In this document: positions 1 to 64,000 of the stretch, piece by piece
Layout of the letters: every line of letters starts with the position of its first letter
Numbering within the stretch: the first letter of the stretch is position 1
Source: Streptomyces sp. HUAS CB01
GTDB taxonomy: Bacteria > Actinomycetota > Actinomycetes > Streptomycetales > Streptomycetaceae
Assembly: GCF_030406905.1 (NCBI RefSeq)
Contig: NZ_CP129137.1
Coordinates: 5,476,001-5,540,000 of the forward strand
DNA length: 64,000 bases
Reading direction: 5' to 3'
Notes under the pieces: generated by a model
What the model was told of the DNA's origin: nothing
Databases searched by the model: none
What the model saw: only the letters and a program-made list of their open reading frames with translations
Program-made: the position numbers and the translations under genes

Positions 1-2
1 CG

Positions 3-1358
3 CTCACCCGGGCGCTGCACACCTTCGTGCGCGGGACCCCGCTCGGCACGGCCCCGCTCCTGGTCGTCGTCCGGGCCGCCGGCTGGCGGCCCGTCGAGCA
101 GGCGGCCGACACCCTGCGCCCGGAAACCGCCGCGGTCCTCCGGCTGCGACTGCCCGCGCACTGGCCCGGGCACCCCGGCGACCTGATCGACGCCCTCCCG
201 CTGCGCCACGCCATCTGGCTGGCCGCGGCCGACATCGACGGAACCTCGGGCACGGTCGGACTCGTGCGGCGCCCGCTCTTCCCGGCCGGCAGCCGTAGCG
301 GCGAGCCGGCCGGCGGCGAACCCGGGGCCGTCGTACGGGTACCCGTGGCCGCGCCGCCGCACGGTGCCACCACGGGGGAGAGCGCCGCCGTCGTCGTCTC
401 CGCGGGCCCCGGCGAACCGCCCTCGCGATGGCGCCCCGTGCGGGCCGACCGCCTCGAACTCCCGCCGGGCTCCCGCGCGGCGCTCCACTACCGGCTGCGC
501 GGTCCTGACCGGGTGGACCTCGCCTACGACGGACACCACGAACCGGAGACCGCGCCCTGGACGGCCCTGGCGCACACCACGCCCCGGCGGCTCTCCCGGC
601 CGCGGCCCGTGGACCTCGTGCTCGCCGTGGAGGTCGCCGGTCCGCAGGCGGGCGGCGGCACGGCCGTCGAGGAGCGCCTGCAGGAGGCGGCCGCCGTCGT
701 CGCCGCCGTACGGCACGCCGTCGGCGGCGACGACACGCTCCGCGTCGGGCTCATCGGCTACCGCGACCACGCCCCCCTCGACCGCCCGCACCACAGCGAC
801 CCCATCGTGCACCGGCTCGGCATGGCGACCGCGCAGGCCGCCGAACGCGCACTGACGGGCTGGCACCACAGCCCGCTGCGGCACGACTTCGCCACCGGAC
901 TGGAGCACGTGCCCCACGAACTCGCCGCCCGCCGCCATCTGTGGCGGCCGGACAGCCACCGGGTGCTCCTCGTGATCGGCTCCCGCCCTCCCCATCCGCG
1001 CGCCGCTCCGCCGCAGGTGCTGCGGCGCAGCGCGGCGGTGCGGATCTGCCCCGACCGGGTCGAGTGGGAGGCCGCGCTCGACGAGCTGCGCCACTACGAC
1101 GGCGTCGCCTGCGTGGCGGTCGTGGACGAGCCCGCGTGGATGGACCACCTGGAGGGGGAACCCCATCTCGCACGCTGGGCGGACCGCGCGTGGGACCTCT
1201 TCGGCGCCGACGGCCGGTTCACCGCCGGCCACGATCCGCGCCGCGTCGCCTCCGCCGTGACGGCACCGGCGCTCTGCCTCCCCGAGGACGGCGCCCCCAT
1301 CCGGCTCGTCGTCCCCGACGGCGCGAGCGGGGAGTGGCTGCACGAGGCCGCCGGCTGA
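3..1358 (+). CDS. Degenerate vWA-like protein of the GTPase cluster (5' end outside window)
   Basis: The reading frame is open to the first base of the window, so the true start lies upstream; the first in-window GTG (27) has no convincing ribosome binding site. The visible 451 residues have an N-terminal part I do not recognise, then from about nt 600 a vWA-like Rossmann segment: a hydrophobic strand (VDLVLAVEVAG), an alanine-rich helix, and a second strand (RVGLIGYRDHA). The DxSxS metal site of true vWA domains is replaced by AVEVAG, so this copy probably binds no metal. It ends 101 nt before the GTPase gene on the same strand. I infer a structural or adaptor part of the downstream GTPase system. 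The vWA assignment rests on pattern only. Confidence 0.7.
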   Translation, partial: LTRALHTFVRGTPLGTAPLLVVVRAAGWRPVEQAADTLRPETAAVLRLRLPAHWPGHPGDLIDALPLRHAIWLAAADIDGTSGTVGLVRRPLFPAGSRSGEPAGGEPGAVVRVPVAAPPHGATTGESAAVVVSAGPGEPPSRWRPVRADRLELPPGSRAALHYRLRGPDRVDLAYDGHHEPETAPWTALAHTTPRRLSRPRPVDLVLAVEVAGPQAGGGTAVEERLQEAAAVVAAVRHAVGGDDTLRVGLIGYRDHAPLDRPHHSDPIVHRLGMATAQAAERALTGWHHSPLRHDFATGLEHVPHELAARRHLWRPDSHRVLLVIGSRPPHPRAAPPQVLRRSAAVRICPDRVEWEAALDELRHYDGVACVAVVDEPAWMDHLEGEPHLARWADRAWDLFGADGRFTAGHDPRRVASAVTAPALCLPEDGAPIRLVVPDGASGEWLHEAAG

Positions 1359-1416
1359 GGACCACGGCACACCAACCGTGCGCCCCGGAGGGCGTGCGGG
1401 TCCGGACAACGACCGT

Positions 1417-1438
1417 GCGGCGGACCTCACTCCGCCGC
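1417..1438 (+). other. Small intercistronic hairpin before the GTPase gene
   Basis: An 8-bp perfect inverted repeat, GCGGCGGA and TCCGCCGC around a 6-nt loop, sits just upstream of the GTPase ribosome binding site. It could stabilise the transcript or modulate translation. No T-tract follows, so it is a poor terminator candidate, and in DNA this GC-rich it may be chance. Confidence 0.3.
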
Positions 1439-1459
1439 CACGACTGGGGGAGCCCCACC

Positions 1460-2890
1460 ATGCCCGAGGACGAAAAGCGCCCCGAAGGCACGCCGAAGGA
1501 CGCCAAGCAGGACCGCACCAGGGACGACCGGGCCGCGGAGGGGCCGTTCGCCGTGTGGGACCCGTCCACACTCGTCGGAGGCCGGGCAGCGCTGCCGCCG
1601 GTACCGGCCCCGCCACCGGCCCGGTCCGCACCGCCGAACGGCGCGTCACCCGGTGCCCCGGCCGCTCCCGCGCCCCCGGCGCCGCGCGAGGACACGGCAC
1701 GGGCCCCCGGGACACCGCCCGCGGACCCCGGCCGGCCGGCCGAGCCCCCGCCCGGCGGATTCGCGGAGAGGTTCGGCGGCCCCGAGGCCATCGACAAGTC
1801 CGCCAAACCCGCGAAACCGGACAAGCCCGCGAAACTCGCGCGGAAGGCGGCGGCCGCCGACAGGGCGGTCCCCCAGGACGAGGAACGCCAGGAGCCCGAG
1901 GCCCCGGCGTCGGCACCCGAGTCGACCATCACCCTCTGGGGCGGCATGGGCAGCGGGAAGTCCACACTGCTGGCGGCGCTGTCCCGCGCCGTGCAGGACC
2001 CCATGTACGGCAAGTGGAGCATGTGGCCGGAGGACCACGCCTCCAAGAAGTTCCTCAGCGATCTCGCGCACATCCTCTACCGGGACCGGACCTTCCCGAT
2101 GGCGACGCTGACGGAGCAGCGCCCGGTGCGCTTCACCCTCGCCGGGGACCTCACCGGGACCCGGTTCTCCCGCGCCGGCCGCAGGCGCTGGCGCCGCGGC
2201 GGCGCCGGCGGTCGCGACCAGATGGAATTCAAGGTGACCCTCCGCGACCTCCCCGGCGAGGCGTTCGACCTGCACTCGCAGACGGGCACCGCCCTCGGCG
2301 GCAAGCTCATCAAGGACCTCGGGGCCTCCCGCGCGATGGTCTACGTCGTCGACCCCGTCCGCGAGTGGCAGGTCAACGGCGACGACGGGCCGGTCGGCGA
2401 CGACGCCCGCCAGAACGCCGACTTCTTCACCGACGTCCTCGCCGGAGTGGCCACCGAGGTCAACATGCGCGGCGAACGCCAGGGCAATCTGCTGCCGCAC
2501 AGCATCGCCGTGTGCCTGGCGAAGTTCGACGACGACCGCGTCTTCCGCTTCGCCTGCGAACAGGGCAACGTCCGGCTCAACCCGCGTACGGGGCAGCCCG
2601 AGGTGATGGACGCCAAGCGCCTGTTCGACGGGCTCTGCCACGCCTTCCCGCACGGCAGCCTGCGCGAGATCAAGCAGCAGATCGAGCTGTTCTTCGCCCC
2701 CGAGCGCGTCGGGTACTTCGTGTGCTCAGCCGTCGGCTTCTGGGTCGACCCCGAGCGGGGCTTCGACTTCGAGAACCCCTCCCTGGTGAACCCCGTGGAG
2801 GACGCCGTGCGGTTCGTCGCCCCTCCGCAGCCCGTCAACATCCTCGAGCCCTTCCTCTTCCTGCGCGGCGTCGGCCCGCAGCACTCCTGA
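1460..2890 (+). CDS. TRAFAC-clade / double-GTPase family protein
   Basis: This is a 476-aa P-loop NTPase. The ATG at 1460 follows a GGGGGAG ribosome binding site. Residues 1-150 are a proline-, alanine- and lysine-rich, probably disordered tail. The Walker A motif GGMGSGKS lies at residues 161-168, and a hydrophobic strand ending in a DP pair (MVYVVDP), near residue 297, is the likely Walker B or G3 region. A further strand (IAVCLAKFDDD) may be the base-recognition region. The arrangement fits the double-GTPase proteins that occur beside GAP1 proteins, and the next gene is such a partner, 35 nt downstream. I infer that it is the nucleotide-driven switch of this cluster. Whether it binds GTP rather than ATP cannot be read from the sequence. 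Confidence 0.85.
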   Translation: MPEDEKRPEGTPKDAKQDRTRDDRAAEGPFAVWDPSTLVGGRAALPPVPAPPPARSAPPNGASPGAPAAPAPPAPREDTARAPGTPPADPGRPAEPPPGGFAERFGGPEAIDKSAKPAKPDKPAKLARKAAAADRAVPQDEERQEPEAPASAPESTITLWGGMGSGKSTLLAALSRAVQDPMYGKWSMWPEDHASKKFLSDLAHILYRDRTFPMATLTEQRPVRFTLAGDLTGTRFSRAGRRRWRRGGAGGRDQMEFKVTLRDLPGEAFDLHSQTGTALGGKLIKDLGASRAMVYVVDPVREWQVNGDDGPVGDDARQNADFFTDVLAGVATEVNMRGERQGNLLPHSIAVCLAKFDDDRVFRFACEQGNVRLNPRTGQPEVMDAKRLFDGLCHAFPHGSLREIKQQIELFFAPERVGYFVCSAVGFWVDPERGFDFENPSLVNPVEDAVRFVAPPQPVNILEPFLFLRGVGPQHS

Positions 2891-2925
2891 CCCGGCAGCC
2901 GAGAACCGTACGAGAGGAGACCGCC

Positions 2926-5520
2926 ATGCCACCGGGACTGACGGCCGACTGGGCCCTGTGGGGCAAGGAACCCCACACCAACAGCGGCTACAAGGTGCTG
3001 GCCGCCTGCCCGCCCGACCGGAGCGCCGACTTCAACAGGGACATCCACCGCTGGTCGCCCGGCACCCCGGCACCGGGCGACCGGCTGCCCTGGATCACCC
3101 TCGGGCCCTGCACCGCACCAGACGGGACACCGACGGTGGGCATCTTCCTCCTCGAAGGCACCGACGCCGTCGACCGGACGAACCGGCCGATCTGCCGGAT
3201 CGACCACTTCGCCGTGCCGGCGGCCGAGGTCAGCGGACTCGCCCTCAGCTGGTGCGGACTGGCCAGGGCCGCGCTCGACGCCGTGCCGCAACTCGCGGCC
3301 GCGGGAGCCGCACCGGCCCGGCTGCCCGTCGCGCCGGGCGGGCGGCTGGTGACCCAGGTGACCGCTCACGTCGGGCCCCGGGTGACCGAGGCGGTCCACT
3401 GGCTGGCCGCCGCCGCCGGCTATCTGCTGGACGGCACGGTGGTGGTGACGGGGGGCCGCATGTACGACCCCCTCGTGCTGCTGGACGTCCTCGACTGCGT
3501 CGCGGCCATGCTGCCCTTCGGGATGCGCCGCACCCTCTCGGCCGCCACCTGGGTCTCCTCGGGGTCCGAGGTGCCGATGCGCCTGTACTGGGGCGTCCCC
3601 GACGAGGCCCCCGGCGTCGTCAGCCTGGCCTGGGGCGGGGAACTCCCGGACGTCGGCGGACTGTCCGCCGACGCCCGCGCCTACCGCGACCTGCTGATCG
3701 AGGCGTGGGCCCGGCACGGCGGCGAAGCGGTCCTGGAGCATCTGGCGGACGCGCGCGAGCCGATGGACATCGAGGGCCCGGACGCCCACGACGAGGCACT
3801 CCGGGTGCTCGGCGGCCTCGACCCGGCGCTGGCCGTCGAGCAGGAGGTCCGCGCCGGGCGGGAGGTCGGGAACGACCGGATCGACGCGGCCCTGCTCCAC
3901 CCGCTGGCCGACCCCCGCTCCGTCACCGTCCTCTCCGGGCAGAAGCTGGCGGGTCACTCCGTCGACATGGCCCCCCTCGCGCGTCATCTGAAGCACCAGG
4001 AGGTCTCCGAGGCCTTCCGCGGCCGGCTCGTCGACGACCTGCTCAGCGATGAGCCGGCCCGGGCCCGCGACCGGTTCGAGACCGCGCGCGCGGCCACCTC
4101 CGGCACCAAGGAGGACCTGGACCCCCTCGACCAGGTCCTGGCCTTCGTCATCGACGAGGTGCGGGGCCGGACGGGGACCGAGGCGCCGGACCCCGTCGTC
4201 GAACAACTGCTGCCCCACGTCGCCCCGTTCCCCGTGGGGACCATGGCCTTCACCCAGTCCCTGCTGCTGGTCACCCCCGGTCTGGCCGGCCGGCTCGTCC
4301 ACGCCCTGTGCGCCGGACCCGACCCGGCGGCGGACGTCCTGGCCTGGCTCCGGTGGCTCGGCGACGGCTCGGCGCCCAGGGCCACGGGCAGCGCCGAACT
4401 GGCCCCGCTGTACGAACTGCTGGACTCCGGGCAGGGCGCGCCCTCCCGCAAGTGGACCACCGCGCACCCGGAGGCCGCCGTACGGCTGCTGGGAGCGGCC
4501 GCGGCCTGCGGGCGAGCGGAGTACGTGCTCCAAGGGGAGTTCTTCCAGGGCCTGATCAACTGCGCCTTCCTCAAGACGCCGTCCGACCCGCTCGACACCC
4601 CTCCCAGCATGCTGCTCGAACGGGTGCTGGCGGGGCGGCCGCACGGGGTGCGACCCGAGACCGCGGCCCGCTGGGACGTGCTGTGCGCCCTGACGGGCCT
4701 GCCGCCGCTGGCCCTCTTCACCCTCGCCGAGGCACCGGAGCGGCCCGGCTCCGCCGGGCTTCCCACCCGCCTCGACGGCTACATCTCGACGCTCTGCTCG
4801 GAACTCGACTGCCACCCCGTACGCACCCACGCCACGCTCGTGGTCCAGATGCTGCTGGAGGGGGTCCTCAACGTCGACCCGGAGACCGGGGAGGGACCCG
4901 ATCGGGCCGGGCGCGAACTGACGGTGCGCCTGCTGGAGCGGCACGGGCCCCACGTCCAGGTGGTCGCGGACGCCGTGCGACGGCTGACCGAGGAACCCCG
5001 TTGGCACGAGACCGAGCACGACGAGCGGTGGCTGCGGCGCATCGCCGGGCAACTGCCGCAACTGGGAGCGGCCCTGGCGCTCCGCGCCGTCCACCGCGCC
5101 GCCCGGGCGGCGGGCGACGGCCCGCAGGACCTCGACGAACTCGCCTCGCACCTCTACGCGGCCCGCCGGGCCGGTGCCGACGGCGACAGCCTGTGCGTAC
5201 CCCTGCGGTCCTGGGCCGCCCGGGAACGCACCGGCCACCGGGTCCTCTCGGTCCTCACCGCCTACCGCAGGACCTGGGAGGCCTACACCGGGGCGGACCG
5301 GGCACGACAGGAGCGCCTCGACCTGGAACTCGCCCTCGCCCGCGGCCGGGACTCCGGGGTCTGGCAGCAGTACCGCGACCACGCGATCCGGCAACTGACC
5401 GCGGAACGGACCGGATTCGAGCAGGGGATCCGCGAGCTGCGGCACAAGCAGCAGATGGCGGAGCAGGAGATCGCCCGCCTGCGGAGCCTCGGCGCCGGCT
5501 CCTTCCCCGCCCGCTCGTAG
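2926..5520 (+). CDS. GTPase-associated protein 1 (GAP1)-related protein
   Basis: This 864-aa protein starts at ATG 2926 behind an AGGAGA site, 35 nt after the GTPase gene, which suggests co-translation. The N-terminal region (about 1-200, beginning LTADWALWGKEPHTNSGY) resembles the GAP1 N-terminal domain of proteins paired with bacterial double-GTPases. The middle is helical and leucine-rich, with no enzyme motif I can find. The last 45 residues form a charged heptad-like helix (QQYRDHAIRQLTAERTGF onward), probably a coiled coil. No signal peptide or membrane segment is present, so it is cytoplasmic. The family link is from recall of that domain type; the molecular function is not known to me and should not be read as a GTPase-activating protein. 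Confidence 0.8.
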   Translation: MPPGLTADWALWGKEPHTNSGYKVLAACPPDRSADFNRDIHRWSPGTPAPGDRLPWITLGPCTAPDGTPTVGIFLLEGTDAVDRTNRPICRIDHFAVPAAEVSGLALSWCGLARAALDAVPQLAAAGAAPARLPVAPGGRLVTQVTAHVGPRVTEAVHWLAAAAGYLLDGTVVVTGGRMYDPLVLLDVLDCVAAMLPFGMRRTLSAATWVSSGSEVPMRLYWGVPDEAPGVVSLAWGGELPDVGGLSADARAYRDLLIEAWARHGGEAVLEHLADAREPMDIEGPDAHDEALRVLGGLDPALAVEQEVRAGREVGNDRIDAALLHPLADPRSVTVLSGQKLAGHSVDMAPLARHLKHQEVSEAFRGRLVDDLLSDEPARARDRFETARAATSGTKEDLDPLDQVLAFVIDEVRGRTGTEAPDPVVEQLLPHVAPFPVGTMAFTQSLLLVTPGLAGRLVHALCAGPDPAADVLAWLRWLGDGSAPRATGSAELAPLYELLDSGQGAPSRKWTTAHPEAAVRLLGAAAACGRAEYVLQGEFFQGLINCAFLKTPSDPLDTPPSMLLERVLAGRPHGVRPETAARWDVLCALTGLPPLALFTLAEAPERPGSAGLPTRLDGYISTLCSELDCHPVRTHATLVVQMLLEGVLNVDPETGEGPDRAGRELTVRLLERHGPHVQVVADAVRRLTEEPRWHETEHDERWLRRIAGQLPQLGAALALRAVHRAARAAGDGPQDLDELASHLYAARRAGADGDSLCVPLRSWAARERTGHRVLSVLTAYRRTWEAYTGADRARQERLDLELALARGRDSGVWQQYRDHAIRQLTAERTGFEQGIRELRHKQQMAEQEIARLRSLGAGSFPARS

Positions 5521-5560
5521 CCCCGGGAGCGGGCACCGAGCGACCCGATCCGCCGGCCCG

Positions 5561-5697
5561 CCGTACCGAGAGGCAGCACCCGCAGCACCTGCCGTACCGA
5601 CAGGCAGCACCCGCAGCACCCGCCGTACCGAGAGGCAGCACCCGCAGCACCTGCCGTAGCGACACGCAGCACCCGCAGCACCGATACGCAGCACCCA
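5561..5697. repeat. 31-bp tandem repeat array (about four copies)
   Basis: Units start at 5561, 5592, 5623 and 5654. Units 1 and 3 are identical over all 31 bases; unit 2 differs at about three positions; unit 4 is more diverged and is followed by a partial copy. Each unit contains CCGTACCGA and GCAGCACCCGCAGCACC. The copies are contiguous with no spacers, so this is a minisatellite and not a CRISPR array. It fills most of the 252-nt gap between the GAP1-type gene and the vWA gene. Confidence 0.9.
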
Positions 5698-5772
5698 CCC
5701 CACCGGCCTCTCCGCTCCCGGCGCCGCGCCGGGGCCCGGGGCCCGTTCCACGCACCTCACAGGGGGATCCCC

Positions 5773-7380
5773 ATGCACACCGACCACGCCGCGGCGCGCC
5801 GCGCCCTGCTGTTCGCCCTCGGCGCCGCGCTGACCGCCTCCGGCGCGTCGCCCGCCGCCGCCGTCACGGCCGCCGACACCCCGCTCCCGCGCGACGGCAT
5901 CTACCGTTCGCTGAAGGTCGACGAGGTGCCGTCCGCCTACGTCGTCCTCGTCGACACCTCCAGCTCGATGCAGGACCGCGGACCCGACGGCGCTCCGCTC
6001 TACGCCACCGTCAAACGGCGGCTGGACGCCTTCCTCAAGACCCTCACGCCGGCCGACGAGGTCGCGGTCGTCACCTTCGGCCGGGCCACGAGCGTCGTCC
6101 ATCCCATGTCCCCGGTGAGGGCGAAGGGCGGCGGAAGCCTGTTCGCCAAGGGGCTCCCGGCCACCGCGACGGAGTCGGCCAGTGACCACGGCTCCGCGCT
6201 GGAGGCCGCCGCCGAGCAGCTCAACCGCAGCACGGCCCCGGTCGGGGCGGTGCTGCTGCTCACCGACGGCGCCGTCAACGCCCCGGGCAGCCCGTACGAG
6301 CGTCAGGGCACCCCCGCCTGGAAGCGCCTCAAGGAGCGCTACTCGGCGATGGGGACCAACCGGAAGATCGTCGGCTACGGAGTGCCGCTCGCCGAGGGCA
6401 CCCGCGTCGGCGAGGTGCTCGGAGGGGCGTTCGGCGCCCCGCGCATCCTGCCCGTGGACCCCGCGGCGCTGGGCACTCAGCTCGGTGTCGCCAAGGACCA
6501 GGTGCGCGCGGAGAAGGCCGTGAGCGTTCTCCGGGCGGACGAGGGCAGAGGGGTGGCCGTCACCGTGGACGGCGAGGGAGTGCGGTCGCCGCGGTCCGGC
6601 GCCGTCACCCTCGCGACGGGTGACCGTACGGGCGCCCGCTCCCGGACCGTCCGGGTCACGCTCGCCTCGAAGACCCGGCACGTACCGCTGCGGGTGACCC
6701 TGCGGACGGCGGCCGCGCCCGACGGCCCGGGCGTCGACGTCGAAGGCGCCGGCCGCCCCGTGGACCTGGCGCCAGGGCAGAGCCGCACGGTCGAACTGAA
6801 ACTGACGTGGAATCAGAATCCCGAGTTCAGTCTGATCCCGGGCGCCCGGGACTTCCGCGCGGGGGTGGGCCTCCGGGCCGACGTCTCCTCCCCGTGGACG
6901 CCCGCCGTCCGCAGCTCGCTGGGGTACGCGAAGTTCACCACGGGCGGCCCGACCGTCACCGACGTGGACCTCGTCGGCACCGTCCCCGGCCGGGCCCCGG
7001 GCTGGTTCTATCCGCTGGTGCTGCTCGTCGCCCTGCTCGGAGGGGCGGCCGCGTGGCGGTCGTACAAGCGCCGCAACCCGACCCTGTCCGGCGCGCTGGT
7101 CGTGACCGACCTGCGGACGGGGAGCCGGCAGACCCTGGTGCTGCGCGGCCGGGAGGTCAGCGAGGAGACGGACGCGGGCGACGTCCGGGCCCGCATCACC
7201 GTGCGCGGACGCCATGAGGGCGGCCGGCTCGTGCTCGTCCTGCGGTGCGACCGCGAGGCGCCGCGCCCGGGCGGGGAGCGGCTGCGCGACAGCGGTACGT
7301 GCGAACTCGGCAAGTCCACCGTGCTGTGCGGCATCGGCTTCTCGCACGAGACGGGGAGCCAGGCCGTCGTCATGCAGTGA
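5773..7380 (+). CDS. Secreted, membrane-anchored vWA-domain protein
   Basis: This 535-aa protein starts at ATG 5773 after an AGGGGGA site. Residues 1-34 look like a Sec signal peptide (basic start, hydrophobic core, ASPAAA end). A vWA domain follows, with the MIDAS motif DTSSS at residues 61-65 and a second strand ending in LLLTDGA, so metal binding is expected. The middle is beta-rich. A single transmembrane helix (about 410-430, WFYPLVLLVALLGG) is followed by RSYKRRN, which predicts an external vWA domain and a roughly 105-residue cytoplasmic tail. Within this cluster it may sense an extracellular ligand or cell-envelope state and pass the signal inward; that role is inference. Confidence 0.88.
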   Translation: MHTDHAAARRALLFALGAALTASGASPAAAVTAADTPLPRDGIYRSLKVDEVPSAYVVLVDTSSSMQDRGPDGAPLYATVKRRLDAFLKTLTPADEVAVVTFGRATSVVHPMSPVRAKGGGSLFAKGLPATATESASDHGSALEAAAEQLNRSTAPVGAVLLLTDGAVNAPGSPYERQGTPAWKRLKERYSAMGTNRKIVGYGVPLAEGTRVGEVLGGAFGAPRILPVDPAALGTQLGVAKDQVRAEKAVSVLRADEGRGVAVTVDGEGVRSPRSGAVTLATGDRTGARSRTVRVTLASKTRHVPLRVTLRTAAAPDGPGVDVEGAGRPVDLAPGQSRTVELKLTWNQNPEFSLIPGARDFRAGVGLRADVSSPWTPAVRSSLGYAKFTTGGPTVTDVDLVGTVPGRAPGWFYPLVLLVALLGGAAAWRSYKRRNPTLSGALVVTDLRTGSRQTLVLRGREVSEETDAGDVRARITVRGRHEGGRLVLVLRCDREAPRPGGERLRDSGTCELGKSTVLCGIGFSHETGSQAVVMQ

Positions 7381-7417
7381 GCGGGGCGCGGCTCCACCCG
7401 CCCCTCGCGCGCGTCGT

Positions 7418-7560
7418 GGTCCCGGGCTCCGCTTCGTGGCCGGTGCCGGTGCCGGTCCCGGGCTCCGCTTCGTGGCTGGTGCTGGTGCTGGTGCTGGTGC
7501 TGGTGCTGGTGCTGGTGCCGGTCCCGGGCTCCGCTTCGTGGCCGGTGCCGGTCCCGGTCC
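7418..7560. repeat. Nested repeat: three 22-bp copies plus a (GGTGCT)n tract
   Basis: Near-identical copies of a 22-base element starting GGTCCCGGGCTCCGCTTCG begin at 7418, 7454 and 7520. They are separated by GGTGCC and GGTGCT hexamers, with about seven GGTGCT units in a row around 7477-7517. The spacings (36 and 66) are multiples of six, so one reading frame stays open across the array. The copies probably differ through slippage of the hexamer. The rest of the 481-nt gap before the kinase shows no gene I can support. Confidence 0.9.
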
Positions 7561-7861
7561 CGGCGCCCTGCGACGTCGGGAGGCGGTCCCGGCCCGCGCT
7601 CGTCGTGGGGAACCCCGCTCGTGCCCGGGCCCGGGCGGACCGGTGCCCGGACCGCGGACGTGGCCGGACGCGCCCGGTCCGAGGGCGCCCGGCCGGCCCG
7701 TGCACGGCACTCCCAGCGGTGCCCGAACACCCAGCGGTGCCCGCACCCTCCGTCGGCGCCCGGCCCCGCTCGACCCCGCCCGTACCCGCGCGGCACGCAG
7801 GCCCGAGGCCACGCCCGCGCCGTCCCACCCCGCACAGCCGCCCCGAGGAGAGGAACCCGTC

Positions 7862-9832
7862 ATGGTGAAGCCGCTGGACCCGGCCGTCGACCCGCCCGAG
7901 GCCGCGGGGTTCCGGCTGCTCGGCAGACTGGGCACGGGCGGCTTCGGCACCGTCTACCTCGGCAGGCCGTCGGGCGGCGAGCGCGGGCTCGACACCCTCG
8001 GGGCCGTGAAGCTGCTCAAGTCCGAGTTCACCGAGGACGCCCAGCATCTGCAGCGCTTCCACCAGGAGAGCAAGGCGCTCGACCGCTGCAAGGGCGCCCG
8101 CATCCCCGAACTGCTCGTCTTCGACTTCGGCGCGGGACGGCAGCCCACCCTGGCGACGCGGTTCATCCCCGGCCTGTCCCTCTACCGGATCCTGGAGTCG
8201 CACGGGGGCGCACTGCCCCGCGACACGGTGCAGTCCGTCGCCGCCGAGCTGGTCGACACCCTGAACACCGCCCACAGCAAGGGCCTTCTGCACCGGGACC
8301 TCCACCCCGGCAACGTCCTGATGACCCAGGACGGGCCCTGGATCATCGACTTCGGGCTGACCCGCATCCGCGGCCAGCGGGTGACGGTGAGCCTGGACAC
8401 CGTCATCGGCCATCCGCACTTCTGCGCACCCGAGCAGATCATGGGCCTGTCGAGGACGGTGAACGCGACCGACGTCTTCGGGATCGGCGCGATCGTGCTC
8501 TACGGGCTGACCGGGCATCCGCCGTACACCGGGGAGCGCGAGGCCCGCGCCATGCTGCTGCGCCGGGTGTCCGGCGCCGCGCCCGACCTGTCGGGGCTGC
8601 CGGACGACCGCACGGGCCGGCTGATCCGGGCCTGCCTGGCGGAGGACCCGGCCGACCGGCCGACCCTGGCCGAGGTCGCCGAGGGCTTCGGCGAACCGGG
8701 CACCCTCCGCCTCCCGGGCGATGTCGCCCGGACCCTGGCCCACTACCGCTCCGAGCTGAGGGAACTGCTCACGGGGGCCGGCAACGGCGCCGACCTCACC
8801 GTGCCGTTCTGCACCGGGCGGCGCAGCTGGAGCGCGGGTGCCGGCGAATGGCCGCACCAGGTCGTGTCCACCGGCCACGGCAGTGTCGTGACTGCGGACG
8901 GCGGCGGCGACGTGCGCTGGCTGGACGCGGCGACCGGCCGGGAGCAGTCCCGGCACCGGGACTTCGCGCCGCCCGTGCAGCTGTGCGCGGAAGGCGCGCT
9001 GCTGCTGGTCTGCGACGCCGCCGGCCGACTGGAGTCCTGGGACACCCGTGCCCGCACCCTCTGGTGGTCGGTCCCCGCCGGCAGCCTGCCGCACGCGCGG
9101 GTGCTGCTGCGCGGGCAGAGCGTGTTCCTCGGCGACGGCACGGGCCGGATCCACCACTTCGACGCCGTCACCCGCCGGGTGTGGTGGCGCACCGAACCGC
9201 TCACGGACTCCGCGGGCTGCCCGGCGGAGCCGGTCGCGGCCGGCCCCCGGCACGTGTACCTCTCGGCCGGGCAGGGCTGCGAACTCCTGGCGGTCGACGA
9301 CGAGGAGGGCCGTGTCTGCTGGGACCGCCCCGTGCGACTGCCCGCGCCGGCGCCGACGGCGCCGCTCGCGCTGGACGACCGGGTCGCGGTCGCGGACGGG
9401 GACGGTGGTCTGCGCTGTCTGGCCGCGGCCGACGGCAGCACGCTGTGGGAGGCCAGGCTCGGTGCGCCGGTGGTCGCCCCGCCCGTGCGGGTCGCCGACA
9501 CGCTGATCGTCGGGGACACGGCGGGCACCGTGCACTGCCACAGCGCCAAGACGGGCGAACGGATCTGGCGCGCCCAGTACGCCGACGGGGAGGAGTTCTT
9601 CTCGCTGTGCGCCGACGGGTCGGCCGTCTACGCGGGCGGCTGGCACGGCCGGCTGCATATGCTGGACGCGGCGGACGGCGCCTCGCTGCAGAGCTTCGAC
9701 CTGGGCGGCCAGATCCTCGCCACCGCCCACGCCCCGGACGTCCGCACCGTCTACGCGGCGGCCTCCCACGGCACCCTGCACGCGCTCCCGGCGGCCGCGG
9801 ACGGGCCTGCCGACGCAGCCCAGGCGCGGTAG
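7862..9832 (+). CDS. Soluble Ser/Thr protein kinase with C-terminal PQQ-like propeller
   Basis: This 656-aa protein starts at ATG 7862, chosen for the GAGGAGAGG site just upstream. Residues 18-290 are a Hanks-type kinase: glycine loop GRLGTGGFG, probable ATP lysine K50, catalytic HRDLHPGN with D146, and DFG at D163. HRDLHPGN departs slightly from the usual HRDLKPxN because His replaces Lys. Residues from about 320 on are repeated W-, G- and D-rich blades of the PQQ/BamB type (for example VRWLDAATG and LESWDTRA). No transmembrane segment separates the domains, unlike PknB-type receptors, so the propeller probably reads an internal ligand or docks a partner. It is the last gene of the cluster and may phosphorylate its neighbours; targets are unknown. 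Confidence 0.9.
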   Translation: MVKPLDPAVDPPEAAGFRLLGRLGTGGFGTVYLGRPSGGERGLDTLGAVKLLKSEFTEDAQHLQRFHQESKALDRCKGARIPELLVFDFGAGRQPTLATRFIPGLSLYRILESHGGALPRDTVQSVAAELVDTLNTAHSKGLLHRDLHPGNVLMTQDGPWIIDFGLTRIRGQRVTVSLDTVIGHPHFCAPEQIMGLSRTVNATDVFGIGAIVLYGLTGHPPYTGEREARAMLLRRVSGAAPDLSGLPDDRTGRLIRACLAEDPADRPTLAEVAEGFGEPGTLRLPGDVARTLAHYRSELRELLTGAGNGADLTVPFCTGRRSWSAGAGEWPHQVVSTGHGSVVTADGGGDVRWLDAATGREQSRHRDFAPPVQLCAEGALLLVCDAAGRLESWDTRARTLWWSVPAGSLPHARVLLRGQSVFLGDGTGRIHHFDAVTRRVWWRTEPLTDSAGCPAEPVAAGPRHVYLSAGQGCELLAVDDEEGRVCWDRPVRLPAPAPTAPLALDDRVAVADGDGGLRCLAAADGSTLWEARLGAPVVAPPVRVADTLIVGDTAGTVHCHSAKTGERIWRAQYADGEEFFSLCADGSAVYAGGWHGRLHMLDAADGASLQSFDLGGQILATAHAPDVRTVYAAASHGTLHALPAAADGPADAAQAR

Positions 9833-9998
9833 CACGGCGCCGCCCGGCGTCGGTCGGGGGCCACGCGACCGCCGCTGTGAGGGCGGGCGTGAACGGCCCG
9901 TCCGACCCCGTACGAACCTCCGTTCGGGGCGCGGGAGGCGGCACGGCCCGCGATCGGCCGATGGAGGCACGGCTCGATGCGCCCTCCTCGCGCCGTGG

Positions 9999-10025
9999 TT
10001 GAGCCGGGCGGCGCGCGACTACGGT
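9999..10025 (+). promoter_or_regulatory. Weak candidate promoter for glgP
   Basis: TTGAGC (9999-10004) and TACGGT (10020-10025) resemble housekeeping -35 and -10 boxes, but the 15-bp spacing is short. A start near 10032 would give a leader of about 60 nt before GTG 10093. The rest of the 260-nt gap after the kinase gene shows nothing else I can name. Confidence 0.2.
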
Positions 10026-10092
10026 CGAGAGGTCGGACGGGCGCACAGCGTCGTGCGTCCCCGGATGAACACCCGTTTCGAAGGTGGGACCT

Positions 10093-12669
10093 GTGAAGGC
10101 CATTCGTCGATTCACCGTCCGCCCCGTCCTCCCCGAACCCCTCGCCCCGCTCAGCGAGCTGGCCCGCAACCTGCGGTGGTCGTGGCACGCCCCGACGCGG
10201 GAGCTGTTCCGCGGCGCGGATCCCGCCGGCTGGCGGGCGGCCGGCGGCGACCCGGTGCGGCTGCTCGGCTCGGTGACCGCGGGCCGGCTCGCCGAACTCG
10301 CCACCGACCCGGAGTTCCTGTTCCGCGTCTCGGAGACCGCCCGCGATCTCGACGGCTATCTGCGCGGGCGGCGCTGGTACCAGGAGCAGTCCGGCGACGG
10401 GACGCCGCTGCCCGCCGCCGTCGCCTACTTCTCGCCGGAGTTCGGTATCACCGCCGCGCTGCCGCAGTACTCGGGCGGCCTGGGCATACTCGCCGGAGAC
10501 CATCTGAAGGCCGCCAGCGACCTGGGAGTTCCGCTGATCGGCGTCGGACTGCTCTACCGGCACGGCTACTTCCGCCAGTCGCTGTCCCGGGACGGCTGGC
10601 AGCAGGAGCACTACCCCGTCCTCGACCCCGACGAGCTTCCGCTGACCCTGCTCCGCGAGCCCGGCGGCAGCCCCGCCCAGGTGTCCCTGGACCTGCCCGG
10701 CGGCCGCTCGCTGCGGGCCCGGATCTGGCAGGCGCAGGTCGGCCGCGTACCCCTGCTGCTGCTGGACTCGGACGTCGAGGAGAACGCGCCGGGGGAGCGC
10801 GACGTCACCGACCGGCTGTACGGCGGCGGAAGCGAGCACCGGCTGCTCCAGGAGATGCTCCTCGGCATCGGCGGGGTCCGCGCGGTCCGCGCGTACTGCC
10901 GGCTCACCGGCCACCCCGAGCCCGAGGTCTTCCACACCAACGAGGGCCACGCCGGCTTCCAGGGGCTGGAGCGGATCCGCGAGCTGCTGACGTACGGCCT
11001 CGGCTTCGACGCCGCGCTGGAGGCGGTCAGGGCCGGGACGGTGTTCACCACCCACACTCCCGTGCCCGCCGGGATCGACCGTTTCGGCCGCGAGCTGGTC
11101 GCCCGTCACTTCGGCGCGGGCGGCGAGCTGTCCGGGGTCGACGCGGAACGGGTGCTGCGGCTGGGTTCGGAGAGCTACCCGGGCGGTGACCCCGAGGTGT
11201 TCAACATGGCGGTCATGGGTCTGCGCCTCGCCCAGCGGGCCAACGGCGTCTCCACGCTGCACGGCGCCGTGAGCCGTGAGATGTTCCGCGGGCTGTGGCC
11301 GGGCTTCGACACGGCGGAGGTACCGATCACCTCGGTCACCAACGGGGTGCACGCCCCGACCTGGGTGGCCCCGGAAGTGCTCGCCCTCGGCGACGACATC
11401 GCGTCGACCCCGGGCACCGACCTCTGGGCACTGCGCCGGGTGCTGCGGGAGCGCCTGGTGCACGAGGTGAGGGAGCGGTTGTACGCCTCCTGGCGCCAGC
11501 GCGGCGCGGGGACGGCGGAGCTGGGCTGGATCGACGGGGTGCTGGACCCGGACGTGCTCACCGTCGGGTTCGCGCGCCGCGTCCCCGCCTACAAGCGGCT
11601 CACCCTGATGCTGCGTGACCGGGAACGGCTGACGGAGCTGCTGCTGCACCCCGAGCGGCCGGTGCAGATCGTCGTCGCGGGCAAGGCACATCCCGCCGAC
11701 GACGGCGGGAAGCGGCTGGTCCAGGAACTGGTGCGGTTCGCTGACGACCCGAGGGTCCGGCACCGGATCGTCTTCCTGCCCGACTACGGCATGGCGATGG
11801 CGCGGAAGCTCCTGCCGGGCTGCGACGTGTGGCTGAACAATCCGCTGCGGCCGCTGGAGGCGTGCGGCACCAGCGGGATGAAGGCCGCGCTCAACGGGGG
11901 CCTCAATCTGTCCGTCCTCGACGGCTGGTGGGACGAGTGGTACGAGCCGGACTTCGGCTGGGCCGTGCCCACGGCCGACGGCACCGCCGCGCACGACCAG
12001 GACCGCCGCGACGACCTGGAGGCCGCCGCGCTGTACGGGCTGGTCGAGGAGCGCATCGCGCCGCTGTTCTACGACCGGGGCGCGGACGGGGTCCCGGCCC
12101 GCTGGACCGAGATGGTCAGGCGCACCCTCACCGCGCTGGGGCCCAAGGTGCTGGCGGACCGGATGGTCCGTGAGTACGTGGACCGGCTCTACGCCCCGGC
12201 GGCCCGGGCCCACCGGGTGCTCGCCCTGGACACCGGCGCGGCCGGCGAACTGGCCGACTGGAAGGCCCGGGTGCGCGCCGCCTGGCCCGGTGTCTCGGTC
12301 GGCCACGTCGAGGCGGGGGCGGACACGGGCGCGGCGGAGCTGGGGTCGACGCTGGCCCTGCGCGTCTGCGTCACCCTCGGCGCACTGCGGCCCGAGGACG
12401 TGGACGTGCAGGCCGTCGCGGGCCGGGTCGACGCGGACGACGCGATCGCCGATGCCCAGGCCTTCCCGCTGAAGCCTGCCGCCGGCGGTCCCGACACGGC
12501 GGGCCGGTGGATCTACGAGGGCCCGCTCGCGCTCGACCGCACCGGCCCGTTCGGCTACACGGTCCGGGTACTGCCCGCGCACCCGCTCCTGCCGCACGGG
12601 GCGGACCCCGGTCTGGTGGCCTGGCCGGCCGAGACGGCGGGGGAGGGCGCGGGAGTGCTGATGCGCTGA
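10093..12669 (+). CDS. glgP: Alpha-glucan (glycogen) phosphorylase
   Basis: This 858-aa member of glycosyltransferase family 35 releases glucose 1-phosphate from glycogen or maltodextrin in the cytoplasm. The N-terminal 100 residues (RFTVRPVLPEPLAPLSELA, NLRWSWH) are the DUF3417-type extension of the actinobacterial subfamily. The pyridoxal phosphate loop EACGTSGMKAALNGG places the cofactor lysine at K597. The motif YFSPEFGITAALPQYSGGLG is the conserved N-terminal glucan-site region. GTG 10093 is preferred over GTG 10084 because MKAIRRF is a typical start. In S. coelicolor I recall glgE beside this gene; here the GTPase cluster lies upstream instead. Confidence 0.92.
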   Translation: MKAIRRFTVRPVLPEPLAPLSELARNLRWSWHAPTRELFRGADPAGWRAAGGDPVRLLGSVTAGRLAELATDPEFLFRVSETARDLDGYLRGRRWYQEQSGDGTPLPAAVAYFSPEFGITAALPQYSGGLGILAGDHLKAASDLGVPLIGVGLLYRHGYFRQSLSRDGWQQEHYPVLDPDELPLTLLREPGGSPAQVSLDLPGGRSLRARIWQAQVGRVPLLLLDSDVEENAPGERDVTDRLYGGGSEHRLLQEMLLGIGGVRAVRAYCRLTGHPEPEVFHTNEGHAGFQGLERIRELLTYGLGFDAALEAVRAGTVFTTHTPVPAGIDRFGRELVARHFGAGGELSGVDAERVLRLGSESYPGGDPEVFNMAVMGLRLAQRANGVSTLHGAVSREMFRGLWPGFDTAEVPITSVTNGVHAPTWVAPEVLALGDDIASTPGTDLWALRRVLRERLVHEVRERLYASWRQRGAGTAELGWIDGVLDPDVLTVGFARRVPAYKRLTLMLRDRERLTELLLHPERPVQIVVAGKAHPADDGGKRLVQELVRFADDPRVRHRIVFLPDYGMAMARKLLPGCDVWLNNPLRPLEACGTSGMKAALNGGLNLSVLDGWWDEWYEPDFGWAVPTADGTAAHDQDRRDDLEAAALYGLVEERIAPLFYDRGADGVPARWTEMVRRTLTALGPKVLADRMVREYVDRLYAPAARAHRVLALDTGAAGELADWKARVRAAWPGVSVGHVEAGADTGAAELGSTLALRVCVTLGALRPEDVDVQAVAGRVDADDAIADAQAFPLKPAAGGPDTAGRWIYEGPLALDRTGPFGYTVRVLPAHPLLPHGADPGLVAWPAETAGEGAGVLMR

Positions 12670-12735
12670 ACCCGGGCGCAGCCGGGCGGTTCGACGGGGC
12701 GGACCGTCTGTCCGGACGTGCGGTGGTGCGTGTAC

Positions 12736-12868
12736 CCGTCCGTGCGTGACGGGCTCCCCCCCGTGGGACCGTCCGTGCGTGACGGGCTCCCCCCGTGGGA
12801 CCGTCCGTGCGTGACGGGCTCCCGCGCGCGGGACCGTCCGTGTCCGAAACGGGCTCCCGCGCGCGGGA
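12736..12868. repeat. Four-unit 32-35 bp tandem repeat
   Basis: Units span 12736-12768, 12769-12800, 12801-12833 and 12834-12868. Each starts CCGTCCGTG, contains ACGGGCTCCC and ends in a GGGA block. Units 1 and 2 differ by one base in a C-run; units 3 and 4 carry CGCGCG in place of the C-rich block. The array lies between convergent glgP and the protease gene and runs directly into a terminator hairpin. Confidence 0.88.
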
Positions 12869-12900
12869 CCGCCCGGGGGAGCCGGAGCTCCCCCGGGCGG
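12869..12900. terminator. Perfect 14-bp hairpin between convergent glgP and protease genes
   Basis: CCGCCCGGGGGAGC and GCTCCCCCGGGCGG pair perfectly around the 4-nt loop CGGA. It lies about 200 nt after the glgP stop and 43 nt after the protease stop, so it could end transcription from both sides. There is no T-tract, which is common for actinobacterial terminators. Confidence 0.7.
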
Positions 12901-12942
12901 TCCGGGAGGTGGTGACCACGGGCCCTGACGGACCCCCGGTGC

Positions 12943-14973
12943 TTACGGGAACGTCAGCTTGACATTGCTGATGTGGCCGGTGTCGTAGCGGGCCACGTCC
13001 TGGACCCGGAGGTTCCAGGTGCCGTTGGCCACCTCGCTGGAGGCGTTCACGGTGTATGTGGCGATGACGTTGTCGGCGGAGTCGCTGCCGCTGGAGTTCT
13101 TCAGCCGGTAGGCGGTGCCGTCCGGGGCCACCAGGTCGATGACCAGGTCACCGCGCCAGGTGTGCTTGATGTCGACGTCGACCTTGAGGTTCGACGGGGC
13201 GTTGCCGGCGATGCCGGTGACCGCGACCGGGGAGTTGACCGTGCCGAGGTCCGGGATGTTCACGTCGCCGGTGTTCTCGAAGACCTTGCCGGGACCGGGC
13301 TCGCCGCCGCCGGGCCGGGAGCCGACGTTGATGCCGGCCCAGGCGTCGGTCACGGCCTTGACCTCGGCGCTGTTCGCGCCGTACAGCTCCGTCGCGACCG
13401 CGAGCGTGCCGGTGCGGGCCCCCGCGTAGTTGGTCGTCGAGTTGAACTTCGTGGTGAGCGCCTTGAACCAGATCAGCGACGCCTTGTCACGGCCGATGCC
13501 GGTGACGGGCAGTCCGTCCGAGGTCGGCGAGTCGTAGTTCACGCCGTTGATGGTCTTCGCGCCGCTGCCCTCGGAGAGCAGGTAGTACCAGTGGTTCGCC
13601 GGGCCGGAGGAGTAGTGCACGTCGATGCCGCCGATGCCCGAGTACCAGGCGTCCTTGGAGGCACCGTCCTTGCTCGGCTTGTCCATGTAGCGCAGCGGGG
13701 TGCCGTCGCCGTTGATGTCGATCTTCTCGCCGACGAGGTAGTCGCCCTTGTCCTGGGCGTTGTTGGCGTGGAACTCGACCGCCGCGGCGAAGATGTCGGA
13801 CGTCGCCTCGTTGAGACCGCCGGACTCGCCGCTGTAGACCAGCTTGGCGGTGTTGGAGGTGACGCCGTGCGTCATCTCGTGCGCGGCCACGTCGATCGAC
13901 GTCAGAGGCTTGGCGTTGCCGGCGCCGTCGCCGTAGGTCATGCAGAAGCAGCTGTCCTGCCAGAACGCGTTGATGTAGTTGTTGCCGTAGTGGACCCGGG
14001 AGTACGCGCCGACGCCGTCGCCCCTGATGCCGGAACGGCCGTGCACGTTCTTGTAGTAGTCCCAGGTCAGCGCCGCGCCGTAGTGCGCGTCGGCGCCCGC
14101 GGTCTCGGCGTTCTGCGGGGTGCCGTCGCCCCAGGTGTCGTCGGGGCCGGAGAACAGGGTGCCCGAGCCGGACGTGCCGCGGTTGAGGTTGTTGGTCTTG
14201 TGGTTGCCGCGGGTGGTGTCGGTCAGGGTGTACGACGGCGCGGTGCCCAGCGTCACCTGGCCGCTGTACATCGTGTTGCCCGTGCCCTCGTGGACGGCCT
14301 GCCACTCGTACAGCTTCGCGCCGGTGGTGGCGTCGGTGACGACGTGCAGCTCGTTGGGGGTGCCGTCGTGCTGCAGGCCGCCGACGACGGTCTCGTACGC
14401 GAGCGTCGGCTTGCCCTGGGCCATCCAGACCACCTTGCGCGGGGCGCGGTCGGCGGCGGTGTCCTTCGAACCCTCCGCGCGTGCGGCGGCCACGGCCTGC
14501 CGTTCGGCCGCGGCCGGGGCGACGTCGGCGCTGGTGTCGACGTTCCTCAGCGCGGCCGTCGACGCCTTGCTGACGGACTCGGTCCGTCCGGCCTTCGTCT
14601 CGGCGACGACCAGGTCGCCGCCGAGCACGGGCAGGCCCGCGTAGGTGCGCTCGTAGCGGGTGTGCGTGGTGCCGTCCCGGTCCTGGACGACATCGCGCAC
14701 GACGAGCTTCTCCTGGGCGCCGAGGCCGAGTTCGGCCGCGGTCGCCGCCTTGGTGGCGTTGGCCTCGCGAAGCAGCTCCGCCCGCTGGGCGGGGGAGAGC
14801 TGCGCGGGCAGCGCGCCGGGGTCGGCCCCGGAGGCGGACTGCTGCTTCGGGGCGATCGGTGCGGCGTCGGGAGCGGCGGCGGCGGAGCCGGACTGGACTC
14901 CGACGGCCAGGAGGGCTGCGACTGCGAGCAGAGCGCCGGTCGCGGACGCGCGACGGCTGGGCGTGGGTCTCAC
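12943..14973 (-). CDS. Secreted M4 (thermolysin-like) neutral metalloprotease with P-domain
   Basis: This 676-aa prepro-enzyme is a secreted zinc endopeptidase. The GTG at 14973 is preferred because AAGGAG lies 7 nt upstream and it opens directly into a signal peptide (RPTPSRRASATGALLAVAAL). An FTP/PepSY-type propeptide follows. The zinc motif HEMTH is at residues 365-369 and the third ligand lies in GGLNEATSD. After the catalytic domain, a linker (GGGEPGPGKVF) leads to a C-terminal proprotein-convertase P-domain (IKHTWRGDLVIDLVAPDG). The gene is monocistronic and converges on glgP. Confidence 0.93.
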   Translation of the reverse strand: MRPTPSRRASATGALLAVAALLAVGVQSGSAAAAPDAAPIAPKQQSASGADPGALPAQLSPAQRAELLREANATKAATAAELGLGAQEKLVVRDVVQDRDGTTHTRYERTYAGLPVLGGDLVVAETKAGRTESVSKASTAALRNVDTSADVAPAAAERQAVAAARAEGSKDTAADRAPRKVVWMAQGKPTLAYETVVGGLQHDGTPNELHVVTDATTGAKLYEWQAVHEGTGNTMYSGQVTLGTAPSYTLTDTTRGNHKTNNLNRGTSGSGTLFSGPDDTWGDGTPQNAETAGADAHYGAALTWDYYKNVHGRSGIRGDGVGAYSRVHYGNNYINAFWQDSCFCMTYGDGAGNAKPLTSIDVAAHEMTHGVTSNTAKLVYSGESGGLNEATSDIFAAAVEFHANNAQDKGDYLVGEKIDINGDGTPLRYMDKPSKDGASKDAWYSGIGGIDVHYSSGPANHWYYLLSEGSGAKTINGVNYDSPTSDGLPVTGIGRDKASLIWFKALTTKFNSTTNYAGARTGTLAVATELYGANSAEVKAVTDAWAGINVGSRPGGGEPGPGKVFENTGDVNIPDLGTVNSPVAVTGIAGNAPSNLKVDVDIKHTWRGDLVIDLVAPDGTAYRLKNSSGSDSADNVIATYTVNASSEVANGTWNLRVQDVARYDTGHISNVKLTFP

Positions 14974-15637
14974 GCGAACTCCTTCTGCGAGGGGGGTCGA
15001 AGACGGCTGGGTGGGCCGCCCGGCAGAGCTGAGGAGCATGTAGTGCGTGGATCGGTGGAAGAGTCGCAGGAGTGGACGTCTCCTGTCAGGAGCGCGTCAA
15101 GAGAATGGCCGGATTGCGTCCGTTGAGTGAAAGGCCGTGTTCGTTAAGCGGACGTTTCACCGCACGTTCCGCCGGCGCCGCCCAACGGCCGTGCCAGGCG
15201 GAACACGGCGGCCCTGCCGGGATGCGGACTGAAGACATCCAGTTCAGGGACAGCGGTGGGCAGAGGGTACGGGCCATCCGCGGCGCGGACGCCCGCGCAT
15301 GGCTCGTTCCCTACCGTGCGGCCGCCGCGCGCCGGTCCGGGCCCTTCCCGAGCCGGCACACGGCACGACGGCCTCTGCCCAGTGCGGGTGTCCTCGGGGA
15401 GGGCGTGAACCGGTCCGGGATTGTCTGAAAAGGCGTCAGCTGGACGGCGGAGCGGAGCCCGGGGCATGGCACCGAAGGGAGGCTTCGAGCGCGTTCCACG
15501 ATCGGCGGCGCGGTCGCCGGTCGCGGCCGACGGGGCGCGGGAGCGTCGGAGCTCCGGTCGCGGCCGCGACCGGCGGACCGGGCGCGTCCGAGGGCGATGG
15601 CGGCCGGGGGTCCGGCCGGGCGGGTGCGGGAGCGGGC
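14974..15637. other. Non-coding gap upstream of the protease gene
   Basis: No reading frame here has a ribosome binding site or recognisable family features. The part next to the protease start should hold its promoter, but I see no clear consensus. A small CAGGAG / CTCCTG inverted repeat (15067-15085) is followed by another CAGGAG (15087-15092), which could be an operator for the protease. The rest is GC-rich sequence without structure I can name. Confidence 0.4.
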
Positions 15638-16363
15638 TCAGCCGGCCGGCCGGGGGTCGAGCCACAGCGCCTCGGCGAGCGCGCACAGTTCACCCTCCGC
15701 CGTGGCGACCGCCACGCCCATCGTGTGCTTGCGCCCGGACTCGGACAGCAGCCATGCGTAGGAGACGTACGGCTCGCCCGTGCGCACGGGACGCAGCAGG
15801 GTGCCCGTGAGGGACGCGGTGACCGCGCCCGCCCGCTGGGTCCCGAGCATCCGGCCCGCCCAGTTGCCGGGGCAGTCCAGGGCGCCCCACACCAACTCGG
15901 CCGGGAGCACTCCGTCGGGACCGGCGAACGCGGGCGAGGGGACCCATCCGGCGGCCACGAGCGAACGGCCGGGGACGGGCCCGCAGTGCAGGCGCAGGCC
16001 GCGCTCGGGCGTGCGGTCCATACCGCAGCCGAAGCAGTCGACCCCTCCGGCCGGCGGGGCCGCCCGCACCTCCTCTGCCGCGGCCGAGGACTCGTCCCAG
16101 CCGGGCGCGGCGGGGACGTCCAGCACCAGCGGGGCCGGCCGCGCCGTGGCCAGCGGACGCTCTCCCGGGCCCAGTTCGGCGCCGCCGTCCGCCGTGTCCG
16201 CGAGCCGCACGGGCACGCCCGGCGGCACCGGTCCGCGGAAGTCCACCCGTACCGTCCCGGCCCCGGTGCGCTGCGCGAGCACCCCCGCGACATAACCGCC
16301 GAAGGCCACCCCGGGATACCCGCTGTACAGCGGCGGCACCACGATCGCGTCACCCGTCGTCAT
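15638..16363 (-). CDS. Hotdog-fold (thioesterase-like) protein
   Basis: This 241-aa cytoplasmic protein looks like an actinobacterial double-hotdog thioesterase-like protein. PLYSGYPGVAFGGYVAG near the N-terminus matches the first hotdog helix with its preceding strand, and a second such element is AELVWGALDCPGNWAG. A central CFGC pair (in VDCFGCGMDRTPERGL) is characteristic of this group and may bind metal. ATG 16363 is chosen over a start 18 nt upstream because MTTGDAIV is a more natural beginning; neither has a strong ribosome binding site. The acyl substrate is unknown. It stands alone. Confidence 0.65.
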   Translation of the reverse strand: MTTGDAIVVPPLYSGYPGVAFGGYVAGVLAQRTGAGTVRVDFRGPVPPGVPVRLADTADGGAELGPGERPLATARPAPLVLDVPAAPGWDESSAAAEEVRAAPPAGGVDCFGCGMDRTPERGLRLHCGPVPGRSLVAAGWVPSPAFAGPDGVLPAELVWGALDCPGNWAGRMLGTQRAGAVTASLTGTLLRPVRTGEPYVSYAWLLSESGRKHTMGVAVATAEGELCALAEALWLDPRPAG

Positions 16364-16509
16364 GATCCCAGTCCACCACACGGGACGGCGCGGGTGACCG
16401 GGGGCCGTCCGGGCCGTACGCCTCCGCGGTCACCGGTGACGACAACGCGCGTGCCGGCTCGTCCCGAGCGTGGGGAGGAGGCCGGCGCGCGCCACCCGTG
16501 GGTCCGGCT

Positions 16510-16823
16510 CGCCGCCCGGGGGTCGCGACCCCGGTCGGCCCATCGCCGACCTCGATGCGGTCGACGACCCGGTCGCTGTGGGCGCCGATGACGGACACCT
16601 CGTCGTCCGCGAAGTCGGTGACGTGCACCCGGGAGCCGTCCGGGGTGACGGCGATCCCGTTGGGCTCGTCGCCGACGGGCTCGGTGTCCACCACCTCGAC
16701 ACGGCGGTTGTCGACGACCGACACGTCGTCGCCGTCGGTGTCGGATGTGCCGTTCGGCGGTTCGCAGCCGGTGCCGTGTTCTGCTCGGCCTGCGCCTCGC
16801 GGCCCGCAGCCCTCGACGCGCAC
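16510..16823 (-). pseudogene. Remnant of a YVTN beta-propeller lipoprotein
   Basis: The minus-strand frame contains about one and a half YVTN repeats: DDVSVVDNRRVEVVDTEPV, then GDEPNGIAVTPDGSRVHVTD, then DEVSVIGAHSDRVVDRIEVG and GPTGVA. Upstream, HGTGCEPP looks like a lipobox remnant without a proper hydrophobic signal sequence. After about nt 16512 the frame loses propeller character. A working propeller needs many more blades, so this is a truncated relic. An intact relative is at 32436-33608. The rest of the 509-nt gap holds the terminator at 16834-16870. Confidence 0.6.
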
Positions 16824-16833
16824 CCGGCACTCC

Positions 16834-16870
16834 GCGGAACGGCCCCCGGCCGGGCCGGGGGCCGTTCCGC
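16834..16870 (-). terminator. Perfect 17-bp hairpin after the ABC exporter operon
   Basis: GCGGAACGGCCCCCGGC and GCCGGGGGCCGTTCCGC pair without mismatch around a 3-nt loop. The stem begins 2 nt after the stop codon of the downstream ABC gene. It is one of the strongest stems in the window and a convincing terminator for the minus-strand operon. Confidence 0.85.
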
Positions 16871-16872
16871 CG

Positions 16873-18885
16873 TCAGACCAGGCTCTCCCGCCATGCCCGG
16901 TGCAGCCCCGCGAAGCGGCCCGTGCCGTCGACGAGGGCGGCCGGGCTGCCGTCCTCGACGACGCGGCCGTGTTCCATCACCAGCACCCGGTCGGCGATCT
17001 CCACCGTCGACAGGCGGTGGGCGATGACGATCGCCGTCCGCCCCCGCAGCACCGTGGCCATGGCCCGCTGCACCGCCCGCTCGCCGGGGATGTCCAGCGA
17101 ACTCGTCGCCTCGTCCAGGATCAGCACCGCCGGATCGGCGAGCAGCGCCCGGGCGAAGGCGACGAGCTGACGCTGCCCCGCCGAGATCCGGCCACCGCGC
17201 TTGCGCACGTCCGTGTCGTAGCCCTCCGGCAGTCCGCTGATGAAGTCGTGCGCACCGATGGCCTTCGCCGCCTGCTCGATCTCCTCACGCGTGGCGTCCG
17301 GCCGCCCGATCGCGATGTTCTCGGCGACCGTGCCGGAGAACAGGAACGCCTCCTGGGTCACCATCACCACCCCGCGCCGCAGTTCGGGCACCGGCAGATC
17401 GCGCAGATCGGTGCCGTCGAGCAGGACCCGCCCCTCCGTCGGGTCGTAGAAGCGGGCCAGCAGCTTCGCCAGCGTGGACTTGCCCGCACCGGTCGAGCCG
17501 ACGACGGCGACGGTCTGACCGGCGGGGATCGTCAGTGCGAAGCGCGGCAGTACCTCCCCGCCGGTGCGGTAGGCGAAGCGGACGTCCTCGAAGACCACCT
17601 CCCGGCCCGGACCGGCGGCACCGGCCCGTTCCGGCAGCCCCACGGGACGCGCGGGCTCCGGGACGGACGGCGTCTGGGCGAGCAGGCCCGCGATCTTCTG
17701 CAGCGACGCGGCGGCCGACTCGTACGAGTTGAGGAACATGCCGAGCCGGTCGATGGGGTCGTACAGCCGCCGCAGATAGAGCACCGCGGCCGCGAGCACA
17801 CCGAGCGCCAGCGTCCCCTCGGTCACCCGGTACGCGCCCCACAGCACGATTCCCGCCACCGCGGTGTTCGCCACCAGCCGGGACCCCACGACATAGCGGG
17901 CCATCTCCAGCAGCGAGTCCCCGTTGCTGCGGGCGTGCCGGTCGTTCAGGGCGCCGAAGCGCTCGTCGTTCGCGCGCTCGCGGCGGAAGGCGCGCACGGG
18001 CCGGATGCCGTTCATCGTCTCCGCGAACTTCACGATGACGGAGGCGATGGCGGTCGACCGCTCGGCGAACACCACCGAGGCGCGCCGCCGGTAGAGCCGC
18101 ACCAGCAGGTACAGCGGGACGAAGCTGAGCACGGCGAGACCGCCGATGCCGAGGTCGAGCCAGAGCAGCATCGCCGAGATGTAGACGAACGACAGCACCA
18201 CGGCGAGGAGCTCCTGCAGTCCCTCGCTGAGGAGTTCGCGCAGCGATTCGACGTCGGTGGTGGAACGCGAGATCAGCCGGCCCGAGGTGTACCGCTCGTG
18301 GAAGTCCAGACTCAGCGCCTGGGCATGCCGGAAGATCCGGCCGCGCAGATCGAGCAGCGCGTCCTGGTTGACGCGGGCCGAAGCGCGGATGAAGGCGTAC
18401 TGGAAAGCGCCGGACCCGATCGCGCACACCGCGTACCCGGCGCCGACCACGACCAGCGGCCCGTGGTCGCCGTCGCGCAGCGCGGGCACACCGCTGTCGA
18501 TGGCGAACGCGACGAGCAGCGGGCCGGCCTGTGCCGCGGCCTGCTGAAGCAGCAGGAGCACCGCGGCGACGACGACCCGTGCCCGGAGAGGCGCCAGCAG
18601 CGAACGCAGCAGGGCACCAGTGGCCCCGTCGGGCGCGGGCAGGGCGTCCCGGTCGAACGGATCGCCGTCCGCGCCCCGCGCAGCCGGGTCCGTGTCCTTC
18701 GCGTCCGCGCCCCGTCCGGCCGGGTCCGCGGGATCAGGGCCGTCCGGGCCCGTCGCCCGCCTGTCCGCGCCGCGCGCGGCGGTGCCTTCGGCTTCCGGTC
18801 CCGAAGCCCCGGGGCCGTTCGCGACGGCGCCGGCCGTGCTGTCCCCGGCGTCCGGCTGCGGCGTCGTGGCCGTCGATGACGTCAT
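16873..18885 (-). CDS. ABC exporter subunit, catalytically competent half
   Basis: This 670-aa half-transporter fuses a membrane domain to an ATPase domain. The first 95 residues are an Ala/Gly/Pro/Asp-rich, probably disordered extension. Six transmembrane helices follow, then Walker A (VGSTGAGKST), a normal Q-loop (VTQEAFLF), Walker B with catalytic glutamate E592 (LILDEATSS) and the H-loop (IAHRLST). The signature is ISAGQ rather than LSGGQ. Its ATG overlaps the stop of the upstream partner (ATGA, 18882-18885), so the pair is translationally coupled and most likely forms a heterodimer. The substrate (drug, lipid or peptide) cannot be told. Confidence 0.92.
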   Translation of the reverse strand: MTSSTATTPQPDAGDSTAGAVANGPGASGPEAEGTAARGADRRATGPDGPDPADPAGRGADAKDTDPAARGADGDPFDRDALPAPDGATGALLRSLLAPLRARVVVAAVLLLLQQAAAQAGPLLVAFAIDSGVPALRDGDHGPLVVVGAGYAVCAIGSGAFQYAFIRASARVNQDALLDLRGRIFRHAQALSLDFHERYTSGRLISRSTTDVESLRELLSEGLQELLAVVLSFVYISAMLLWLDLGIGGLAVLSFVPLYLLVRLYRRRASVVFAERSTAIASVIVKFAETMNGIRPVRAFRRERANDERFGALNDRHARSNGDSLLEMARYVVGSRLVANTAVAGIVLWGAYRVTEGTLALGVLAAAVLYLRRLYDPIDRLGMFLNSYESAAASLQKIAGLLAQTPSVPEPARPVGLPERAGAAGPGREVVFEDVRFAYRTGGEVLPRFALTIPAGQTVAVVGSTGAGKSTLAKLLARFYDPTEGRVLLDGTDLRDLPVPELRRGVVMVTQEAFLFSGTVAENIAIGRPDATREEIEQAAKAIGAHDFISGLPEGYDTDVRKRGGRISAGQRQLVAFARALLADPAVLILDEATSSLDIPGERAVQRAMATVLRGRTAIVIAHRLSTVEIADRVLVMEHGRVVEDGSPAALVDGTGRFAGLHRAWRESLV

Positions 18886-20819
18886 CGGTCTCGCTCCTCG
18901 GCGTGAGCGCCCGACATCAGCCAGGCGTACTCGGCGTTGTCCCGCAGCAGTTCGTGGTGGGTGCCGACGGCCGCGACCCGGCCCTCCGACAGCAGCGCCA
19001 CCCGGTCGGCGAGCAGCACGGTGGACGGCCGGTGCGCCACGACCAGGGCGGTGGTGTCCTGGAGGACCCGGCGCAGCGCGGCCTCCACGAGCGCCTCCGT
19101 GTGCACGTCGAGCGCCGACAGCGGGTCGTCGAGCACGAGGAACCGGGGCTTCCCGACGACCGCGCGGGCGAGGGCGAGCCGCTGTCGCTGCCCGCCCGAC
19201 AGGCTGAGGCCCTGCTCGCCGACCTGGGTGCCGAGGCCCCGCGGCAGGGTGTCCACGAACCCCGCCTGGGCCACGTCCAGCGCCCGCCGCACCTGCTCGT
19301 CGTCGGCGTACTCGGCGCCCATTCGCACGTTCTCCCCGACGCTCGCCGAGAAGAGCGTCGGCTCCTCGAACGCCATCGACACCAGCGTGCGGAGCTCCTC
19401 GCGCGGCATGGCCGCGATGTCCCGCCCGTCCAGCGTGATGCGCCCGGCGGTCACCTCGTACAGCCGCGGTACGAGCGCGGTCAGCGTCGTCTTCCCGCTG
19501 CCCGTGCCACCGACGAGGGCCATGGTCTCCCCGGGACGGATGTGCAGATCGATGTCCTTCAGCACCGGGTCCGTGTCCTCGGGTGCGTCGGGGTAGCGGA
19601 AGCGGACGTTCTCGAACCGCAGCCCGCCTCCTGCCCCGCCCGCCCGTTCCGGGCCCGGAGCGGGCGCGGTGATCGCGGACGGCGGACGTCCCGACGGGAC
19701 GGCCCCGTTCCCGGGCACCGTGGCTGAATCCTCCGCCGACTGCTTCCCGGGTTCCCCTCCGGGCACCTTCCGGGAGTCCTCACCAAGGCGCCTCGCGTGC
19801 CCGGACCCCCGCTCGTCGTCGCGTTCCTCCTCGGCGTCCAGGACCTCGAAGTAGCGGTCCGTCGCCGTCGCCGCCTCCTGGCTCATGGCGAGCAGGAAGC
19901 CCATCGCGTCCACCGGCCAGCGCAGTGCGAGCGCCGTGGAGAGGAAGGCGACGAGCGTGCCGGCCGACAGGGTGCCGTCCGCGACCTGCATCGTGCCGAG
20001 CACCAGCGCGGCGCCGATGGCGAGTTCGGGGACGATCATGATGACGCCGAAGATGCCCGCCAGCAGCCGGGCCTTGACCAGTTCGGTCCCGCGCAGCCGC
20101 TCGGACAGCGCCCGGAAGGCGGCCGCCTGGCTCCGGTGGCGTCCGAAGCCCTTGATGATGCGGATGCCGAGGACGCTCTCCTCGACGACGGTCGTCAGAT
20201 CGCCCACCTGGTCCTGCGCCGTCCGCGCCACCGACGAGTAGCGCCCCTCGAACCGGGCGATGACGAACACCAGCGGGGCGACCGGGGCGAGGAGCACCAG
20301 CCCCAGCGTCCACTGCTGGGCCAGCAGGATGCCCGCGCCGACGAGGATGGTCACGCCGTTGACGAGCAGGAACGTCAGCGGGAACGCGAGGAACATCCGC
20401 ACCAGCATCAGATCCGTCGTCCCGCGCGACAACAGCTGCCCGGACGCCCACCGGTCGTGGAACGCCACGGGCAGCCGCTGGAGGTGCCGGAAGAGATCGG
20501 CCCGCATCGCCGCCTCGACCCCGGCCAGCGGACGGGCCACCAGCCAGCGCCGGAAGCCGAACAGCACCGCTTCCGCGACACCGAGAAGCAGCAGGTACAG
20601 CGCGCCGAGCCACACCCCGCCCACGTCCCGGTCGGCCACCGGACCGTCCACCATCCACTTCAGGACGAGGGGGATCACGAGGCTCAGACAGGAGGCGACG
20701 ACCGCGACGAACGCGGCCGTGAACAGACGGGTCCTGACCGGGCGTACGTACGGCCACAGCCGCAGCAGGGAGCGGGCGGCGGACCGGTCGGGCTGGGTGG
20801 CTTCAGCTGTGGTGGACAT
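18882..20819 (-). CDS. ABC exporter subunit, degenerate half
   Basis: This 645-aa half-transporter is the first gene of the pair. It has a six-helix membrane domain, a 70-residue charged linker (about 340-410) and an ATPase domain with Walker A (VGGTGSGKTT) and a canonical signature (LSGGQRQRLALARA). The catalytic glutamate after Walker B is aspartate (D565 in LVLDDPLS), and the Q-loop glutamine is glutamate (FEEPTLF). This is the pattern of heterodimeric exporters with one degenerate ATP site, the site being completed by the partner's ISAGQ signature. ATG 20819 has no clear ribosome binding site, so a short-leader transcript is possible. Confidence 0.92.
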   Translation of the reverse strand: MSTTAEATQPDRSAARSLLRLWPYVRPVRTRLFTAAFVAVVASCLSLVIPLVLKWMVDGPVADRDVGGVWLGALYLLLLGVAEAVLFGFRRWLVARPLAGVEAAMRADLFRHLQRLPVAFHDRWASGQLLSRGTTDLMLVRMFLAFPLTFLLVNGVTILVGAGILLAQQWTLGLVLLAPVAPLVFVIARFEGRYSSVARTAQDQVGDLTTVVEESVLGIRIIKGFGRHRSQAAAFRALSERLRGTELVKARLLAGIFGVIMIVPELAIGAALVLGTMQVADGTLSAGTLVAFLSTALALRWPVDAMGFLLAMSQEAATATDRYFEVLDAEEERDDERGSGHARRLGEDSRKVPGGEPGKQSAEDSATVPGNGAVPSGRPPSAITAPAPGPERAGGAGGGLRFENVRFRYPDAPEDTDPVLKDIDLHIRPGETMALVGGTGSGKTTLTALVPRLYEVTAGRITLDGRDIAAMPREELRTLVSMAFEEPTLFSASVGENVRMGAEYADDEQVRRALDVAQAGFVDTLPRGLGTQVGEQGLSLSGGQRQRLALARAVVGKPRFLVLDDPLSALDVHTEALVEAALRRVLQDTTALVVAHRPSTVLLADRVALLSEGRVAAVGTHHELLRDNAEYAWLMSGAHAEERDR

Positions 20820-21067
20820 CAGGAGTGAGCCTACGGTTCACCACTGACATGGCCCACCGAGTTTTCCCGCCGGCCCTACCGCCCTGCCGCGCCCGCCCCT
20901 CACCGCGCTGCTGCCCTGCCCCGTCCCGCCGGGCCGGTCGGCGCCCCGCCCGTCCACCCCGCCGCCCGCGGCCGCGAAGTCGTAGCCGCCCGTCAACCGA
21001 TCGGCGGATGCGCCCTCGAGCGCCTCGGCCGATGCCGTGCGCGGCCGCCGCCCGGCACCCTCGTCAC

Positions 21068-21970
21068 ATGGCGATTGTCGAAGTGAACGGACTGCGCAGG
21101 TCCTACGGCGGACGGCCGGCCGTGGACGGGGTGACCTTCCGGGTCGAGGAGGGCGAGATCTTCGGGATCCTCGGGCCCAACGGCGCCGGCAAGACCACGA
21201 CCGTCGAGTGCGTCGAAGGGCTCCGGACCCCCGACGAGGGCACCGTCCGCGTCGCCGGGCTCGACCCGGTGGCCGACCACGACGGCGTGACGCGCATCCT
21301 CGGGGCCCAGCTCCAGGAGAGCGAGCTCCAGCCGAAGCTGACGGTCCGCGAGGCGCTGGAGCTGTACGCCGCCTTCCATGCCCGGCCCGCCGACTGGCGG
21401 CCCCTCGCCGAACGGCTCGGCCTCACCGACAAGCTCGGCACCCGGTTCGCCCAGCTGTCCGGTGGCCAGAAGCAGCGGCTGTTCATCGCGCTCGCCCTCA
21501 TCGGCAACCCCCGCGTCGTCGTGCTCGACGAGCTCACCACCGGCCTCGATCCGCGCGCCCGCCGTGACACCTGGCACCTGATCGAGGACGTCCGGGCCGG
21601 TGGCGTGACCGTCCTCCTCGTCACCCACTTCATGGAGGAGGCCCAGCGGCTCTGCGACCGGATCGCCGTCATCGACAAGGGCAGGCTCGCCGCGCTCGAC
21701 ACCCCCTCGGGGCTGATCCGCCGCGCCGGCGGCGCCACCGTCATCACCTTCACCCCGTCACGGCCGCTCGCCGAGGACGACCTGGCCGGGCTTCCCGGAG
21801 CCGCGCTCGCCGAGGACCGGGAAGGCCGGGTCGTCATCCACGGCACCGACGACACCGTCAACGCCGTCATCACGCTGCTCGCGCGTCACCGCATCACCGC
21901 CCACCAGCTCCGCGTCACCGAGGCCACCCTCGACGACGCCTTCCTCGACCTCACGGAAGAGCAGGTCTGA
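21068..21970 (+). CDS. ABC-2 exporter ATP-binding subunit (DrrA-like)
   Basis: This 300-aa cytoplasmic ATPase powers the permease encoded 1 nt downstream. It has Walker A (GPNGAGKTTT), the signature LSGGQKQRLF, Walker B (VVVLDELTTGLD) and the H-loop (LVTHFMEEA). The C-terminal 80 residues are the small regulatory extension of DrrA-type drug exporters. Walker B is followed by DEL, as usual for this group. ATG 21068 lacks an obvious ribosome binding site. It heads an apparent four-gene unit with the permease, sensor kinase and response regulator, which suggests control of the exporter by the two-component system. Confidence 0.93.
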   Translation: MAIVEVNGLRRSYGGRPAVDGVTFRVEEGEIFGILGPNGAGKTTTVECVEGLRTPDEGTVRVAGLDPVADHDGVTRILGAQLQESELQPKLTVREALELYAAFHARPADWRPLAERLGLTDKLGTRFAQLSGGQKQRLFIALALIGNPRVVVLDELTTGLDPRARRDTWHLIEDVRAGGVTVLLVTHFMEEAQRLCDRIAVIDKGRLAALDTPSGLIRRAGGATVITFTPSRPLAEDDLAGLPGAALAEDREGRVVIHGTDDTVNAVITLLARHRITAHQLRVTEATLDDAFLDLTEEQV

Positions 21971-21971
21971 C

Positions 21972-22715
21972 ATGCCGTCCGCCGCAGCCGCCGTCCTGAG
22001 GACCGAGTCGCGCCTGTTCGCCCGCGAACCCGGCAGCCTCTTCTGGATCCTCGTCTTCCCGTCCGCCCTGCTTCTGATCATCGGCCTGGTGCCGTCCTTC
22101 CGGGAGGTGTCCGCCGAGCTCGGCGGCCGCCGCGTCGTCGATCTGTACGTGCCCGTCGCCGTGCTCCTCGGCACGATCACGGCGGGGCTGCAGGCCATGC
22201 CGCCCGTCCTCACCGGCTACCGGGAACGGGGCGTCCTGCGCAGGATGGCGACCACGCCGGTGCGCCCGGCCGCGCTGCTCACCGCACAGCTCGTCCTGCA
22301 CGGAGCCGCGTCCCTGCTCTCGGCGCTGCTCGCGGTCGCCGTCGGCCGCGTCGCCCACGGGGTGGAGCTCCCGGGACAGCCCGCCGGCTACCTCCTCGCC
22401 CTCCTCCTCACGACGACCGCGGCGCTCGCGCTCGGCGCGACCGTGTGCGCGGTGTCCCGCACCCAGAAGATCGCCACGGCGATCGGCTCGGCCGTGTTCT
22501 TCCCGGCGATGTTCACCGCCGGGGTGTGGGTGCCGGTGCAGGCCATGCCGGAGGCCCTGCGGCGGGTCGTCGAACTCACCCCCTTCGGGGCGGCGTCCGG
22601 GGCGCTCGACCGTGCGGCGGCCGGCGGCTGGCCGGGCTGGGCCGCCGTCGGGATCACCGCGGTGTGGACGGCCGCGCTGACCGCCGCCGCGGTTCGCTGG
22701 TTCCGCTGGGAGTGA
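21972..22715 (+). CDS. ABC-2 type exporter permease
   Basis: This 247-aa integral membrane protein has about six transmembrane helices, beginning with LFWILVFPSALLLIIGLVP and including TATAIGSAVFF-like and WAAVGITAVWTAALTAAA segments. It is the membrane partner of the ATPase whose stop codon lies 1 nt upstream. The family exports drugs, lipids or polymers; the substrate is not identifiable here. Confidence 0.9.
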   Translation: MPSAAAAVLRTESRLFAREPGSLFWILVFPSALLLIIGLVPSFREVSAELGGRRVVDLYVPVAVLLGTITAGLQAMPPVLTGYRERGVLRRMATTPVRPAALLTAQLVLHGAASLLSALLAVAVGRVAHGVELPGQPAGYLLALLLTTTAALALGATVCAVSRTQKIATAIGSAVFFPAMFTAGVWVPVQAMPEALRRVVELTPFGAASGALDRAAAGGWPGWAAVGITAVWTAALTAAAVRWFRWE

Positions 22716-22771
22716 CCGTGGGCGCGGAGGGACCGCGGCGTGGGAACCGACGGGTGCGGGAGACTGGGCGC

Positions 22772-24010
22772 ATGACCGCCGCCGAACAGCGCTGGGAGCA
22801 GTTCTTCCGCTACGGCCCCTACCTCCTGCTCGGCCTCTCCTCCTCCCTCGCGGCCGCCACCGCCCGGCCGTTGATGACGCGCGCCGAGCTGTACGGGGCC
22901 GCGGCCGTGCTCCCGGCGGCGCTCGTCCACGAGTTGTGGTGGAGCCGCACCAGGGACGGGCTGCCCGAGTTCGCCCCGGCAGGCCGGATCCACTACGCGG
23001 TACGCACCGTCCTCGCCGCGGTCCTCACCTGGCTCAACCCGTTCTTCGCCGTGTACGCGGTCCTCGGCTACTTCGACGCCGGCGCGCTCCTGCCGCGCCG
23101 CTGGGCCTACGCCGGGCTGGTCGCCACGGCGGTGACCATGGCCGGTTCCCAGTCCGGCGGGCTGCCGCCGGCGTCGGCCACGAACTGGATGGCGTTCGGC
23201 GCGCTGTTCGTCCTCAACGCGTTCCTCGCCCTCGTCTTCGCCCGGATCGCCGTCGAGGAGGCCGAGGCCGCGAAGCAGAAGGCCGCCACGATCGCCGAGC
23301 TCGAGCGCACCAACGCCCGTCTGGAACAGGCTCTCGACGAGAACGCGGGTCTGCACGCCCAACTCGTCGTCCAGGCCCGGGAGGCCGGCGTCGCCGACGA
23401 GCGACGCCGGCTCGCCGCGGAGATCCACGACACCATCGCCCAAGGGCTGACCGGCATCGTCGCGCAGCTCCAGGTGGTCACCGCCACGGACGACCCGGAC
23501 GTGGCACGCACCCACGCGGAGCGTGCCGCCGCCCTGGCCCGCGCCGCCCTGGGCGAGGCGCGGCGGTCGGTGCAGAACCTCGCGCCGTCCGCCCTCGCCC
23601 ACGACGAACTGCCCCGGGCACTGGAGAAGACCGTGGACGAGTGGTCCCGGCGCAGTGGCGTGACCGCCCGGTTCACGGTCACCGGCGCGGTGGAGCCGCT
23701 GCACGACGAGGTCGCCGCCACGCTGCTGCGGATAGCCCAGGAAGCCCTCGCCAACACCGCCCGGCACGCCCGCGCCGAACGCGCCGGCGTGACCCTGTCC
23801 TACATGGGGGACGAAGTGACGCTCGACGTCCGCGACGACGGGAGCGGCTTCGACCCGTGCGCGCTGCCCGCCCGGACCCGCACCAACGGCTTCGGCCTGG
23901 ACGGCATGCGCCACCGGGCGGCCCGTATCGCCGGCACGGTGTCCGTCGAGTCCGAACCGGGCGGCGGCACGGCGGTGTCGGCTCGCGTACCGTTGGTGCG
24001 CCATGGCTGA
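22772..24010 (+). CDS. NarL-type sensor histidine kinase
   Basis: This 412-aa sensor starts at ATG 22772 behind GGGAGA. The N-terminus has about five transmembrane helices and little external sequence, suggesting that it senses the membrane or works with the neighbouring ABC exporter. A coiled coil (about 165-205) leads to the HisKA_3 phosphoacceptor helix (RRRLAAEIHDTIAQG) with H219. The ATPase domain shows an N-box (AQEALANTARHARA) and a DDGSGFD motif. It overlaps the response regulator by 8 nt, so the pair is cognate. Its order after an ABC-2 exporter resembles LiaRS-like envelope-stress or drug-efflux modules. Confidence 0.93.
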   Translation: MTAAEQRWEQFFRYGPYLLLGLSSSLAAATARPLMTRAELYGAAAVLPAALVHELWWSRTRDGLPEFAPAGRIHYAVRTVLAAVLTWLNPFFAVYAVLGYFDAGALLPRRWAYAGLVATAVTMAGSQSGGLPPASATNWMAFGALFVLNAFLALVFARIAVEEAEAAKQKAATIAELERTNARLEQALDENAGLHAQLVVQAREAGVADERRRLAAEIHDTIAQGLTGIVAQLQVVTATDDPDVARTHAERAAALARAALGEARRSVQNLAPSALAHDELPRALEKTVDEWSRRSGVTARFTVTGAVEPLHDEVAATLLRIAQEALANTARHARAERAGVTLSYMGDEVTLDVRDDGSGFDPCALPARTRTNGFGLDGMRHRAARIAGTVSVESEPGGGTAVSARVPLVRHG

Positions 24011-24641
24011 CGCCACCATCTCCGTGCTGATCGTCGACGACCATCCCGTCGTACGGGACGGGCTGCGCGGCATGTTCGAGTCCGCGGCCGGCTTCGCGGT
24101 GCTCGGCGAGGCCGCCGACGGCGTCGAGGGGGTCGCGCTGGCCGAGCGGCTGGACCCCGACGTGGTGCTGATGGACCTGCGGATGCCGGGCGGCGGCGGG
24201 GTGGAGGCCATCGCCGAATTGGCCAGGCGCGGTGCCCGTACGAAGGTCCTCGTCCTCACCACCTACGACACCGACGCGGACACGCTGCCCGCGATCGAGG
24301 CGGGGGCGACCGGCTACCTCCTCAAGGACGCCCCGCGCGAGGAACTGTTCACGGCGGTCCGCGCCGCCGCCGAGGGCCGCACCGTCCTGTCCCCGGCGGT
24401 CGCCTCCCGGCTGGTCTCCCGCGTCCGCAACCCGGCGCCGCGCGACGAACCGCTCAGCGCCCGGGAACGCGAGGTGCTGGTCCTGGTCGCCCGGGGGACC
24501 TCGAACCGGGAGATCGCCGCCGAACTCTTCATCAGCGAGGCCACGGTGAAGACCCACCTCACCCACATCTACGGCAAACTCGCCGTCAAGGACCGGGCGT
24601 CGGCGGTGGCGGCGGCGTACGACCGCGGCATCCTCGGCTGA
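24003..24641 (+). CDS. NarL/LuxR-family response regulator
   Basis: This 212-aa regulator has a receiver domain with acidic pocket DD at 12-13, phosphoacceptor D58 (VVLMDLRMPG) and a conserved lysine (LLKDA). A C-terminal LuxR-type helix-turn-helix follows (LSAREREVLVLVARG, SNREIAAELFISEATVKTHL). It overlaps the sensor kinase gene. A likely target is the upstream exporter operon. The last 28 bases of the gene are the first unit of a decayed tandem repeat that continues downstream. Confidence 0.95.
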   Translation: MADATISVLIVDDHPVVRDGLRGMFESAAGFAVLGEAADGVEGVALAERLDPDVVLMDLRMPGGGGVEAIAELARRGARTKVLVLTTYDTDADTLPAIEAGATGYLLKDAPREELFTAVRAAAEGRTVLSPAVASRLVSRVRNPAPRDEPLSAREREVLVLVARGTSNREIAAELFISEATVKTHLTHIYGKLAVKDRASAVAAAYDRGILG

Positions 24642-24815
24642 CGCCCGTCCGCCGCCGGCGTTCTCGGCCGGCGCCGTATGCGCGCGGGCGTGCTCGGCTG
24701 ACGCCGTACGCGCGCCATCCTCGGTCGGCGCCGTATGCGCGCGGCGTTATCGGTCGGCCTACGTGCGCGGGCGTTCTCGGCCGGCGCCGTACGACCGCGG
24801 CATCCTCGGCCGACA
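24610..24815. repeat. Degenerate 27-30 bp tandem repeat beginning in the response regulator's last codons
   Basis: Seven units, each carrying a CTCGGC-like core, recur with the core at 24633, 24663, 24693, 24720, 24749, 24776 and 24805. The first unit is the 3' end of the response regulator gene, including its stop codon. The last unit again contains GTACGACCGCGGCATCCTCG, matching the gene end almost exactly, while the middle units are more diverged. Confidence 0.85.
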
Positions 24816-25188
24816 CCGCACGCGGGAGTACGGCCGGGACGGCCGCATGCCGCCGCCGCCCGCCGTGGGCGGGGCGTCCGCCCGAGGCCGTCACGTCGTG
24901 CGCCTTGCGGTGCCGCTCCCACGACGCGAGGCACGGCGCGAGGCGCGGCGCGCTGTCGGGGCAGCCGTCCCGCGGCCGCGCCGGCCGCCTGCTGCGCCGC
25001 TCGGCACCCGCCGACGCGAGGCCGCCTCGCGCGAACGCCGGGCGCCGCCGTACGCACGAAGCCTCGTCGGCCGCCCCGCAGCACCCGGCCGTCACGTGCC
25101 GCCCATCCGGTCGCGCGACGGCGCGGGCCCGCCCCGTCGCCGGGCAGCGGATGAGCCCGGTCCGGCGCGTACGGGCCGCACCGCGGCC
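24816..25188. other. Non-coding gap between convergent response regulator and glgX
   Basis: This is very GC-rich sequence after the repeat array. Frames are open on both strands, but their products are arginine-, proline- and alanine-rich with no ribosome binding site, domain or sensible start. I see no clear terminator hairpin and no gene. Confidence 0.5.
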
Positions 25189-27459
<2,271 letters not shown>

Positions 27460-27660
27460 CTGTCGGCCTCCCGCGGCTCGTCGGGCCCGCGCGGCTCCCG
27501 CCCACGGCGTCCCGGCCGTGGCTCCCCGCGTGTGGTCCTCCCACCATTTCTTCCCGACGCCGCGCTGCTCCCAACATGACCCGGTCCGACGTTTCCCCAG
27601 GAGGGTGGCCGTCGTTGGGCGGGACGTGCTGTGTCTCTGCGACCCCACGAGGTGGACTCT

Positions 27661-28911
27661 GTGAGCAACGCGGTGAGGCGGACGAGGGCCACGCTGGCCG
27701 TCGCCGTGCTGTGGACGGGACTGCTGGCCGGGCTGACCGGCTGCACCGGCGGAGCCGCCGGGAGTACCGGCGTCGATCCGGGCACCGGCGGCGACAAACC
27801 CCGGGCGCCCGGCGACGTCATCCGGATCACTCCGGCGGACGGCGCCAGGGCCGTGCCCGCGGACGGCCGGCTGGAAGTGGCGCTGTCGGGCGGGCGGCTG
27901 GAGCGGGTCAGGGTCACCCGGATCGAGACCGCGCAGCCCGCCGACGTCCCGGGTGCCGTCTCCCCGGACGGACTGACCTGGCGTCCGAAGCCCGGCACCC
28001 GGCTCGAGCTGGCGGCCAAGTACAGCGTCGACGCGGTGGCGCTGGACGCCCACGGCCGCCGCTCCGCACGGCACACGACCTTCACCACCGTCGTGCCCGA
28101 CCACCGGTTCATCGGCTACTTCACCCCGGAGAACCGCTCCACGGTGGGCATCGGAATGATCGTCTCGTTCGACTTCAACCGCGGGATCAGGAACCGCGCG
28201 GCCGTCGAGCGGGCCATCCGCATCACCTCCGTTCCGCCCGTGGAGGTCGTGGGCCACTGGTTCGACGCGGAGCGGCTCGACTTCCGCCCGCGCGAGTACT
28301 GGAAGCCCGGCACCAAGGTCACCGTCGACATGCGGCTGCGCGACGTCGAGGGTGCGTCCGGCGTGTACGGCATCCAGCGCAAGACCGTCCGCTTCACCGT
28401 CGGCAGGTCCCAGATCTCCTTGGTCGACGCCCGCGAGCGGACCATGGAGGTGCGCCGGGACGGCCGGCTGCTGACGACGCTGCCGGTCACCACGGGGGGC
28501 AGGAAGACCCGGACGTACAACGGCCGGATGGTCGTCAGCGAGATGCACGACGTCACCCGCATGAACGGCGCGACGGTCGGCTTCACCGACGACGACGGAA
28601 AGAGCGAGTACGACATCAAGGACGTGCCGCACGCGATGCGGCTCACCACGTCGGGCACCTTCCTGCACGGCAACTACTGGGCCGACCCGGCGGTCTTCGG
28701 CATGCGGAACGTCAGCCACGGCTGCATCGGGCTGCGCGACGAGAAGGGCGGCAGCCAGGACTCCCCGGCGGGCTGGTTCTTCGACCGGACGCTCATCGGC
28801 GACGTGGTGGAAGTGGTCAACTCCCCGGACCGGACGGTCGACCCGTGGAACGGGCTGAGCGGCTGGAACATGGGCTGGACGGCGTGGAAGGCCGGTTCCG
28901 CGCTGCAGTGA
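27661..28911 (+). CDS. L,D-transpeptidase lipoprotein (YkuD), copy 1
   Basis: This 416-aa lipoprotein is predicted to make 3-3 cross-links in peptidoglycan outside the membrane. GTG 27661 has GAGGTGGA just upstream; an earlier GTG at 27631 would spoil the signal peptide. The lipobox LTGC puts the lipidated cysteine at C28. Two Ig-like domains (IRITPADGARAVPADGRL; VGIGMIVSFDFNRGI) precede the catalytic domain, whose motif HGNYW...SHGCIGLRD gives nucleophile C355. The domain order matches mycobacterial LdtMt2-type enzymes. The neighbouring gene encodes a protein of the same length and layout. Confidence 0.93.
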   Translation: MSNAVRRTRATLAVAVLWTGLLAGLTGCTGGAAGSTGVDPGTGGDKPRAPGDVIRITPADGARAVPADGRLEVALSGGRLERVRVTRIETAQPADVPGAVSPDGLTWRPKPGTRLELAAKYSVDAVALDAHGRRSARHTTFTTVVPDHRFIGYFTPENRSTVGIGMIVSFDFNRGIRNRAAVERAIRITSVPPVEVVGHWFDAERLDFRPREYWKPGTKVTVDMRLRDVEGASGVYGIQRKTVRFTVGRSQISLVDARERTMEVRRDGRLLTTLPVTTGGRKTRTYNGRMVVSEMHDVTRMNGATVGFTDDDGKSEYDIKDVPHAMRLTTSGTFLHGNYWADPAVFGMRNVSHGCIGLRDEKGGSQDSPAGWFFDRTLIGDVVEVVNSPDRTVDPWNGLSGWNMGWTAWKAGSALQ

Positions 28912-28948
28912 GCCGCCCCTCCGCATGACCGGCACGTCCACCGGGCAG

Positions 28949-28976
28949 ATTTGCGACTGAACGGTGACATTTGCGA
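28949..28976 (+). promoter_or_regulatory. Paired ATTTGCGA elements upstream of the second transpeptidase
   Basis: ATTTGCGA occurs at 28949-28956 and 28969-28976, exactly 20 bp apart (about two helical turns). AT-rich octamers are scarce here, so the pair could be regulator half-sites or alternative -35 regions. An AT-rich stretch at about 29000-29011 (GATTATCTATCG) could contain the -10. No regulator is assigned. Confidence 0.35.
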
Positions 28977-29085
28977 GAAGCCCCAGCGACCTGCGGTGTG
29001 ATTATCTATCGCAGTGCGCGCCGCTCGAGCGCGTGGGGGTGCGGGCCCTGGCGAGACCGGGCCGTGCGAGGGGAGACAACTGATC

Positions 29086-30336
29086 GTGAACGGGCAGCCG
29101 ATATCGGGGGCATCGGTCCGGACGGGCCGGCGACGCGGACGCACCGCGCTGCCGGCCCTCGCCATGGGCGCGATGCTGCTGTTGGTGTCCGCCTGCGGGG
29201 GCGGCGACGACTCCGACCGCGCGAGCGGGGGCGACAAGGGCGCCAAGGACGGCGGCAAGGTCGGCACGGCCGCCTCGCAGGCGGTCGTGACCATCGCGCC
29301 CAAGGACGGCGCGAAGTCGGTCGCCACGAGCGGCGCGCTCAAGGTCAGCGCCGACAAGGGCAAGCTGACCGAGGTCGCCGTCAAGGACGACAAGGGCAAC
29401 GCGGTCGAGGGGAAGATCGCCGCCGGCGGCGCGAGCTGGGAGCCGCTGCAGCACCTCGCCTCGGCGACCAAGTACAAGGTGCACGCGGTCGCCAAGGACT
29501 CCGAGGGCCGTGAGTCCGCGAAGGACACGACCTTCACCACCCTCGTCCCCAAGAACACCTTCGTGGGCCACTACACCCCCGAGAACGGTTCCACGGTCGG
29601 CGTCGGCATGCCCGTCTCCATCAACTTCACCCGCGGCATCACCAACCCCGAGGCCGTCGAGAAGGCCATCAAGGTCACCGCCGAGCCGGCGGTGCCGGTC
29701 GAGGGCCACTGGTTCGGCAACGACCGCCTGGACTTCCGTCCCGAGAAGTACTGGGCGGCGGGCACCAAGGTGACGGTCCGGCTCAACCTGGACGGCGTCG
29801 AGGGCCGGCCCGGTGTGTACGGCAAGCAGGCCAAGACGGTCTCCTTCACCATCGGCCGCAGCCAGGTCTCCACGGTCGACGCGAAGGCCCACACCATGAA
29901 GGTCGTGCGCGACGGCAAGCTCGTGAAGACGATCCCGATCACCGCGGGCGCCCCGTCGACCACGACGTACAACGGCCAGATGGTCATCAGCGAGAAGTAC
30001 AAGGTGACGCGGATGAACGGCGCCACCGTGGGCTTCGGCGGCGAGTACGACATCAAGGACGTGCCACACGCGATGCGCCTGTCGACGTCCGGCACGTTCA
30101 TGCACGGCAACTACTGGGCCTCCCGCGGCACCTTCGGCTCGGCGAACGTCAGCCACGGCTGCGTCGGTCTGCGTGACGTGCGCGGTGCCTACGACAGCGG
30201 TACGCCGGCGGCCTGGATGTACAACAACTCGATCATCGGCGACGTGGTCGTCGTGAAGAACTCCAAGGACAAGCAGATCGCCCCGGACAACGGCCTGAAC
30301 GGCTGGAACATGTCCTGGGCGGAGTGGACCGAGTAG
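29086..30336 (+). CDS. L,D-transpeptidase lipoprotein (YkuD), copy 2
   Basis: This 416-aa paralogue of the preceding gene is likewise predicted to cross-link peptidoglycan. GTG 29086 follows GGGGAGA. The N-terminus is a lipoprotein signal (ALPALAMGAMLLLVSACGGG) with C37 lipidated and a Ser/Gly/Lys-rich linker. Two Ig-like domains are followed by YkuD with HGNYW...SHGCVGLRD, nucleophile C359. The two copies share length, domain order and the stretches EYDIKDVPHAMRL and NGLNGWNM (NGLSGWNM in copy 1), which indicates an ancient tandem duplication. A hairpin follows the gene. Confidence 0.93.
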   Translation: MNGQPISGASVRTGRRRGRTALPALAMGAMLLLVSACGGGDDSDRASGGDKGAKDGGKVGTAASQAVVTIAPKDGAKSVATSGALKVSADKGKLTEVAVKDDKGNAVEGKIAAGGASWEPLQHLASATKYKVHAVAKDSEGRESAKDTTFTTLVPKNTFVGHYTPENGSTVGVGMPVSINFTRGITNPEAVEKAIKVTAEPAVPVEGHWFGNDRLDFRPEKYWAAGTKVTVRLNLDGVEGRPGVYGKQAKTVSFTIGRSQVSTVDAKAHTMKVVRDGKLVKTIPITAGAPSTTTYNGQMVISEKYKVTRMNGATVGFGGEYDIKDVPHAMRLSTSGTFMHGNYWASRGTFGSANVSHGCVGLRDVRGAYDSGTPAAWMYNNSIIGDVVVVKNSKDKQIAPDNGLNGWNMSWAEWTE

Positions 30337-30353
30337 TCCCGCGACGACACGAC

Positions 30354-30391
30354 GAGGGCCCGGCGCTGTGACGGACGGCACCGGGCCCCTC
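30354..30391 (+). terminator. Hairpin after the second transpeptidase
   Basis: GAGGGCCCGG pairs with CCGGGCCCCTC (one bulged C) around a 17-nt loop, starting 17 nt after the stop codon. It probably ends the transpeptidase transcript before the enoyl-CoA hydratase gene. Confidence 0.6.
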
Positions 30392-30418
30392 GGCGTTAAC
30401 GGGGGCTAACCTCCCCGT

Positions 30419-31186
30419 ATGACAGTCACTCTCGAAGTCTCCGAAGGCGTCGGCACCATCCGCCTGGACCGCCCCCCGATGAACGCCCTGGACATCGCCA
30501 CCCAGGACCGGCTGCGCGAACTGGCCGCCGAGGCGACCGACCGCGACGACGTGCGGGCCGTGGTCCTCTACGGCGGGGAGAAGGTGTTCGCGGCGGGCGC
30601 GGACATCAAGGAGATGCAGGTGATGGACCACACCGCGATGGTGAAGCGGTCGAAGGCCCTGCAGGACTCGTTCACCGCCGTCGCCCGCATCCCCAAGCCC
30701 GTCGTCGCGGCCGTGACCGGCTACGCCCTCGGCGGCGGCTGCGAACTGGCGCTGTGCGCCGACTACCGGATCGCGGCGGACAACGCCCGGCTGGGCCAGC
30801 CGGAGATCCTGCTCGGGCTGATCCCGGGCGCGGGCGGCACCCAGCGGCTGGCCCGGCTCGTGGGCCCGTCCAAGGCCAAGGACCTCATCTTCACCGGCCG
30901 CCATGTGAAGGCCGACGAGGCGCTGGCCATCGGGCTGGTCGACCGGGTCGTACCGGCCGCCGAGGTCCACGGGCAGGCGCACGCCTGGGCCGCGAAGCTG
31001 GCCCAGGGGCCGGCGCTGGCGCTGCGGGCGGCCAAGGAGTCCGTCGACGCCGGACTCGAGACGGACATCGACACGGGCCTGGCGATCGAACGCAACTGGT
31101 TCGCGGGCCTGTTCGCGACCGAGGACCGCGAGCGGGGCATGCGGAGCTTCGTCGAGGAGGGCCCGGGCAAGGCCAAGTTCGTCTGA
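30419..31186 (+). CDS. Enoyl-CoA hydratase/isomerase family protein
   Basis: This 255-aa cytoplasmic crotonase-fold protein probably hydrates 2-enoyl-CoA in fatty-acid or amino-acid breakdown. The oxyanion-hole segments are AAGADIKEM and YALGGGCELAL. Two acidic residues, in GGGCELAL and GQPEILLGLIPGAGG, sit where the catalytic glutamates of hydratases lie. ATG 30419 lacks a ribosome binding site, but GCTAAC lies about 16 nt upstream and could be a -10, implying a very short leader. Substrate chain length is not readable. Confidence 0.9.
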   Translation: MTVTLEVSEGVGTIRLDRPPMNALDIATQDRLRELAAEATDRDDVRAVVLYGGEKVFAAGADIKEMQVMDHTAMVKRSKALQDSFTAVARIPKPVVAAVTGYALGGGCELALCADYRIAADNARLGQPEILLGLIPGAGGTQRLARLVGPSKAKDLIFTGRHVKADEALAIGLVDRVVPAAEVHGQAHAWAAKLAQGPALALRAAKESVDAGLETDIDTGLAIERNWFAGLFATEDRERGMRSFVEEGPGKAKFV

Positions 31187-31220
31187 ACTGCCCCCGAGGG
31201 GAGCGGGATTGGACACCGTA

Positions 31221-31275
31221 GCCCCTTGCGTCAACCTCGCGAGTGCCTTGATCGAACCTTGAGGGAACCTTGAGG
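31221..31275. promoter_or_regulatory. Five phased 11-bp direct repeats (CCTTG core)
   Basis: Units of 11 bp start at 31221, 31232, 31243, 31254 and 31265. The last two are identical (GAACCTTGAGG); the third has CCTTGA, the first CCTTG and the second CCTCG, all at the same offset. A period of 11 bp presents the same DNA face at each repeat, as in operators of SARP-type activators or of head-to-tail binders such as BldC. It lies between the hydratase gene and the anti-sigma-like ATPase gene. Confidence 0.55.
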
Positions 31276-31362
31276 CGCCGCCGGTCGCCGCTCTTGGCGA
31301 TCATGTGTAAGCGGTGCGTCACCGCAGGTCAGTTGGGCTGTGAGGACCCTCCGAATGCCGTA

Positions 31363-31412
31363 GGCATATGCCAAATCGGTACCCCGGGGCCCTGTTCCCC
31401 GGGGTACCGATT
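31363..31412. promoter_or_regulatory. GGCATATGCC palindrome and perfect 16-bp inverted repeat
   Basis: A 10-bp palindrome GGCATATGCC (31363-31372) is followed one base later by a perfect inverted repeat: AATCGGTACCCCGGGG (31374-31389), a 7-nt loop, and CCCCGGGGTACCGATT (31397-31412). The stem ends 36 nt before the ATG of the ATPase gene. As RNA it would form a very stable hairpin in the leader or terminate upstream readthrough; as DNA it could be an operator. Confidence 0.7.
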
Positions 31413-31448
31413 CCTCCGGAACGGTCACGGGAGGTCGTCCGGGCGGCC

Positions 31449-31964
31449 ATGATGGGGGGCATGGCGGGGCTGGAAGGTGTGGAACAACCGCGGGCGCGCG
31501 GCGGTGCGACCGCCGCGCGGTGGACGCCGGCAGTCGACGACGAGCGGGCGCTCGAGGCCGTCGAGCTGTTCGGCAATCCGACGGAGGGCGAGGTCGAACT
31601 GCCGTCGCGCCCCGAATCCGCGGCCACCGCACGCAGGCTGACGCAGTGTGTGGTGCTCCGTCAGTGGGCGCTCTCGCCGCAGACCGCCGAGCACGCGATC
31701 CTGCTGGTCTCCGAGCTCGTGGGCAACGCGGTGCGGCACACCGGGGCGCGGGTGTTCGGGCTCCGGATGCTGCGCCGGCGCGGCTGGATCCGCATCGAGG
31801 TGCGGGACCCCTCGCGCGGGCTGCCCTGTCTGCTGCCGGTCCATGAGCTCGACACCAGCGGACGCGGGCTCTTCCTGGTCGACAAGCTCTCCGACAGGTG
31901 GGGTGTGGATCTGCTCCCGCGCGGCAAGACCACCTGGTTCGAGATGCGCATCGCCGACCGCTGA
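31449..31964 (+). CDS. RsbW-like ATP-binding regulatory protein (anti-sigma factor type)
   Basis: This 171-aa GHKL ATPase is of the kind used in Streptomyces as anti-sigma or anti-anti-sigma kinases. The N-box is SELVGNAVRHTG (N93), followed by a conserved acidic strand (IEVRDPSRGLP) and the second glycine box (GRGLFLVDKLSDRWG). ATG 31449 is a compromise: GGGAGG at 31429 is rather far, and ATG 31461 is possible. Partners are not encoded next door. It lies behind an unusual set of repeats and a long hairpin, which suggests tight control. Confidence 0.8.
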   Translation: MMGGMAGLEGVEQPRARGGATAARWTPAVDDERALEAVELFGNPTEGEVELPSRPESAATARRLTQCVVLRQWALSPQTAEHAILLVSELVGNAVRHTGARVFGLRMLRRRGWIRIEVRDPSRGLPCLLPVHELDTSGRGLFLVDKLSDRWGVDLLPRGKTTWFEMRIADR

Positions 31965-32329
31965 GGGCCTCTTCCCGCGGTGCCCGCCGGCTGCGGCCCG
32001 CGGGCCTCCGAGGCCGGGAAGCACGAAGACCCCCTGTGCCGTCGTGGCACCGAGGGGGCTCCGTGTGGGTGCGGGCGTGGACGGGGTGGGGTGTATCCGC
32101 GCTGCCGCTCTTCTGGACGACCTGGCCCGGGTCAATGGGGGTCGTGCGACCGACTATGGCAGACATCCGGCCATCCGCCAAGGCGGCATTTCGGGCAAAT
32201 TTGTGCATTCAGGTGCAATGCAACATTGAATCAAAGGTGAACTCGGCCACCTGCCTGGCAAACGATGAATAAATATGGGGCCGACTGAGTGAACCTTCGA
32301 GTCGGGGATGTCTCGGCGTGTGTCGGACA
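31965..32329. other. AT-rich promoter-like region upstream of the YVTN lipoprotein
   Basis: From about 32140 the base composition drops clearly below the surroundings. Visible elements are a TGCATT / AATGCA inverted repeat (32204-32222), GATGAATAAATATG (about 32264-32277) that could hold a -10 box, and CCGACT / AGTCGG (32281-32305). I find no matching -35 and no coding frame. The first part (31965-32130) is ordinary GC-rich spacer. Confidence 0.4.
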
Positions 32330-32360
32330 ACGGGCCCGAATCATGCCCGTCGTTATTTTT
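32330..32360 (+). terminator. Hairpin with T-tract in the leader of the YVTN lipoprotein gene
   Basis: ACGGGC (32330-32335) and GCCCGT (32345-32350) form a 6-bp stem with a 9-nt loop, followed by CGTTATTTTT. This is a classic intrinsic-terminator layout, unusual in such GC-rich DNA. It lies 76 nt before the start codon, so it is either an attenuator in the leader or the end of an unseen upstream transcript. Confidence 0.5.
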
Positions 32361-32435
32361 CGTCGGCATCGCACCTGCCGCGCGGGCACGGATCGCCCGC
32401 GGTGCCGAAGGTGCCGACCACGGAGCTGCCGACTG

Positions 32436-33608
32436 ATGCTGCACCTCACCAAGCGATCCCTGCCGCTCCTCGCGACCGCCCTGCTCGCGGCCCTCGGCGC
32501 CGGCTGCGAGGCGTCCACCGAGAAGCAGGGGGCACGGACCACGCCGCCGGTCCGCACACGGGACGCCGGCGTACCCATGGGGCTGCCCGGCATGCCGCCG
32601 CTCCTCGACCCCAGGGACGTCTACGCCGCCGACCGTCCCGGCCGGCTCTCACCGGTCGTGCGGGACTTCCCGTCCCGGGTCTACGTGCCCAACACCAACT
32701 CCAACACCGTCTCGGTCATCGACCCGGCCACCTTCACCGTCGTCGAGACGATCCCGGTGGGCGTCCAGCCGCAGCACGTCGTCCCCTCCTGGGACCTGAG
32801 GACCCTGTGGGTGAACAACAACAGGGGCCACACCCTCACCCCCATCGACCCGGCCACCGGGGTCGCCGGCCGGCCGGTGGACGTCCACGACCCGTACAAC
32901 CTCTACTTCACGCCCAACGGCCGCTACGCGGTCGTCATGGCCTCCATGGACCGGGAGCTGGTCTTCCGCGACCCGCACACCATGCGCACCCTCAAGACCA
33001 CGCCGGTCACCTGCTACGGCGTCAACCACGCGGACTTCTCCGCGGACGGCCGGTACTTCATCGTCTCCTGCGAGTTCTCCGGCGAACTGCTCAAGGTCGA
33101 CACGGAGAGCATGGAGGTGATCGGCCAGCAGAAACTGCCGTTCGGCGGCGCCATGCCGCAGGACGTGAAGCTCTCGCCGGACGGCAGGACCTTCTACGTC
33201 GCGGACATGGTCGCCGACGGCATGTGGGTGCTCGACGGCGACCGGTTCACCACACCGAACCTGCTGCCCACCGGCAAGGGCTGCCACGGCCTGTACGTCA
33301 GCCGCGACTCCCGGGAGATGTACGTCACCAACCGGGGCGAGGGCTCGGTCTCGGTCTTCGACTTCACCCAGGACCGGCTGACGAAGAAGTGGCGGCTGCC
33401 GAACGGGGGTTCCCCGGACATGGGCGGTGTCTCCGCCGACGGCAGGGTGCTGTGGCTGTCCGGGCGCTACCACTCCGAGGTGTACGCGATCGACACCACG
33501 ACCGGGGAACAGCTCGCCCGCATCCCCGTCGGCAGCGGCCCCCACGGCCTCGCCGTCTACCCCCAGCCCGGCCGCTACTCCCTGGGGCACACCGGCGTCT
33601 TCCGCTGA
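32436..33608 (+). CDS. YVTN-family beta-propeller lipoprotein
   Basis: This 390-aa exported lipoprotein starts at ATG 32436 (GGAG 10 nt upstream); earlier starts would bury the signal peptide. The lipobox LGAGC puts the lipid on C24. The mature part is a seven-bladed-type propeller with YVTN repeats: RVYVPNTNSNTVSVIDPATF, TLWVNNNRGHTLTPIDPATG, MYVTNRGEGSVSVFD and RIPVGSGPHGLAVYP. Such proteins act as binding scaffolds at the cell surface; no ligand or enzyme activity is evident. It converges on the GNAT gene with only 15 nt between them. A related broken copy lies at 16510-16823. Confidence 0.88.
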   Translation: MLHLTKRSLPLLATALLAALGAGCEASTEKQGARTTPPVRTRDAGVPMGLPGMPPLLDPRDVYAADRPGRLSPVVRDFPSRVYVPNTNSNTVSVIDPATFTVVETIPVGVQPQHVVPSWDLRTLWVNNNRGHTLTPIDPATGVAGRPVDVHDPYNLYFTPNGRYAVVMASMDRELVFRDPHTMRTLKTTPVTCYGVNHADFSADGRYFIVSCEFSGELLKVDTESMEVIGQQKLPFGGAMPQDVKLSPDGRTFYVADMVADGMWVLDGDRFTTPNLLPTGKGCHGLYVSRDSREMYVTNRGEGSVSVFDFTQDRLTKKWRLPNGGSPDMGGVSADGRVLWLSGRYHSEVYAIDTTTGEQLARIPVGSGPHGLAVYPQPGRYSLGHTGVFR

Positions 33609-33623
33609 CCCGGTGCGCCGCGG

Positions 33624-34262
33624 TCACCCGGCCACGAGCAGGGCCTCCGAGCCCACCGGCCGGTAGCCCGCCTGCTGGAACGTCCGTACGCTGCGGGCGT
33701 TCCCGGGCGACTGCTGGGCCCAGACGTGCGTGCCGGGCACCAGATGGCGTGCCGCGACGGCGAGTCGCACCCCCAGTCCGGCGCCGCGCGCCGCCAGGTC
33801 GACCTCGATCGCGGCCTCCCACCGCCCGGCCACGCCCCGGCCCAGGACCAGCACACCGCCGTCCGCGGCCCACACCCGCACGTCGTCACGGAACTTCAGC
33901 GCCCGTGCCACCCGGGGATGGTCCGGATCGGCGATCTCCCGCAGCTCCAGTTCGGGTTCGCCGGGCCGGGCGGCGGCGACCGTGAGCAGGTCGATGGTGT
34001 TCATCGAGCGGCCTGTCCTCGTCATCAGCGCGTGCAGGAAGCCGGGGTTCATGCTCGCCGCGAGCGGGTCGCTCGCGGCCGCGGTCAGCGCCTCGCGCAC
34101 CCATGCCGGGTCCTCGTCCGTGAACACCACCGAGTGCGCGGTGAAGGCCAGCACACCGGCGTCCCGGCCACTGGGCTGGGGAACGATCGTGGTGCCGCCG
34201 TCCGGCGGCGGGAACTCGCCCCGCGCCGCCGCCTCCAGGATCCGTGCCACCGCGTCGCTCAT
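33624..34262 (-). CDS. GNAT-family N-acetyltransferase
   Basis: This 212-aa cytoplasmic protein has an N-terminal segment of about 100 residues (FTAHSVVFTDEDPAWVREAL) and a C-terminal GNAT fold. The acetyl-CoA loop is reduced to RGAGLGVRLAVAARHL, and the final helix-strand reads PGNARSVRTFQQAGYRPVG, typical of GNAT enzymes that reposition a substrate amine. ATG 34262 gives the natural start MSDAVARIL. The substrate is unknown. It stands alone between two convergent or divergent neighbours. Confidence 0.8.
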   Translation of the reverse strand: MSDAVARILEAAARGEFPPPDGGTTIVPQPSGRDAGVLAFTAHSVVFTDEDPAWVREALTAAASDPLAASMNPGFLHALMTRTGRSMNTIDLLTVAAARPGEPELELREIADPDHPRVARALKFRDDVRVWAADGGVLVLGRGVAGRWEAAIEVDLAARGAGLGVRLAVAARHLVPGTHVWAQQSPGNARSVRTFQQAGYRPVGSEALLVAG

Positions 34263-34356
34263 GCCCCCATCGTCCCCGACGGCCCCCGGCACCCGGATCG
34301 CCGCCCCCGCCGATAATCTGGCCTGCGTCAGTAATGCACCAAGAAGGGGTGGATCT

Positions 34357-34572
34357 GTGGCGGACATCGAGTCGGCACGCAAGGCCTTCGATCGATTCGA
34401 CCTGAACGGCGACGGGCTGATCTCGGCCGCCGAGTACAAGAGCGCCATGGCGCAGCTGGGCGACTTCCACGTGACCGAGACGGTCGCCGAGGCCGTCATC
34501 AGGACCAAGGACGGCAACGGCGACGGTCTGCTGACCTTCGACGAGTTCTGGGCCGCGCTGAACCAGGCCTGA
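34357..34572 (+). CDS. Small EF-hand calcium-binding protein
   Basis: This 71-aa cytoplasmic protein consists of two EF-hands. Loop 1 is residues 15-26 (DLNGDGLISAAE) and loop 2 residues 52-63 (DGNGDGLLTFDE); both have the D-x-N-x-D-G pattern and the final glutamate, so both should bind calcium. GTG 34357 follows AGAAGGGG. Streptomyces has several such calmodulin-like proteins, proposed as calcium buffers or sensors during development. It is divergent from the GNAT gene and ends at a strong hairpin. Confidence 0.92.
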   Translation: MADIESARKAFDRFDLNGDGLISAAEYKSAMAQLGDFHVTETVAEAVIRTKDGNGDGLLTFDEFWAALNQA

Positions 34573-34614
34573 CACCGCCGTACCCGGACCGCGGACGGCG
34601 CACCGGGTACGACG

Positions 34615-34641
34615 AAGGCCCCCGGCAGAGCCGGGGGCCTT
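34615..34641. terminator. Bidirectional 12-bp hairpin between EF-hand gene and sdaA
   Basis: AAGGCCCCCGGC and GCCGGGGGCCTT pair perfectly around the loop AGA. It sits in the 88-nt gap between convergent genes, 42 nt after the EF-hand stop and 19 nt from the sdaA stop. The A-T pairs at the stem base suit termination in both directions. Confidence 0.85.
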
Positions 34642-34660
34642 CCCTGTCTCCGCCGCGCGC

Positions 34661-36031
34661 TCAGCACTCGATGATGTTCACCGCGAGCCCGCCGCGCGCC
34701 GTCTCCTTGTACTTGACCGACATGTCCGCGCCGGTGTCCTTCATGGTCTTGATGACCTTGTCGAGGGAGACCTTGTGGCTGCCGTCGCCGCGCAGGGCCA
34801 TACGGGCGGCGGTGACGGCCTTCACCGCGGCCATGCCGTTGCGCTCGATGCAGGGGATCTGGACGAGGCCGCCGACCGGGTCGCAGGTGAGGCCCAGGTT
34901 GTGCTCCATGCCGATCTCCGCGGCGTTCTCCACCTGCTCCGGGGAGCCGCCCATCACCTCGGCGAGCGCGCCCGCCGCCATCGAGCAGGCCGAGCCGACC
35001 TCGCCCTGGCAGCCGACCTCGGCGCCGGAGATCGAGGCGTTCTCCTTGAAGAGCATGCCGATCGCGCCGGCCGCGAGCAGGAAGCGGACCACGCCCTCCT
35101 CGTCGGCTCCGGGAACGAAGTTCATGTAGTAGTGCAGGACCGCCGGGATGATGCCCGCTGCGCCGTTCGTCGGGGCCGTCACGACACGGCCGCCTGCCGC
35201 GTTCTCCTCGTTCACGGCCATCGCGTAGAGCGTGATCCACTCCATCGCCAGCGCCTGCGGGTCGCCCTCGGAGCGCAGCTTGCGCGCGGTGGTGGCGGCG
35301 CGGCGGCGGACCTTCAGCCCGCCCGGGAGGATGCCCTCGCGGGACATGCCGCGCGAGACGCAGGCCTGCATGACCCGCCAGATGTCCAGCAGCCCCTCGC
35401 GGATCTCGTCCTCGGTGCGCCAGGCCTTCTCGTTCTCCAGCATCAGCGAGGAGATCGACAGCCCCGTCTCGCGGGAGAGCCGCAGCAGCTCGTCACCCGT
35501 GCGGAACGGGTACTTCAGCACGGTGTCGTCCGGCACGATCGGGTTCTCGCCGGCCACCGCGTCCTCGTCGACGACGAAGCCGCCGCCCACCGAGTAGTAC
35601 GTCTTCTCCAGCAGCGTCCCGCCCTCGGCGTCGTACGCCCACAGGGTCATGCCGTTCGCGTGGTACGGGAGCGCCTTGCGGCGGTGCAGGACGAGGTCCT
35701 CGTCGAAGTCGAAGTCGATCTCGTGCGCCCCGAGGAGCTTGATCCGCTTGTCGCTCCTGATCCGCTCGACCTCCTCGTCGGCGGTCTCGACGTCGACCGT
35801 CCGGGGCGAGCTGCCCTCCAGGCCCAGCAGGACCGCCTTGGGGGTGCCGTGGCCGTGGCCGGTCGCGCCCAGCGAGCCGTACAGCTCCGCGCGTATCGCC
35901 GCGGTGTGGGCCAGCATGCCCTCGTTCTTCAGCCGGCGGGCGAACATGGCGGCCGCCCTCATGGGGCCGACCGTGTGGGAGCTGGACGGCCCGATGCCGA
36001 TCGAGAACAGGTCGAAGACCGAGATGGCCAC
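34661..36031 (-). CDS. sdaA: L-serine dehydratase (ammonia-lyase), single-chain
   Basis: This 456-aa iron-sulfur enzyme deaminates L-serine to pyruvate and ammonia. GTG 36031 has AAGGAG 8 nt upstream and begins at the family's typical [21 protein letters not shown]. The N-terminal beta domain is fused to the alpha domain, which has the cysteines expected to hold the [4Fe-4S] cluster in [15 protein letters not shown] and TCDPVGG. It is the last gene of the gcvT-gcvH-glyA-sdaA run, so serine made from glycine can be drained to pyruvate. A hairpin upstream (36160-36199) may reduce its expression relative to glyA. Confidence 0.95.
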
Positions 36032-36159
36032 GGGGGTACTCCTTGTGGGATGGCTGTGCTTTCCCGGGGGACGCGGTGTCCCTGTGCGGCTGTGCCGCGG
36101 GCCGGAACCCGGCCGTCGGGCCGGGCAGGAAGGCGCGGGTGTGCGCCGGGTGCACGGTG

Positions 36160-36199
36160 CGGGGCACCGCACTCACCGTCCGGTGTGCGCGGTGCCCCG
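36160..36199 (-). terminator. Intercistronic hairpin between glyA and sdaA
   Basis: CGGGGCACCGC (36160-36170) pairs with GCGGTGCCCCG (36189-36199) around an 18-nt loop. It starts 21 nt after the glyA stop on the minus strand. It could be a partial terminator that uncouples sdaA from the glycine-cleavage genes. Confidence 0.55.
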
Positions 36200-36219
36200 T
36201 CGGTCGTGCTCAGGTCTGC

Positions 36220-37479
36220 TTACAGACCAGGGTAAAGGGGGTGCTTCGCGGCGAGCGCCGAGACGCGGGCCCCGAGGGCGTCCGCATCGTACGAGGGCTT
36301 GAGCACCTCGGCGATGACGTCGGCGACCTCGCGGAAGTCCTCGGCCCGGAAGCCGCGGGTGGCGAGAGCCGGCGTGCCGATCCGCAGACCCGAGGTGACC
36401 ATCGGCGGGCGGGGGTCGTTCGGGATCGCGTTGCGGTTGACGGTGATGCCGACCTCGTGGAGCCGGTCCTCGGCCTGCTGACCGTCCAGCTCCGAGTGCC
36501 GCAGGTCCACCAGCACCAGGTGCACGTCCGTACCGCCGGACAGCACGGAGACGCCCACCTGCTTGACGTCGTCCTGCACCAGGCGCTCGGCGATGATCTT
36601 CGCGCCCTCCAGGGTGCGCTCCTGGCGCTCCTTGAACTCCTCCGAGGCCGCGACCTTGAAGGAGACCGCCTTGGCGGCGATCACGTGCTCCAGCGGGCCG
36701 CCCTGCTGACCCGGGAACACCGCGGAGTTGATCTTCTTGGCGAGCTCGGCGGTGGACAGGATCACGCCGCCGCGCGGACCGCCCAGCGTCTTGTGGGTGG
36801 TCGTGGTCACGACATGGGCGTGCGGCACCGGGTTCGGGTGCAGCCCGGCGGCCACGAGACCCGCGAAGTGCGCCATGTCGACCATCAGGTAGGCGCCGAC
36901 CTCGTCCGCGATCCGCCGGAACGCGGCGAAGTCCAGCTGACGCGGGTACGCCGACCAGCCGGCCACGATCAGCTTCGGCTTGGACTCCTTGGCGAGCCGC
37001 TCGACCTCGGCCATGTCGACCTGGCCGGTGGCGTCGTCCACGTGGTAGGCGACCACGTTGTAGAGCTTGCCGGAGAAGTTGATCTTCATGCCGTGGGTCA
37101 GGTGCCCGCCGTGGGCGAGGTTCAGACCCATGATCGTGTCGCCCGGCTTGAGCAGCGCGAACATCGCCGCCGCGTTCGCCTGGGCGCCCGAGTGCGGCTG
37201 GACGTTCGCGTGCTCGGCGCCGAACAGCTCCTTGATGCGGTCGATGGCGATCTGCTCGACGACATCGACGTGCTCACAGCCGCCGTAGTAGCGGCGGCCG
37301 GGGTAGCCCTCGGCGTACTTGTTGGTGAGGACGGAGCCCTGCGCCTCCATGACGGCGACCGGAGCGAAGTTCTCCGACGCGATCATTTCCAGGGTGGACT
37401 GCTGACGGTGGAGCTCGGCGTCGACGGCGGCGGCGACGTCCGGGTCGAGCTCGTGGAGAGGGGTGTTGAGAAGCGACAT
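36220..37479 (-). CDS. glyA: Serine hydroxymethyltransferase
   Basis: This 419-aa PLP enzyme interconverts serine and glycine with tetrahydrofolate. ATG 37479 ([11 protein letters not shown]) is preceded by AGGGA about 8 nt away; a GTG one codon upstream is less likely. The PLP lysine lies in [16 protein letters not shown], and the N-terminal substrate region is [13 protein letters not shown]. It is 27 nt downstream of gcvH. Together with GcvT and GcvH it turns two glycines into one serine, CO2 and ammonia. The placement suggests a glycine-induced role in addition to, or instead of, housekeeping. Confidence 0.96.
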
Positions 37480-37506
37480 CACGCGATCCCTAGGGTCGAG
37501 TCCTGG

Positions 37507-37881
37507 TCAGCTGGCGAAATCGGTGTACTCGGCGGCGGAGAGCAGGTCCTTCGGCTCCTCCGCGACCCGCACCTTGAACAGCCAGCCGCCCTCGAACGGG
37601 GCGGAGTTCACCAGCGACGGGTCGTCCACGACGTCCTGGTTGGCCTCGACGACCTCACCCGTCACCGGGGAGTACAGGTCGCTGACCGACTTGGTCGACT
37701 CCAGCTCGCCGCAGGTCTCGCCCGCGGTCACCGTGTCACCGACCTCCGGGAGCTGGACGTACACGACGTCGCCGAGGGCGTTCGCCGCGTGCTCCGTGAT
37801 GCCGACCGTCGAGACGCCGTCCTCGGCGGCCGACAGCCACTCGTGCTCCTTGCTGTAGCGCAGCTGCTGGGGGTTGCTCAT
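37507..37881 (-). CDS. gcvH: Glycine cleavage system H protein
   Basis: This 124-aa lipoyl carrier shuttles the methylamine intermediate between the P, T and L proteins. The lipoylated lysine lies in [21 protein letters not shown] is 11 nt before ATG 37881. It lies between gcvT and glyA in one operon. No gcvP is in the window; in Streptomyces it is usually elsewhere on the chromosome. Confidence 0.97.
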
Positions 37882-37936
37882 GACCTGAATTCTCCTGTAC
37901 GCGAGGAAGTGCTGCTGATGGGGGATGCCGGAGTGA

Positions 37937-39052
37937 CTACTTCTGGCGCTTGTAGAAGGGGAGCGCCACGACCTCGTACGGCTCATGAGTACCGCGGATG
38001 TCGACGCCGACGCCCTCGGTGCCGGGCGTGGCGTGCGCGGCGTCCACGTAGGCGATGGCGAGCGGCTTGCCGAGGGTCGGCGACGGGGCGCCGGAGGTGA
38101 CCTCGCCGACGACCTCGCCGCCGGCGACGACCGCCATCCCGGCCCGCGGCACCCGGCGGCCCTGGGCGACCAGGCCGACCAGCTTGCGCGGCGGGTTCGC
38201 GGCGGCGCGCCCGGCGGCGGCCTCCAGGGCCTTGCGGCCGACGAAGTCGCCCTCCTTCTCGAACTTCACGACCCGGCCCAGACCGGCGTCGAAGGGGGTG
38301 AGCGACGTGGTCAGCTCGTGCCCGTACAGCGGCATGCCCGCCTCCAGGCGCAGCGTGTCACGGCAGGACAGGCCGCACGGTACGAGACCGGCCGGGGCGC
38401 CGGCCTCGGTCAGCGCCTTCCACAGGGTCTCCGCGTGACGGGGTTCGACGAACAGCTCGAAGCCGTCCTCGCCGGTGTAGCCGGTCCGGGCGATCAGGGC
38501 GGGGACGCCTGCCACGGTGCCGGGGAGGCCGGCGTAGTACTTCAGTCCGTCCAGGTCGGCGTCGGTGAGCGACTTGAGGATGCCGGGTGACTCGGGGCCC
38601 TGTACGGCGATGAGCGCATATGCGTCACGGTCGTCGCGTACAGCGGCGTCGAAGCCCTCGGCGCGCTCCGTGAGGGCGTCGAGGACGATCTGCGCGTTGG
38701 ACGCGTTGGCGACGACCATGTACTCCGTGTCGCCGAGGCGGTACACGATCAGGTCGTCGAGGATGCCGCCGTCCTCCTGGCAGATCATCGTGTAGCGCGC
38801 GCGGCCGGTGGCGACGCCGCCGATGTTGCCGACCAGCGCGTAGTCCAGCAGGGCGGCGGCCTGCGGCCCGGTGACGGTGATCTCGCCCATGTGGGAGAGG
38901 TCGAAGAGACCGGCCTTCGTGCGGACGGCGTTGTGCTCGTCGCGCTCGCTCGCGTACCGCAGCGGCATGTCCCAGCCGGCGAAGTCGGTCATGGTCGCGC
39001 CCAGCGAGCGATGCAGGGCATCGAGGGCGGTGAGACGGGGGGCGTTGCTCAT
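37937..39052 (-). CDS. gcvT: Glycine cleavage system T protein (aminomethyltransferase)
   Basis: This 371-aa protein releases ammonia from the H-protein intermediate and passes the methylene group to tetrahydrofolate. GGGAG lies 8 nt before ATG 39052. Diagnostic segments are [30 protein letters not shown] and the C-terminal barrel ([14 protein letters not shown]). It is the first gene of the operon, directly behind a tandem glycine riboswitch. Confidence 0.97.
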
Positions 39053-39089
39053 GGATGGGGCTCCCAGGGCATGACTGGCGAGGACGATC

Positions 39090-39303
39090 CTCCCCATCTG
39101 TCATCGAAACCTGAGAGGTTCATCACGACCACACGTAGCGGACCTACGCGCAGGACGCGACTTGCACCTTGGGTGGAACCGCAGGAGCTGCGGCTCGCTT
39201 TTCAGATCTGCCTCGTCGCGCGCGGTACGGGGCCTGAGAGATTCAAGGGAGGGACTTGCTCCTTCGGCGCCCGGCCCACACAGTGGCCAGGACTCTCCCG
39301 CGC
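39090..39303 (-). ncRNA. Tandem glycine riboswitch upstream of gcvT
   Basis: On the minus strand, the leader contains two glycine-aptamer signatures in series. The first runs from GCGGGAGAGTCC through CCGAAGGAGCAAG to CTCTCAGGC. The second has CCCAAGGTGCAAG, then CCTCTCAGG and ends GACAGATGGGGAGG. The paired GGAGCAA/GGTGCAA and CTCTCAGG blocks are the conserved cores of the gcvT RNA family, and the position in front of gcvT is the expected one. Glycine binding should turn the operon on. The switch ends about 38 nt before the start codon; whether it acts on translation or termination is not clear from the sequence. Confidence 0.92.
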
Positions 39304-39442
39304 GGATTCAAGCGGCCGGTATGCAGTTTGCGCGGACATCATTGCACGGGCGCTCTCGTCGGCAAATCACTTGTTGGTCATTACCTTTTCTTTAAGCTTC
39401 TTGGGCAGGGTCTCGGAGACCCGACAGGGGGAGAGTGAGTTG

Positions 39443-40144
39443 ATGACGTTGCAGCAGTCCGGTGCGTATCCGGCGACCGCAGGGGTGCCCGGCCGGCCCC
39501 GAATCCCCGGGCGAGCACCCGGGGCCACCGGGCGCGGCCTGTCCATCGGCCTCACCGCGGCCCAGCCCGTCGTGCGTGACCTGCGGGGACGCGAGGGGCG
39601 CGGCCCGCGTGCCCTGGTGTTCCGCCGCGGTGACGTGGTCGTGATCTCCGGGCTGCCCGGCAGCGGCAAGTCCACGCTCATCCGGCGGGCCGCCGAGGGC
39701 GGCGGGATCGACTCCCAGGACACCCGGGACCGCTGGGACCGGAGGATGCCCCGCGCCGTGCCGTACGCCCTCTACCGCCCGCTCGTCCGTCTGGCGCACT
39801 ACGCGGGGCTGCGGCGGGCGCTGCGCTCCGGGGAGAGCGTGATCGTGCACGACTGCGGCACCCAGTCGTGGGTCCGGCGCTGGATGGCCCGCGAGGCCCG
39901 CAGACGGGGGCGCGGCCTCCATCTGCTCCTGCTGGACGTCACCCCGGAAACCGCCCGCGCGGGCCAGCGCGAGCGCGGCCGCGGCGTCTCCGGCTACGCC
40001 TTCGCCCGCCACCGGCGAGCGGTCTCCCATCTCCTGCACGCCGCCGAACGCGGTCACCTCCCCGCGGGCTGCGCCTCCGCGACCCTGCTGGACCGTGCGG
40101 CGGCATCGGCGCTGACCCGGATCGGTTTCGGCGACACGTCCTGA
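39443..40144 (+). CDS. P-loop ATPase / kinase-like protein (AAA_33 type)
   Basis: This 233-aa protein has Walker A (GLPGSGKST, K76) preceded by a hydrophobic strand and a preceding basic region, and a later strand LHLLLLDVTPETARAGQRERG, the layout of small kinases such as polynucleotide, gluconate or zeta-type kinases. The first 60 residues are Pro/Gly-rich and probably disordered. ATG 39443 follows GGGGGAGAG. It is divergent from the gcv operon and shares its upstream region. The phosphorylated substrate is unknown. The last 15 residues look unremarkable. Confidence 0.75.
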   Translation: MTLQQSGAYPATAGVPGRPRIPGRAPGATGRGLSIGLTAAQPVVRDLRGREGRGPRALVFRRGDVVVISGLPGSGKSTLIRRAAEGGGIDSQDTRDRWDRRMPRAVPYALYRPLVRLAHYAGLRRALRSGESVIVHDCGTQSWVRRWMAREARRRGRGLHLLLLDVTPETARAGQRERGRGVSGYAFARHRRAVSHLLHAAERGHLPAGCASATLLDRAAASALTRIGFGDTS

Positions 40145-40292
40145 GAAGGCGGGGGCGCGCGGATGTGGGCGCCGGGCCCGGCTGCGCGCCGGACCGAACC
40201 CCGCGCCGGGCTGCCCTCGCCCCGGGCCCCGTCCGCGGCCTGGCGGCCGTGCGCCCCGCCGGGCCCGCCCTCGACCCGTACCCGCCGCTCTG

Positions 40293-40828
40293 CCGACGCC
40301 CGTGCCCGGGTGGCTTCCGTCCCGGTCCGGGGCATCCGTGGGGCCCGCCGGGTGGGTGTCGGCAGCCTCCCCCCGGCGCTCCGCCGTCGCCCGTGCCCGG
40401 CTGCCGGCCTGGGCTGCCCGTGGGGGCCGCCCGGGCCGTCGCCGGCCCGTACCTCCCGCTTCGCCGTCGGCTCGCGCTCGCCGTCGTTGATGCCGCGCCC
40501 CGGGACGGAGCCGGGCGAGCCGTTCCCGGCTGAGGCCCTGCTGCCGGGGTGCTCCCACCCGGTGCCCGTCCGCCCTGGCTCAGCTCGCGCGGTCCGGAGC
40601 AGCCCGCGGCGCCAGGCGGGCCCCGGCCCCCCGCCGAGGGGCCCGTGCAGGGTTCGCCCGGCGGGGGCTCTGACCCCGGTGCTCGACCGTCGCCCGCGCC
40701 TGGCTGGCTGACGGCCTGGGCTGCCCGTGGGGGCCGCCCGGCGGCTGTCGCCGGCTCGTACCTCCCGCGCTCCGGACCCGGCCGTGGCGCCAGGCGGGCC
40801 CCGGCCCCCCGGCCGTGGGGCCTGTGAG
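40293..40828. repeat. Diverged duplicated segments of about 90 and 40 bp
   Basis: A segment of roughly 90 bp starting CCGTCGCCCG begins at 40384 and again at 40687; both contain GGCCTGGGCTGCCCGTGGGG, followed by GCCGCCCGG and CGTACCTCCCGC. A more diverged copy begins near 40293, in tandem with the first. A second element, GCGCCAGGCGGGCCCCGG and its flank, occurs at 40609 and 40787. The order differs between copies, so the region was probably shaped by several duplications and deletions. Confidence 0.7.
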
Positions 40829-40980
40829 GCCCGCCCGCCGTCCTGCCGTGCCCCGCACCCGCCCCTGGCGATACCGCGCGCCCCGCCCTTGCGCCCACAC
40901 CTGCCGTCGTCCCGCGTCCCGCCTCCGACCGCGACCCGTGGCGACCCCCGCGTCCCGCCCCTCGGATCGCCGCCGGGTCG

Positions 40981-41009
40981 CGACCCGTGGCGACCCGTGG
41001 CGACCCGTC
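40981..41009. repeat. Three 10-bp tandem copies (CGACCCGTGG)
   Basis: CGACCCGTGG is repeated at 40981 and 40991, with a third copy from 41001 that ends CGACCCGTC; a related copy occurs near 40932. It lies about 110 nt upstream of the first SseB-like start. It is probably slippage; a regulatory role is possible but unsupported. Confidence 0.6.
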
Positions 41010-41118
41010 GCGGCCCGCAGCCCCCGGCCGCGAGCGCGTCGCCACCGTCGCGGCCGCTACCCTGCTTCGCAGGACGTCGCGGCCGGCCCCGGGGCCGACG
41101 GGGGGAGCAGGGATCACA

Positions 41119-41886
41119 GTGGACACGACATGGCCCGCCAATGAGCTCGAAGAGGTGCTGGCCGCATCGGTCGGGAACCCCTCGGCCGGGGCGCGGCTCG
41201 TGGAGGTGCTGGGGCGGAGCGCCGTCTGGGTGCCGCTGCCCAACGGCGGCGGGCCCGACAGCGCCGGCCTCGACCTGCCGACGATGGAGATCGACGGCGC
41301 CCCCTACGTCCCCGTCTTCAGCTCCCAGGAGCAGTTCCGCCTCGGCGCGGGCGACCACATGTCCGGCACCGTCGCCCCCGCCGTCGAGTTCGCCCGGGGT
41401 CTGCCCCCGCAGCTCGGCATCGCCGTGAACCCCGGCGGCGCCGTCGGCGTACCGCTGCCGCCGCCCGCCGTCGCGGAGCTGTGCCGGGAGGGCCGCGCGC
41501 CGCTCGGGGGCGCCTCCCGGGCCGGAGGCTACGGGGGAGGGGCGAGCGGCGGCCGGGTCCGGCTCTTCGAGCCCGACTGGCAGGAGGAGCCGGTCGACTT
41601 CCTCGCCGCCGCGGCCGGCGAGTTCGAGTCGACCCGGGTCGTCCAGACCGCGCGCAGGATCCTGGCCAGCATCGAGGGCGACCCGCCGGTCCTGTTCGTC
41701 GGCGTCCAGCTCTCCGCCTTCGAGGGGCCCGACCGCAACGCCCCCATGGACGCCCTCGGCCGCGCCCTCGGCCGGGTCGCCGTGAAGTGGCCGGTCAACC
41801 TGGTCCTGCTGGACATCGCCCAGGACCCCGTGGGCGACTGGATGCTGACCCGGGTCCGGCCCTTCTACACCCGGCAGTACGCGTAG
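41119..41886 (+). CDS. SseB-like protein, copy 1
   Basis: This 255-aa cytoplasmic protein matches the SseB (enhanced serine sensitivity) family. The N-terminal SseB core runs from NELEEVLAASVGNPSAGARL through VWVPLP and PYVPVFSSQEQFRL to VEFARGLPPQLGIAVNPGG. The C-terminal part carries VLFVGVQLSAFEGPDR, the usual second domain. GTG 41119 has AGGGA 7 nt upstream. A second SseB-like gene follows after 114 nt. No enzyme activity is known to me for the family. The name comes from an E. coli phenotype and should not be taken as function here. Confidence 0.82.
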   Translation: MDTTWPANELEEVLAASVGNPSAGARLVEVLGRSAVWVPLPNGGGPDSAGLDLPTMEIDGAPYVPVFSSQEQFRLGAGDHMSGTVAPAVEFARGLPPQLGIAVNPGGAVGVPLPPPAVAELCREGRAPLGGASRAGGYGGGASGGRVRLFEPDWQEEPVDFLAAAAGEFESTRVVQTARRILASIEGDPPVLFVGVQLSAFEGPDRNAPMDALGRALGRVAVKWPVNLVLLDIAQDPVGDWMLTRVRPFYTRQYA

Positions 41887-42000
41887 ACGTCAAGTTGGTG
41901 TCAGTACGGCCGCTTAAGCTGGTTTGATGACGTGGTCGCCGCACTCGCGTGCCCAGGGCGGCCCGAGGGAACGGCGGATCGAAGAGGGGCGGGACCCAGA

Positions 42001-42783
42001 GTGAGTGCGTCAGGCACCGCGGCGGCCGGGCAGGTCGAGCACATGCTGCGCCAGGTGACGCCCGGGCGCTACGACGCGTACGAGGCGCTGCTGCAGGCCC
42101 TCGCCGACGGCCGGGTGTGGATGCTCCTCTGGCACGGCCAGGCCGGATCCCCCGACGCCCAGTACGGGAACATGGAGGTCGACGGCCTCGGGTACGCCCC
42201 CTGTGTCACCTCCCCGCAGGAACTCTCCGCCTCGGGCTGGACTAGGGCCCACGAGGTGGTCGCCGGCGCCGACATCGCCCGCGCCCTCTTCCCCGACCGC
42301 TGGGGCATCTGGCTCAACCCGCACGCGCCGGGCGGCGGCGTCGGTATCCCCTGGCCCGATCTGCGCCGGATCGCCACCGGCCTCGACCGGATGCCGGCCG
42401 GGCCGCTGCGGCTGACCGAACCGGCCATCGAGATCCCCCAGTTCTACGCGCTGCTCACACAGAACGCGCACCGCACGCCGGCGGTCCGCTCCCTGCGCAG
42501 GGCCTGGGTGCAGCCGAGCCTCGGCGCCCCGTACCTCGCCGTCGGCCTCGATCTCTACGACACGGGACAGCAGTCGGTCGAGTCGGTGCGCGCCATGATG
42601 CAGCAGTCGATCGCCGCCGTCCCGGACGGTCTTCCGGTGTCGACCGTCGCGATGTCCGACGAGTACGACCCGGTCGCCATGTGGCTGCGGGCCAACGCCC
42701 GGCCGTTCTACGACCGGGAGGCCCACGCGGGTCCGCCCCAGCAGTCCGGCTACGGATACCCGCCCGCCCAGTTCCCCCGCTGA
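42001..42783 (+). CDS. SseB-like protein, copy 2
   Basis: This 260-aa protein has the same two-part layout as its neighbour but is strongly diverged: a helical start (HMLRQVTPGRYDAYEALLQAL), a strand (VWMLLWHGQ), the PCVTSPQELSASG stretch matching SSQEQF of copy 1, and a second domain (YLAVGLDLYDTGQQ). The tail is Gly/Tyr/Pro-rich. GTG 42001 follows GAGGGGCGGGA. The two may act as a heterodimer, which is inference from their proximity. A terminator lies 90 nt downstream. Confidence 0.75.
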   Translation: MSASGTAAAGQVEHMLRQVTPGRYDAYEALLQALADGRVWMLLWHGQAGSPDAQYGNMEVDGLGYAPCVTSPQELSASGWTRAHEVVAGADIARALFPDRWGIWLNPHAPGGGVGIPWPDLRRIATGLDRMPAGPLRLTEPAIEIPQFYALLTQNAHRTPAVRSLRRAWVQPSLGAPYLAVGLDLYDTGQQSVESVRAMMQQSIAAVPDGLPVSTVAMSDEYDPVAMWLRANARPFYDREAHAGPPQQSGYGYPPAQFPR

Positions 42784-42874
42784 GGACCCGCCGAGGACCC
42801 GCCGGGGCCCTCACCGGGGCCGTCTCCGCCCAGCGCGCCAACGGCACTGTGTGTCCCGGAAGTTAACGGGACGA

Positions 42875-42902
42875 GGTCCGATGTCCCGGATCGGACCGTT
42901 TT
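42875..42902 (+). terminator. Hairpin with short T-run after the SseB-like pair
   Basis: GGTCCGAT (42875-42882) and ATCGGACC (42890-42897) form a perfect 8-bp stem with a 7-nt loop, followed by GTTTT. It lies 92 nt after the second SseB-like stop and 120 nt before the peptide-binding protein, so it separates the two transcription units. A second small stem (TCCCG / CGGGA) is immediately upstream. Confidence 0.7.
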
Positions 42903-43022
42903 GGCGAGTGTCCGGGTCTCGACTGTGCATCACCGCTATGCGGACTGTTCTCCCGTTCGGGACTCGTCTGTAGTGTTCGGCCGGTCAAGACCTCCTCCAC
43001 AGGCGGATTCCAGGGGTGGACC

Positions 43023-44693
43023 ATGCCAATATTCAAGTCCAGAGCCGTCAGAGTGATCACAGCGGCCGTCGCCGTCGGCCTCGTCGCCACGGGCTGTGCG
43101 AGCGAGCGCGGCAAGGACGGCGACAAGGGTGGCGACAAGGACACCTTTGTCTTCGGTGCCCCGGGTGACCCGGGCTCCCTGGACCCGGCCCTCGCGAGCG
43201 ACGGCGAGACCTTCCGCGTCACCCGTCAGGCCTTCGAGGCCCTGCTGGAGCACGAGTCCGGCGGCAGCAAGCTGGTCGGAGGTCTCGCGGAGAAGTGGTC
43301 GAGCGACCCGACCGGCAAGGTCTGGACGTTCAACCTCCGCAAGAACGTGAAGTTCCACGACGGCGAGGCGTTCAACGCCGCCGCGGTCTGCGCCAACTAC
43401 GACCACTGGTTCAACTGGAAGGGCACCTACCAGTCGAGCGCGGTCTCCTACTACTGGCAGACCATCATGGGCGGCTTCAAGGCGAACGAGGACAAGGAGA
43501 CGCCGAAGGCGAACTACAAGTCCTGCACCGCCAAGGACGACAGCACCGCCGTCATCGAGGTCAACGAGACCTCCGCGAACCTGCCCGGCGGCTTCTCGCT
43601 GCAGGCCCTCGCCATCCACTCGCCGAAGGCGCTCAAGGAGTACGAGAAGCAGGAGGCGACCGCCAAGGGCGACGCCATCACGTACCCCAAGTACAGCCAG
43701 GAGGCCGGCACGGTCGCCGGTACCGGCCCGTACCGGATCACGAAGTGGAACAAGGGCAACAAGGAAGTCTCCCTGGAGCGCTTCGACGACTACTGGGGTG
43801 AGAAGGCCAAGGTGAAGAACCTGGTCTTCCGCACGATCGACACCGAGGACGGCCGCCGTCAGGCGCTGCAGGCCGGTGACATCGACGGTTACGACCTGGT
43901 CGCGCCCGCCGACATCAAGACGCTTGAGGGAGCCGGCTTCAACGTGCCGACCCGTGACGTCTTCAACCTCTTCTACCTCGGTATGTCCCAGGAGAAGAAC
44001 CCGGCGCTGAAGAAGCCCGCCGTGCGTCAGGCCATCGCGCACGCCATCGACCGCGAGAACCTGGTCAAGACCCAGCTGCCCGAGGGCGGCAAGGTCGCGA
44101 CGCAGTTCATGCCGGACACGGTCGCCGGCTTCTCCGAGAACGTGAAGAAGTACCCCTTCGACTCGGCCAAGGCCAAGTCCCTGCTGGCCTCCGCCGGTGC
44201 GAGCGGCCTGTCGATCGACTTCTGCTACCCGACCGAGGTCACCCGCCCGTACATGCCTGCCCCGCAGGACATCTTCGAGCTGATCAAGGCCGACCTGGAG
44301 AAGGCCGGCATCAAGGTCACCCCGAAGCCGATGAAGTGGGCCCCGGACTACCTGGACGCCACCGAGGCCGGCTCCTGCTCGCTGCACATGCTGGGCTGGA
44401 CCGGTGACTTCAACGACGGCTACAACTTCATCGGCACCTGGTTCGCCGAGTACGACAAGCAGTGGGGCTTCAAGGACCCGAAGGTCTTCGCCGCGGTGAA
44501 GGCCGGTTCCGTCGAGGCCGACCCGACCAAGCGCACGGACCTCTACAAGAAGGCCAACGAGGTCATCATGGAGTACCTGCCGGGCGTGCCGCTGTCCTCC
44601 TCGCCGCCGGCCATCGCCTTCGGCAAGAACGTCAACCCGCCGAAGGTCTCCCCGCTGACGCAGGAGAACTTCGCCGAGGTCTCCTTCAAGTAG
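43023..44693 (+). CDS. Peptide ABC transporter substrate-binding lipoprotein
   Basis: This 556-aa family-5 solute-binding protein delivers oligopeptides or dipeptides to the importer encoded next. AGGGGTGGA precedes ATG 43023. The signal ends in a lipobox VATGC with C25. The mature protein has the usual start (FVFGAPGDPGSLDPALASDG), WSSDPTGKVWTFNLRKNVKFHDG and TGPYRITKWNKGNKEVSLERF. Lys-rich composition is higher than in neighbours, as usual for abundant lipoproteins. A strong hairpin just after the stop probably limits expression of the permeases relative to this gene. Confidence 0.95.
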   Translation: MPIFKSRAVRVITAAVAVGLVATGCASERGKDGDKGGDKDTFVFGAPGDPGSLDPALASDGETFRVTRQAFEALLEHESGGSKLVGGLAEKWSSDPTGKVWTFNLRKNVKFHDGEAFNAAAVCANYDHWFNWKGTYQSSAVSYYWQTIMGGFKANEDKETPKANYKSCTAKDDSTAVIEVNETSANLPGGFSLQALAIHSPKALKEYEKQEATAKGDAITYPKYSQEAGTVAGTGPYRITKWNKGNKEVSLERFDDYWGEKAKVKNLVFRTIDTEDGRRQALQAGDIDGYDLVAPADIKTLEGAGFNVPTRDVFNLFYLGMSQEKNPALKKPAVRQAIAHAIDRENLVKTQLPEGGKVATQFMPDTVAGFSENVKKYPFDSAKAKSLLASAGASGLSIDFCYPTEVTRPYMPAPQDIFELIKADLEKAGIKVTPKPMKWAPDYLDATEAGSCSLHMLGWTGDFNDGYNFIGTWFAEYDKQWGFKDPKVFAAVKAGSVEADPTKRTDLYKKANEVIMEYLPGVPLSSSPPAIAFGKNVNPPKVSPLTQENFAEVSFK

Positions 44694-44705
44694 CACACCG
44701 CATGG

Positions 44706-44744
44706 GGTCCGCCCGGCCACGGAACACACGTGGCCGGGCGGACC
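44706..44744 (+). terminator. Perfect 16-bp intercistronic hairpin after the binding-protein gene
   Basis: GGTCCGCCCGGCCACG and CGTGGCCGGGCGGACC pair fully around the loop GAACACA, 12 nt after the stop codon and 54 nt before the first permease start. Such stems are known to raise binding-protein output by partial termination or mRNA protection. Confidence 0.85.
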
Positions 44745-44798
44745 TGCATCCCATTTCCGTACCACTCGTACAACACACGCAAGAAAGGGGCATGCGGG

Positions 44799-45803
44799 GT
44801 GTTGCGACTCGTCGTACGACGACTGCTACAGCTGATACCCACCCTGCTCGGCCTGTCGGTTCTGCTCTTCATCTGGCTGAACCGGCTGCCCGGCGGACCC
44901 GCCTCAGCGATCCTGGGCGAGCGGGCGACCGAAGCCGAAGTGGCACGCATCAACCGGGCGCTCGGACTCGACCAGCCGCTCTACGTCCAGTACGGACGCT
45001 TCCTCAAGCGCATCTTCGAACTCGACCTCGGCACCTCGACCCAGACGGGGCAGCCGGTGTGGGACGAGTTCGTCCTCCGGTTCCCGGCGACCGTCGAACT
45101 GAGCGTCGCCGCCATGCTGATCGCCGTGGCGGTCGGCATTCCGCTCGGCTATCTCGCCGCCCGCAAGCGCGGTGGCTGGCTCGACGTGGCCTCGGTCTCC
45201 GGGTCACTCGTCGGGATCTGTATCCCGGTCTTCTTCCTCGCCCTGATCCTCAAGGGCGTCTTCGCCGTCAACCTCGGTCTCTTCCCCAGCTACGGCCGGA
45301 TGGAAACGGGCCTCGACGCCACGGACGTGACCGGATTCGCCGTCCTCGACGGCGTTCTCACCGGCGAGTTCGACGCCTCGTGGGACGCGATCAGGCACCT
45401 GGTGCTGCCCGCGCTCGCCCTCTCCTCCATCCCGCTCGCCGTCATCGTGCGCATGACCCGGGCCAGCGTGCTGGAGGTCCTCGGCGAGGACTACATCCGC
45501 ACCGCCGAGTCCAAGGGCCTGGAGCGCAAGACCGTCCGTGGCCGGCACATCCTGCGCAACGCGCTGCTTCCCGTGGTCACCACGATCGGTCTGCTCACCG
45601 GAAGCCTGCTGTCGGGCGCCGTGCTCACCGAGTCGGTCTTCTCCTTCGGGGGTATCGGCTCCTTCATCCGGACGGCGATCGACGCCCGTGACTACCCGGT
45701 GCTCGTCGGCTTCATCATGTTCATCGCGACCCTGTACGTGCTGATCAACCTGCTGGTGGACCTCGCGTACAGCGTCATCGATCCGAGGGTGCGGGTGCAC
45801 TGA
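44799..45803 (+). CDS. Peptide ABC transporter permease (DppB/OppB type)
   Basis: This 334-aa inner-membrane permease has the family start LRLVVRRLLQLIPTLLGLSV with an N-terminal helix, the RLPGGPAS loop, and the cytoplasmic coupling region (VRMTRASVLEVLGEDYIRTA). GTG 44799 follows AAAGGGG; an upstream extension in the same frame is not homologous. It overlaps the second permease gene by 1 nt. Confidence 0.95.
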   Translation: MLRLVVRRLLQLIPTLLGLSVLLFIWLNRLPGGPASAILGERATEAEVARINRALGLDQPLYVQYGRFLKRIFELDLGTSTQTGQPVWDEFVLRFPATVELSVAAMLIAVAVGIPLGYLAARKRGGWLDVASVSGSLVGICIPVFFLALILKGVFAVNLGLFPSYGRMETGLDATDVTGFAVLDGVLTGEFDASWDAIRHLVLPALALSSIPLAVIVRMTRASVLEVLGEDYIRTAESKGLERKTVRGRHILRNALLPVVTTIGLLTGSLLSGAVLTESVFSFGGIGSFIRTAIDARDYPVLVGFIMFIATLYVLINLLVDLAYSVIDPRVRVH

Positions 45804-46765
45804 TGAGCCTGGCAACTACCAAGACATCGAAGATCGACCGGCTCGCCGAGCTCACCGCGAAGGCCGAGACGTCGAGCGGTGCCAGCCTGTGGCGCGAGGC
45901 GTTCCGCAGGCTGCGCAGCAGCAAGATGGCGATCATCGGTGCGGTCGTCATCGCCGTGTTCGTCGTGGTGGCGGTCGTGGGCCCGTGGTTCGCCCCGCAC
46001 GCCCCGACCGCCCAGACGTGGCGGGGCGAAGTCTTCCCCAACCAGGGAAGGTTCGTGGGTGCCCGGGGCGAGAACTGGTTCGGCCTGGACCACCTGGGCC
46101 GCGACATGTTCTCCCGCATGCTCGTGGGAGCCCGGCAGACGCTGCTTGTCGGTGTGGTCTCGATGCTCATCGGCCTGGTCCTCGGCGCCCTGATCGGGGC
46201 CCTGTCGGGCGCTGCGGCCACCCTCGGCGGGCGCGCGGGACGGCGCCTCGACGACGCCGTCATGCGTGTCACCGACCTCATGCTGGCGCTGCCGTCGCTG
46301 CTGCTCGCGGTCTCCGTGGCCGCCGTGATGGGCCAGTCGCTGACCACGGTGATGATCGCCGTCGGTGTGGTGCAGATCCCCATCTTCGCCCGGCTCCTGC
46401 GCGGTTCGATGCTCGCCCAGGGCGGCAAGGACTACGTGCTGGCGGCGCGGTCCCTCGGCATCCGCAAGCGGCGCATCGTCCTCACGCAGATCATGCCCAA
46501 CTCGCTGAGCCCGGTGATCGTCCAGGCGACCCTCAGCCTCGCCACCGCGATCATCGAGGCGGCGGCGCTGTCCTACCTCGGTCTCGGCAACCCCGATCCG
46601 GCCGTGCCGGAGTGGGGCGTCATGCTCTCGCAGGCGCAGCGCTTCTTCGACAACGCGCCGATGATGTCGATGTACCCGGCGGTCGCCATCATCATCACCG
46701 CCCTGGGCTTCACCCTGCTCGGCGAGGCCATGCGCGAAGCCCTCGACCCGAAGCTGCGAGGTTGA
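45803..46765 (+). CDS. Peptide ABC transporter permease (DppC/OppC type)
   Basis: This 320-aa inner-membrane permease pairs with the preceding one. The first 45 residues are cytoplasmic and hydrophilic, followed by a helix (MAIIGAVVIAVFVVVAVVGP), the typical HLGRDMFSRMLVGAR loop and the coupling helix region (DYVLAARSLGIRKRRIV). TGATG joins it to its neighbour, so translation is coupled. A stretch of 4 nt separates it from the ATPase gene. Confidence 0.95.
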   Translation: MSLATTKTSKIDRLAELTAKAETSSGASLWREAFRRLRSSKMAIIGAVVIAVFVVVAVVGPWFAPHAPTAQTWRGEVFPNQGRFVGARGENWFGLDHLGRDMFSRMLVGARQTLLVGVVSMLIGLVLGALIGALSGAAATLGGRAGRRLDDAVMRVTDLMLALPSLLLAVSVAAVMGQSLTTVMIAVGVVQIPIFARLLRGSMLAQGGKDYVLAARSLGIRKRRIVLTQIMPNSLSPVIVQATLSLATAIIEAAALSYLGLGNPDPAVPEWGVMLSQAQRFFDNAPMMSMYPAVAIIITALGFTLLGEAMREALDPKLRG

Positions 46766-46769
46766 TGTC

Positions 46770-47758
46770 ATGCCACTGCTCAATGTGGACGAACTGACCG
46801 TCACCTTCGGCGGACGCGGCCGCAAGGACGTCAAGGCCGTCAACGGCGTCTCGTTCTCCGTGGACGAGGGCCAGGTCGTCGGACTCGTCGGCGAGTCGGG
46901 CTGCGGCAAGTCCGTCACCTCGCTCGCGCTGATGGGACTCCTCCCGCGCAAGGGCGTCACCCTCGGCGGACGGGCCGACTTCGACGGCTCCGACCTGCTG
47001 TCGATGAGCCCTCGCAAGATGCGGGACCTGCGCGGCAGCAAGCTCGCGATGATCTTCCAGGACCCGCTGTCCTCCCTGAACCCGGTCGTCCCGATCGGCG
47101 TCCAGGTGACCGAGATCCTCCAGCGCCACCGCGGCATGAAGGGCGAGGCCGCCCGAAAGGAGGCCGTGCACCTGCTGGACCGCGTCGGCATCCCCGACCC
47201 GGACCGGCGGCTGACGGAGTACCCGCACCAGCTCTCCGGCGGTATGCGCCAGCGGGCGCTGATCGCCATGGCCGTCGCCTGTGCGCCCCGGCTGCTCATC
47301 GCGGACGAGCCGACCACGGCGCTCGACGTCACCATCCAGGCGCAGATCCTCGAACTGCTCAAGGAACTCGTCGACCAGGAGGGCACCGCCCTGCTGATGA
47401 TCACCCATGACCTGGGTGTCGTCGCCGGGCTCTGCGACCAGGTCAACGTGCTGTACGCGGGCAAGGTCGTCGAGTCCTCGGGGCGGCGGGAGCTGTTCGC
47501 GCACCCGACGCACCCGTACACGCACGGGCTGCTCGGTTCCATCCCACGGCTCGACGCCCCGCGCGGCGAGCCGCTCAACCCCATCCGCGGCTCCATCAAC
47601 GACCAGATCGCCTGGGCCGAGGGCTGTGCCTTCGCGCCCCGCTGCGACCGTTACGAGATGGGCTGTCTGACCGGCACGCCCGAACTGACCGAACCCCGCG
47701 AGCCCGGACACGAGGCCCGCTGCGTCAACCCGGTCCTGGCCACGACGGAGGTCCCGGC

Positions 47759-47762
<4 letters not shown>
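46770..47762 (+). CDS. Peptide ABC transporter ATPase (DppD/OppD type)
   Basis: This 330-aa ATPase has Walker A (GESGCGKSVTS), Q-loop (MIFQDPLSSLNP), signature (LSGGMRQRALIAMA) and Walker B (LLIADEPTTALD). The C-terminal oligopeptide/dipeptide domain contains cysteines (EGCAFAPRCDRYEMGC) that in related proteins ligate an iron-sulfur cluster. It overlaps the next ATPase gene by 4 nt (ATGA). Confidence 0.95.
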
Positions 47763-49165
<1,403 letters not shown>

Positions 49166-49175
49166 CGGTACGTGC

Positions 49176-49208
49176 ACCGGGGCGCGGGCCATCTGCCCGC
49201 GCCCCGGT
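49176..49208 (+). terminator. Perfect 14-bp terminator hairpin after the peptide importer operon
   Basis: ACCGGGGCGCGGGC and GCCCGCGCCCCGGT pair around the loop CATCT, 10 nt after the last stop codon. It is well placed to end the five-gene transcript. Confidence 0.85.
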
Positions 49209-49211
49209 CCC

Positions 49212-49380
49212 GTTTCCCCCGGGAGTCCCCGTTTCCCCGGGAATCCCCGTTTCCTCCGGGAGTCCCTGTCTCCCCCCGGGAGTCCCTGTCTCCCCCGGGA
49301 GTCCCGTTTCCTCCGGGAGTCCCTGTCTCCCCCCGGGAGTCCCCGTTTCCCCGGGAATCCCCGTTTCCCCGGGGGTCCCG
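49212..49380. repeat. Nine-unit 18-20 bp tandem repeat
   Basis: Nine units of the form GTTTCCCCGGGAGTCCC follow one another, alternating between GTTTCC and GTCTCC starts and between GGGAG and GGGAA centres. Each contains the palindromic CCCGGG. The array fills the gap between the peptide importer terminator and the channel gene; its last unit ends 48 nt before the channel start. Confidence 0.92.
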
Positions 49381-49428
49381 GACCGACGTGTGGACGGGCC
49401 CTCCGTCCGGAGACGGCACAATTGGGCG

Positions 49429-50115
49429 GTGCTCCAGGAACTGTTCACCCCCTCCGTCCAACACGCCCTCGACCTCGTCGGCATCTTCGTCTTCGCCATC
49501 TCCGGCGCCCTGCTCGCCGTGCGGAAGAACTTCGACGTCTTCGGCATCGCGGTGCTCGCCGAGGTCACGGCACTGGGCGGCGGGCTGTTCCGCGACCTGG
49601 TCATCGGCGCCGTCCCGCCCGCCGCCTTCACGGACCTCGGGTACTTCGTGATGCCGATCGTGGCGGCGGTGCTGGTCTTCTTCCTCCACCCCGAGGTCGA
49701 GCGGATCCAGGGCTCGGTCAACGTGTTCGACGCAGCCGGTCTGGGCCTGTTCGCCGTCACCGGCACGACCAAGGCGTACGAGTACGGCCTCGGTCTGACG
49801 GCCTCCGCGACGCTCGGGCTCGCCACGGCGGTCGGCGGCGGTGTGCTGCGTGACGTCCTCGCGAACGAGGTTCCGTCGCTGCTGCGCTGGGACCGCGATC
49901 TGTACGCCGTTCCCGCGATCGTCGGCGCCACGATGGTCGTCCTCTTCATCCGCTTCGACATGCTCAACGGGCTGACCAGCGGTCTCGCCGTCCTGACCGC
50001 CTTCCTCATGCGCCTGCTCGCGATGCGGTTCCACTGGCGCGCGCCACGCGCCTGGAACCGGAGGTCCAGCGCGACCGAGCCCGGGAACGAGGGATTCGGC
50101 AAAGCTACCGCTTAG
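49429..50115 (+). CDS. TRIC-type / UPF0126 membrane channel protein
   Basis: This 228-aa integral membrane protein has about seven transmembrane helices in two homologous halves. The duplicated GGG-R-D signatures are ALGGGLFRDLVIG and AVGGGVLRDVLANEVP, with the conserved glycine motif of bacterial trimeric intracellular cation channels. GTG 49429 begins at VLQELFTP. The last 25 residues are hydrophilic. Substrate ions are not determined here; potassium is the proposal for related proteins. Confidence 0.85.
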   Translation: MLQELFTPSVQHALDLVGIFVFAISGALLAVRKNFDVFGIAVLAEVTALGGGLFRDLVIGAVPPAAFTDLGYFVMPIVAAVLVFFLHPEVERIQGSVNVFDAAGLGLFAVTGTTKAYEYGLGLTASATLGLATAVGGGVLRDVLANEVPSLLRWDRDLYAVPAIVGATMVVLFIRFDMLNGLTSGLAVLTAFLMRLLAMRFHWRAPRAWNRRSSATEPGNEGFGKATA

Positions 50116-50140
50116 TAGTTATCTGTTGTACGGTTCAGCC

Positions 50141-51004
50141 ATGGCACAGGTGGCACAGGCAACCATCGGTAACAGTGAGTTCGACCGCGACACCGCTGTC
50201 ACCCTCCGGGACCCCGGCGTACCCGGCGTCTACGACGCGGAGCTCTCCGCGGGCTGGACGATCATCTCCGCCGTCAACGGCGGCTATCTGCTGGCGCTGC
50301 TCGGCCGCGCCCTCGGGGAAGCCCTCCCGCACCCCGACCCGTTCACGGTCTCTGCGCACTACCTCAGCCCCTCCGAGCCCGGGCCCGCGGTGATCCGCAC
50401 CGAGACGATCCGTACCGGACGCACCCTCTCCACCGGCCAGGCCTCCCTCTTCCAGTACGCCGAGGACGGCAGCGAGGTCGAGCGCATCCGCGTCCTCGCC
50501 ACCTACGGCGACCTCGACGCACTGCCCGACGACGTCCGGACGACCGCGCGGCCCCCGGCCATCCCGGCCTACCAGGACTGCCTCGGCCCGTCCGACGGAC
50601 CGGCGCCCGCCATCCCGGGCTCCTCCGCCATCACCGAGCGGCTGAACATCAAGCTCGACCCCGCCACCGTGGGCTGGGCGGTCGGCATGCCCTCGGGCAG
50701 GGGGGAGATGCGGGGCTGGTTCGGTCTCGCCGACGGCCGGGACGCGGACCCGCTCTCGTTGCTCCTCACCGTCGACGCGCTCCCGCCCACCTCGTTCGAG
50801 CTGGGCCTCAAGGGCTGGACGCCGACCGTCGAGCTCACCACGCACATCCGCTGCCGCCCGGCGCCGGGGCCGCTGCGCGTCTCCATCAGCACCCGCAATC
50901 TCGCGGGCGGCTTCCTGGAGGAGGACGCCGAGGTCTGGGACAGCGCGGACCGTCTGGTCGCCCAGTCCCGCCAGCTGGCGAAGGCGCCGCTCGCACGCGG
51001 CTGA
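50141..51004 (+). CDS. Double-hotdog acyl-CoA thioesterase family protein
   Basis: This 287-aa cytoplasmic protein has two hotdog halves: WTIISAVNGGYLLALLGRAL (the central helix of the first), then PHPDPFTVSAHYLSPSEPGP, and a second half with DPLSLLLTVDALPPTSFELG followed by WTPTVELTTHIRC. It resembles TesB-like thioesterases. ATG 50141 has no ribosome binding site, but the 30 bases upstream are AT-rich (TTAGTAGTTATCTG), so a promoter with a short leader is likely. Substrate unknown. Confidence 0.82.
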   Translation: MAQVAQATIGNSEFDRDTAVTLRDPGVPGVYDAELSAGWTIISAVNGGYLLALLGRALGEALPHPDPFTVSAHYLSPSEPGPAVIRTETIRTGRTLSTGQASLFQYAEDGSEVERIRVLATYGDLDALPDDVRTTARPPAIPAYQDCLGPSDGPAPAIPGSSAITERLNIKLDPATVGWAVGMPSGRGEMRGWFGLADGRDADPLSLLLTVDALPPTSFELGLKGWTPTVELTTHIRCRPAPGPLRVSISTRNLAGGFLEEDAEVWDSADRLVAQSRQLAKAPLARG

Positions 51005-51437
51005 TCCCCCGGTGCGTCGGCGGTCCGGCCGTCTGCGGGCCCTGCCGTCCGTGGTCGCGCGCTTCCGTGCCCGTCGCTCGGGTGGCCTCGCGCGTCCGGA
51101 CAGCGGGCGGCCGCTCGGCGGGACCGGTTTCCCGTCCGTCTCTGCGTCTCTGCCGTCCCTGGGGCCCGGCCTTTCCCGGGCCGGCGTTCCGGCTGCCGCT
51201 CCGCCGGGCCCGACGGCGGGCGGCCCGCGGCCGCACGCGGCGGAGGCGACGCCCGCGCCCGCCCGGGTGGCCGGGGAGTGTCGGTGCTCCGGGGCGGCTC
51301 CACCCCCGTGGGACCCTCGCCCACGCCGGGGCCGGGCGCGTCGCCGGACCGCCCGCGGCGCGGACCGGTTCCGGCTGCACGACGTGCCGACCCCGGCGGG
51401 TCCCGGGCGGCGTGGCCGCCCCCACGGAGGAGGCCGG
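51005..51437. other. Non-coding gap upstream of a small membrane protein
   Basis: This is very GC-rich sequence with open frames but no ribosome binding site or domain until GGAGGAGG before 51438. I see no terminator stem with certainty and no promoter consensus. Nothing else can be supported. Confidence 0.45.
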
Positions 51438-51932
51438 ATGGATGTCAGCACGTTCTACGCCCTGTTCGCGGCCACCTGCTTCACGCTCGTCGGCCTCTGG
51501 TGGAACGTGGTGCAGGGGCATGACGACTGGATGCGCGGGCGGGCCCTGCGCCGCATCGTCGGCGGCGTCTACCTCTCCTTCCTGCTGCCGGCGCTGATGG
51601 GGCTGTTCGCCCAGGTCGGCGGCGACTCGACCCCCGGGCTCTGGCGGGCGAGCTTCGCCCTGCTCGCCGTGATCGGCTGTGTGTCCACGCTGCGGCTCCT
51701 CGCCCACGGGCGACGGGACGGCTCGTCCCCCTTCCTGGCCGTGATCATGGGGTCGGCGGCGCTGGTGTACGTCCTGATCGCGGTGGTGGGGGCCGTGCCC
51801 GGGATCGCGGGTGCGATCGGGCTCGCACCGATCCAGGCGGAGGCGGTTCTGCTGATCCTGCTGGTGGTGCTGGGGCACGGCCTCGTGTGGCGTTTCATGG
51901 CGGGGGAGGGACGCCCCGCGGACGAGCCGTAG
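51438..51932 (+). CDS. Small integral membrane protein of unknown function
   Basis: This 164-aa protein starts at ATG 51438 behind a near-perfect GGAGGAGG site. Four transmembrane helices can be drawn: FYALFAATCFTLVGLWWNVV, VYLSFLLPALMGLFAQVG, FLAVIMGSAALVYVLIAVVG and AEAVLLILLVVLGHGLVW, with a weaker one at ASFALLAVIGCVSTLRLL. Conserved-looking features are a W-W-N and a GHDDW loop. I do not recognise the family. It stands alone between the thioesterase gene and the TetR regulator. Confidence 0.75.
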   Translation: MDVSTFYALFAATCFTLVGLWWNVVQGHDDWMRGRALRRIVGGVYLSFLLPALMGLFAQVGGDSTPGLWRASFALLAVIGCVSTLRLLAHGRRDGSSPFLAVIMGSAALVYVLIAVVGAVPGIAGAIGLAPIQAEAVLLILLVVLGHGLVWRFMAGEGRPADEP

Positions 51933-52054
51933 GCCGTGCCGGCCCCGGGTCCGGCCGGCCGGATCCGTGAGGGCGCCGGCGTGCGAACGGGCGCTTTGGC
52001 GGGTGCCCTTGCGGTGCGCGGGGAGGTCCGCCGCGGCCGCCGCCACCCGTGCCG

Positions 52055-52714
52055 TCAGCGACCGGTGTCGCGCCCCGTCCAGTGCAGGCGGCCGAGCGAC
52101 ACCAGGCGGAGACGGTCGCGGGCCGTGCGCGCCACCTGCTCCTCGCCGGGCGCGTCGAGGGCGCCGGACTCCCCGGTCTCCTGGGCCGTGAGGAACGCCG
52201 AGGCGGTCATCACCATGTGCTCCACGTAGACGCCCGCCAGCATGCGCAGGTCCTCCTCGCTCCAGTCCGCCGACACCGGTTCGCGCCCGAGCGCCGCGGC
52301 CACCTCCTCGGTGAAGGCGTCGAGTTGGGCGGCGATCGCCGCGCGCACCGGTCCGACACCACCGTGCCGCTCGCGCGCGATGAAACGGAAGTGGGCGGGC
52401 TGCTCACGGACGTGACGGGCGATGAGGTCCACGGTCCGCGCGATCCGCACCTCGGCGTCGCCGGTCTCCGCGAGGATCGCCCCGATCAGTCCGTGCAGAC
52501 TGCCCAGCGTCTCCTCGACGAGGGCCACGCCGAGCTCCGCCACATCCGCGAAGTGCCGGTAGAACGCCGTCGGCGCGACGCCGACCGCCCGTGTCAGCTC
52601 GCGCAGCCCGAGGCTGCTCAGGCTCTGGTGCTCCAGCAGTTGCAGTGCGGTGTCCAGAAGCGCCTGACGGGTCTTCAACTTCTGGGCCTGGCGGATGCCG
52701 ACGGTGTGACTCAT
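52055..52714 (-). CDS. TetR-family transcriptional regulator
   Basis: This 219-aa repressor-type protein has an N-terminal helix-turn-helix (RQALLDTALQLLEHQSLSSL, then LTRAVGVAPTAFYRHFADVA) and a ligand domain with a helical core. The YRHF motif resembles regulators of fatty-acid metabolism. It is divergent from a small TTA-containing gene and DUF4190 gene, with two 20-bp direct repeats in the 144-nt gap, which are candidate operators for self-control and for those genes. Ligand unknown. Confidence 0.9.
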   Translation of the reverse strand: MSHTVGIRQAQKLKTRQALLDTALQLLEHQSLSSLGLRELTRAVGVAPTAFYRHFADVAELGVALVEETLGSLHGLIGAILAETGDAEVRIARTVDLIARHVREQPAHFRFIARERHGGVGPVRAAIAAQLDAFTEEVAAALGREPVSADWSEEDLRMLAGVYVEHMVMTASAFLTAQETGESGALDAPGEEQVARTARDRLRLVSLGRLHWTGRDTGR

Positions 52715-52720
52715 GACATT

Positions 52721-52786
52721 CAGTAAACAACTGTTCTCTGGTATGCGGAAGCCTAGACTGGGTAGTCAGTTAACAGTCGTACTCTG
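52721..52786. promoter_or_regulatory. Two 20-bp direct repeats in the TetR intergenic region
   Basis: CAGTAAACAACTGTTCTCTG (52721-52740) and CAGTTAACAGTCGTACTCTG (52767-52786) match at 15 of 20 positions and are 46 bp apart. Both lie between the divergent TetR and small-membrane-protein starts; the first is only 7 nt from the TetR ATG. A TAGACT box (52754-52759) between them could be a -10 for the rightward genes. They are likely operators, probably for the TetR protein, although the class usually binds palindromes. Confidence 0.55.
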
Positions 52787-52858
52787 AGATCTGGCCCGCA
52801 CCCCGGGCCGTTCTCCGGATCGGCTCCGACTGCTTCACCGAAAGGAAGGTCGAGGAAG

Positions 52859-53017
52859 ATGATCGCCCTCGTCGCCGCGGTCGCCTTACTGGGCGTCGTC
52901 CTGGGTGCCGTGGCCCACATCCCGCTGCCCGTGTCCACCGCGGCCGCCGCCGTCATCGGCGTCTGGCTGCTCGTGTTCGCCGTGCGTGAGCGCCACGCGC
53001 GCCGGGCCGCCCGCTGA
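52859..53017 (+). CDS. Small two-helix membrane protein with a TTA codon
   Basis: This 52-aa gene has ATG 52859 after AAGG and GAGGAAG elements. Two hydrophobic segments ([18 protein letters not shown] and [16 protein letters not shown]) are separated by HIPLPVSTA and followed by a basic tail ([10 protein letters not shown]), so it is a hairpin membrane protein with both ends inside. Codon 10 is TTA (52886-52888), rare in Streptomyces and read by the bldA tRNA, so expression may depend on development. A DUF4190 gene follows after 17 nt on the same strand. Confidence 0.75.
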
Positions 53018-53034
53018 TCCGAGGAGGGACCACC

Positions 53035-53307
53035 GTGGAACTCACCGCACCCGCCCGCCGGTTCACCGGCACGCGCGACGCCGACGGCATGGCCGTCGCG
53101 TCGTTCGTCCTCGGACTGGTCGGGCTGCTCGTGATGAACATCGTGCTCGGCCCCGTCGCCGTCGTCCTCGCCGGCCTCGCGCTGTGGCGCGGTACCGCCC
53201 GGCGCGGACGGGCCCTGCTGGGTCTGGCGCTCGGCGTCGCCGACCTCGTCGTCCTCGCCGCGCTCGTCGTGGGCAACGGCGTCGTCGTCTGGAGTCCGGT
53301 CGGCTGA
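53035..53307 (+). CDS. DUF4190-type small membrane protein
   Basis: This 90-aa protein starts at GTG 53035 behind AGGAGGG. It has the family's pattern [15 protein letters not shown]...[15 protein letters not shown]...[17 protein letters not shown], with two main transmembrane helices and a conserved basic turn. The function of DUF4190 is unknown. The short gap after the TTA-codon gene suggests one transcript under TetR control. Confidence 0.82.
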
Positions 53308-53366
53308 CCCGTCCGGGCCCCGGGGCGCAAGCCGGGCTCCGGGCGGCTCGTAGAATCGTGTCCACC

Positions 53367-54530
53367 ATGGCTTACCTCGACCACGCCGCGACCACTCCGA
53401 TGCTTCCGGAGGCGATCGAGGCGATGACCGCCCAGCTCGCCGTCACCGGCAACGCCTCGTCGTTGCACGCTGCGGGCCGCAGGGCCCGCCGCACCGTCGA
53501 GGAGGCCCGCGAGACCCTCGCCGAGGCGCTCGGGGCGCGCCCCAGCGAGGTCGTCCTCACCTCCGGCGGTACCGAGGCGGACAATCTGGCCGTCAAGGGC
53601 CTCTACTGGGCCCGCCGTGCCGACGACCCGCGCCGCACCCGCGTTCTTGCCAGCCCGGTCGAGCACCACGCCGTCCTCGACGCCGTGCACTGGCTCGCCG
53701 AGCACGAGGGCGCGAACGTCGAGTACCTGCCGGTGGACCCCCTCGGCCGGGTGCACCCGGAGGCGTTCCGGGAGGCCGTCGAGCGCGACCCCTCCGACGT
53801 GGCCTTCGCCACCGTGATGTGGGCCAACAACGAGATCGGCACGGTGATGCCGGTCCGCGAACTCGCCGACACCGCAGCCGAGTTCGACATTCCGCTGCAC
53901 TCCGACGCGGTCCAGGCCGTCGGACAGCTCGACGTCGACTTCGCCGCCTCCGGTCTGGCCGCGATGACCGTGAGCGGTCACAAGATCGGCGGCCCCTACG
54001 GCATCGGCGCGCTGCTGCTGGGCCGCGAGTACACGCCCGTGCCCGTGCTGCACGGCGGCGGACAGGAACGCCATGTGCGCTCCGGGACGCTGGACGTCCC
54101 CGCCGTCGCCGCCTTCGCCGTGGCCGGCCGGCTCGCCGCCGAGCGCCGCGAGGAGTTCGCCCGCGAGATCGGCGCCCTGCGCGACCGGCTCGTCGGCGCC
54201 GTCCTCGAGGCCGTGCCCGACGCGATCCTCGGCGGCGACCCGGGCGACCGGCTCCCGGCCAACGCCCACTTCACGTTCCCCGGCTGCGAGGGCGACTCCC
54301 TGCTGCTGCTCCTGGACGCGCAGGGCATCGAGTGCTCCACCGGCTCGGCCTGCACGGCGGGCGTCGCCCAGCCCAGCCACGTCCTCCTCGCCACCGGCGC
54401 CGATCCGGACCTGGCCCGCGGCACGCTCCGCTTCAGCCTCGGCCACACCTCCACGGTGGAGGACGTCGAAGCCGTCGCCAAGGCGATCGGACCCGCCGTG
54501 GAGCGGGCCCGTACCGCAGGGCTCAGCTAG
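53367..54530 (+). CDS. Cysteine desulfurase (NifS/IscS type)
   Basis: This 387-aa PLP enzyme releases sulfur from cysteine for thio-tRNA or iron-sulfur assembly. Signatures are YLDHAATTP at the start, [11 protein letters not shown], the PLP lysine K206 in [10 protein letters not shown], and the loop [10 protein letters not shown] with probable catalytic C329. ATG 53367 has no ribosome binding site; TAGAAT at 53351-53356 could be a -10 for an almost leaderless mRNA. It lies 750 nt before mnmA, its likely sulfur acceptor pathway, with a convergent amidase gene in between. Confidence 0.92.
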
Positions 54531-55200
54531 CCGTCGTCGTACCGGGCGACGGCCGGGCGGCCAGCGCCTGCCGCACCATCGGCAGGTACCGGTCCCAGTC
54601 CCAGTGCGGGCCGGGATCGGTGTGGTCGGTCCCCGGCACCTCGACGTGGCCGATGATGTGCTCCCGGTCCACGGGGATCCCGTACCGCGCGCAGATGCCG
54701 GCCGTCAGGCGTGCCGACGAGGCGTACATCGCGTCCGTGAAGTCCTCGGGGCGGTCGACGAAGCCCTCGTGCTCGATGCCGATGCTCCGCTCGTTGACGC
54801 CCCGGTTGCCCGCGTGGAAGGCGACGTCGAGCTCGCGGATCATCTGCGCGACCCGCCCGTCCTTGCCCACCACGTAGTGTGCGGCGGCGCCGTGGCCGGG
54901 GTCCTTGAACACCCGCAGGGCCGTCCGGTAGCTGCCCTGGACGACATGGATCACGACCCGGTCGATCGTGTAGTCGTCGGGCCGGTCGGCCCGACGCCAG
55001 TTCGCCCGGGAGGCGGCCGTCCACACGGCGCCCGCGTGGTCCAGCGCTCCCTCGACGCGCTTCTTCTCCATGCCGGGCAGCCGCCACCACAGCCGTCTCA
55101 GCTCGTCCCGGGCCACCACGCCCGCGCCGACCAGCGCCGTTCCGCCGCCGATCAGCACGGCCCGTCTGCCGACGCCGCGATGTGTCTTCCCGCTGCCCAT
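54523..55200 (-). CDS. Secreted N-acetylmuramoyl-L-alanine amidase (amidase_2)
   Basis: This 225-aa exported peptidoglycan hydrolase cleaves the bond between muramic acid and L-alanine. The N-terminus [17 protein letters not shown] looks like a twin-arginine signal. Zinc ligands are expected in VVIHVVQG, in the middle AAHYVVG region and in [20 protein letters not shown] is also conserved. The 3' end overlaps the convergent cysteine desulfurase gene by 8 nt. It faces away from mnmA, with an 83-nt shared upstream region. Confidence 0.88.
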
Positions 55201-55283
55201 GCCACCCCTCTTCGCACCCGATCACCTCTCGAACGTCCACGTGCGAGCTTTCGGTTCCCGGCGCCCCGTACCCTGATAGGGCT

Positions 55284-56411
55284 ATGACTGAGACACGCCA
55301 GCGTCCCCTCCGCGTCCTCGCCGCCATGTCCGGCGGCGTGGACTCCGCCGTCGCCGCCGCCCGGGCCGCCGAAGCGGGCCATGACGTGACCGGAGTGCAT
55401 CTGGCACTCTCGGCGAACCCCCAGTCGTTCCGCACCGGAGCGCGCGGGTGCTGCACCGTCGAGGACTCCCGCGACGCCCGCCGTGCCGCGGACGTCATCG
55501 GTATCCCGTTCTACGTCTGGGACCTCGCCGAGCGGTTCCGCGAGGACGTGGTCGAGGACTTCGTCGCGGAGTACGAGGCGGGCCGCACCCCCAATCCCTG
55601 CCTGCGCTGCAACGAGAAGATCAAGTTCGCCGCGCTGCTCGACAAGGCGCTCGCCCTCGGCTTCGACGCCGTGTGCACGGGCCACTACGCGACGGTGGTC
55701 GTGCGCGAGGACGGCGGCCGCGAGCTCCACCGCGCCAGCGACATGGCCAAGGACCAGTCCTACGTGCTCGGCGTGCTCGACGAGCGGCAGCTCGCCCATG
55801 CCATGTTCCCGCTGGGCGACACCCTCACCACCAAGGACGAGATCCGCGCGGAGGCCGAACGGCGCGGTCTGGCCGTGGCCAAGAAGCCCGACAGCCACGA
55901 CATCTGCTTCATCGCCGACGGCGACACCCAGGGCTTCCTCGCCAGGCGCCTCGGCAAGGCCGAGGGGGACATCGTCGACGAGTCCGGCGCCAGGCTCGGG
56001 ACCCACGACGGCGCCTACGGCTTCACCATCGGCCAGCGCAAGGGCCTGCGCATCGGCCATCCCGCGCCCGACGGCAAGCCGCGCTACGTGCTGGACATCT
56101 CGCCGGTGGACAACACGGTCACCGTCGGCCCGGCCGAGGCCCTGGAGGTCTCGGCGCTCACCGCCGTCAAGCCCCGCTGGTGCGGTACGGCACCGGACGG
56201 CCCGGGCACGTACACGGCGCAGCTGCGCGCACACGGCGGCGAGACGGAGGTCTCGGCCGAGCTGGTGGACGGCGAGCTGCGGGTGGCGTTCACGGAGCCC
56301 GTGCGCGGGGTCGCCCCCGGCCAGGCGATCGTGCTGTACGACGGCACGCGCGTGGTCGGCTCCGCCACGATCGCGGCGACGACGCGCCGGCAGAGCCCGG
56401 TCACGGCCTGA
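55284..56411 (+). CDS. mnmA: tRNA-specific 2-thiouridylase
   Basis: This 375-aa enzyme puts sulfur on U34 of Lys, Glu and Gln tRNAs. The PP-loop SGGVDS is at residues 16-21. Catalytic cysteines lie in [12 protein letters not shown] and [14 protein letters not shown] and the KDQSYVL motif are also present. ATG 55284 has only a weak GATAGGG upstream. Sulfur probably comes from the cysteine desulfurase encoded just before. Confidence 0.96.
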
Positions 56412-56519
56412 GGCGCCCGCTCCCCGGCGGCACACCCGCGCGGTCCAGGCGACGCACCCGCGCGGTCGTCTCCGGAAGGGCCGGCCTGCGCTGTGGGTCG
56501 GGTCACGCGGTGGAGGGCC

Positions 56520-56607
56520 CCGGTGCCGGGCTGCGCCCTGGCCGGTCGACGCCGCGAAGCACGCCGGTGCCGGGCGACGCCCCTGGTCGGTTCACGCGGC
56601 GAAGAAC
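56520..56607. repeat. 44-bp tandem duplication reaching into the hydrolase 3' end
   Basis: Units 56520-56563 and 56564-56607 both begin CCGGTGCCGGGC and carry a CGCGAAG-like end; they agree at roughly four fifths of positions. The second unit contains the stop codon (56592-56594) and last codons of the minus-strand hydrolase. The first is a decayed copy downstream of the gene. Confidence 0.7.
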
Positions 56608-57398
56608 CCCGCCAGCGCCGGCGCCAGCACATGCGGGGCCACCTCGTGGGTCTGGCCCGTCAGGGTGCGGTGCCGCCCGCGCGGGAGGGCCCGGGCGACC
56701 GCCCGGACCGAGTCCCGCCGCCAGGACGGGCTGGCGCCGCCGTCCACCACCGTCACACGCACGGCGACCTCGCGGAGCCGCTCGGCCGGCACACCGGCGT
56801 CGCCCAGTACGGCGTGGTCGTACGCGAGCGTGTGGGCCCGCGCCTCCAGTTCCGCCCACAGGGGCGAGCGGCGGAGCCCGCCGAGCACTCCGGGCGGCAG
56901 CACTTCGGACAGGAACAGCTTCAGGGCGTCGCCCCGCCGGCCCCGGGCGAGCAGGGCCGCCACGTCCTCCCGGCGGGCCGCCGCCGCCTCACGGCCGGCC
57001 GGGTCGGTGACGAACGGAGGCTCGTAGAGCGACAGTTGGGCCACCGGGACGCCCGAAGCGGCCGCCTCCAGCGCCAGCACCCCGCCCGAGGCCGTGCCGT
57101 GGACGCACACGTGCCCGCCCGCCTCCTCGACGACCGCGGCCAGGTCCTCGACCTCCCGCCGCACCGCGTACGGGGCCGTGTCCCCGCTGGCGCCGCGGCC
57201 CCGCCGGTCGTAGGCGATCACGCTGAACCGGTGCGCGAGCAGGTTCGCCAGCGGCGCCTCGTCGGCGGCCGTGGCCAGCGCGCCCCCCACCAGGACCAGG
57301 GGCGGACCGTCGCCCCGGCGCTCGTACGCGATCACCGTGCCGTCCTTCGACAGCACGGTGCCGCGGGTCCTGCTCATCGTCGGGTTCGGGTTGTCCAT
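56592..57398 (-). CDS. Alpha/beta-hydrolase family protein with altered nucleophile elbow
   Basis: This 268-aa protein has the alpha/beta-hydrolase layout: a start strand (TVLSKDGTVIAYERRGDG), the oxyanion region LVLVGGAL, IAYDRRGRGASG, and a C-terminal histidine in LTGQTHEVAPH. The nucleophile elbow, usually G-H-S-S-G-G, reads GTASGGVLALEAA, so the catalytic serine position is Ala103 with Ser104 next to it. It may be catalytically dead or use the neighbouring serine. ATG 57398 is a guess; ATG 57377 is equally plausible since neither has a ribosome binding site. Confidence 0.8.
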   Translation of the reverse strand: MDNPNPTMSRTRGTVLSKDGTVIAYERRGDGPPLVLVGGALATAADEAPLANLLAHRFSVIAYDRRGRGASGDTAPYAVRREVEDLAAVVEEAGGHVCVHGTASGGVLALEAAASGVPVAQLSLYEPPFVTDPAGREAAAARREDVAALLARGRRGDALKLFLSEVLPPGVLGGLRRSPLWAELEARAHTLAYDHAVLGDAGVPAERLREVAVRVTVVDGGASPSWRRDSVRAVARALPRGRHRTLTGQTHEVAPHVLAPALAGFFAA

Positions 57399-57517
57399 GA
57401 CGTGCAGACCGCGCCCGCAGGCCGAACTCATCGGCGCCCGAGGGGAATTCCCGGCCAAACTTTCCCGGCCTCCGACCGTCCGGGCCGGGTGTCGGCGGCG
57501 GCCCGTACCGTGACCCC

Positions 57518-58057
57518 ATGAACATCTGCGTCTTCCTCTCCGCCGCCGACCTCGACGACCGCTACACCCGCCCCGCCCGCGAGTTCGCCGAGCTGCTGGG
57601 CAAGGGCGGCCACACGCTGGTCTGGGGCGGATCGGACGTCGGTCTGATGAAGGTGGTCGCGGACGGGGTGCACGAGGCCGGCGGTCGCCTGGTCGGGGTC
57701 TCGGTCGAGTTCCTGCAGGACAAGGCCAGGCAGGTCGCCGACGAGATGGTCGTCGCGCGCGACCTCGCCGAACGGAAGGCGCTGCTGCTCGCCAAGTCGG
57801 ACGCAGTGGTGATCATGGTCGGCGGCACGGGCACGCTGGACGAGGCCACGGAGATACTGGAGCTGAAGAAGCACGGCCACACGGCGAAGCCGGTGGTGCT
57901 GCTCAACACGGCGGGTTTCTACGACGGGCTGAAGCAGCAGTTCCAGCGCATGGACGAGGAGGGGTTCCTGCCGGTGCCCCTCACCGACCTGGTCTTCTTC
58001 GCCGAGGACGCGGTGGGCGCACTCGCCCACCTCGAGGAGAGCGCGGGGGTGCAGTGA
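57518..58057 (+). CDS. LOG-family (TIGR00730-like) protein
   Basis: This 179-aa Rossmann-fold protein belongs to the lysine-decarboxylase-like LOG group, some members of which cleave nucleoside 5'-monophosphates to bases (cytokinin riboside phosphohydrolase). The nucleotide motif appears as VGGTGTLDE, with Val replacing the usual Pro before GG; the GTxxE part is intact. A second motif is VWGGSDVGLM. ATG 57518 is used. Seven nt separate it from the SDR gene. Confidence 0.85.
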   Translation: MNICVFLSAADLDDRYTRPAREFAELLGKGGHTLVWGGSDVGLMKVVADGVHEAGGRLVGVSVEFLQDKARQVADEMVVARDLAERKALLLAKSDAVVIMVGGTGTLDEATEILELKKHGHTAKPVVLLNTAGFYDGLKQQFQRMDEEGFLPVPLTDLVFFAEDAVGALAHLEESAGVQ

Positions 58058-58064
58058 TGCGAGC

Positions 58065-58763
58065 ATGGCCGGTATGGCTACACATCTGATCACCGGAGCG
58101 GGCTCCGGCATCGGCGCGGCGGTCGCGCGCCGGCTGCACGAGCGCGGCGACGACCTCGTGCTGCTGGCCCGTGACGCCGGACGCGCCCGGGAACTGGTCC
58201 AGGCCTACCCCGGCTCCCGCACCCTCGTCGGCGACCTCTCCACGCCCGACCGGCTCTCCTGGGCCTTCTCGCACCAGACGCTGCCCGAGCGCGTCGACTC
58301 GCTGCTGCACATCGCGGGCGTCGTGGACCTCGGCCGGGTCGCCGACCTCACGCCGAAGACCTGGCAGGCTCAGCTCAACGTCAACCTGGTGAGCCCGGCG
58401 GAAATCACCCGGCTGATGCTGCCCCAACTGCGCGTCTCCCGGGGCACGGTGATCTTCGTCAACTCGGGTGCCGGGCTCAACGCCCACGCCGAGTGGGGCG
58501 CTTACGCCGCATCCAAGCACGGCCTCAAGGCACTGGCCGACGCCCTGCGCCACGAGGAGAAGGAGCACGGTGTCCGGGTGACGTCGGTGTACCCCGGCCG
58601 CACCGCGAGCCCCATGCAGGCGAAGGTGCACCAGCAGGAGGGCAAGGAGTACGACCCGGCGCGGTGGATCGACCCCGAGTCGGTCGCGACGACGATCCTC
58701 ACGGCCCTCGACCTCCCGCGCGACGCCGACATCCACGACCTCACCGTCCGGCCCGGGCGATGA
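58065..58763 (+). CDS. Short-chain dehydrogenase/reductase
   Basis: This 232-aa cytoplasmic oxidoreductase has the nucleotide-binding TGAGSGIG, the structural motif HIAGV (replacing NNAG) and the active site YAASKHG. The preceding strand VIFVNSGAGLNAHAEWG contains the catalytic serine. ATG 58065 or 58074 are both possible. It overlaps the MetE-like gene by 4 nt (ATGA). The substrate is not identifiable. Confidence 0.9.
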   Translation: MAGMATHLITGAGSGIGAAVARRLHERGDDLVLLARDAGRARELVQAYPGSRTLVGDLSTPDRLSWAFSHQTLPERVDSLLHIAGVVDLGRVADLTPKTWQAQLNVNLVSPAEITRLMLPQLRVSRGTVIFVNSGAGLNAHAEWGAYAASKHGLKALADALRHEEKEHGVRVTSVYPGRTASPMQAKVHQQEGKEYDPARWIDPESVATTILTALDLPRDADIHDLTVRPGR

Positions 58764-59755
58764 GCGACCTCCTGTGGGGCCCCGCCACCGGGGTCGGCTC
58801 CCTGCCGGGCGGTGACGCGCGCGAGGCCGCGAAGACCGTGACCGGCTCCTTCGAGGACTTCCCCCACCTGCCCGAGCTGCCCGCCCGCGGCCCCGGCGCC
58901 GACATGATCGGCCGGACCGCCGGGCTCCTCGTGGAGCTGTACGCGCACGTGGAGCCGAGCGGCTGGCGGATCAGCGACCGGCCCGGCCGGGACACCCGGC
59001 GGGCCCGGTCGTGGCTCGGCGAGGACCTGGACGCGCTGGAGGAGTTCACCCAGGGCTACGAGGGCCCGCTCAAGGTGCAGGCCGTCGGTCCCTGGACCCT
59101 CGCGGCCGCCCTGGAGCTCAGGAACGGCGAGGCGGCCCTCGCCGACCCGGGCGCCTGCCGGGATCTCGCGGGCTCGCTCGTCGAAGGACTGCGCGGCCAC
59201 CTCGCCGACGTGCGGCGCCGGGTGCCGGGCGCCCGCCCGGTGCTCCAGCTCGACGAGCCCTCCCTCACGGCTGTGCTGCGCGGCCGGGTGAGGACGGCCA
59301 GCGGGTACCGGACGCACCGTGCCGTGGACCGGCAGCTCGCCGAGAACACGCTGCGCGAGGTCGTCGACGGCGCCGGCGTCCCGGTGGTCGTGCACTCCTG
59401 CGCCCCGGAGGTGCCGTTCGCCCTGCTGCGCCGGGCCGGAGCCGCCGGGATCTCGTTCGATTTCGCGCTGCTCACCGAGCGTGACGACGAGACGATCGGC
59501 GAGGCGGTCGAGGGCGGCACGATGCTCTTCGCGGGCGTCGTGCCCTCCACCGACGGCCCATTGTCCGACCCTGCCGGTAGCGTCATGGGTGTCAGGACGC
59601 TGTGGCGCAGGCTGGGGCTGAATCCGGGGACTCTCGCGGAGTCCGTCGTGATCACCCCGTCGTGCGGGCTGGCGGGCGCCTCGCCCGGCTATGCCCGCGC
59701 CGCCCTCGCGCACGGCGTCCGGGCGGCGAGATCGCTCGCGGACAACCCTGAGTGA
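58760..59755 (+). CDS. Cobalamin-independent methionine synthase-like protein
   Basis: This 331-aa protein matches the catalytic (C-terminal) MetE domain without the N-terminal half. Zinc ligands are expected in VHSCAPEVPF (His, Cys), in FDFALL-adjacent acidic positions and in TPSCGLAGASP (Cys). GVGSLPGGD at the N-terminus is the folate-type loop. Such core-MetE proteins in actinobacteria may methylate homocysteine from unusual donors. It is translationally coupled to the SDR gene; ligA follows after 35 nt. Confidence 0.85.
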   Translation: MSDLLWGPATGVGSLPGGDAREAAKTVTGSFEDFPHLPELPARGPGADMIGRTAGLLVELYAHVEPSGWRISDRPGRDTRRARSWLGEDLDALEEFTQGYEGPLKVQAVGPWTLAAALELRNGEAALADPGACRDLAGSLVEGLRGHLADVRRRVPGARPVLQLDEPSLTAVLRGRVRTASGYRTHRAVDRQLAENTLREVVDGAGVPVVVHSCAPEVPFALLRRAGAAGISFDFALLTERDDETIGEAVEGGTMLFAGVVPSTDGPLSDPAGSVMGVRTLWRRLGLNPGTLAESVVITPSCGLAGASPGYARAALAHGVRAARSLADNPE

Positions 59756-59775
59756 TGGACTGAGGGCTGAGGTAA

Positions 59776-61974
<2,199 letters not shown>

Positions 61975-62212
61975 CACGAGCGTGCGGGCCAACTCCCCAC
62001 CAGGATCACTCGTTCGGCGCATATCAGATGGATAAGGGTGGCCGGGTCGCATTCGGGCAAGAGCTGTAGAGCGCTGCCCGTCAGTGCCCTCCGCGGCCTA
62101 CTGTTGAGGTATGCGCCTGTCGTGCACGGCCGCGTGGTGAGGTTCCGGCCGTGGTCGCATGACACGGAAGCCATCACGTGGCATCGGCACCGCCGGCTGT
62201 GAGAGGGACGGA

Positions 62213-64000
62213 ATGAAACCGACCGAGAGCGCCGCCCCGGTCTCACGGCCGCGTGGTTTCGGGGGGCTCGCGTTCGTCGCGGGCATCGCGTCGACGCTGC
62301 CGTTCGTCATCATGGGAATCGCCGCACTCACCCTCGTGACGGGGCTCTTCGGCGTCCTGCGGGAGGGGCACGCGCTGTTCCCCGGGGATACCGAGGGCTG
62401 GTCCCTCGCCGTGCTGACCGGCATCATCGTCGGCCATCTGGTCGCCCTCGGGCGCGACCGCTGGTGGGGCGGCACCGGTTCCGGTGCCGCCCTGACGCTC
62501 GCGGTGCTGCTGCTGTACGGCTGGGTGCCGGCGGGCATGGTCAGCCTCGCCGTGGTGGTGCTGGTCGGCGTCGCACGGCGGCACCGCTGGCGACAGGGCG
62601 CCCTGCACGGCGCGGTGGACATCCTGGGCATCGGCGCGGCCGCGCTCGTCCTGGCCGCCTTCGGTGAGGCGCCGACCGTCGAACACCCCTGGCAGCCCCT
62701 GCAATGGGGGCCGGACGCGATCCCCGAGGTGGTGCTCGCCGCGGCCGCGTACCTCGCCGTCACCAGGGCGCTGCTCTGGTACGCCCTGGCGCCGCAGGGC
62801 AGCGGACTGCCCACGGTCGCCCGGACCGCCCTGCTGCGGCAAGGGCTGGTCGCGGTCGCCCTGCTCGGCATCGCCCCGCTGATCTGCGTCGTCGCGACGG
62901 CCCTGCCCATCGTGCTGCCGCTGTTCGCGGTGCCGCTGATCGCCCTCGACTCCACGCTGTGGATCGCCCGCGCCCGCGCGGAGGAGCAGCTGCGCGACCC
63001 GCTCACCAAACTCCCCAACCGCCAGTGGCTGCTGGAGCGCACCTGGACGGCGCTGGAGGAGGCGGAAGGGATCGGAGCGCGCTCGGCCCTCGTCCTGATC
63101 GACCTCGACAGGTTCCGTTCGGTCAACGACACACTCGGGCATCTCGCGGGCGATCGGCTGCTGCTCCAGATCGCCGAGCGGCTGAAACTCGCACTGCCGC
63201 GCGGAGCGGAGGCAGCGCGGCTGGGCGGCGACGAGTTCGCCGTACTGCTGCCCACGACCGACTCCACCACCAGCGCCCAGCGGGTCGCCCGGCACCTCGT
63301 GGGCCAGCTGTCCTCACCGCTCGACCTCGACGGGCTCACGCTGGTCCTGGAGGCCAGCGCCGGCCTCGCCGTCTTCCCCGACCACGCCCTGGACGCCGAA
63401 GGGCTCCTCCGACGGGCGGATGTGGCGATGTACCAGGCGAAGCGCGACCGCACGGGCGTCGAGGTGTACGAATCCAAGCGCGACTCGAACACCCCGGACC
63501 GGCTCGGGCTGCTCGGTGATCTGCGCAGGGCCCTGGACGCCGGTGACGTGGAGCTCCACTACCAGCCGAAGGTCCGCTTCGACGGTCATGTCGCGGGGCT
63601 GGAGGCGCTGGTGCGCTGGGTGCACCCGGACCGCGGGCGGGTCCCTCCCGACGAGTTCATCGCCATAGCCGAGTCGTCGGGTCTGATGCCTCATCTGACC
63701 GAGTACGTGCTGGAGTCCGCGCTGGGCCAGGTCGCCGAATGGCGCTCCCAGGGCCTCGAGGTGCCCGTCGCCGTCAACGTGTCGCCGCGCGACGTCCACA
63801 CCCCCGGTTTCGCCGGTTCCGTCGCCGCACGGCTCGCCCGGCACGGCGTCCCGGCGGGCGCGCTGCAGCTGGAGATCACGGAGCATGTGCTGCTGGAGGA
63901 CCCGCAGCGGGCCGGGGACACCCTCGCGGCGCTCACGGGCCACGGCGTGAAGATGTCGCTCGACGACTTCGGCACCGGCTACTCCTCCCTCGTCCATCTG
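62213..64000 (+). CDS. rmdB: Membrane-bound GGDEF/EAL protein (cyclic di-GMP turnover), 3' end outside window
   Basis: The 596 codons present begin at ATG 62213 behind GAGAGGGA and run off the window. Residues 1-260 hold about seven to eight transmembrane helices. The GGDEF motif is at 338-342 (RLGGDEFAVLL) and the EAL motif at 464-466 (LEALVRW), followed by LEITEHVLLED and SLDDFGTGYSS, the metal-binding residues of EAL phosphodiesterases. The usual inhibitory RxxD before GGDEF is RGAE. Architecture and position after ligA fit RmdB, a phosphodiesterase controlling Streptomyces development; the symbol is from recall of synteny. Confidence 0.9.
   Translation, partial: MKPTESAAPVSRPRGFGGLAFVAGIASTLPFVIMGIAALTLVTGLFGVLREGHALFPGDTEGWSLAVLTGIIVGHLVALGRDRWWGGTGSGAALTLAVLLLYGWVPAGMVSLAVVVLVGVARRHRWRQGALHGAVDILGIGAAALVLAAFGEAPTVEHPWQPLQWGPDAIPEVVLAAAAYLAVTRALLWYALAPQGSGLPTVARTALLRQGLVAVALLGIAPLICVVATALPIVLPLFAVPLIALDSTLWIARARAEEQLRDPLTKLPNRQWLLERTWTALEEAEGIGARSALVLIDLDRFRSVNDTLGHLAGDRLLLQIAERLKLALPRGAEAARLGGDEFAVLLPTTDSTTSAQRVARHLVGQLSSPLDLDGLTLVLEASAGLAVFPDHALDAEGLLRRADVAMYQAKRDRTGVEVYESKRDSNTPDRLGLLGDLRRALDAGDVELHYQPKVRFDGHVAGLEALVRWVHPDRGRVPPDEFIAIAESSGLMPHLTEYVLESALGQVAEWRSQGLEVPVAVNVSPRDVHTPGFAGSVAARLARHGVPAGALQLEITEHVLLEDPQRAGDTLAALTGHGVKMSLDDFGTGYSSLVHL

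Follow-up and report, generated by a model that had tools for sequence, protein, structure and literature searches.

The five genes g1 to g5 at the start of the window, the 64,000-nt stretch of Streptomyces sp. HUAS CB01 DNA analysed here, were confirmed to form a real, conserved cassette. In our estimation, chances are even that this cassette acts as an operon-like, membrane-linked (envelope-sensing) GTPase-kinase signalling switch and is a variant of the systems described by Kaur et al. 2020.

Gene organisation and distribution of the cassette

The genes are arranged on one strand in the order g1-g2-g3-g4-g5 (Table 1). The cassette starts about 535 bases upstream of the window and ends with g5 at position 9832. 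The start of g5 was taken at 7862, since a longer frame from 7214 begins too early. The intergenic gaps in the own genome are 252 nt before g4 and 481 nt before g5, while in three of 11 Streptomyces loci g5 starts 4-7 nt before g4 ends.

Table 1 Coordinates of the cassette genes and of sequence motifs in g2
Feature	Position in the window	Strand	Size	Characteristics
g1	-534..1358 (3' part in window, 1..1358; 3-1358 inside window; called start L009:11466)	+	630 aa as called	C-terminal vWA-like domain, MIDAS lost (ExAG replaces DxSxS)
g2	1460..2890	+	476 aa	N-terminal ~145 residues of low confidence and probably disordered, then DO-GTPase-family GTPase
g2 P-loop GGMGSGKST (G1)	1940..1966	+		GG..SGKST columns invariant in 26/26 rows of alignment A3
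g2 Walker B / G3 DLPGE with DO-GTPase glutamate	2246..2260	+		D, P, G and E invariant in 26/26 rows
g2 G4 motif AKFD	2519..2530	+		TKFD in many relatives
g3	2926..5520	+	864 aa	Begins exactly 35 nt past g2; alpha/beta domain predicted at about 1-240, then a helical superhelix and a long helix at the C-terminus
g4	5773..7380	+	535 aa	Predicted membrane vWA protein: signal-peptide-like start (by eye), extracellular vWA, TM, tail; topology predicted
g5	7862..9832	+	656 aa	Ser/Thr kinase and PQQ/BamB-type beta-propeller, no TM helix predicted

Of 392 Streptomyces genomes searched with a g3 profile, 11 contain a full-length relative, the own one included. Gene order and strand are kept in all 11 loci, one of which reaches the contig end inside g5, and all five proteins co-diverge. 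This neighbourhood comparison across Streptomyces bears out the five-gene module in one direction that had been read from the window in a first-pass annotation. The 11 loci represent six kinds of neighbourhood, and no flanking family is common to more than four of them (82 flanking proteins compared with each other). One further copy is located on a 678-kb linear plasmid. That five unrelated genes are neighbours by chance is suggested by nothing other than the larger spacing upstream of g4 and of g5 in the own genome; it is refuted by the order kept in 11/11 loci, the six neighbourhood kinds and the co-divergence, which leave it virtually no probability.

Directly upstream of the cassette lie glgE and treS (PDB matches of 1167 and 1059 bits). 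To judge by position and gene order, the neighbours also include putative homologues of pep2 and glgB. Among the glgP loci of relatives, 15 of 25 have glgE beside glgP within the flank, so the cassette looks inserted at the glgE/glgP site. The toxin suspected in the region upstream of the window is thereby rejected for the direct neighbours. Neither these nor the five cassette genes include an evident toxin, and a comparison of the flanks of the 11 loci with each other gave no sixth gene that all of them share.

The GTPase g2

Judged from its sequence and structure model, g2 is a GTPase of the DO-GTPase family, in agreement with its initial reading as a double-GTPase-type protein. The TRAFAC-type P-loop GTPase motifs G1, G3, G4 and G5 are invariant or near-invariant in 26/26 aligned relatives. 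The Walker B glutamate (DxxGE) of the DO-GTPase family is present in g2 and replaced in type B relatives (DVPGG). Compared to the Pfam model DO-GTPase2, g2 yields 13.1 bits (cut-off 27) and its homologue L015_6, which the g2 profile recovers at 120 bits, yields 38.6 bits. A profile of the wider g2 family matches canonical DO-GTPases with an E value of 1e-15. The link to these proteins needs the wider family, because the window-type profile alone matches them weakly (probability 26%, P 7e-4).

The structure model of g2 is of low confidence (mean pLDDT 52.9); its structural neighbours are GTPases, which supports the predicted GTPase fold. The closest solved fold among the Foldseek matches listed is YcjX, with 11% identity to g2. 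YcjX is not known to have vWA or kinase partners. The window cassette holds one copy of g2, and two copies are not required by the DO-GTPase definition; two paralogous copies are given for 38% of systems in the excerpted text of Kaur et al. 2020 (PMC7159879).

The partner protein g3

In 11/11 cassettes, and in the triads at 13 of 20 loci outside Streptomyces, g3 is positioned directly downstream of the DO-GTPase gene, as is GAP1. Of the earlier designation as a GAP1-related partner, the place 35 nt after the GTPase gene holds, with weak in-register GAP1-M hints, whereas GAP1 itself is not recognisable. A Pfam scan with the GAP1 models (GAP1-N1/N2, GAP1-M, GAP1-C) matched 0/23 close g3 relatives (alignment A1), hhalign runs with three successively wider alignments gave probabilities of 0.2-0.3% and a motif search for GAP1 was negative. 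The sole support consists of sub-threshold GAP1-M matches at the right position in three of 33 g3-type proteins scanned (13.7, 15.1 and 15.1 bits), and the identification of g3 as GAP1 was rejected. Two of 20 canonical GAP1 proteins (L104_7, L117_10) were left out of the N-terminal comparisons. A fold search with the structure model of g3 (pLDDT 82.5, pTM 0.63) gave nothing from the PDB at E <= 0.001; the matches listed are mostly helical-repeat proteins with TM <= 0.22. Since neither a GAP1 profile match nor such a PDB match was obtained, a GAP-like role of g3 would follow from its position.

With 73-83% identity among three genomes with nearly identical rpoB, g3 is the fastest-evolving gene of the cassette. 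Its dN/dS is 0.34-0.38, compared to 0.05-0.17 for flanking genes, and a mosaic pattern in three genomes suggests exchange between diverged alleles. No match to g3 was found in 50,697 phage records. A profile of its N-domain detected nothing beyond Streptomyces in 396 genomes of the phylum, which is a limit of sensitivity or sampling, because the GTPase profile later led to g3-type genes outside the genus.

The vWA proteins g1 and g4 and the kinase g5

Two vWA-like proteins of unequal quality had been proposed, and this distinction is retained, with weak evidence for g1. The vWA domain of g4 (residues 57-172) has an intact MIDAS and matches VWA_2 with 36.6 bits (cut-off 27). It is followed by one predicted TM helix (about 410-428) and a predicted cytosolic tail of ~107 aa, in keeping with the postulated external vWA sensor. 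Gene g1 probably encodes a degenerate vWA protein. It matches no Pfam model over cut-off, and one of 30 members shows VWA_3 at E 0.07. Against the pooled g4 vWA set, the g1 profile aligned weakly but in register (P 0.0027-0.0035, probability 9-11%). Seven controls for this match reached P 0.06-0.5 and one (x449, 39 columns) reached 0.0096, which is why the assignment of g1 is regarded as suggestive only. A first narrow hhalign test of g1 against g4 and an hhalign comparison with the 220-aa vWA set were negative.

Based on its sequence, g5 is a kinase-propeller with intact catalytic motifs (glycine loop, K, HRD, DFG; HRD and DFG in 11/11 loci) and no predicted TM helix, in keeping with the soluble fusion initially described. 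AfsK of Streptomyces likewise consists of a kinase followed by a PQQ-type propeller. It is also the best NCBIfam model for g5, differing in that the score of 174.7 bits is far under the equivalog cut-off of 1300.

The g1-g2-g3 triad outside Streptomyces

A GTPase profile search matched 35 genomes, 31 of them outside the own genus; 19 of the latter supplied the 20 stretches examined. The triad g1-g2-g3 was present in 13 of the 20 loci, and g1 homologues occur in all triads. The partners vary, being either a kinase with a vWA or DUF4407 membrane protein, or Hsp70-like/radical-SAM/AAA genes. The latter replace the kinase in type C relatives, so the kinase is not a universal output. Two loci, L015 and L254, encode a large protein that incorporates a g2-type GTPase, and next to it lie a VMAP-C gene (137-138 bits) and a MoxR-like gene of AAA_5 type. 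In two of the 20 loci (L245, L247), a g2-type GTPase gene has a divergently oriented EAD1-TIR effector gene as its neighbour; these loci belong to one genus, share flanks and are thus not independent. From these sequence comparisons, a wider Actinomycete family has the triad as its conserved core, with sensor and output blocks exchanged around it. Alignment rows dropped were one near-identical of 23 in A1 (P0007), three of 32 in A2 (P0030, P0031, P0041) and six of 31 in A3 (P0062-P0064, P0072, P0078, P0092).

Comparison with known systems

The supposed kinship with computationally described GTPase systems is upheld: the cassette lies near the GTPase-centred systems of Kaur et al. 2020 (PMC7159879). 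With the third (kinase) theme of the DO-GTPase/GAP1-N2 systems of Kaur, Burroughs, Iyer and Aravind 2020 it shares a DO-GTPase-family GTPase with a large partner encoded directly after it, a Ser/Thr kinase with intact motifs in the operon (by its motifs g5, in 11/11 loci), a vWA, a membrane link and a patchy occurrence in actinobacteria. Among 20 canonical stretches, two DO-GTPases flank a Pfam-recognised GAP1 in eight (L101, L102, L104, L106, L107, L109, L110, L111). The six of these covered in full additionally contain a 220-aa vWA-type gene, a further gene, which is PP2C in the excerpted description (PMC7159879), and a kinase-type gene (Pfam scan: L101). The window cassette, in contrast, has a single GTPase whose partner matches no GAP1 model, and two vWA proteins, one of them transmembrane and the other degraded. 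No PP2C model matched the five proteins, and no sixth gene occurs in more than four of 11 loci. At the sequence level, the FNIII-repeat protein of GAP1-N2 systems was likewise not found: FN3 models gave no hit to any of the five proteins at E <= 1, a search in which filters may drop weak matches.

The MoxR-vWA-VMAP ternary systems (PMC7159879, in excerpt) share the logic of a vWA and an NTPase switch, and g2-type GTPase fusions stand beside VMAP-C in L015 and L254; however, MoxR and VMAP models had no match in the window's five proteins. The operons of Makarova and Koonin 2010 (PMC2875224, in excerpt) also combine a vWA, a Ser/Thr kinase and a divergent GTPase, but include an FtsZ-like gene (FtsZl1), which the five window genes lack.

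Proposed function

In the envelope-sensing switch considered here, g4 would read an outside signal via its MIDAS vWA and relay it through the single TM helix to the cytosolic tail. The triad would be the internal switch, in which g2 may cycle between GTP and GDP, g3 may be its dedicated partner and scaffold, built of an alpha/beta domain that carries a rapidly changing helical superhelix, and g1 a vWA-like adaptor without metal site. Through phosphorylation, g5 would deliver the output, its propeller probably serving as a docking site for substrates or for the triad. Direct binding, the direction of the signal and the sensor-switch-effector chain as such, which the first-pass annotation had envisaged, are inferred from motifs, predicted topology and conservation.

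A role in conflict (anti-phage or kin-conflict) is possible, if somewhat doubtful. The triad would then be a switch with a threshold, beyond which a response that damages or contains is permitted, and the effector would be the kinase itself or a factor supplied in trans. This role is favoured by the EAD1-TIR genes in one genus, the fusions beside VMAP-C and MoxR-like genes, the patchy spread with six neighbourhood kinds and a plasmid copy, and the fast, mosaic evolution of g3. In addition, g5 resembles the PADLOC defence kinases PD-T4-6 and mad6 (150 and 139 bits), as any Hanks kinase might. Yet the 11 cassettes do not share a sixth gene that might be the effector, dN/dS stays below 1 and g3 has no match in the phage records searched. 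Moreover, the PADLOC models gave no hit to g1, g3 or g4 at E <= 0.1, and of these models only two P-loop ones matched g2, at 10-13 bits.

Developmental or envelope-stress signalling in the manner of AfsK and without a conflict role appears unlikely. The kinase-propeller layout of g5, the YcjX-like fold of g2 among the Foldseek matches listed and a DO-GTPase-family protein placed in psp envelope-stress operons (PMC11237479, in excerpt) argue for it, but the fast evolution of g3 argues against it, and with only 11 of 392 Streptomyces genomes carrying the cassette, this is not a core developmental function. A membrane-remodelling or cytoskeletal assembly device is very improbable, since the component list resembling that of the Makarova and Koonin operons (PMC2875224, in excerpt) and the modelled long helical scaffold of g3 are opposed by the lack of any tubulin/FtsZ model match in the five proteins.

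Turning back to the signalling switch and its wider family, DO-GTPase systems have been predicted to act as immune-type switches in multicellular bacteria, and term searches on these system names found no experimental study. We propose, tentatively and with slightly less than even confidence, that the triad, made up of a degenerate vWA adaptor, a DO-GTPase and a scaffold in the GAP1 position with a family of its own, could stand next to GAP1-N1 and GAP1-N2 as the third class among DO-GTPase systems. It would be a portable immune-type switch of Actinomycetes with plug-in sensor and output blocks (transmembrane vWA and kinase-propeller, DUF4407 and kinase, Hsp70-like with radical SAM and AAA, EAD1-TIR, VMAP) and g3 as its fast-evolving recognition part. 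Annotation pipelines miss the triad because no Pfam model reaches its cut-off on g1 or g3. Taken together, the cassette seems to be related to the immune-type signalling systems predicted in bacteria, among which it has been little described. It is a small, fixed version in which no toxin was found and the GTPase is coupled to an outward vWA and a kinase with intact motifs, so that the claim of the GTPase as a signal switch is testable with five genes.

Distribution and cohesion of the cassette

The five genes g1–g5 (g1, vWA-like; g2, DO-GTPase family; g3, partner in the GAP1 position; g4, vWA membrane protein; g5, kinase-propeller) share one direction in a host genome of 8.1 Mb. Named relatives of g3 are all from Streptomyces, and a g3 profile searched against 392 Streptomyces genomes matched over its full length in 11, one of them the window's own. 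The order g1-g2-g3-g4-g5 and the strand are identical in all 11 loci (the contig of one ends inside g5), confirming that the five genes, proposed as a module in the first-pass annotation, co-occur elsewhere. Intergenic gaps are mostly small, with g4 and g5 overlapping by 4–7 nt in three loci. Among the five proteins, correlations between pairwise distances reach 0.86–0.98 (0.84–0.97 once rpoB was removed), compared to only 0.43–0.64 with rpoB.

Grouped by shared flanking proteins, the loci represent six kinds of neighbourhood: three at the glgE/glgP site, four at a second shared site and four at single sites. No flanking family was common to more than four of the 11 loci (82 flanking proteins compared). 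In the window's genome, GlgE and TreS homologues are located upstream of the cassette in divergent orientation, and the gene downstream of it encodes an alpha-glucan phosphorylase (TIGR02094, 746 bits). The g4-g5 gap of 481 nt, which measures 98 and 55 nt in two relatives at the same site, contains a GC-rich tandem repeat; two further repeats were observed (Table).

A twelfth, entire copy is carried by a 678-kb linear Streptomyces plasmid (L264, NZ_CP109366.1). Its flanking genes resemble, by eye, those of the chromosomal copy L038, near a contig end. Among the phage records searched, g3 had no match.

Coordinates of cassette genes, repeats and features in related loci
Feature	Location	Remark
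g1	end 1358	start called ~535 bases before the window; same direction as g2–g5
g2	1460-2890	same direction as g1, g3–g5
g3	2926-5520	same direction as g1, g2, g4, g5
g4	5773-7380	same direction as g1–g3, g5
g5	7862-9832	same direction as g1–g4
Tandem repeat, 31/62 bp	5557-5705	g3-g4 gap
Tandem repeat, 36 bp	7418-7567	~4 copies; g4-g5 gap
Tandem repeat, 33/65 bp	12736-12894	behind glgP-like gene
VMAP-C locus	L015:122-6129	g2-type GTPase domain in large neighbour protein
VMAP-C locus	L254:1573-9791	g2-type GTPase domain in large neighbour protein
Type C system	L053:6292-18761	eight similar loci
Gene within type C system	L048:14078-15274	opposite strand

Properties of the five proteins

DO-GTPases typically have GAP1 directly downstream. 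The first-pass annotation regarded g3 as a GAP1-related partner of g2; its position directly behind g2 and its similar size stand, while the relationship found no support in GAP1 models (0 of 23 close g3 relatives matched) or when its profile was compared with that of canonical GAP1 proteins from Streptomyces (n = 20; 18 for N-terminal comparisons), negative at all widths tried. Counting against these negative results, GAP1-M was the sole Pfam match, sub-threshold, at the corresponding position in three distant members of the 33 g3-type proteins scanned. The structure model (pLDDT 82.5) predicts an N-terminal alpha/beta domain, a helical superhelix and, at the C-terminus, a long helix; a fold search yielded no significant PDB match.

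Two vWA-like proteins of different quality had been proposed. For g4 this holds: its vWA domain has an intact MIDAS (VWA_2, 36.6 bits, cut-off 27), following a signal-peptide-like start, and a single TM helix around residue 410 is predicted, together with a tail on the cytosolic side. The likeness of g1 amounts to a weak but in-register alignment of its C-terminal part to the g4 vWA, with metal-site residues lost; neither a Pfam match nor a predicted TM helix was found. The suggested kinase-propeller fusion was corroborated: g5 joins a Ser/Thr kinase, its motifs intact, to a propeller. No TM helix is predicted for it in the window's genome. A hydrophobic stretch is marginally above the threshold of 1.5 in 5 of 11 g5 homologues.

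Sequence divergence was compared across three genomes whose rpoB genes are nearly identical and which share the cassette's insertion site. Identity is only 73–83% for g3 (dN/dS 0.34–0.38), 86–88% for g1 (0.27–0.32), 86–89% for g4 (0.21–0.27), 91–96% for g2 and g5 (0.10–0.17) and 95–99% for flanking genes (0.05–0.17). Divergence of g3 is patchy: the window's genome is like one relative at residues 1–540 and like the other at 421–864, as expected, in this small sample of three genomes, from recombination between diverged alleles.

Related systems

A wider profile gave g3-type matches in 24 of 392 Streptomyces genomes. Eleven carry the window's cassette (type A). Type B (three genomes) is a kinase-propeller system of different gene order. 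In two of these genomes, both the GTPase and the g3-like N-domain occur a second time; the third is interrupted by a contig end. Type C (nine; L052, L147 and L148 interrupted by contig ends) comprises the g1-g2-g3 triad, an Hsp70-like gene (a weak label; one member scored 12.5 bits, below cut-off), the transmembrane vWA gene g4, and genes for a radical-SAM/4Fe-4S protein, a ~450-aa unknown protein and a double-AAA protein, in this order. The last match is a short remnant with a stop. The opposite-strand gene in L048 has a start that we take to recall TnpB-type transposon proteins.

Across the class, a GTPase profile matched 35 of 394 genomes, belonging to 12 of 137 genera. Among 20 non-Streptomyces stretches fetched from 19 genomes, 13 contain the triad in order on one strand, the genes mostly overlapping or near-touching. 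A g1 profile from only these 13 triads also finds Streptomyces g1 proteins and L015_5, a protein of locus L015 (322 bits), which a Streptomyces-only profile did not find. A DUF4407-like gene is present in 16 of the 20 stretches; in nine, a DUF4407-type membrane protein and a kinase bearing HRD and DFG occur together in divergent orientation (one of each checked by Pfam). In L245 and L247, both of the same genus, an EAD1-TIR gene adjoins the GTPase gene. In L015 and L254, the g2-type GTPase domain ends, or sits in, a large protein beside VMAP-C and AAA_5-type, MoxR-like genes. This protein was read, by eye and position, as the vWA component; no Pfam vWA match is listed for it. In L015, the GTPase is fused behind a degenerate kinase domain that carries HGS instead of HRD.

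The cassette is of a known kind, namely the systems built around GTPases that Kaur et al. 2020 (PMC7159879) described. Compared to their third theme, which features kinase, PP2C and vWA genes (as given in section 29), it has a single GTPase, a partner outside GAP1 models, a transmembrane vWA protein and a degraded vWA (g1), and lacks PP2C. The passages of that article searched do not mention the L015/L254 fusion. No description of the five-gene set was recognised in the literature searched, although some members may figure in the supplementary lists of that article.

Proposed function

An external cue would be received by the outward vWA protein g4 and relayed to the intracellular triad, which as a GTPase switch would in turn act on g5, with phosphorylation as the output. 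We propose this chain because an outward vWA protein, a GTPase triad and a kinase are combined here, because outside Streptomyces, too, the triad is accompanied by a membrane protein and a kinase, though in different form, and because a degenerate kinase domain is joined to the GTPase of L015. The chain may serve conflict, a reading favoured by the fast-changing g3, the patchy spread and the association of g2-type genes with EAD1-TIR and VMAP; the absence of an effector gene common to the loci counts against it. Alternatively, the cassette may function in envelope or development signalling.
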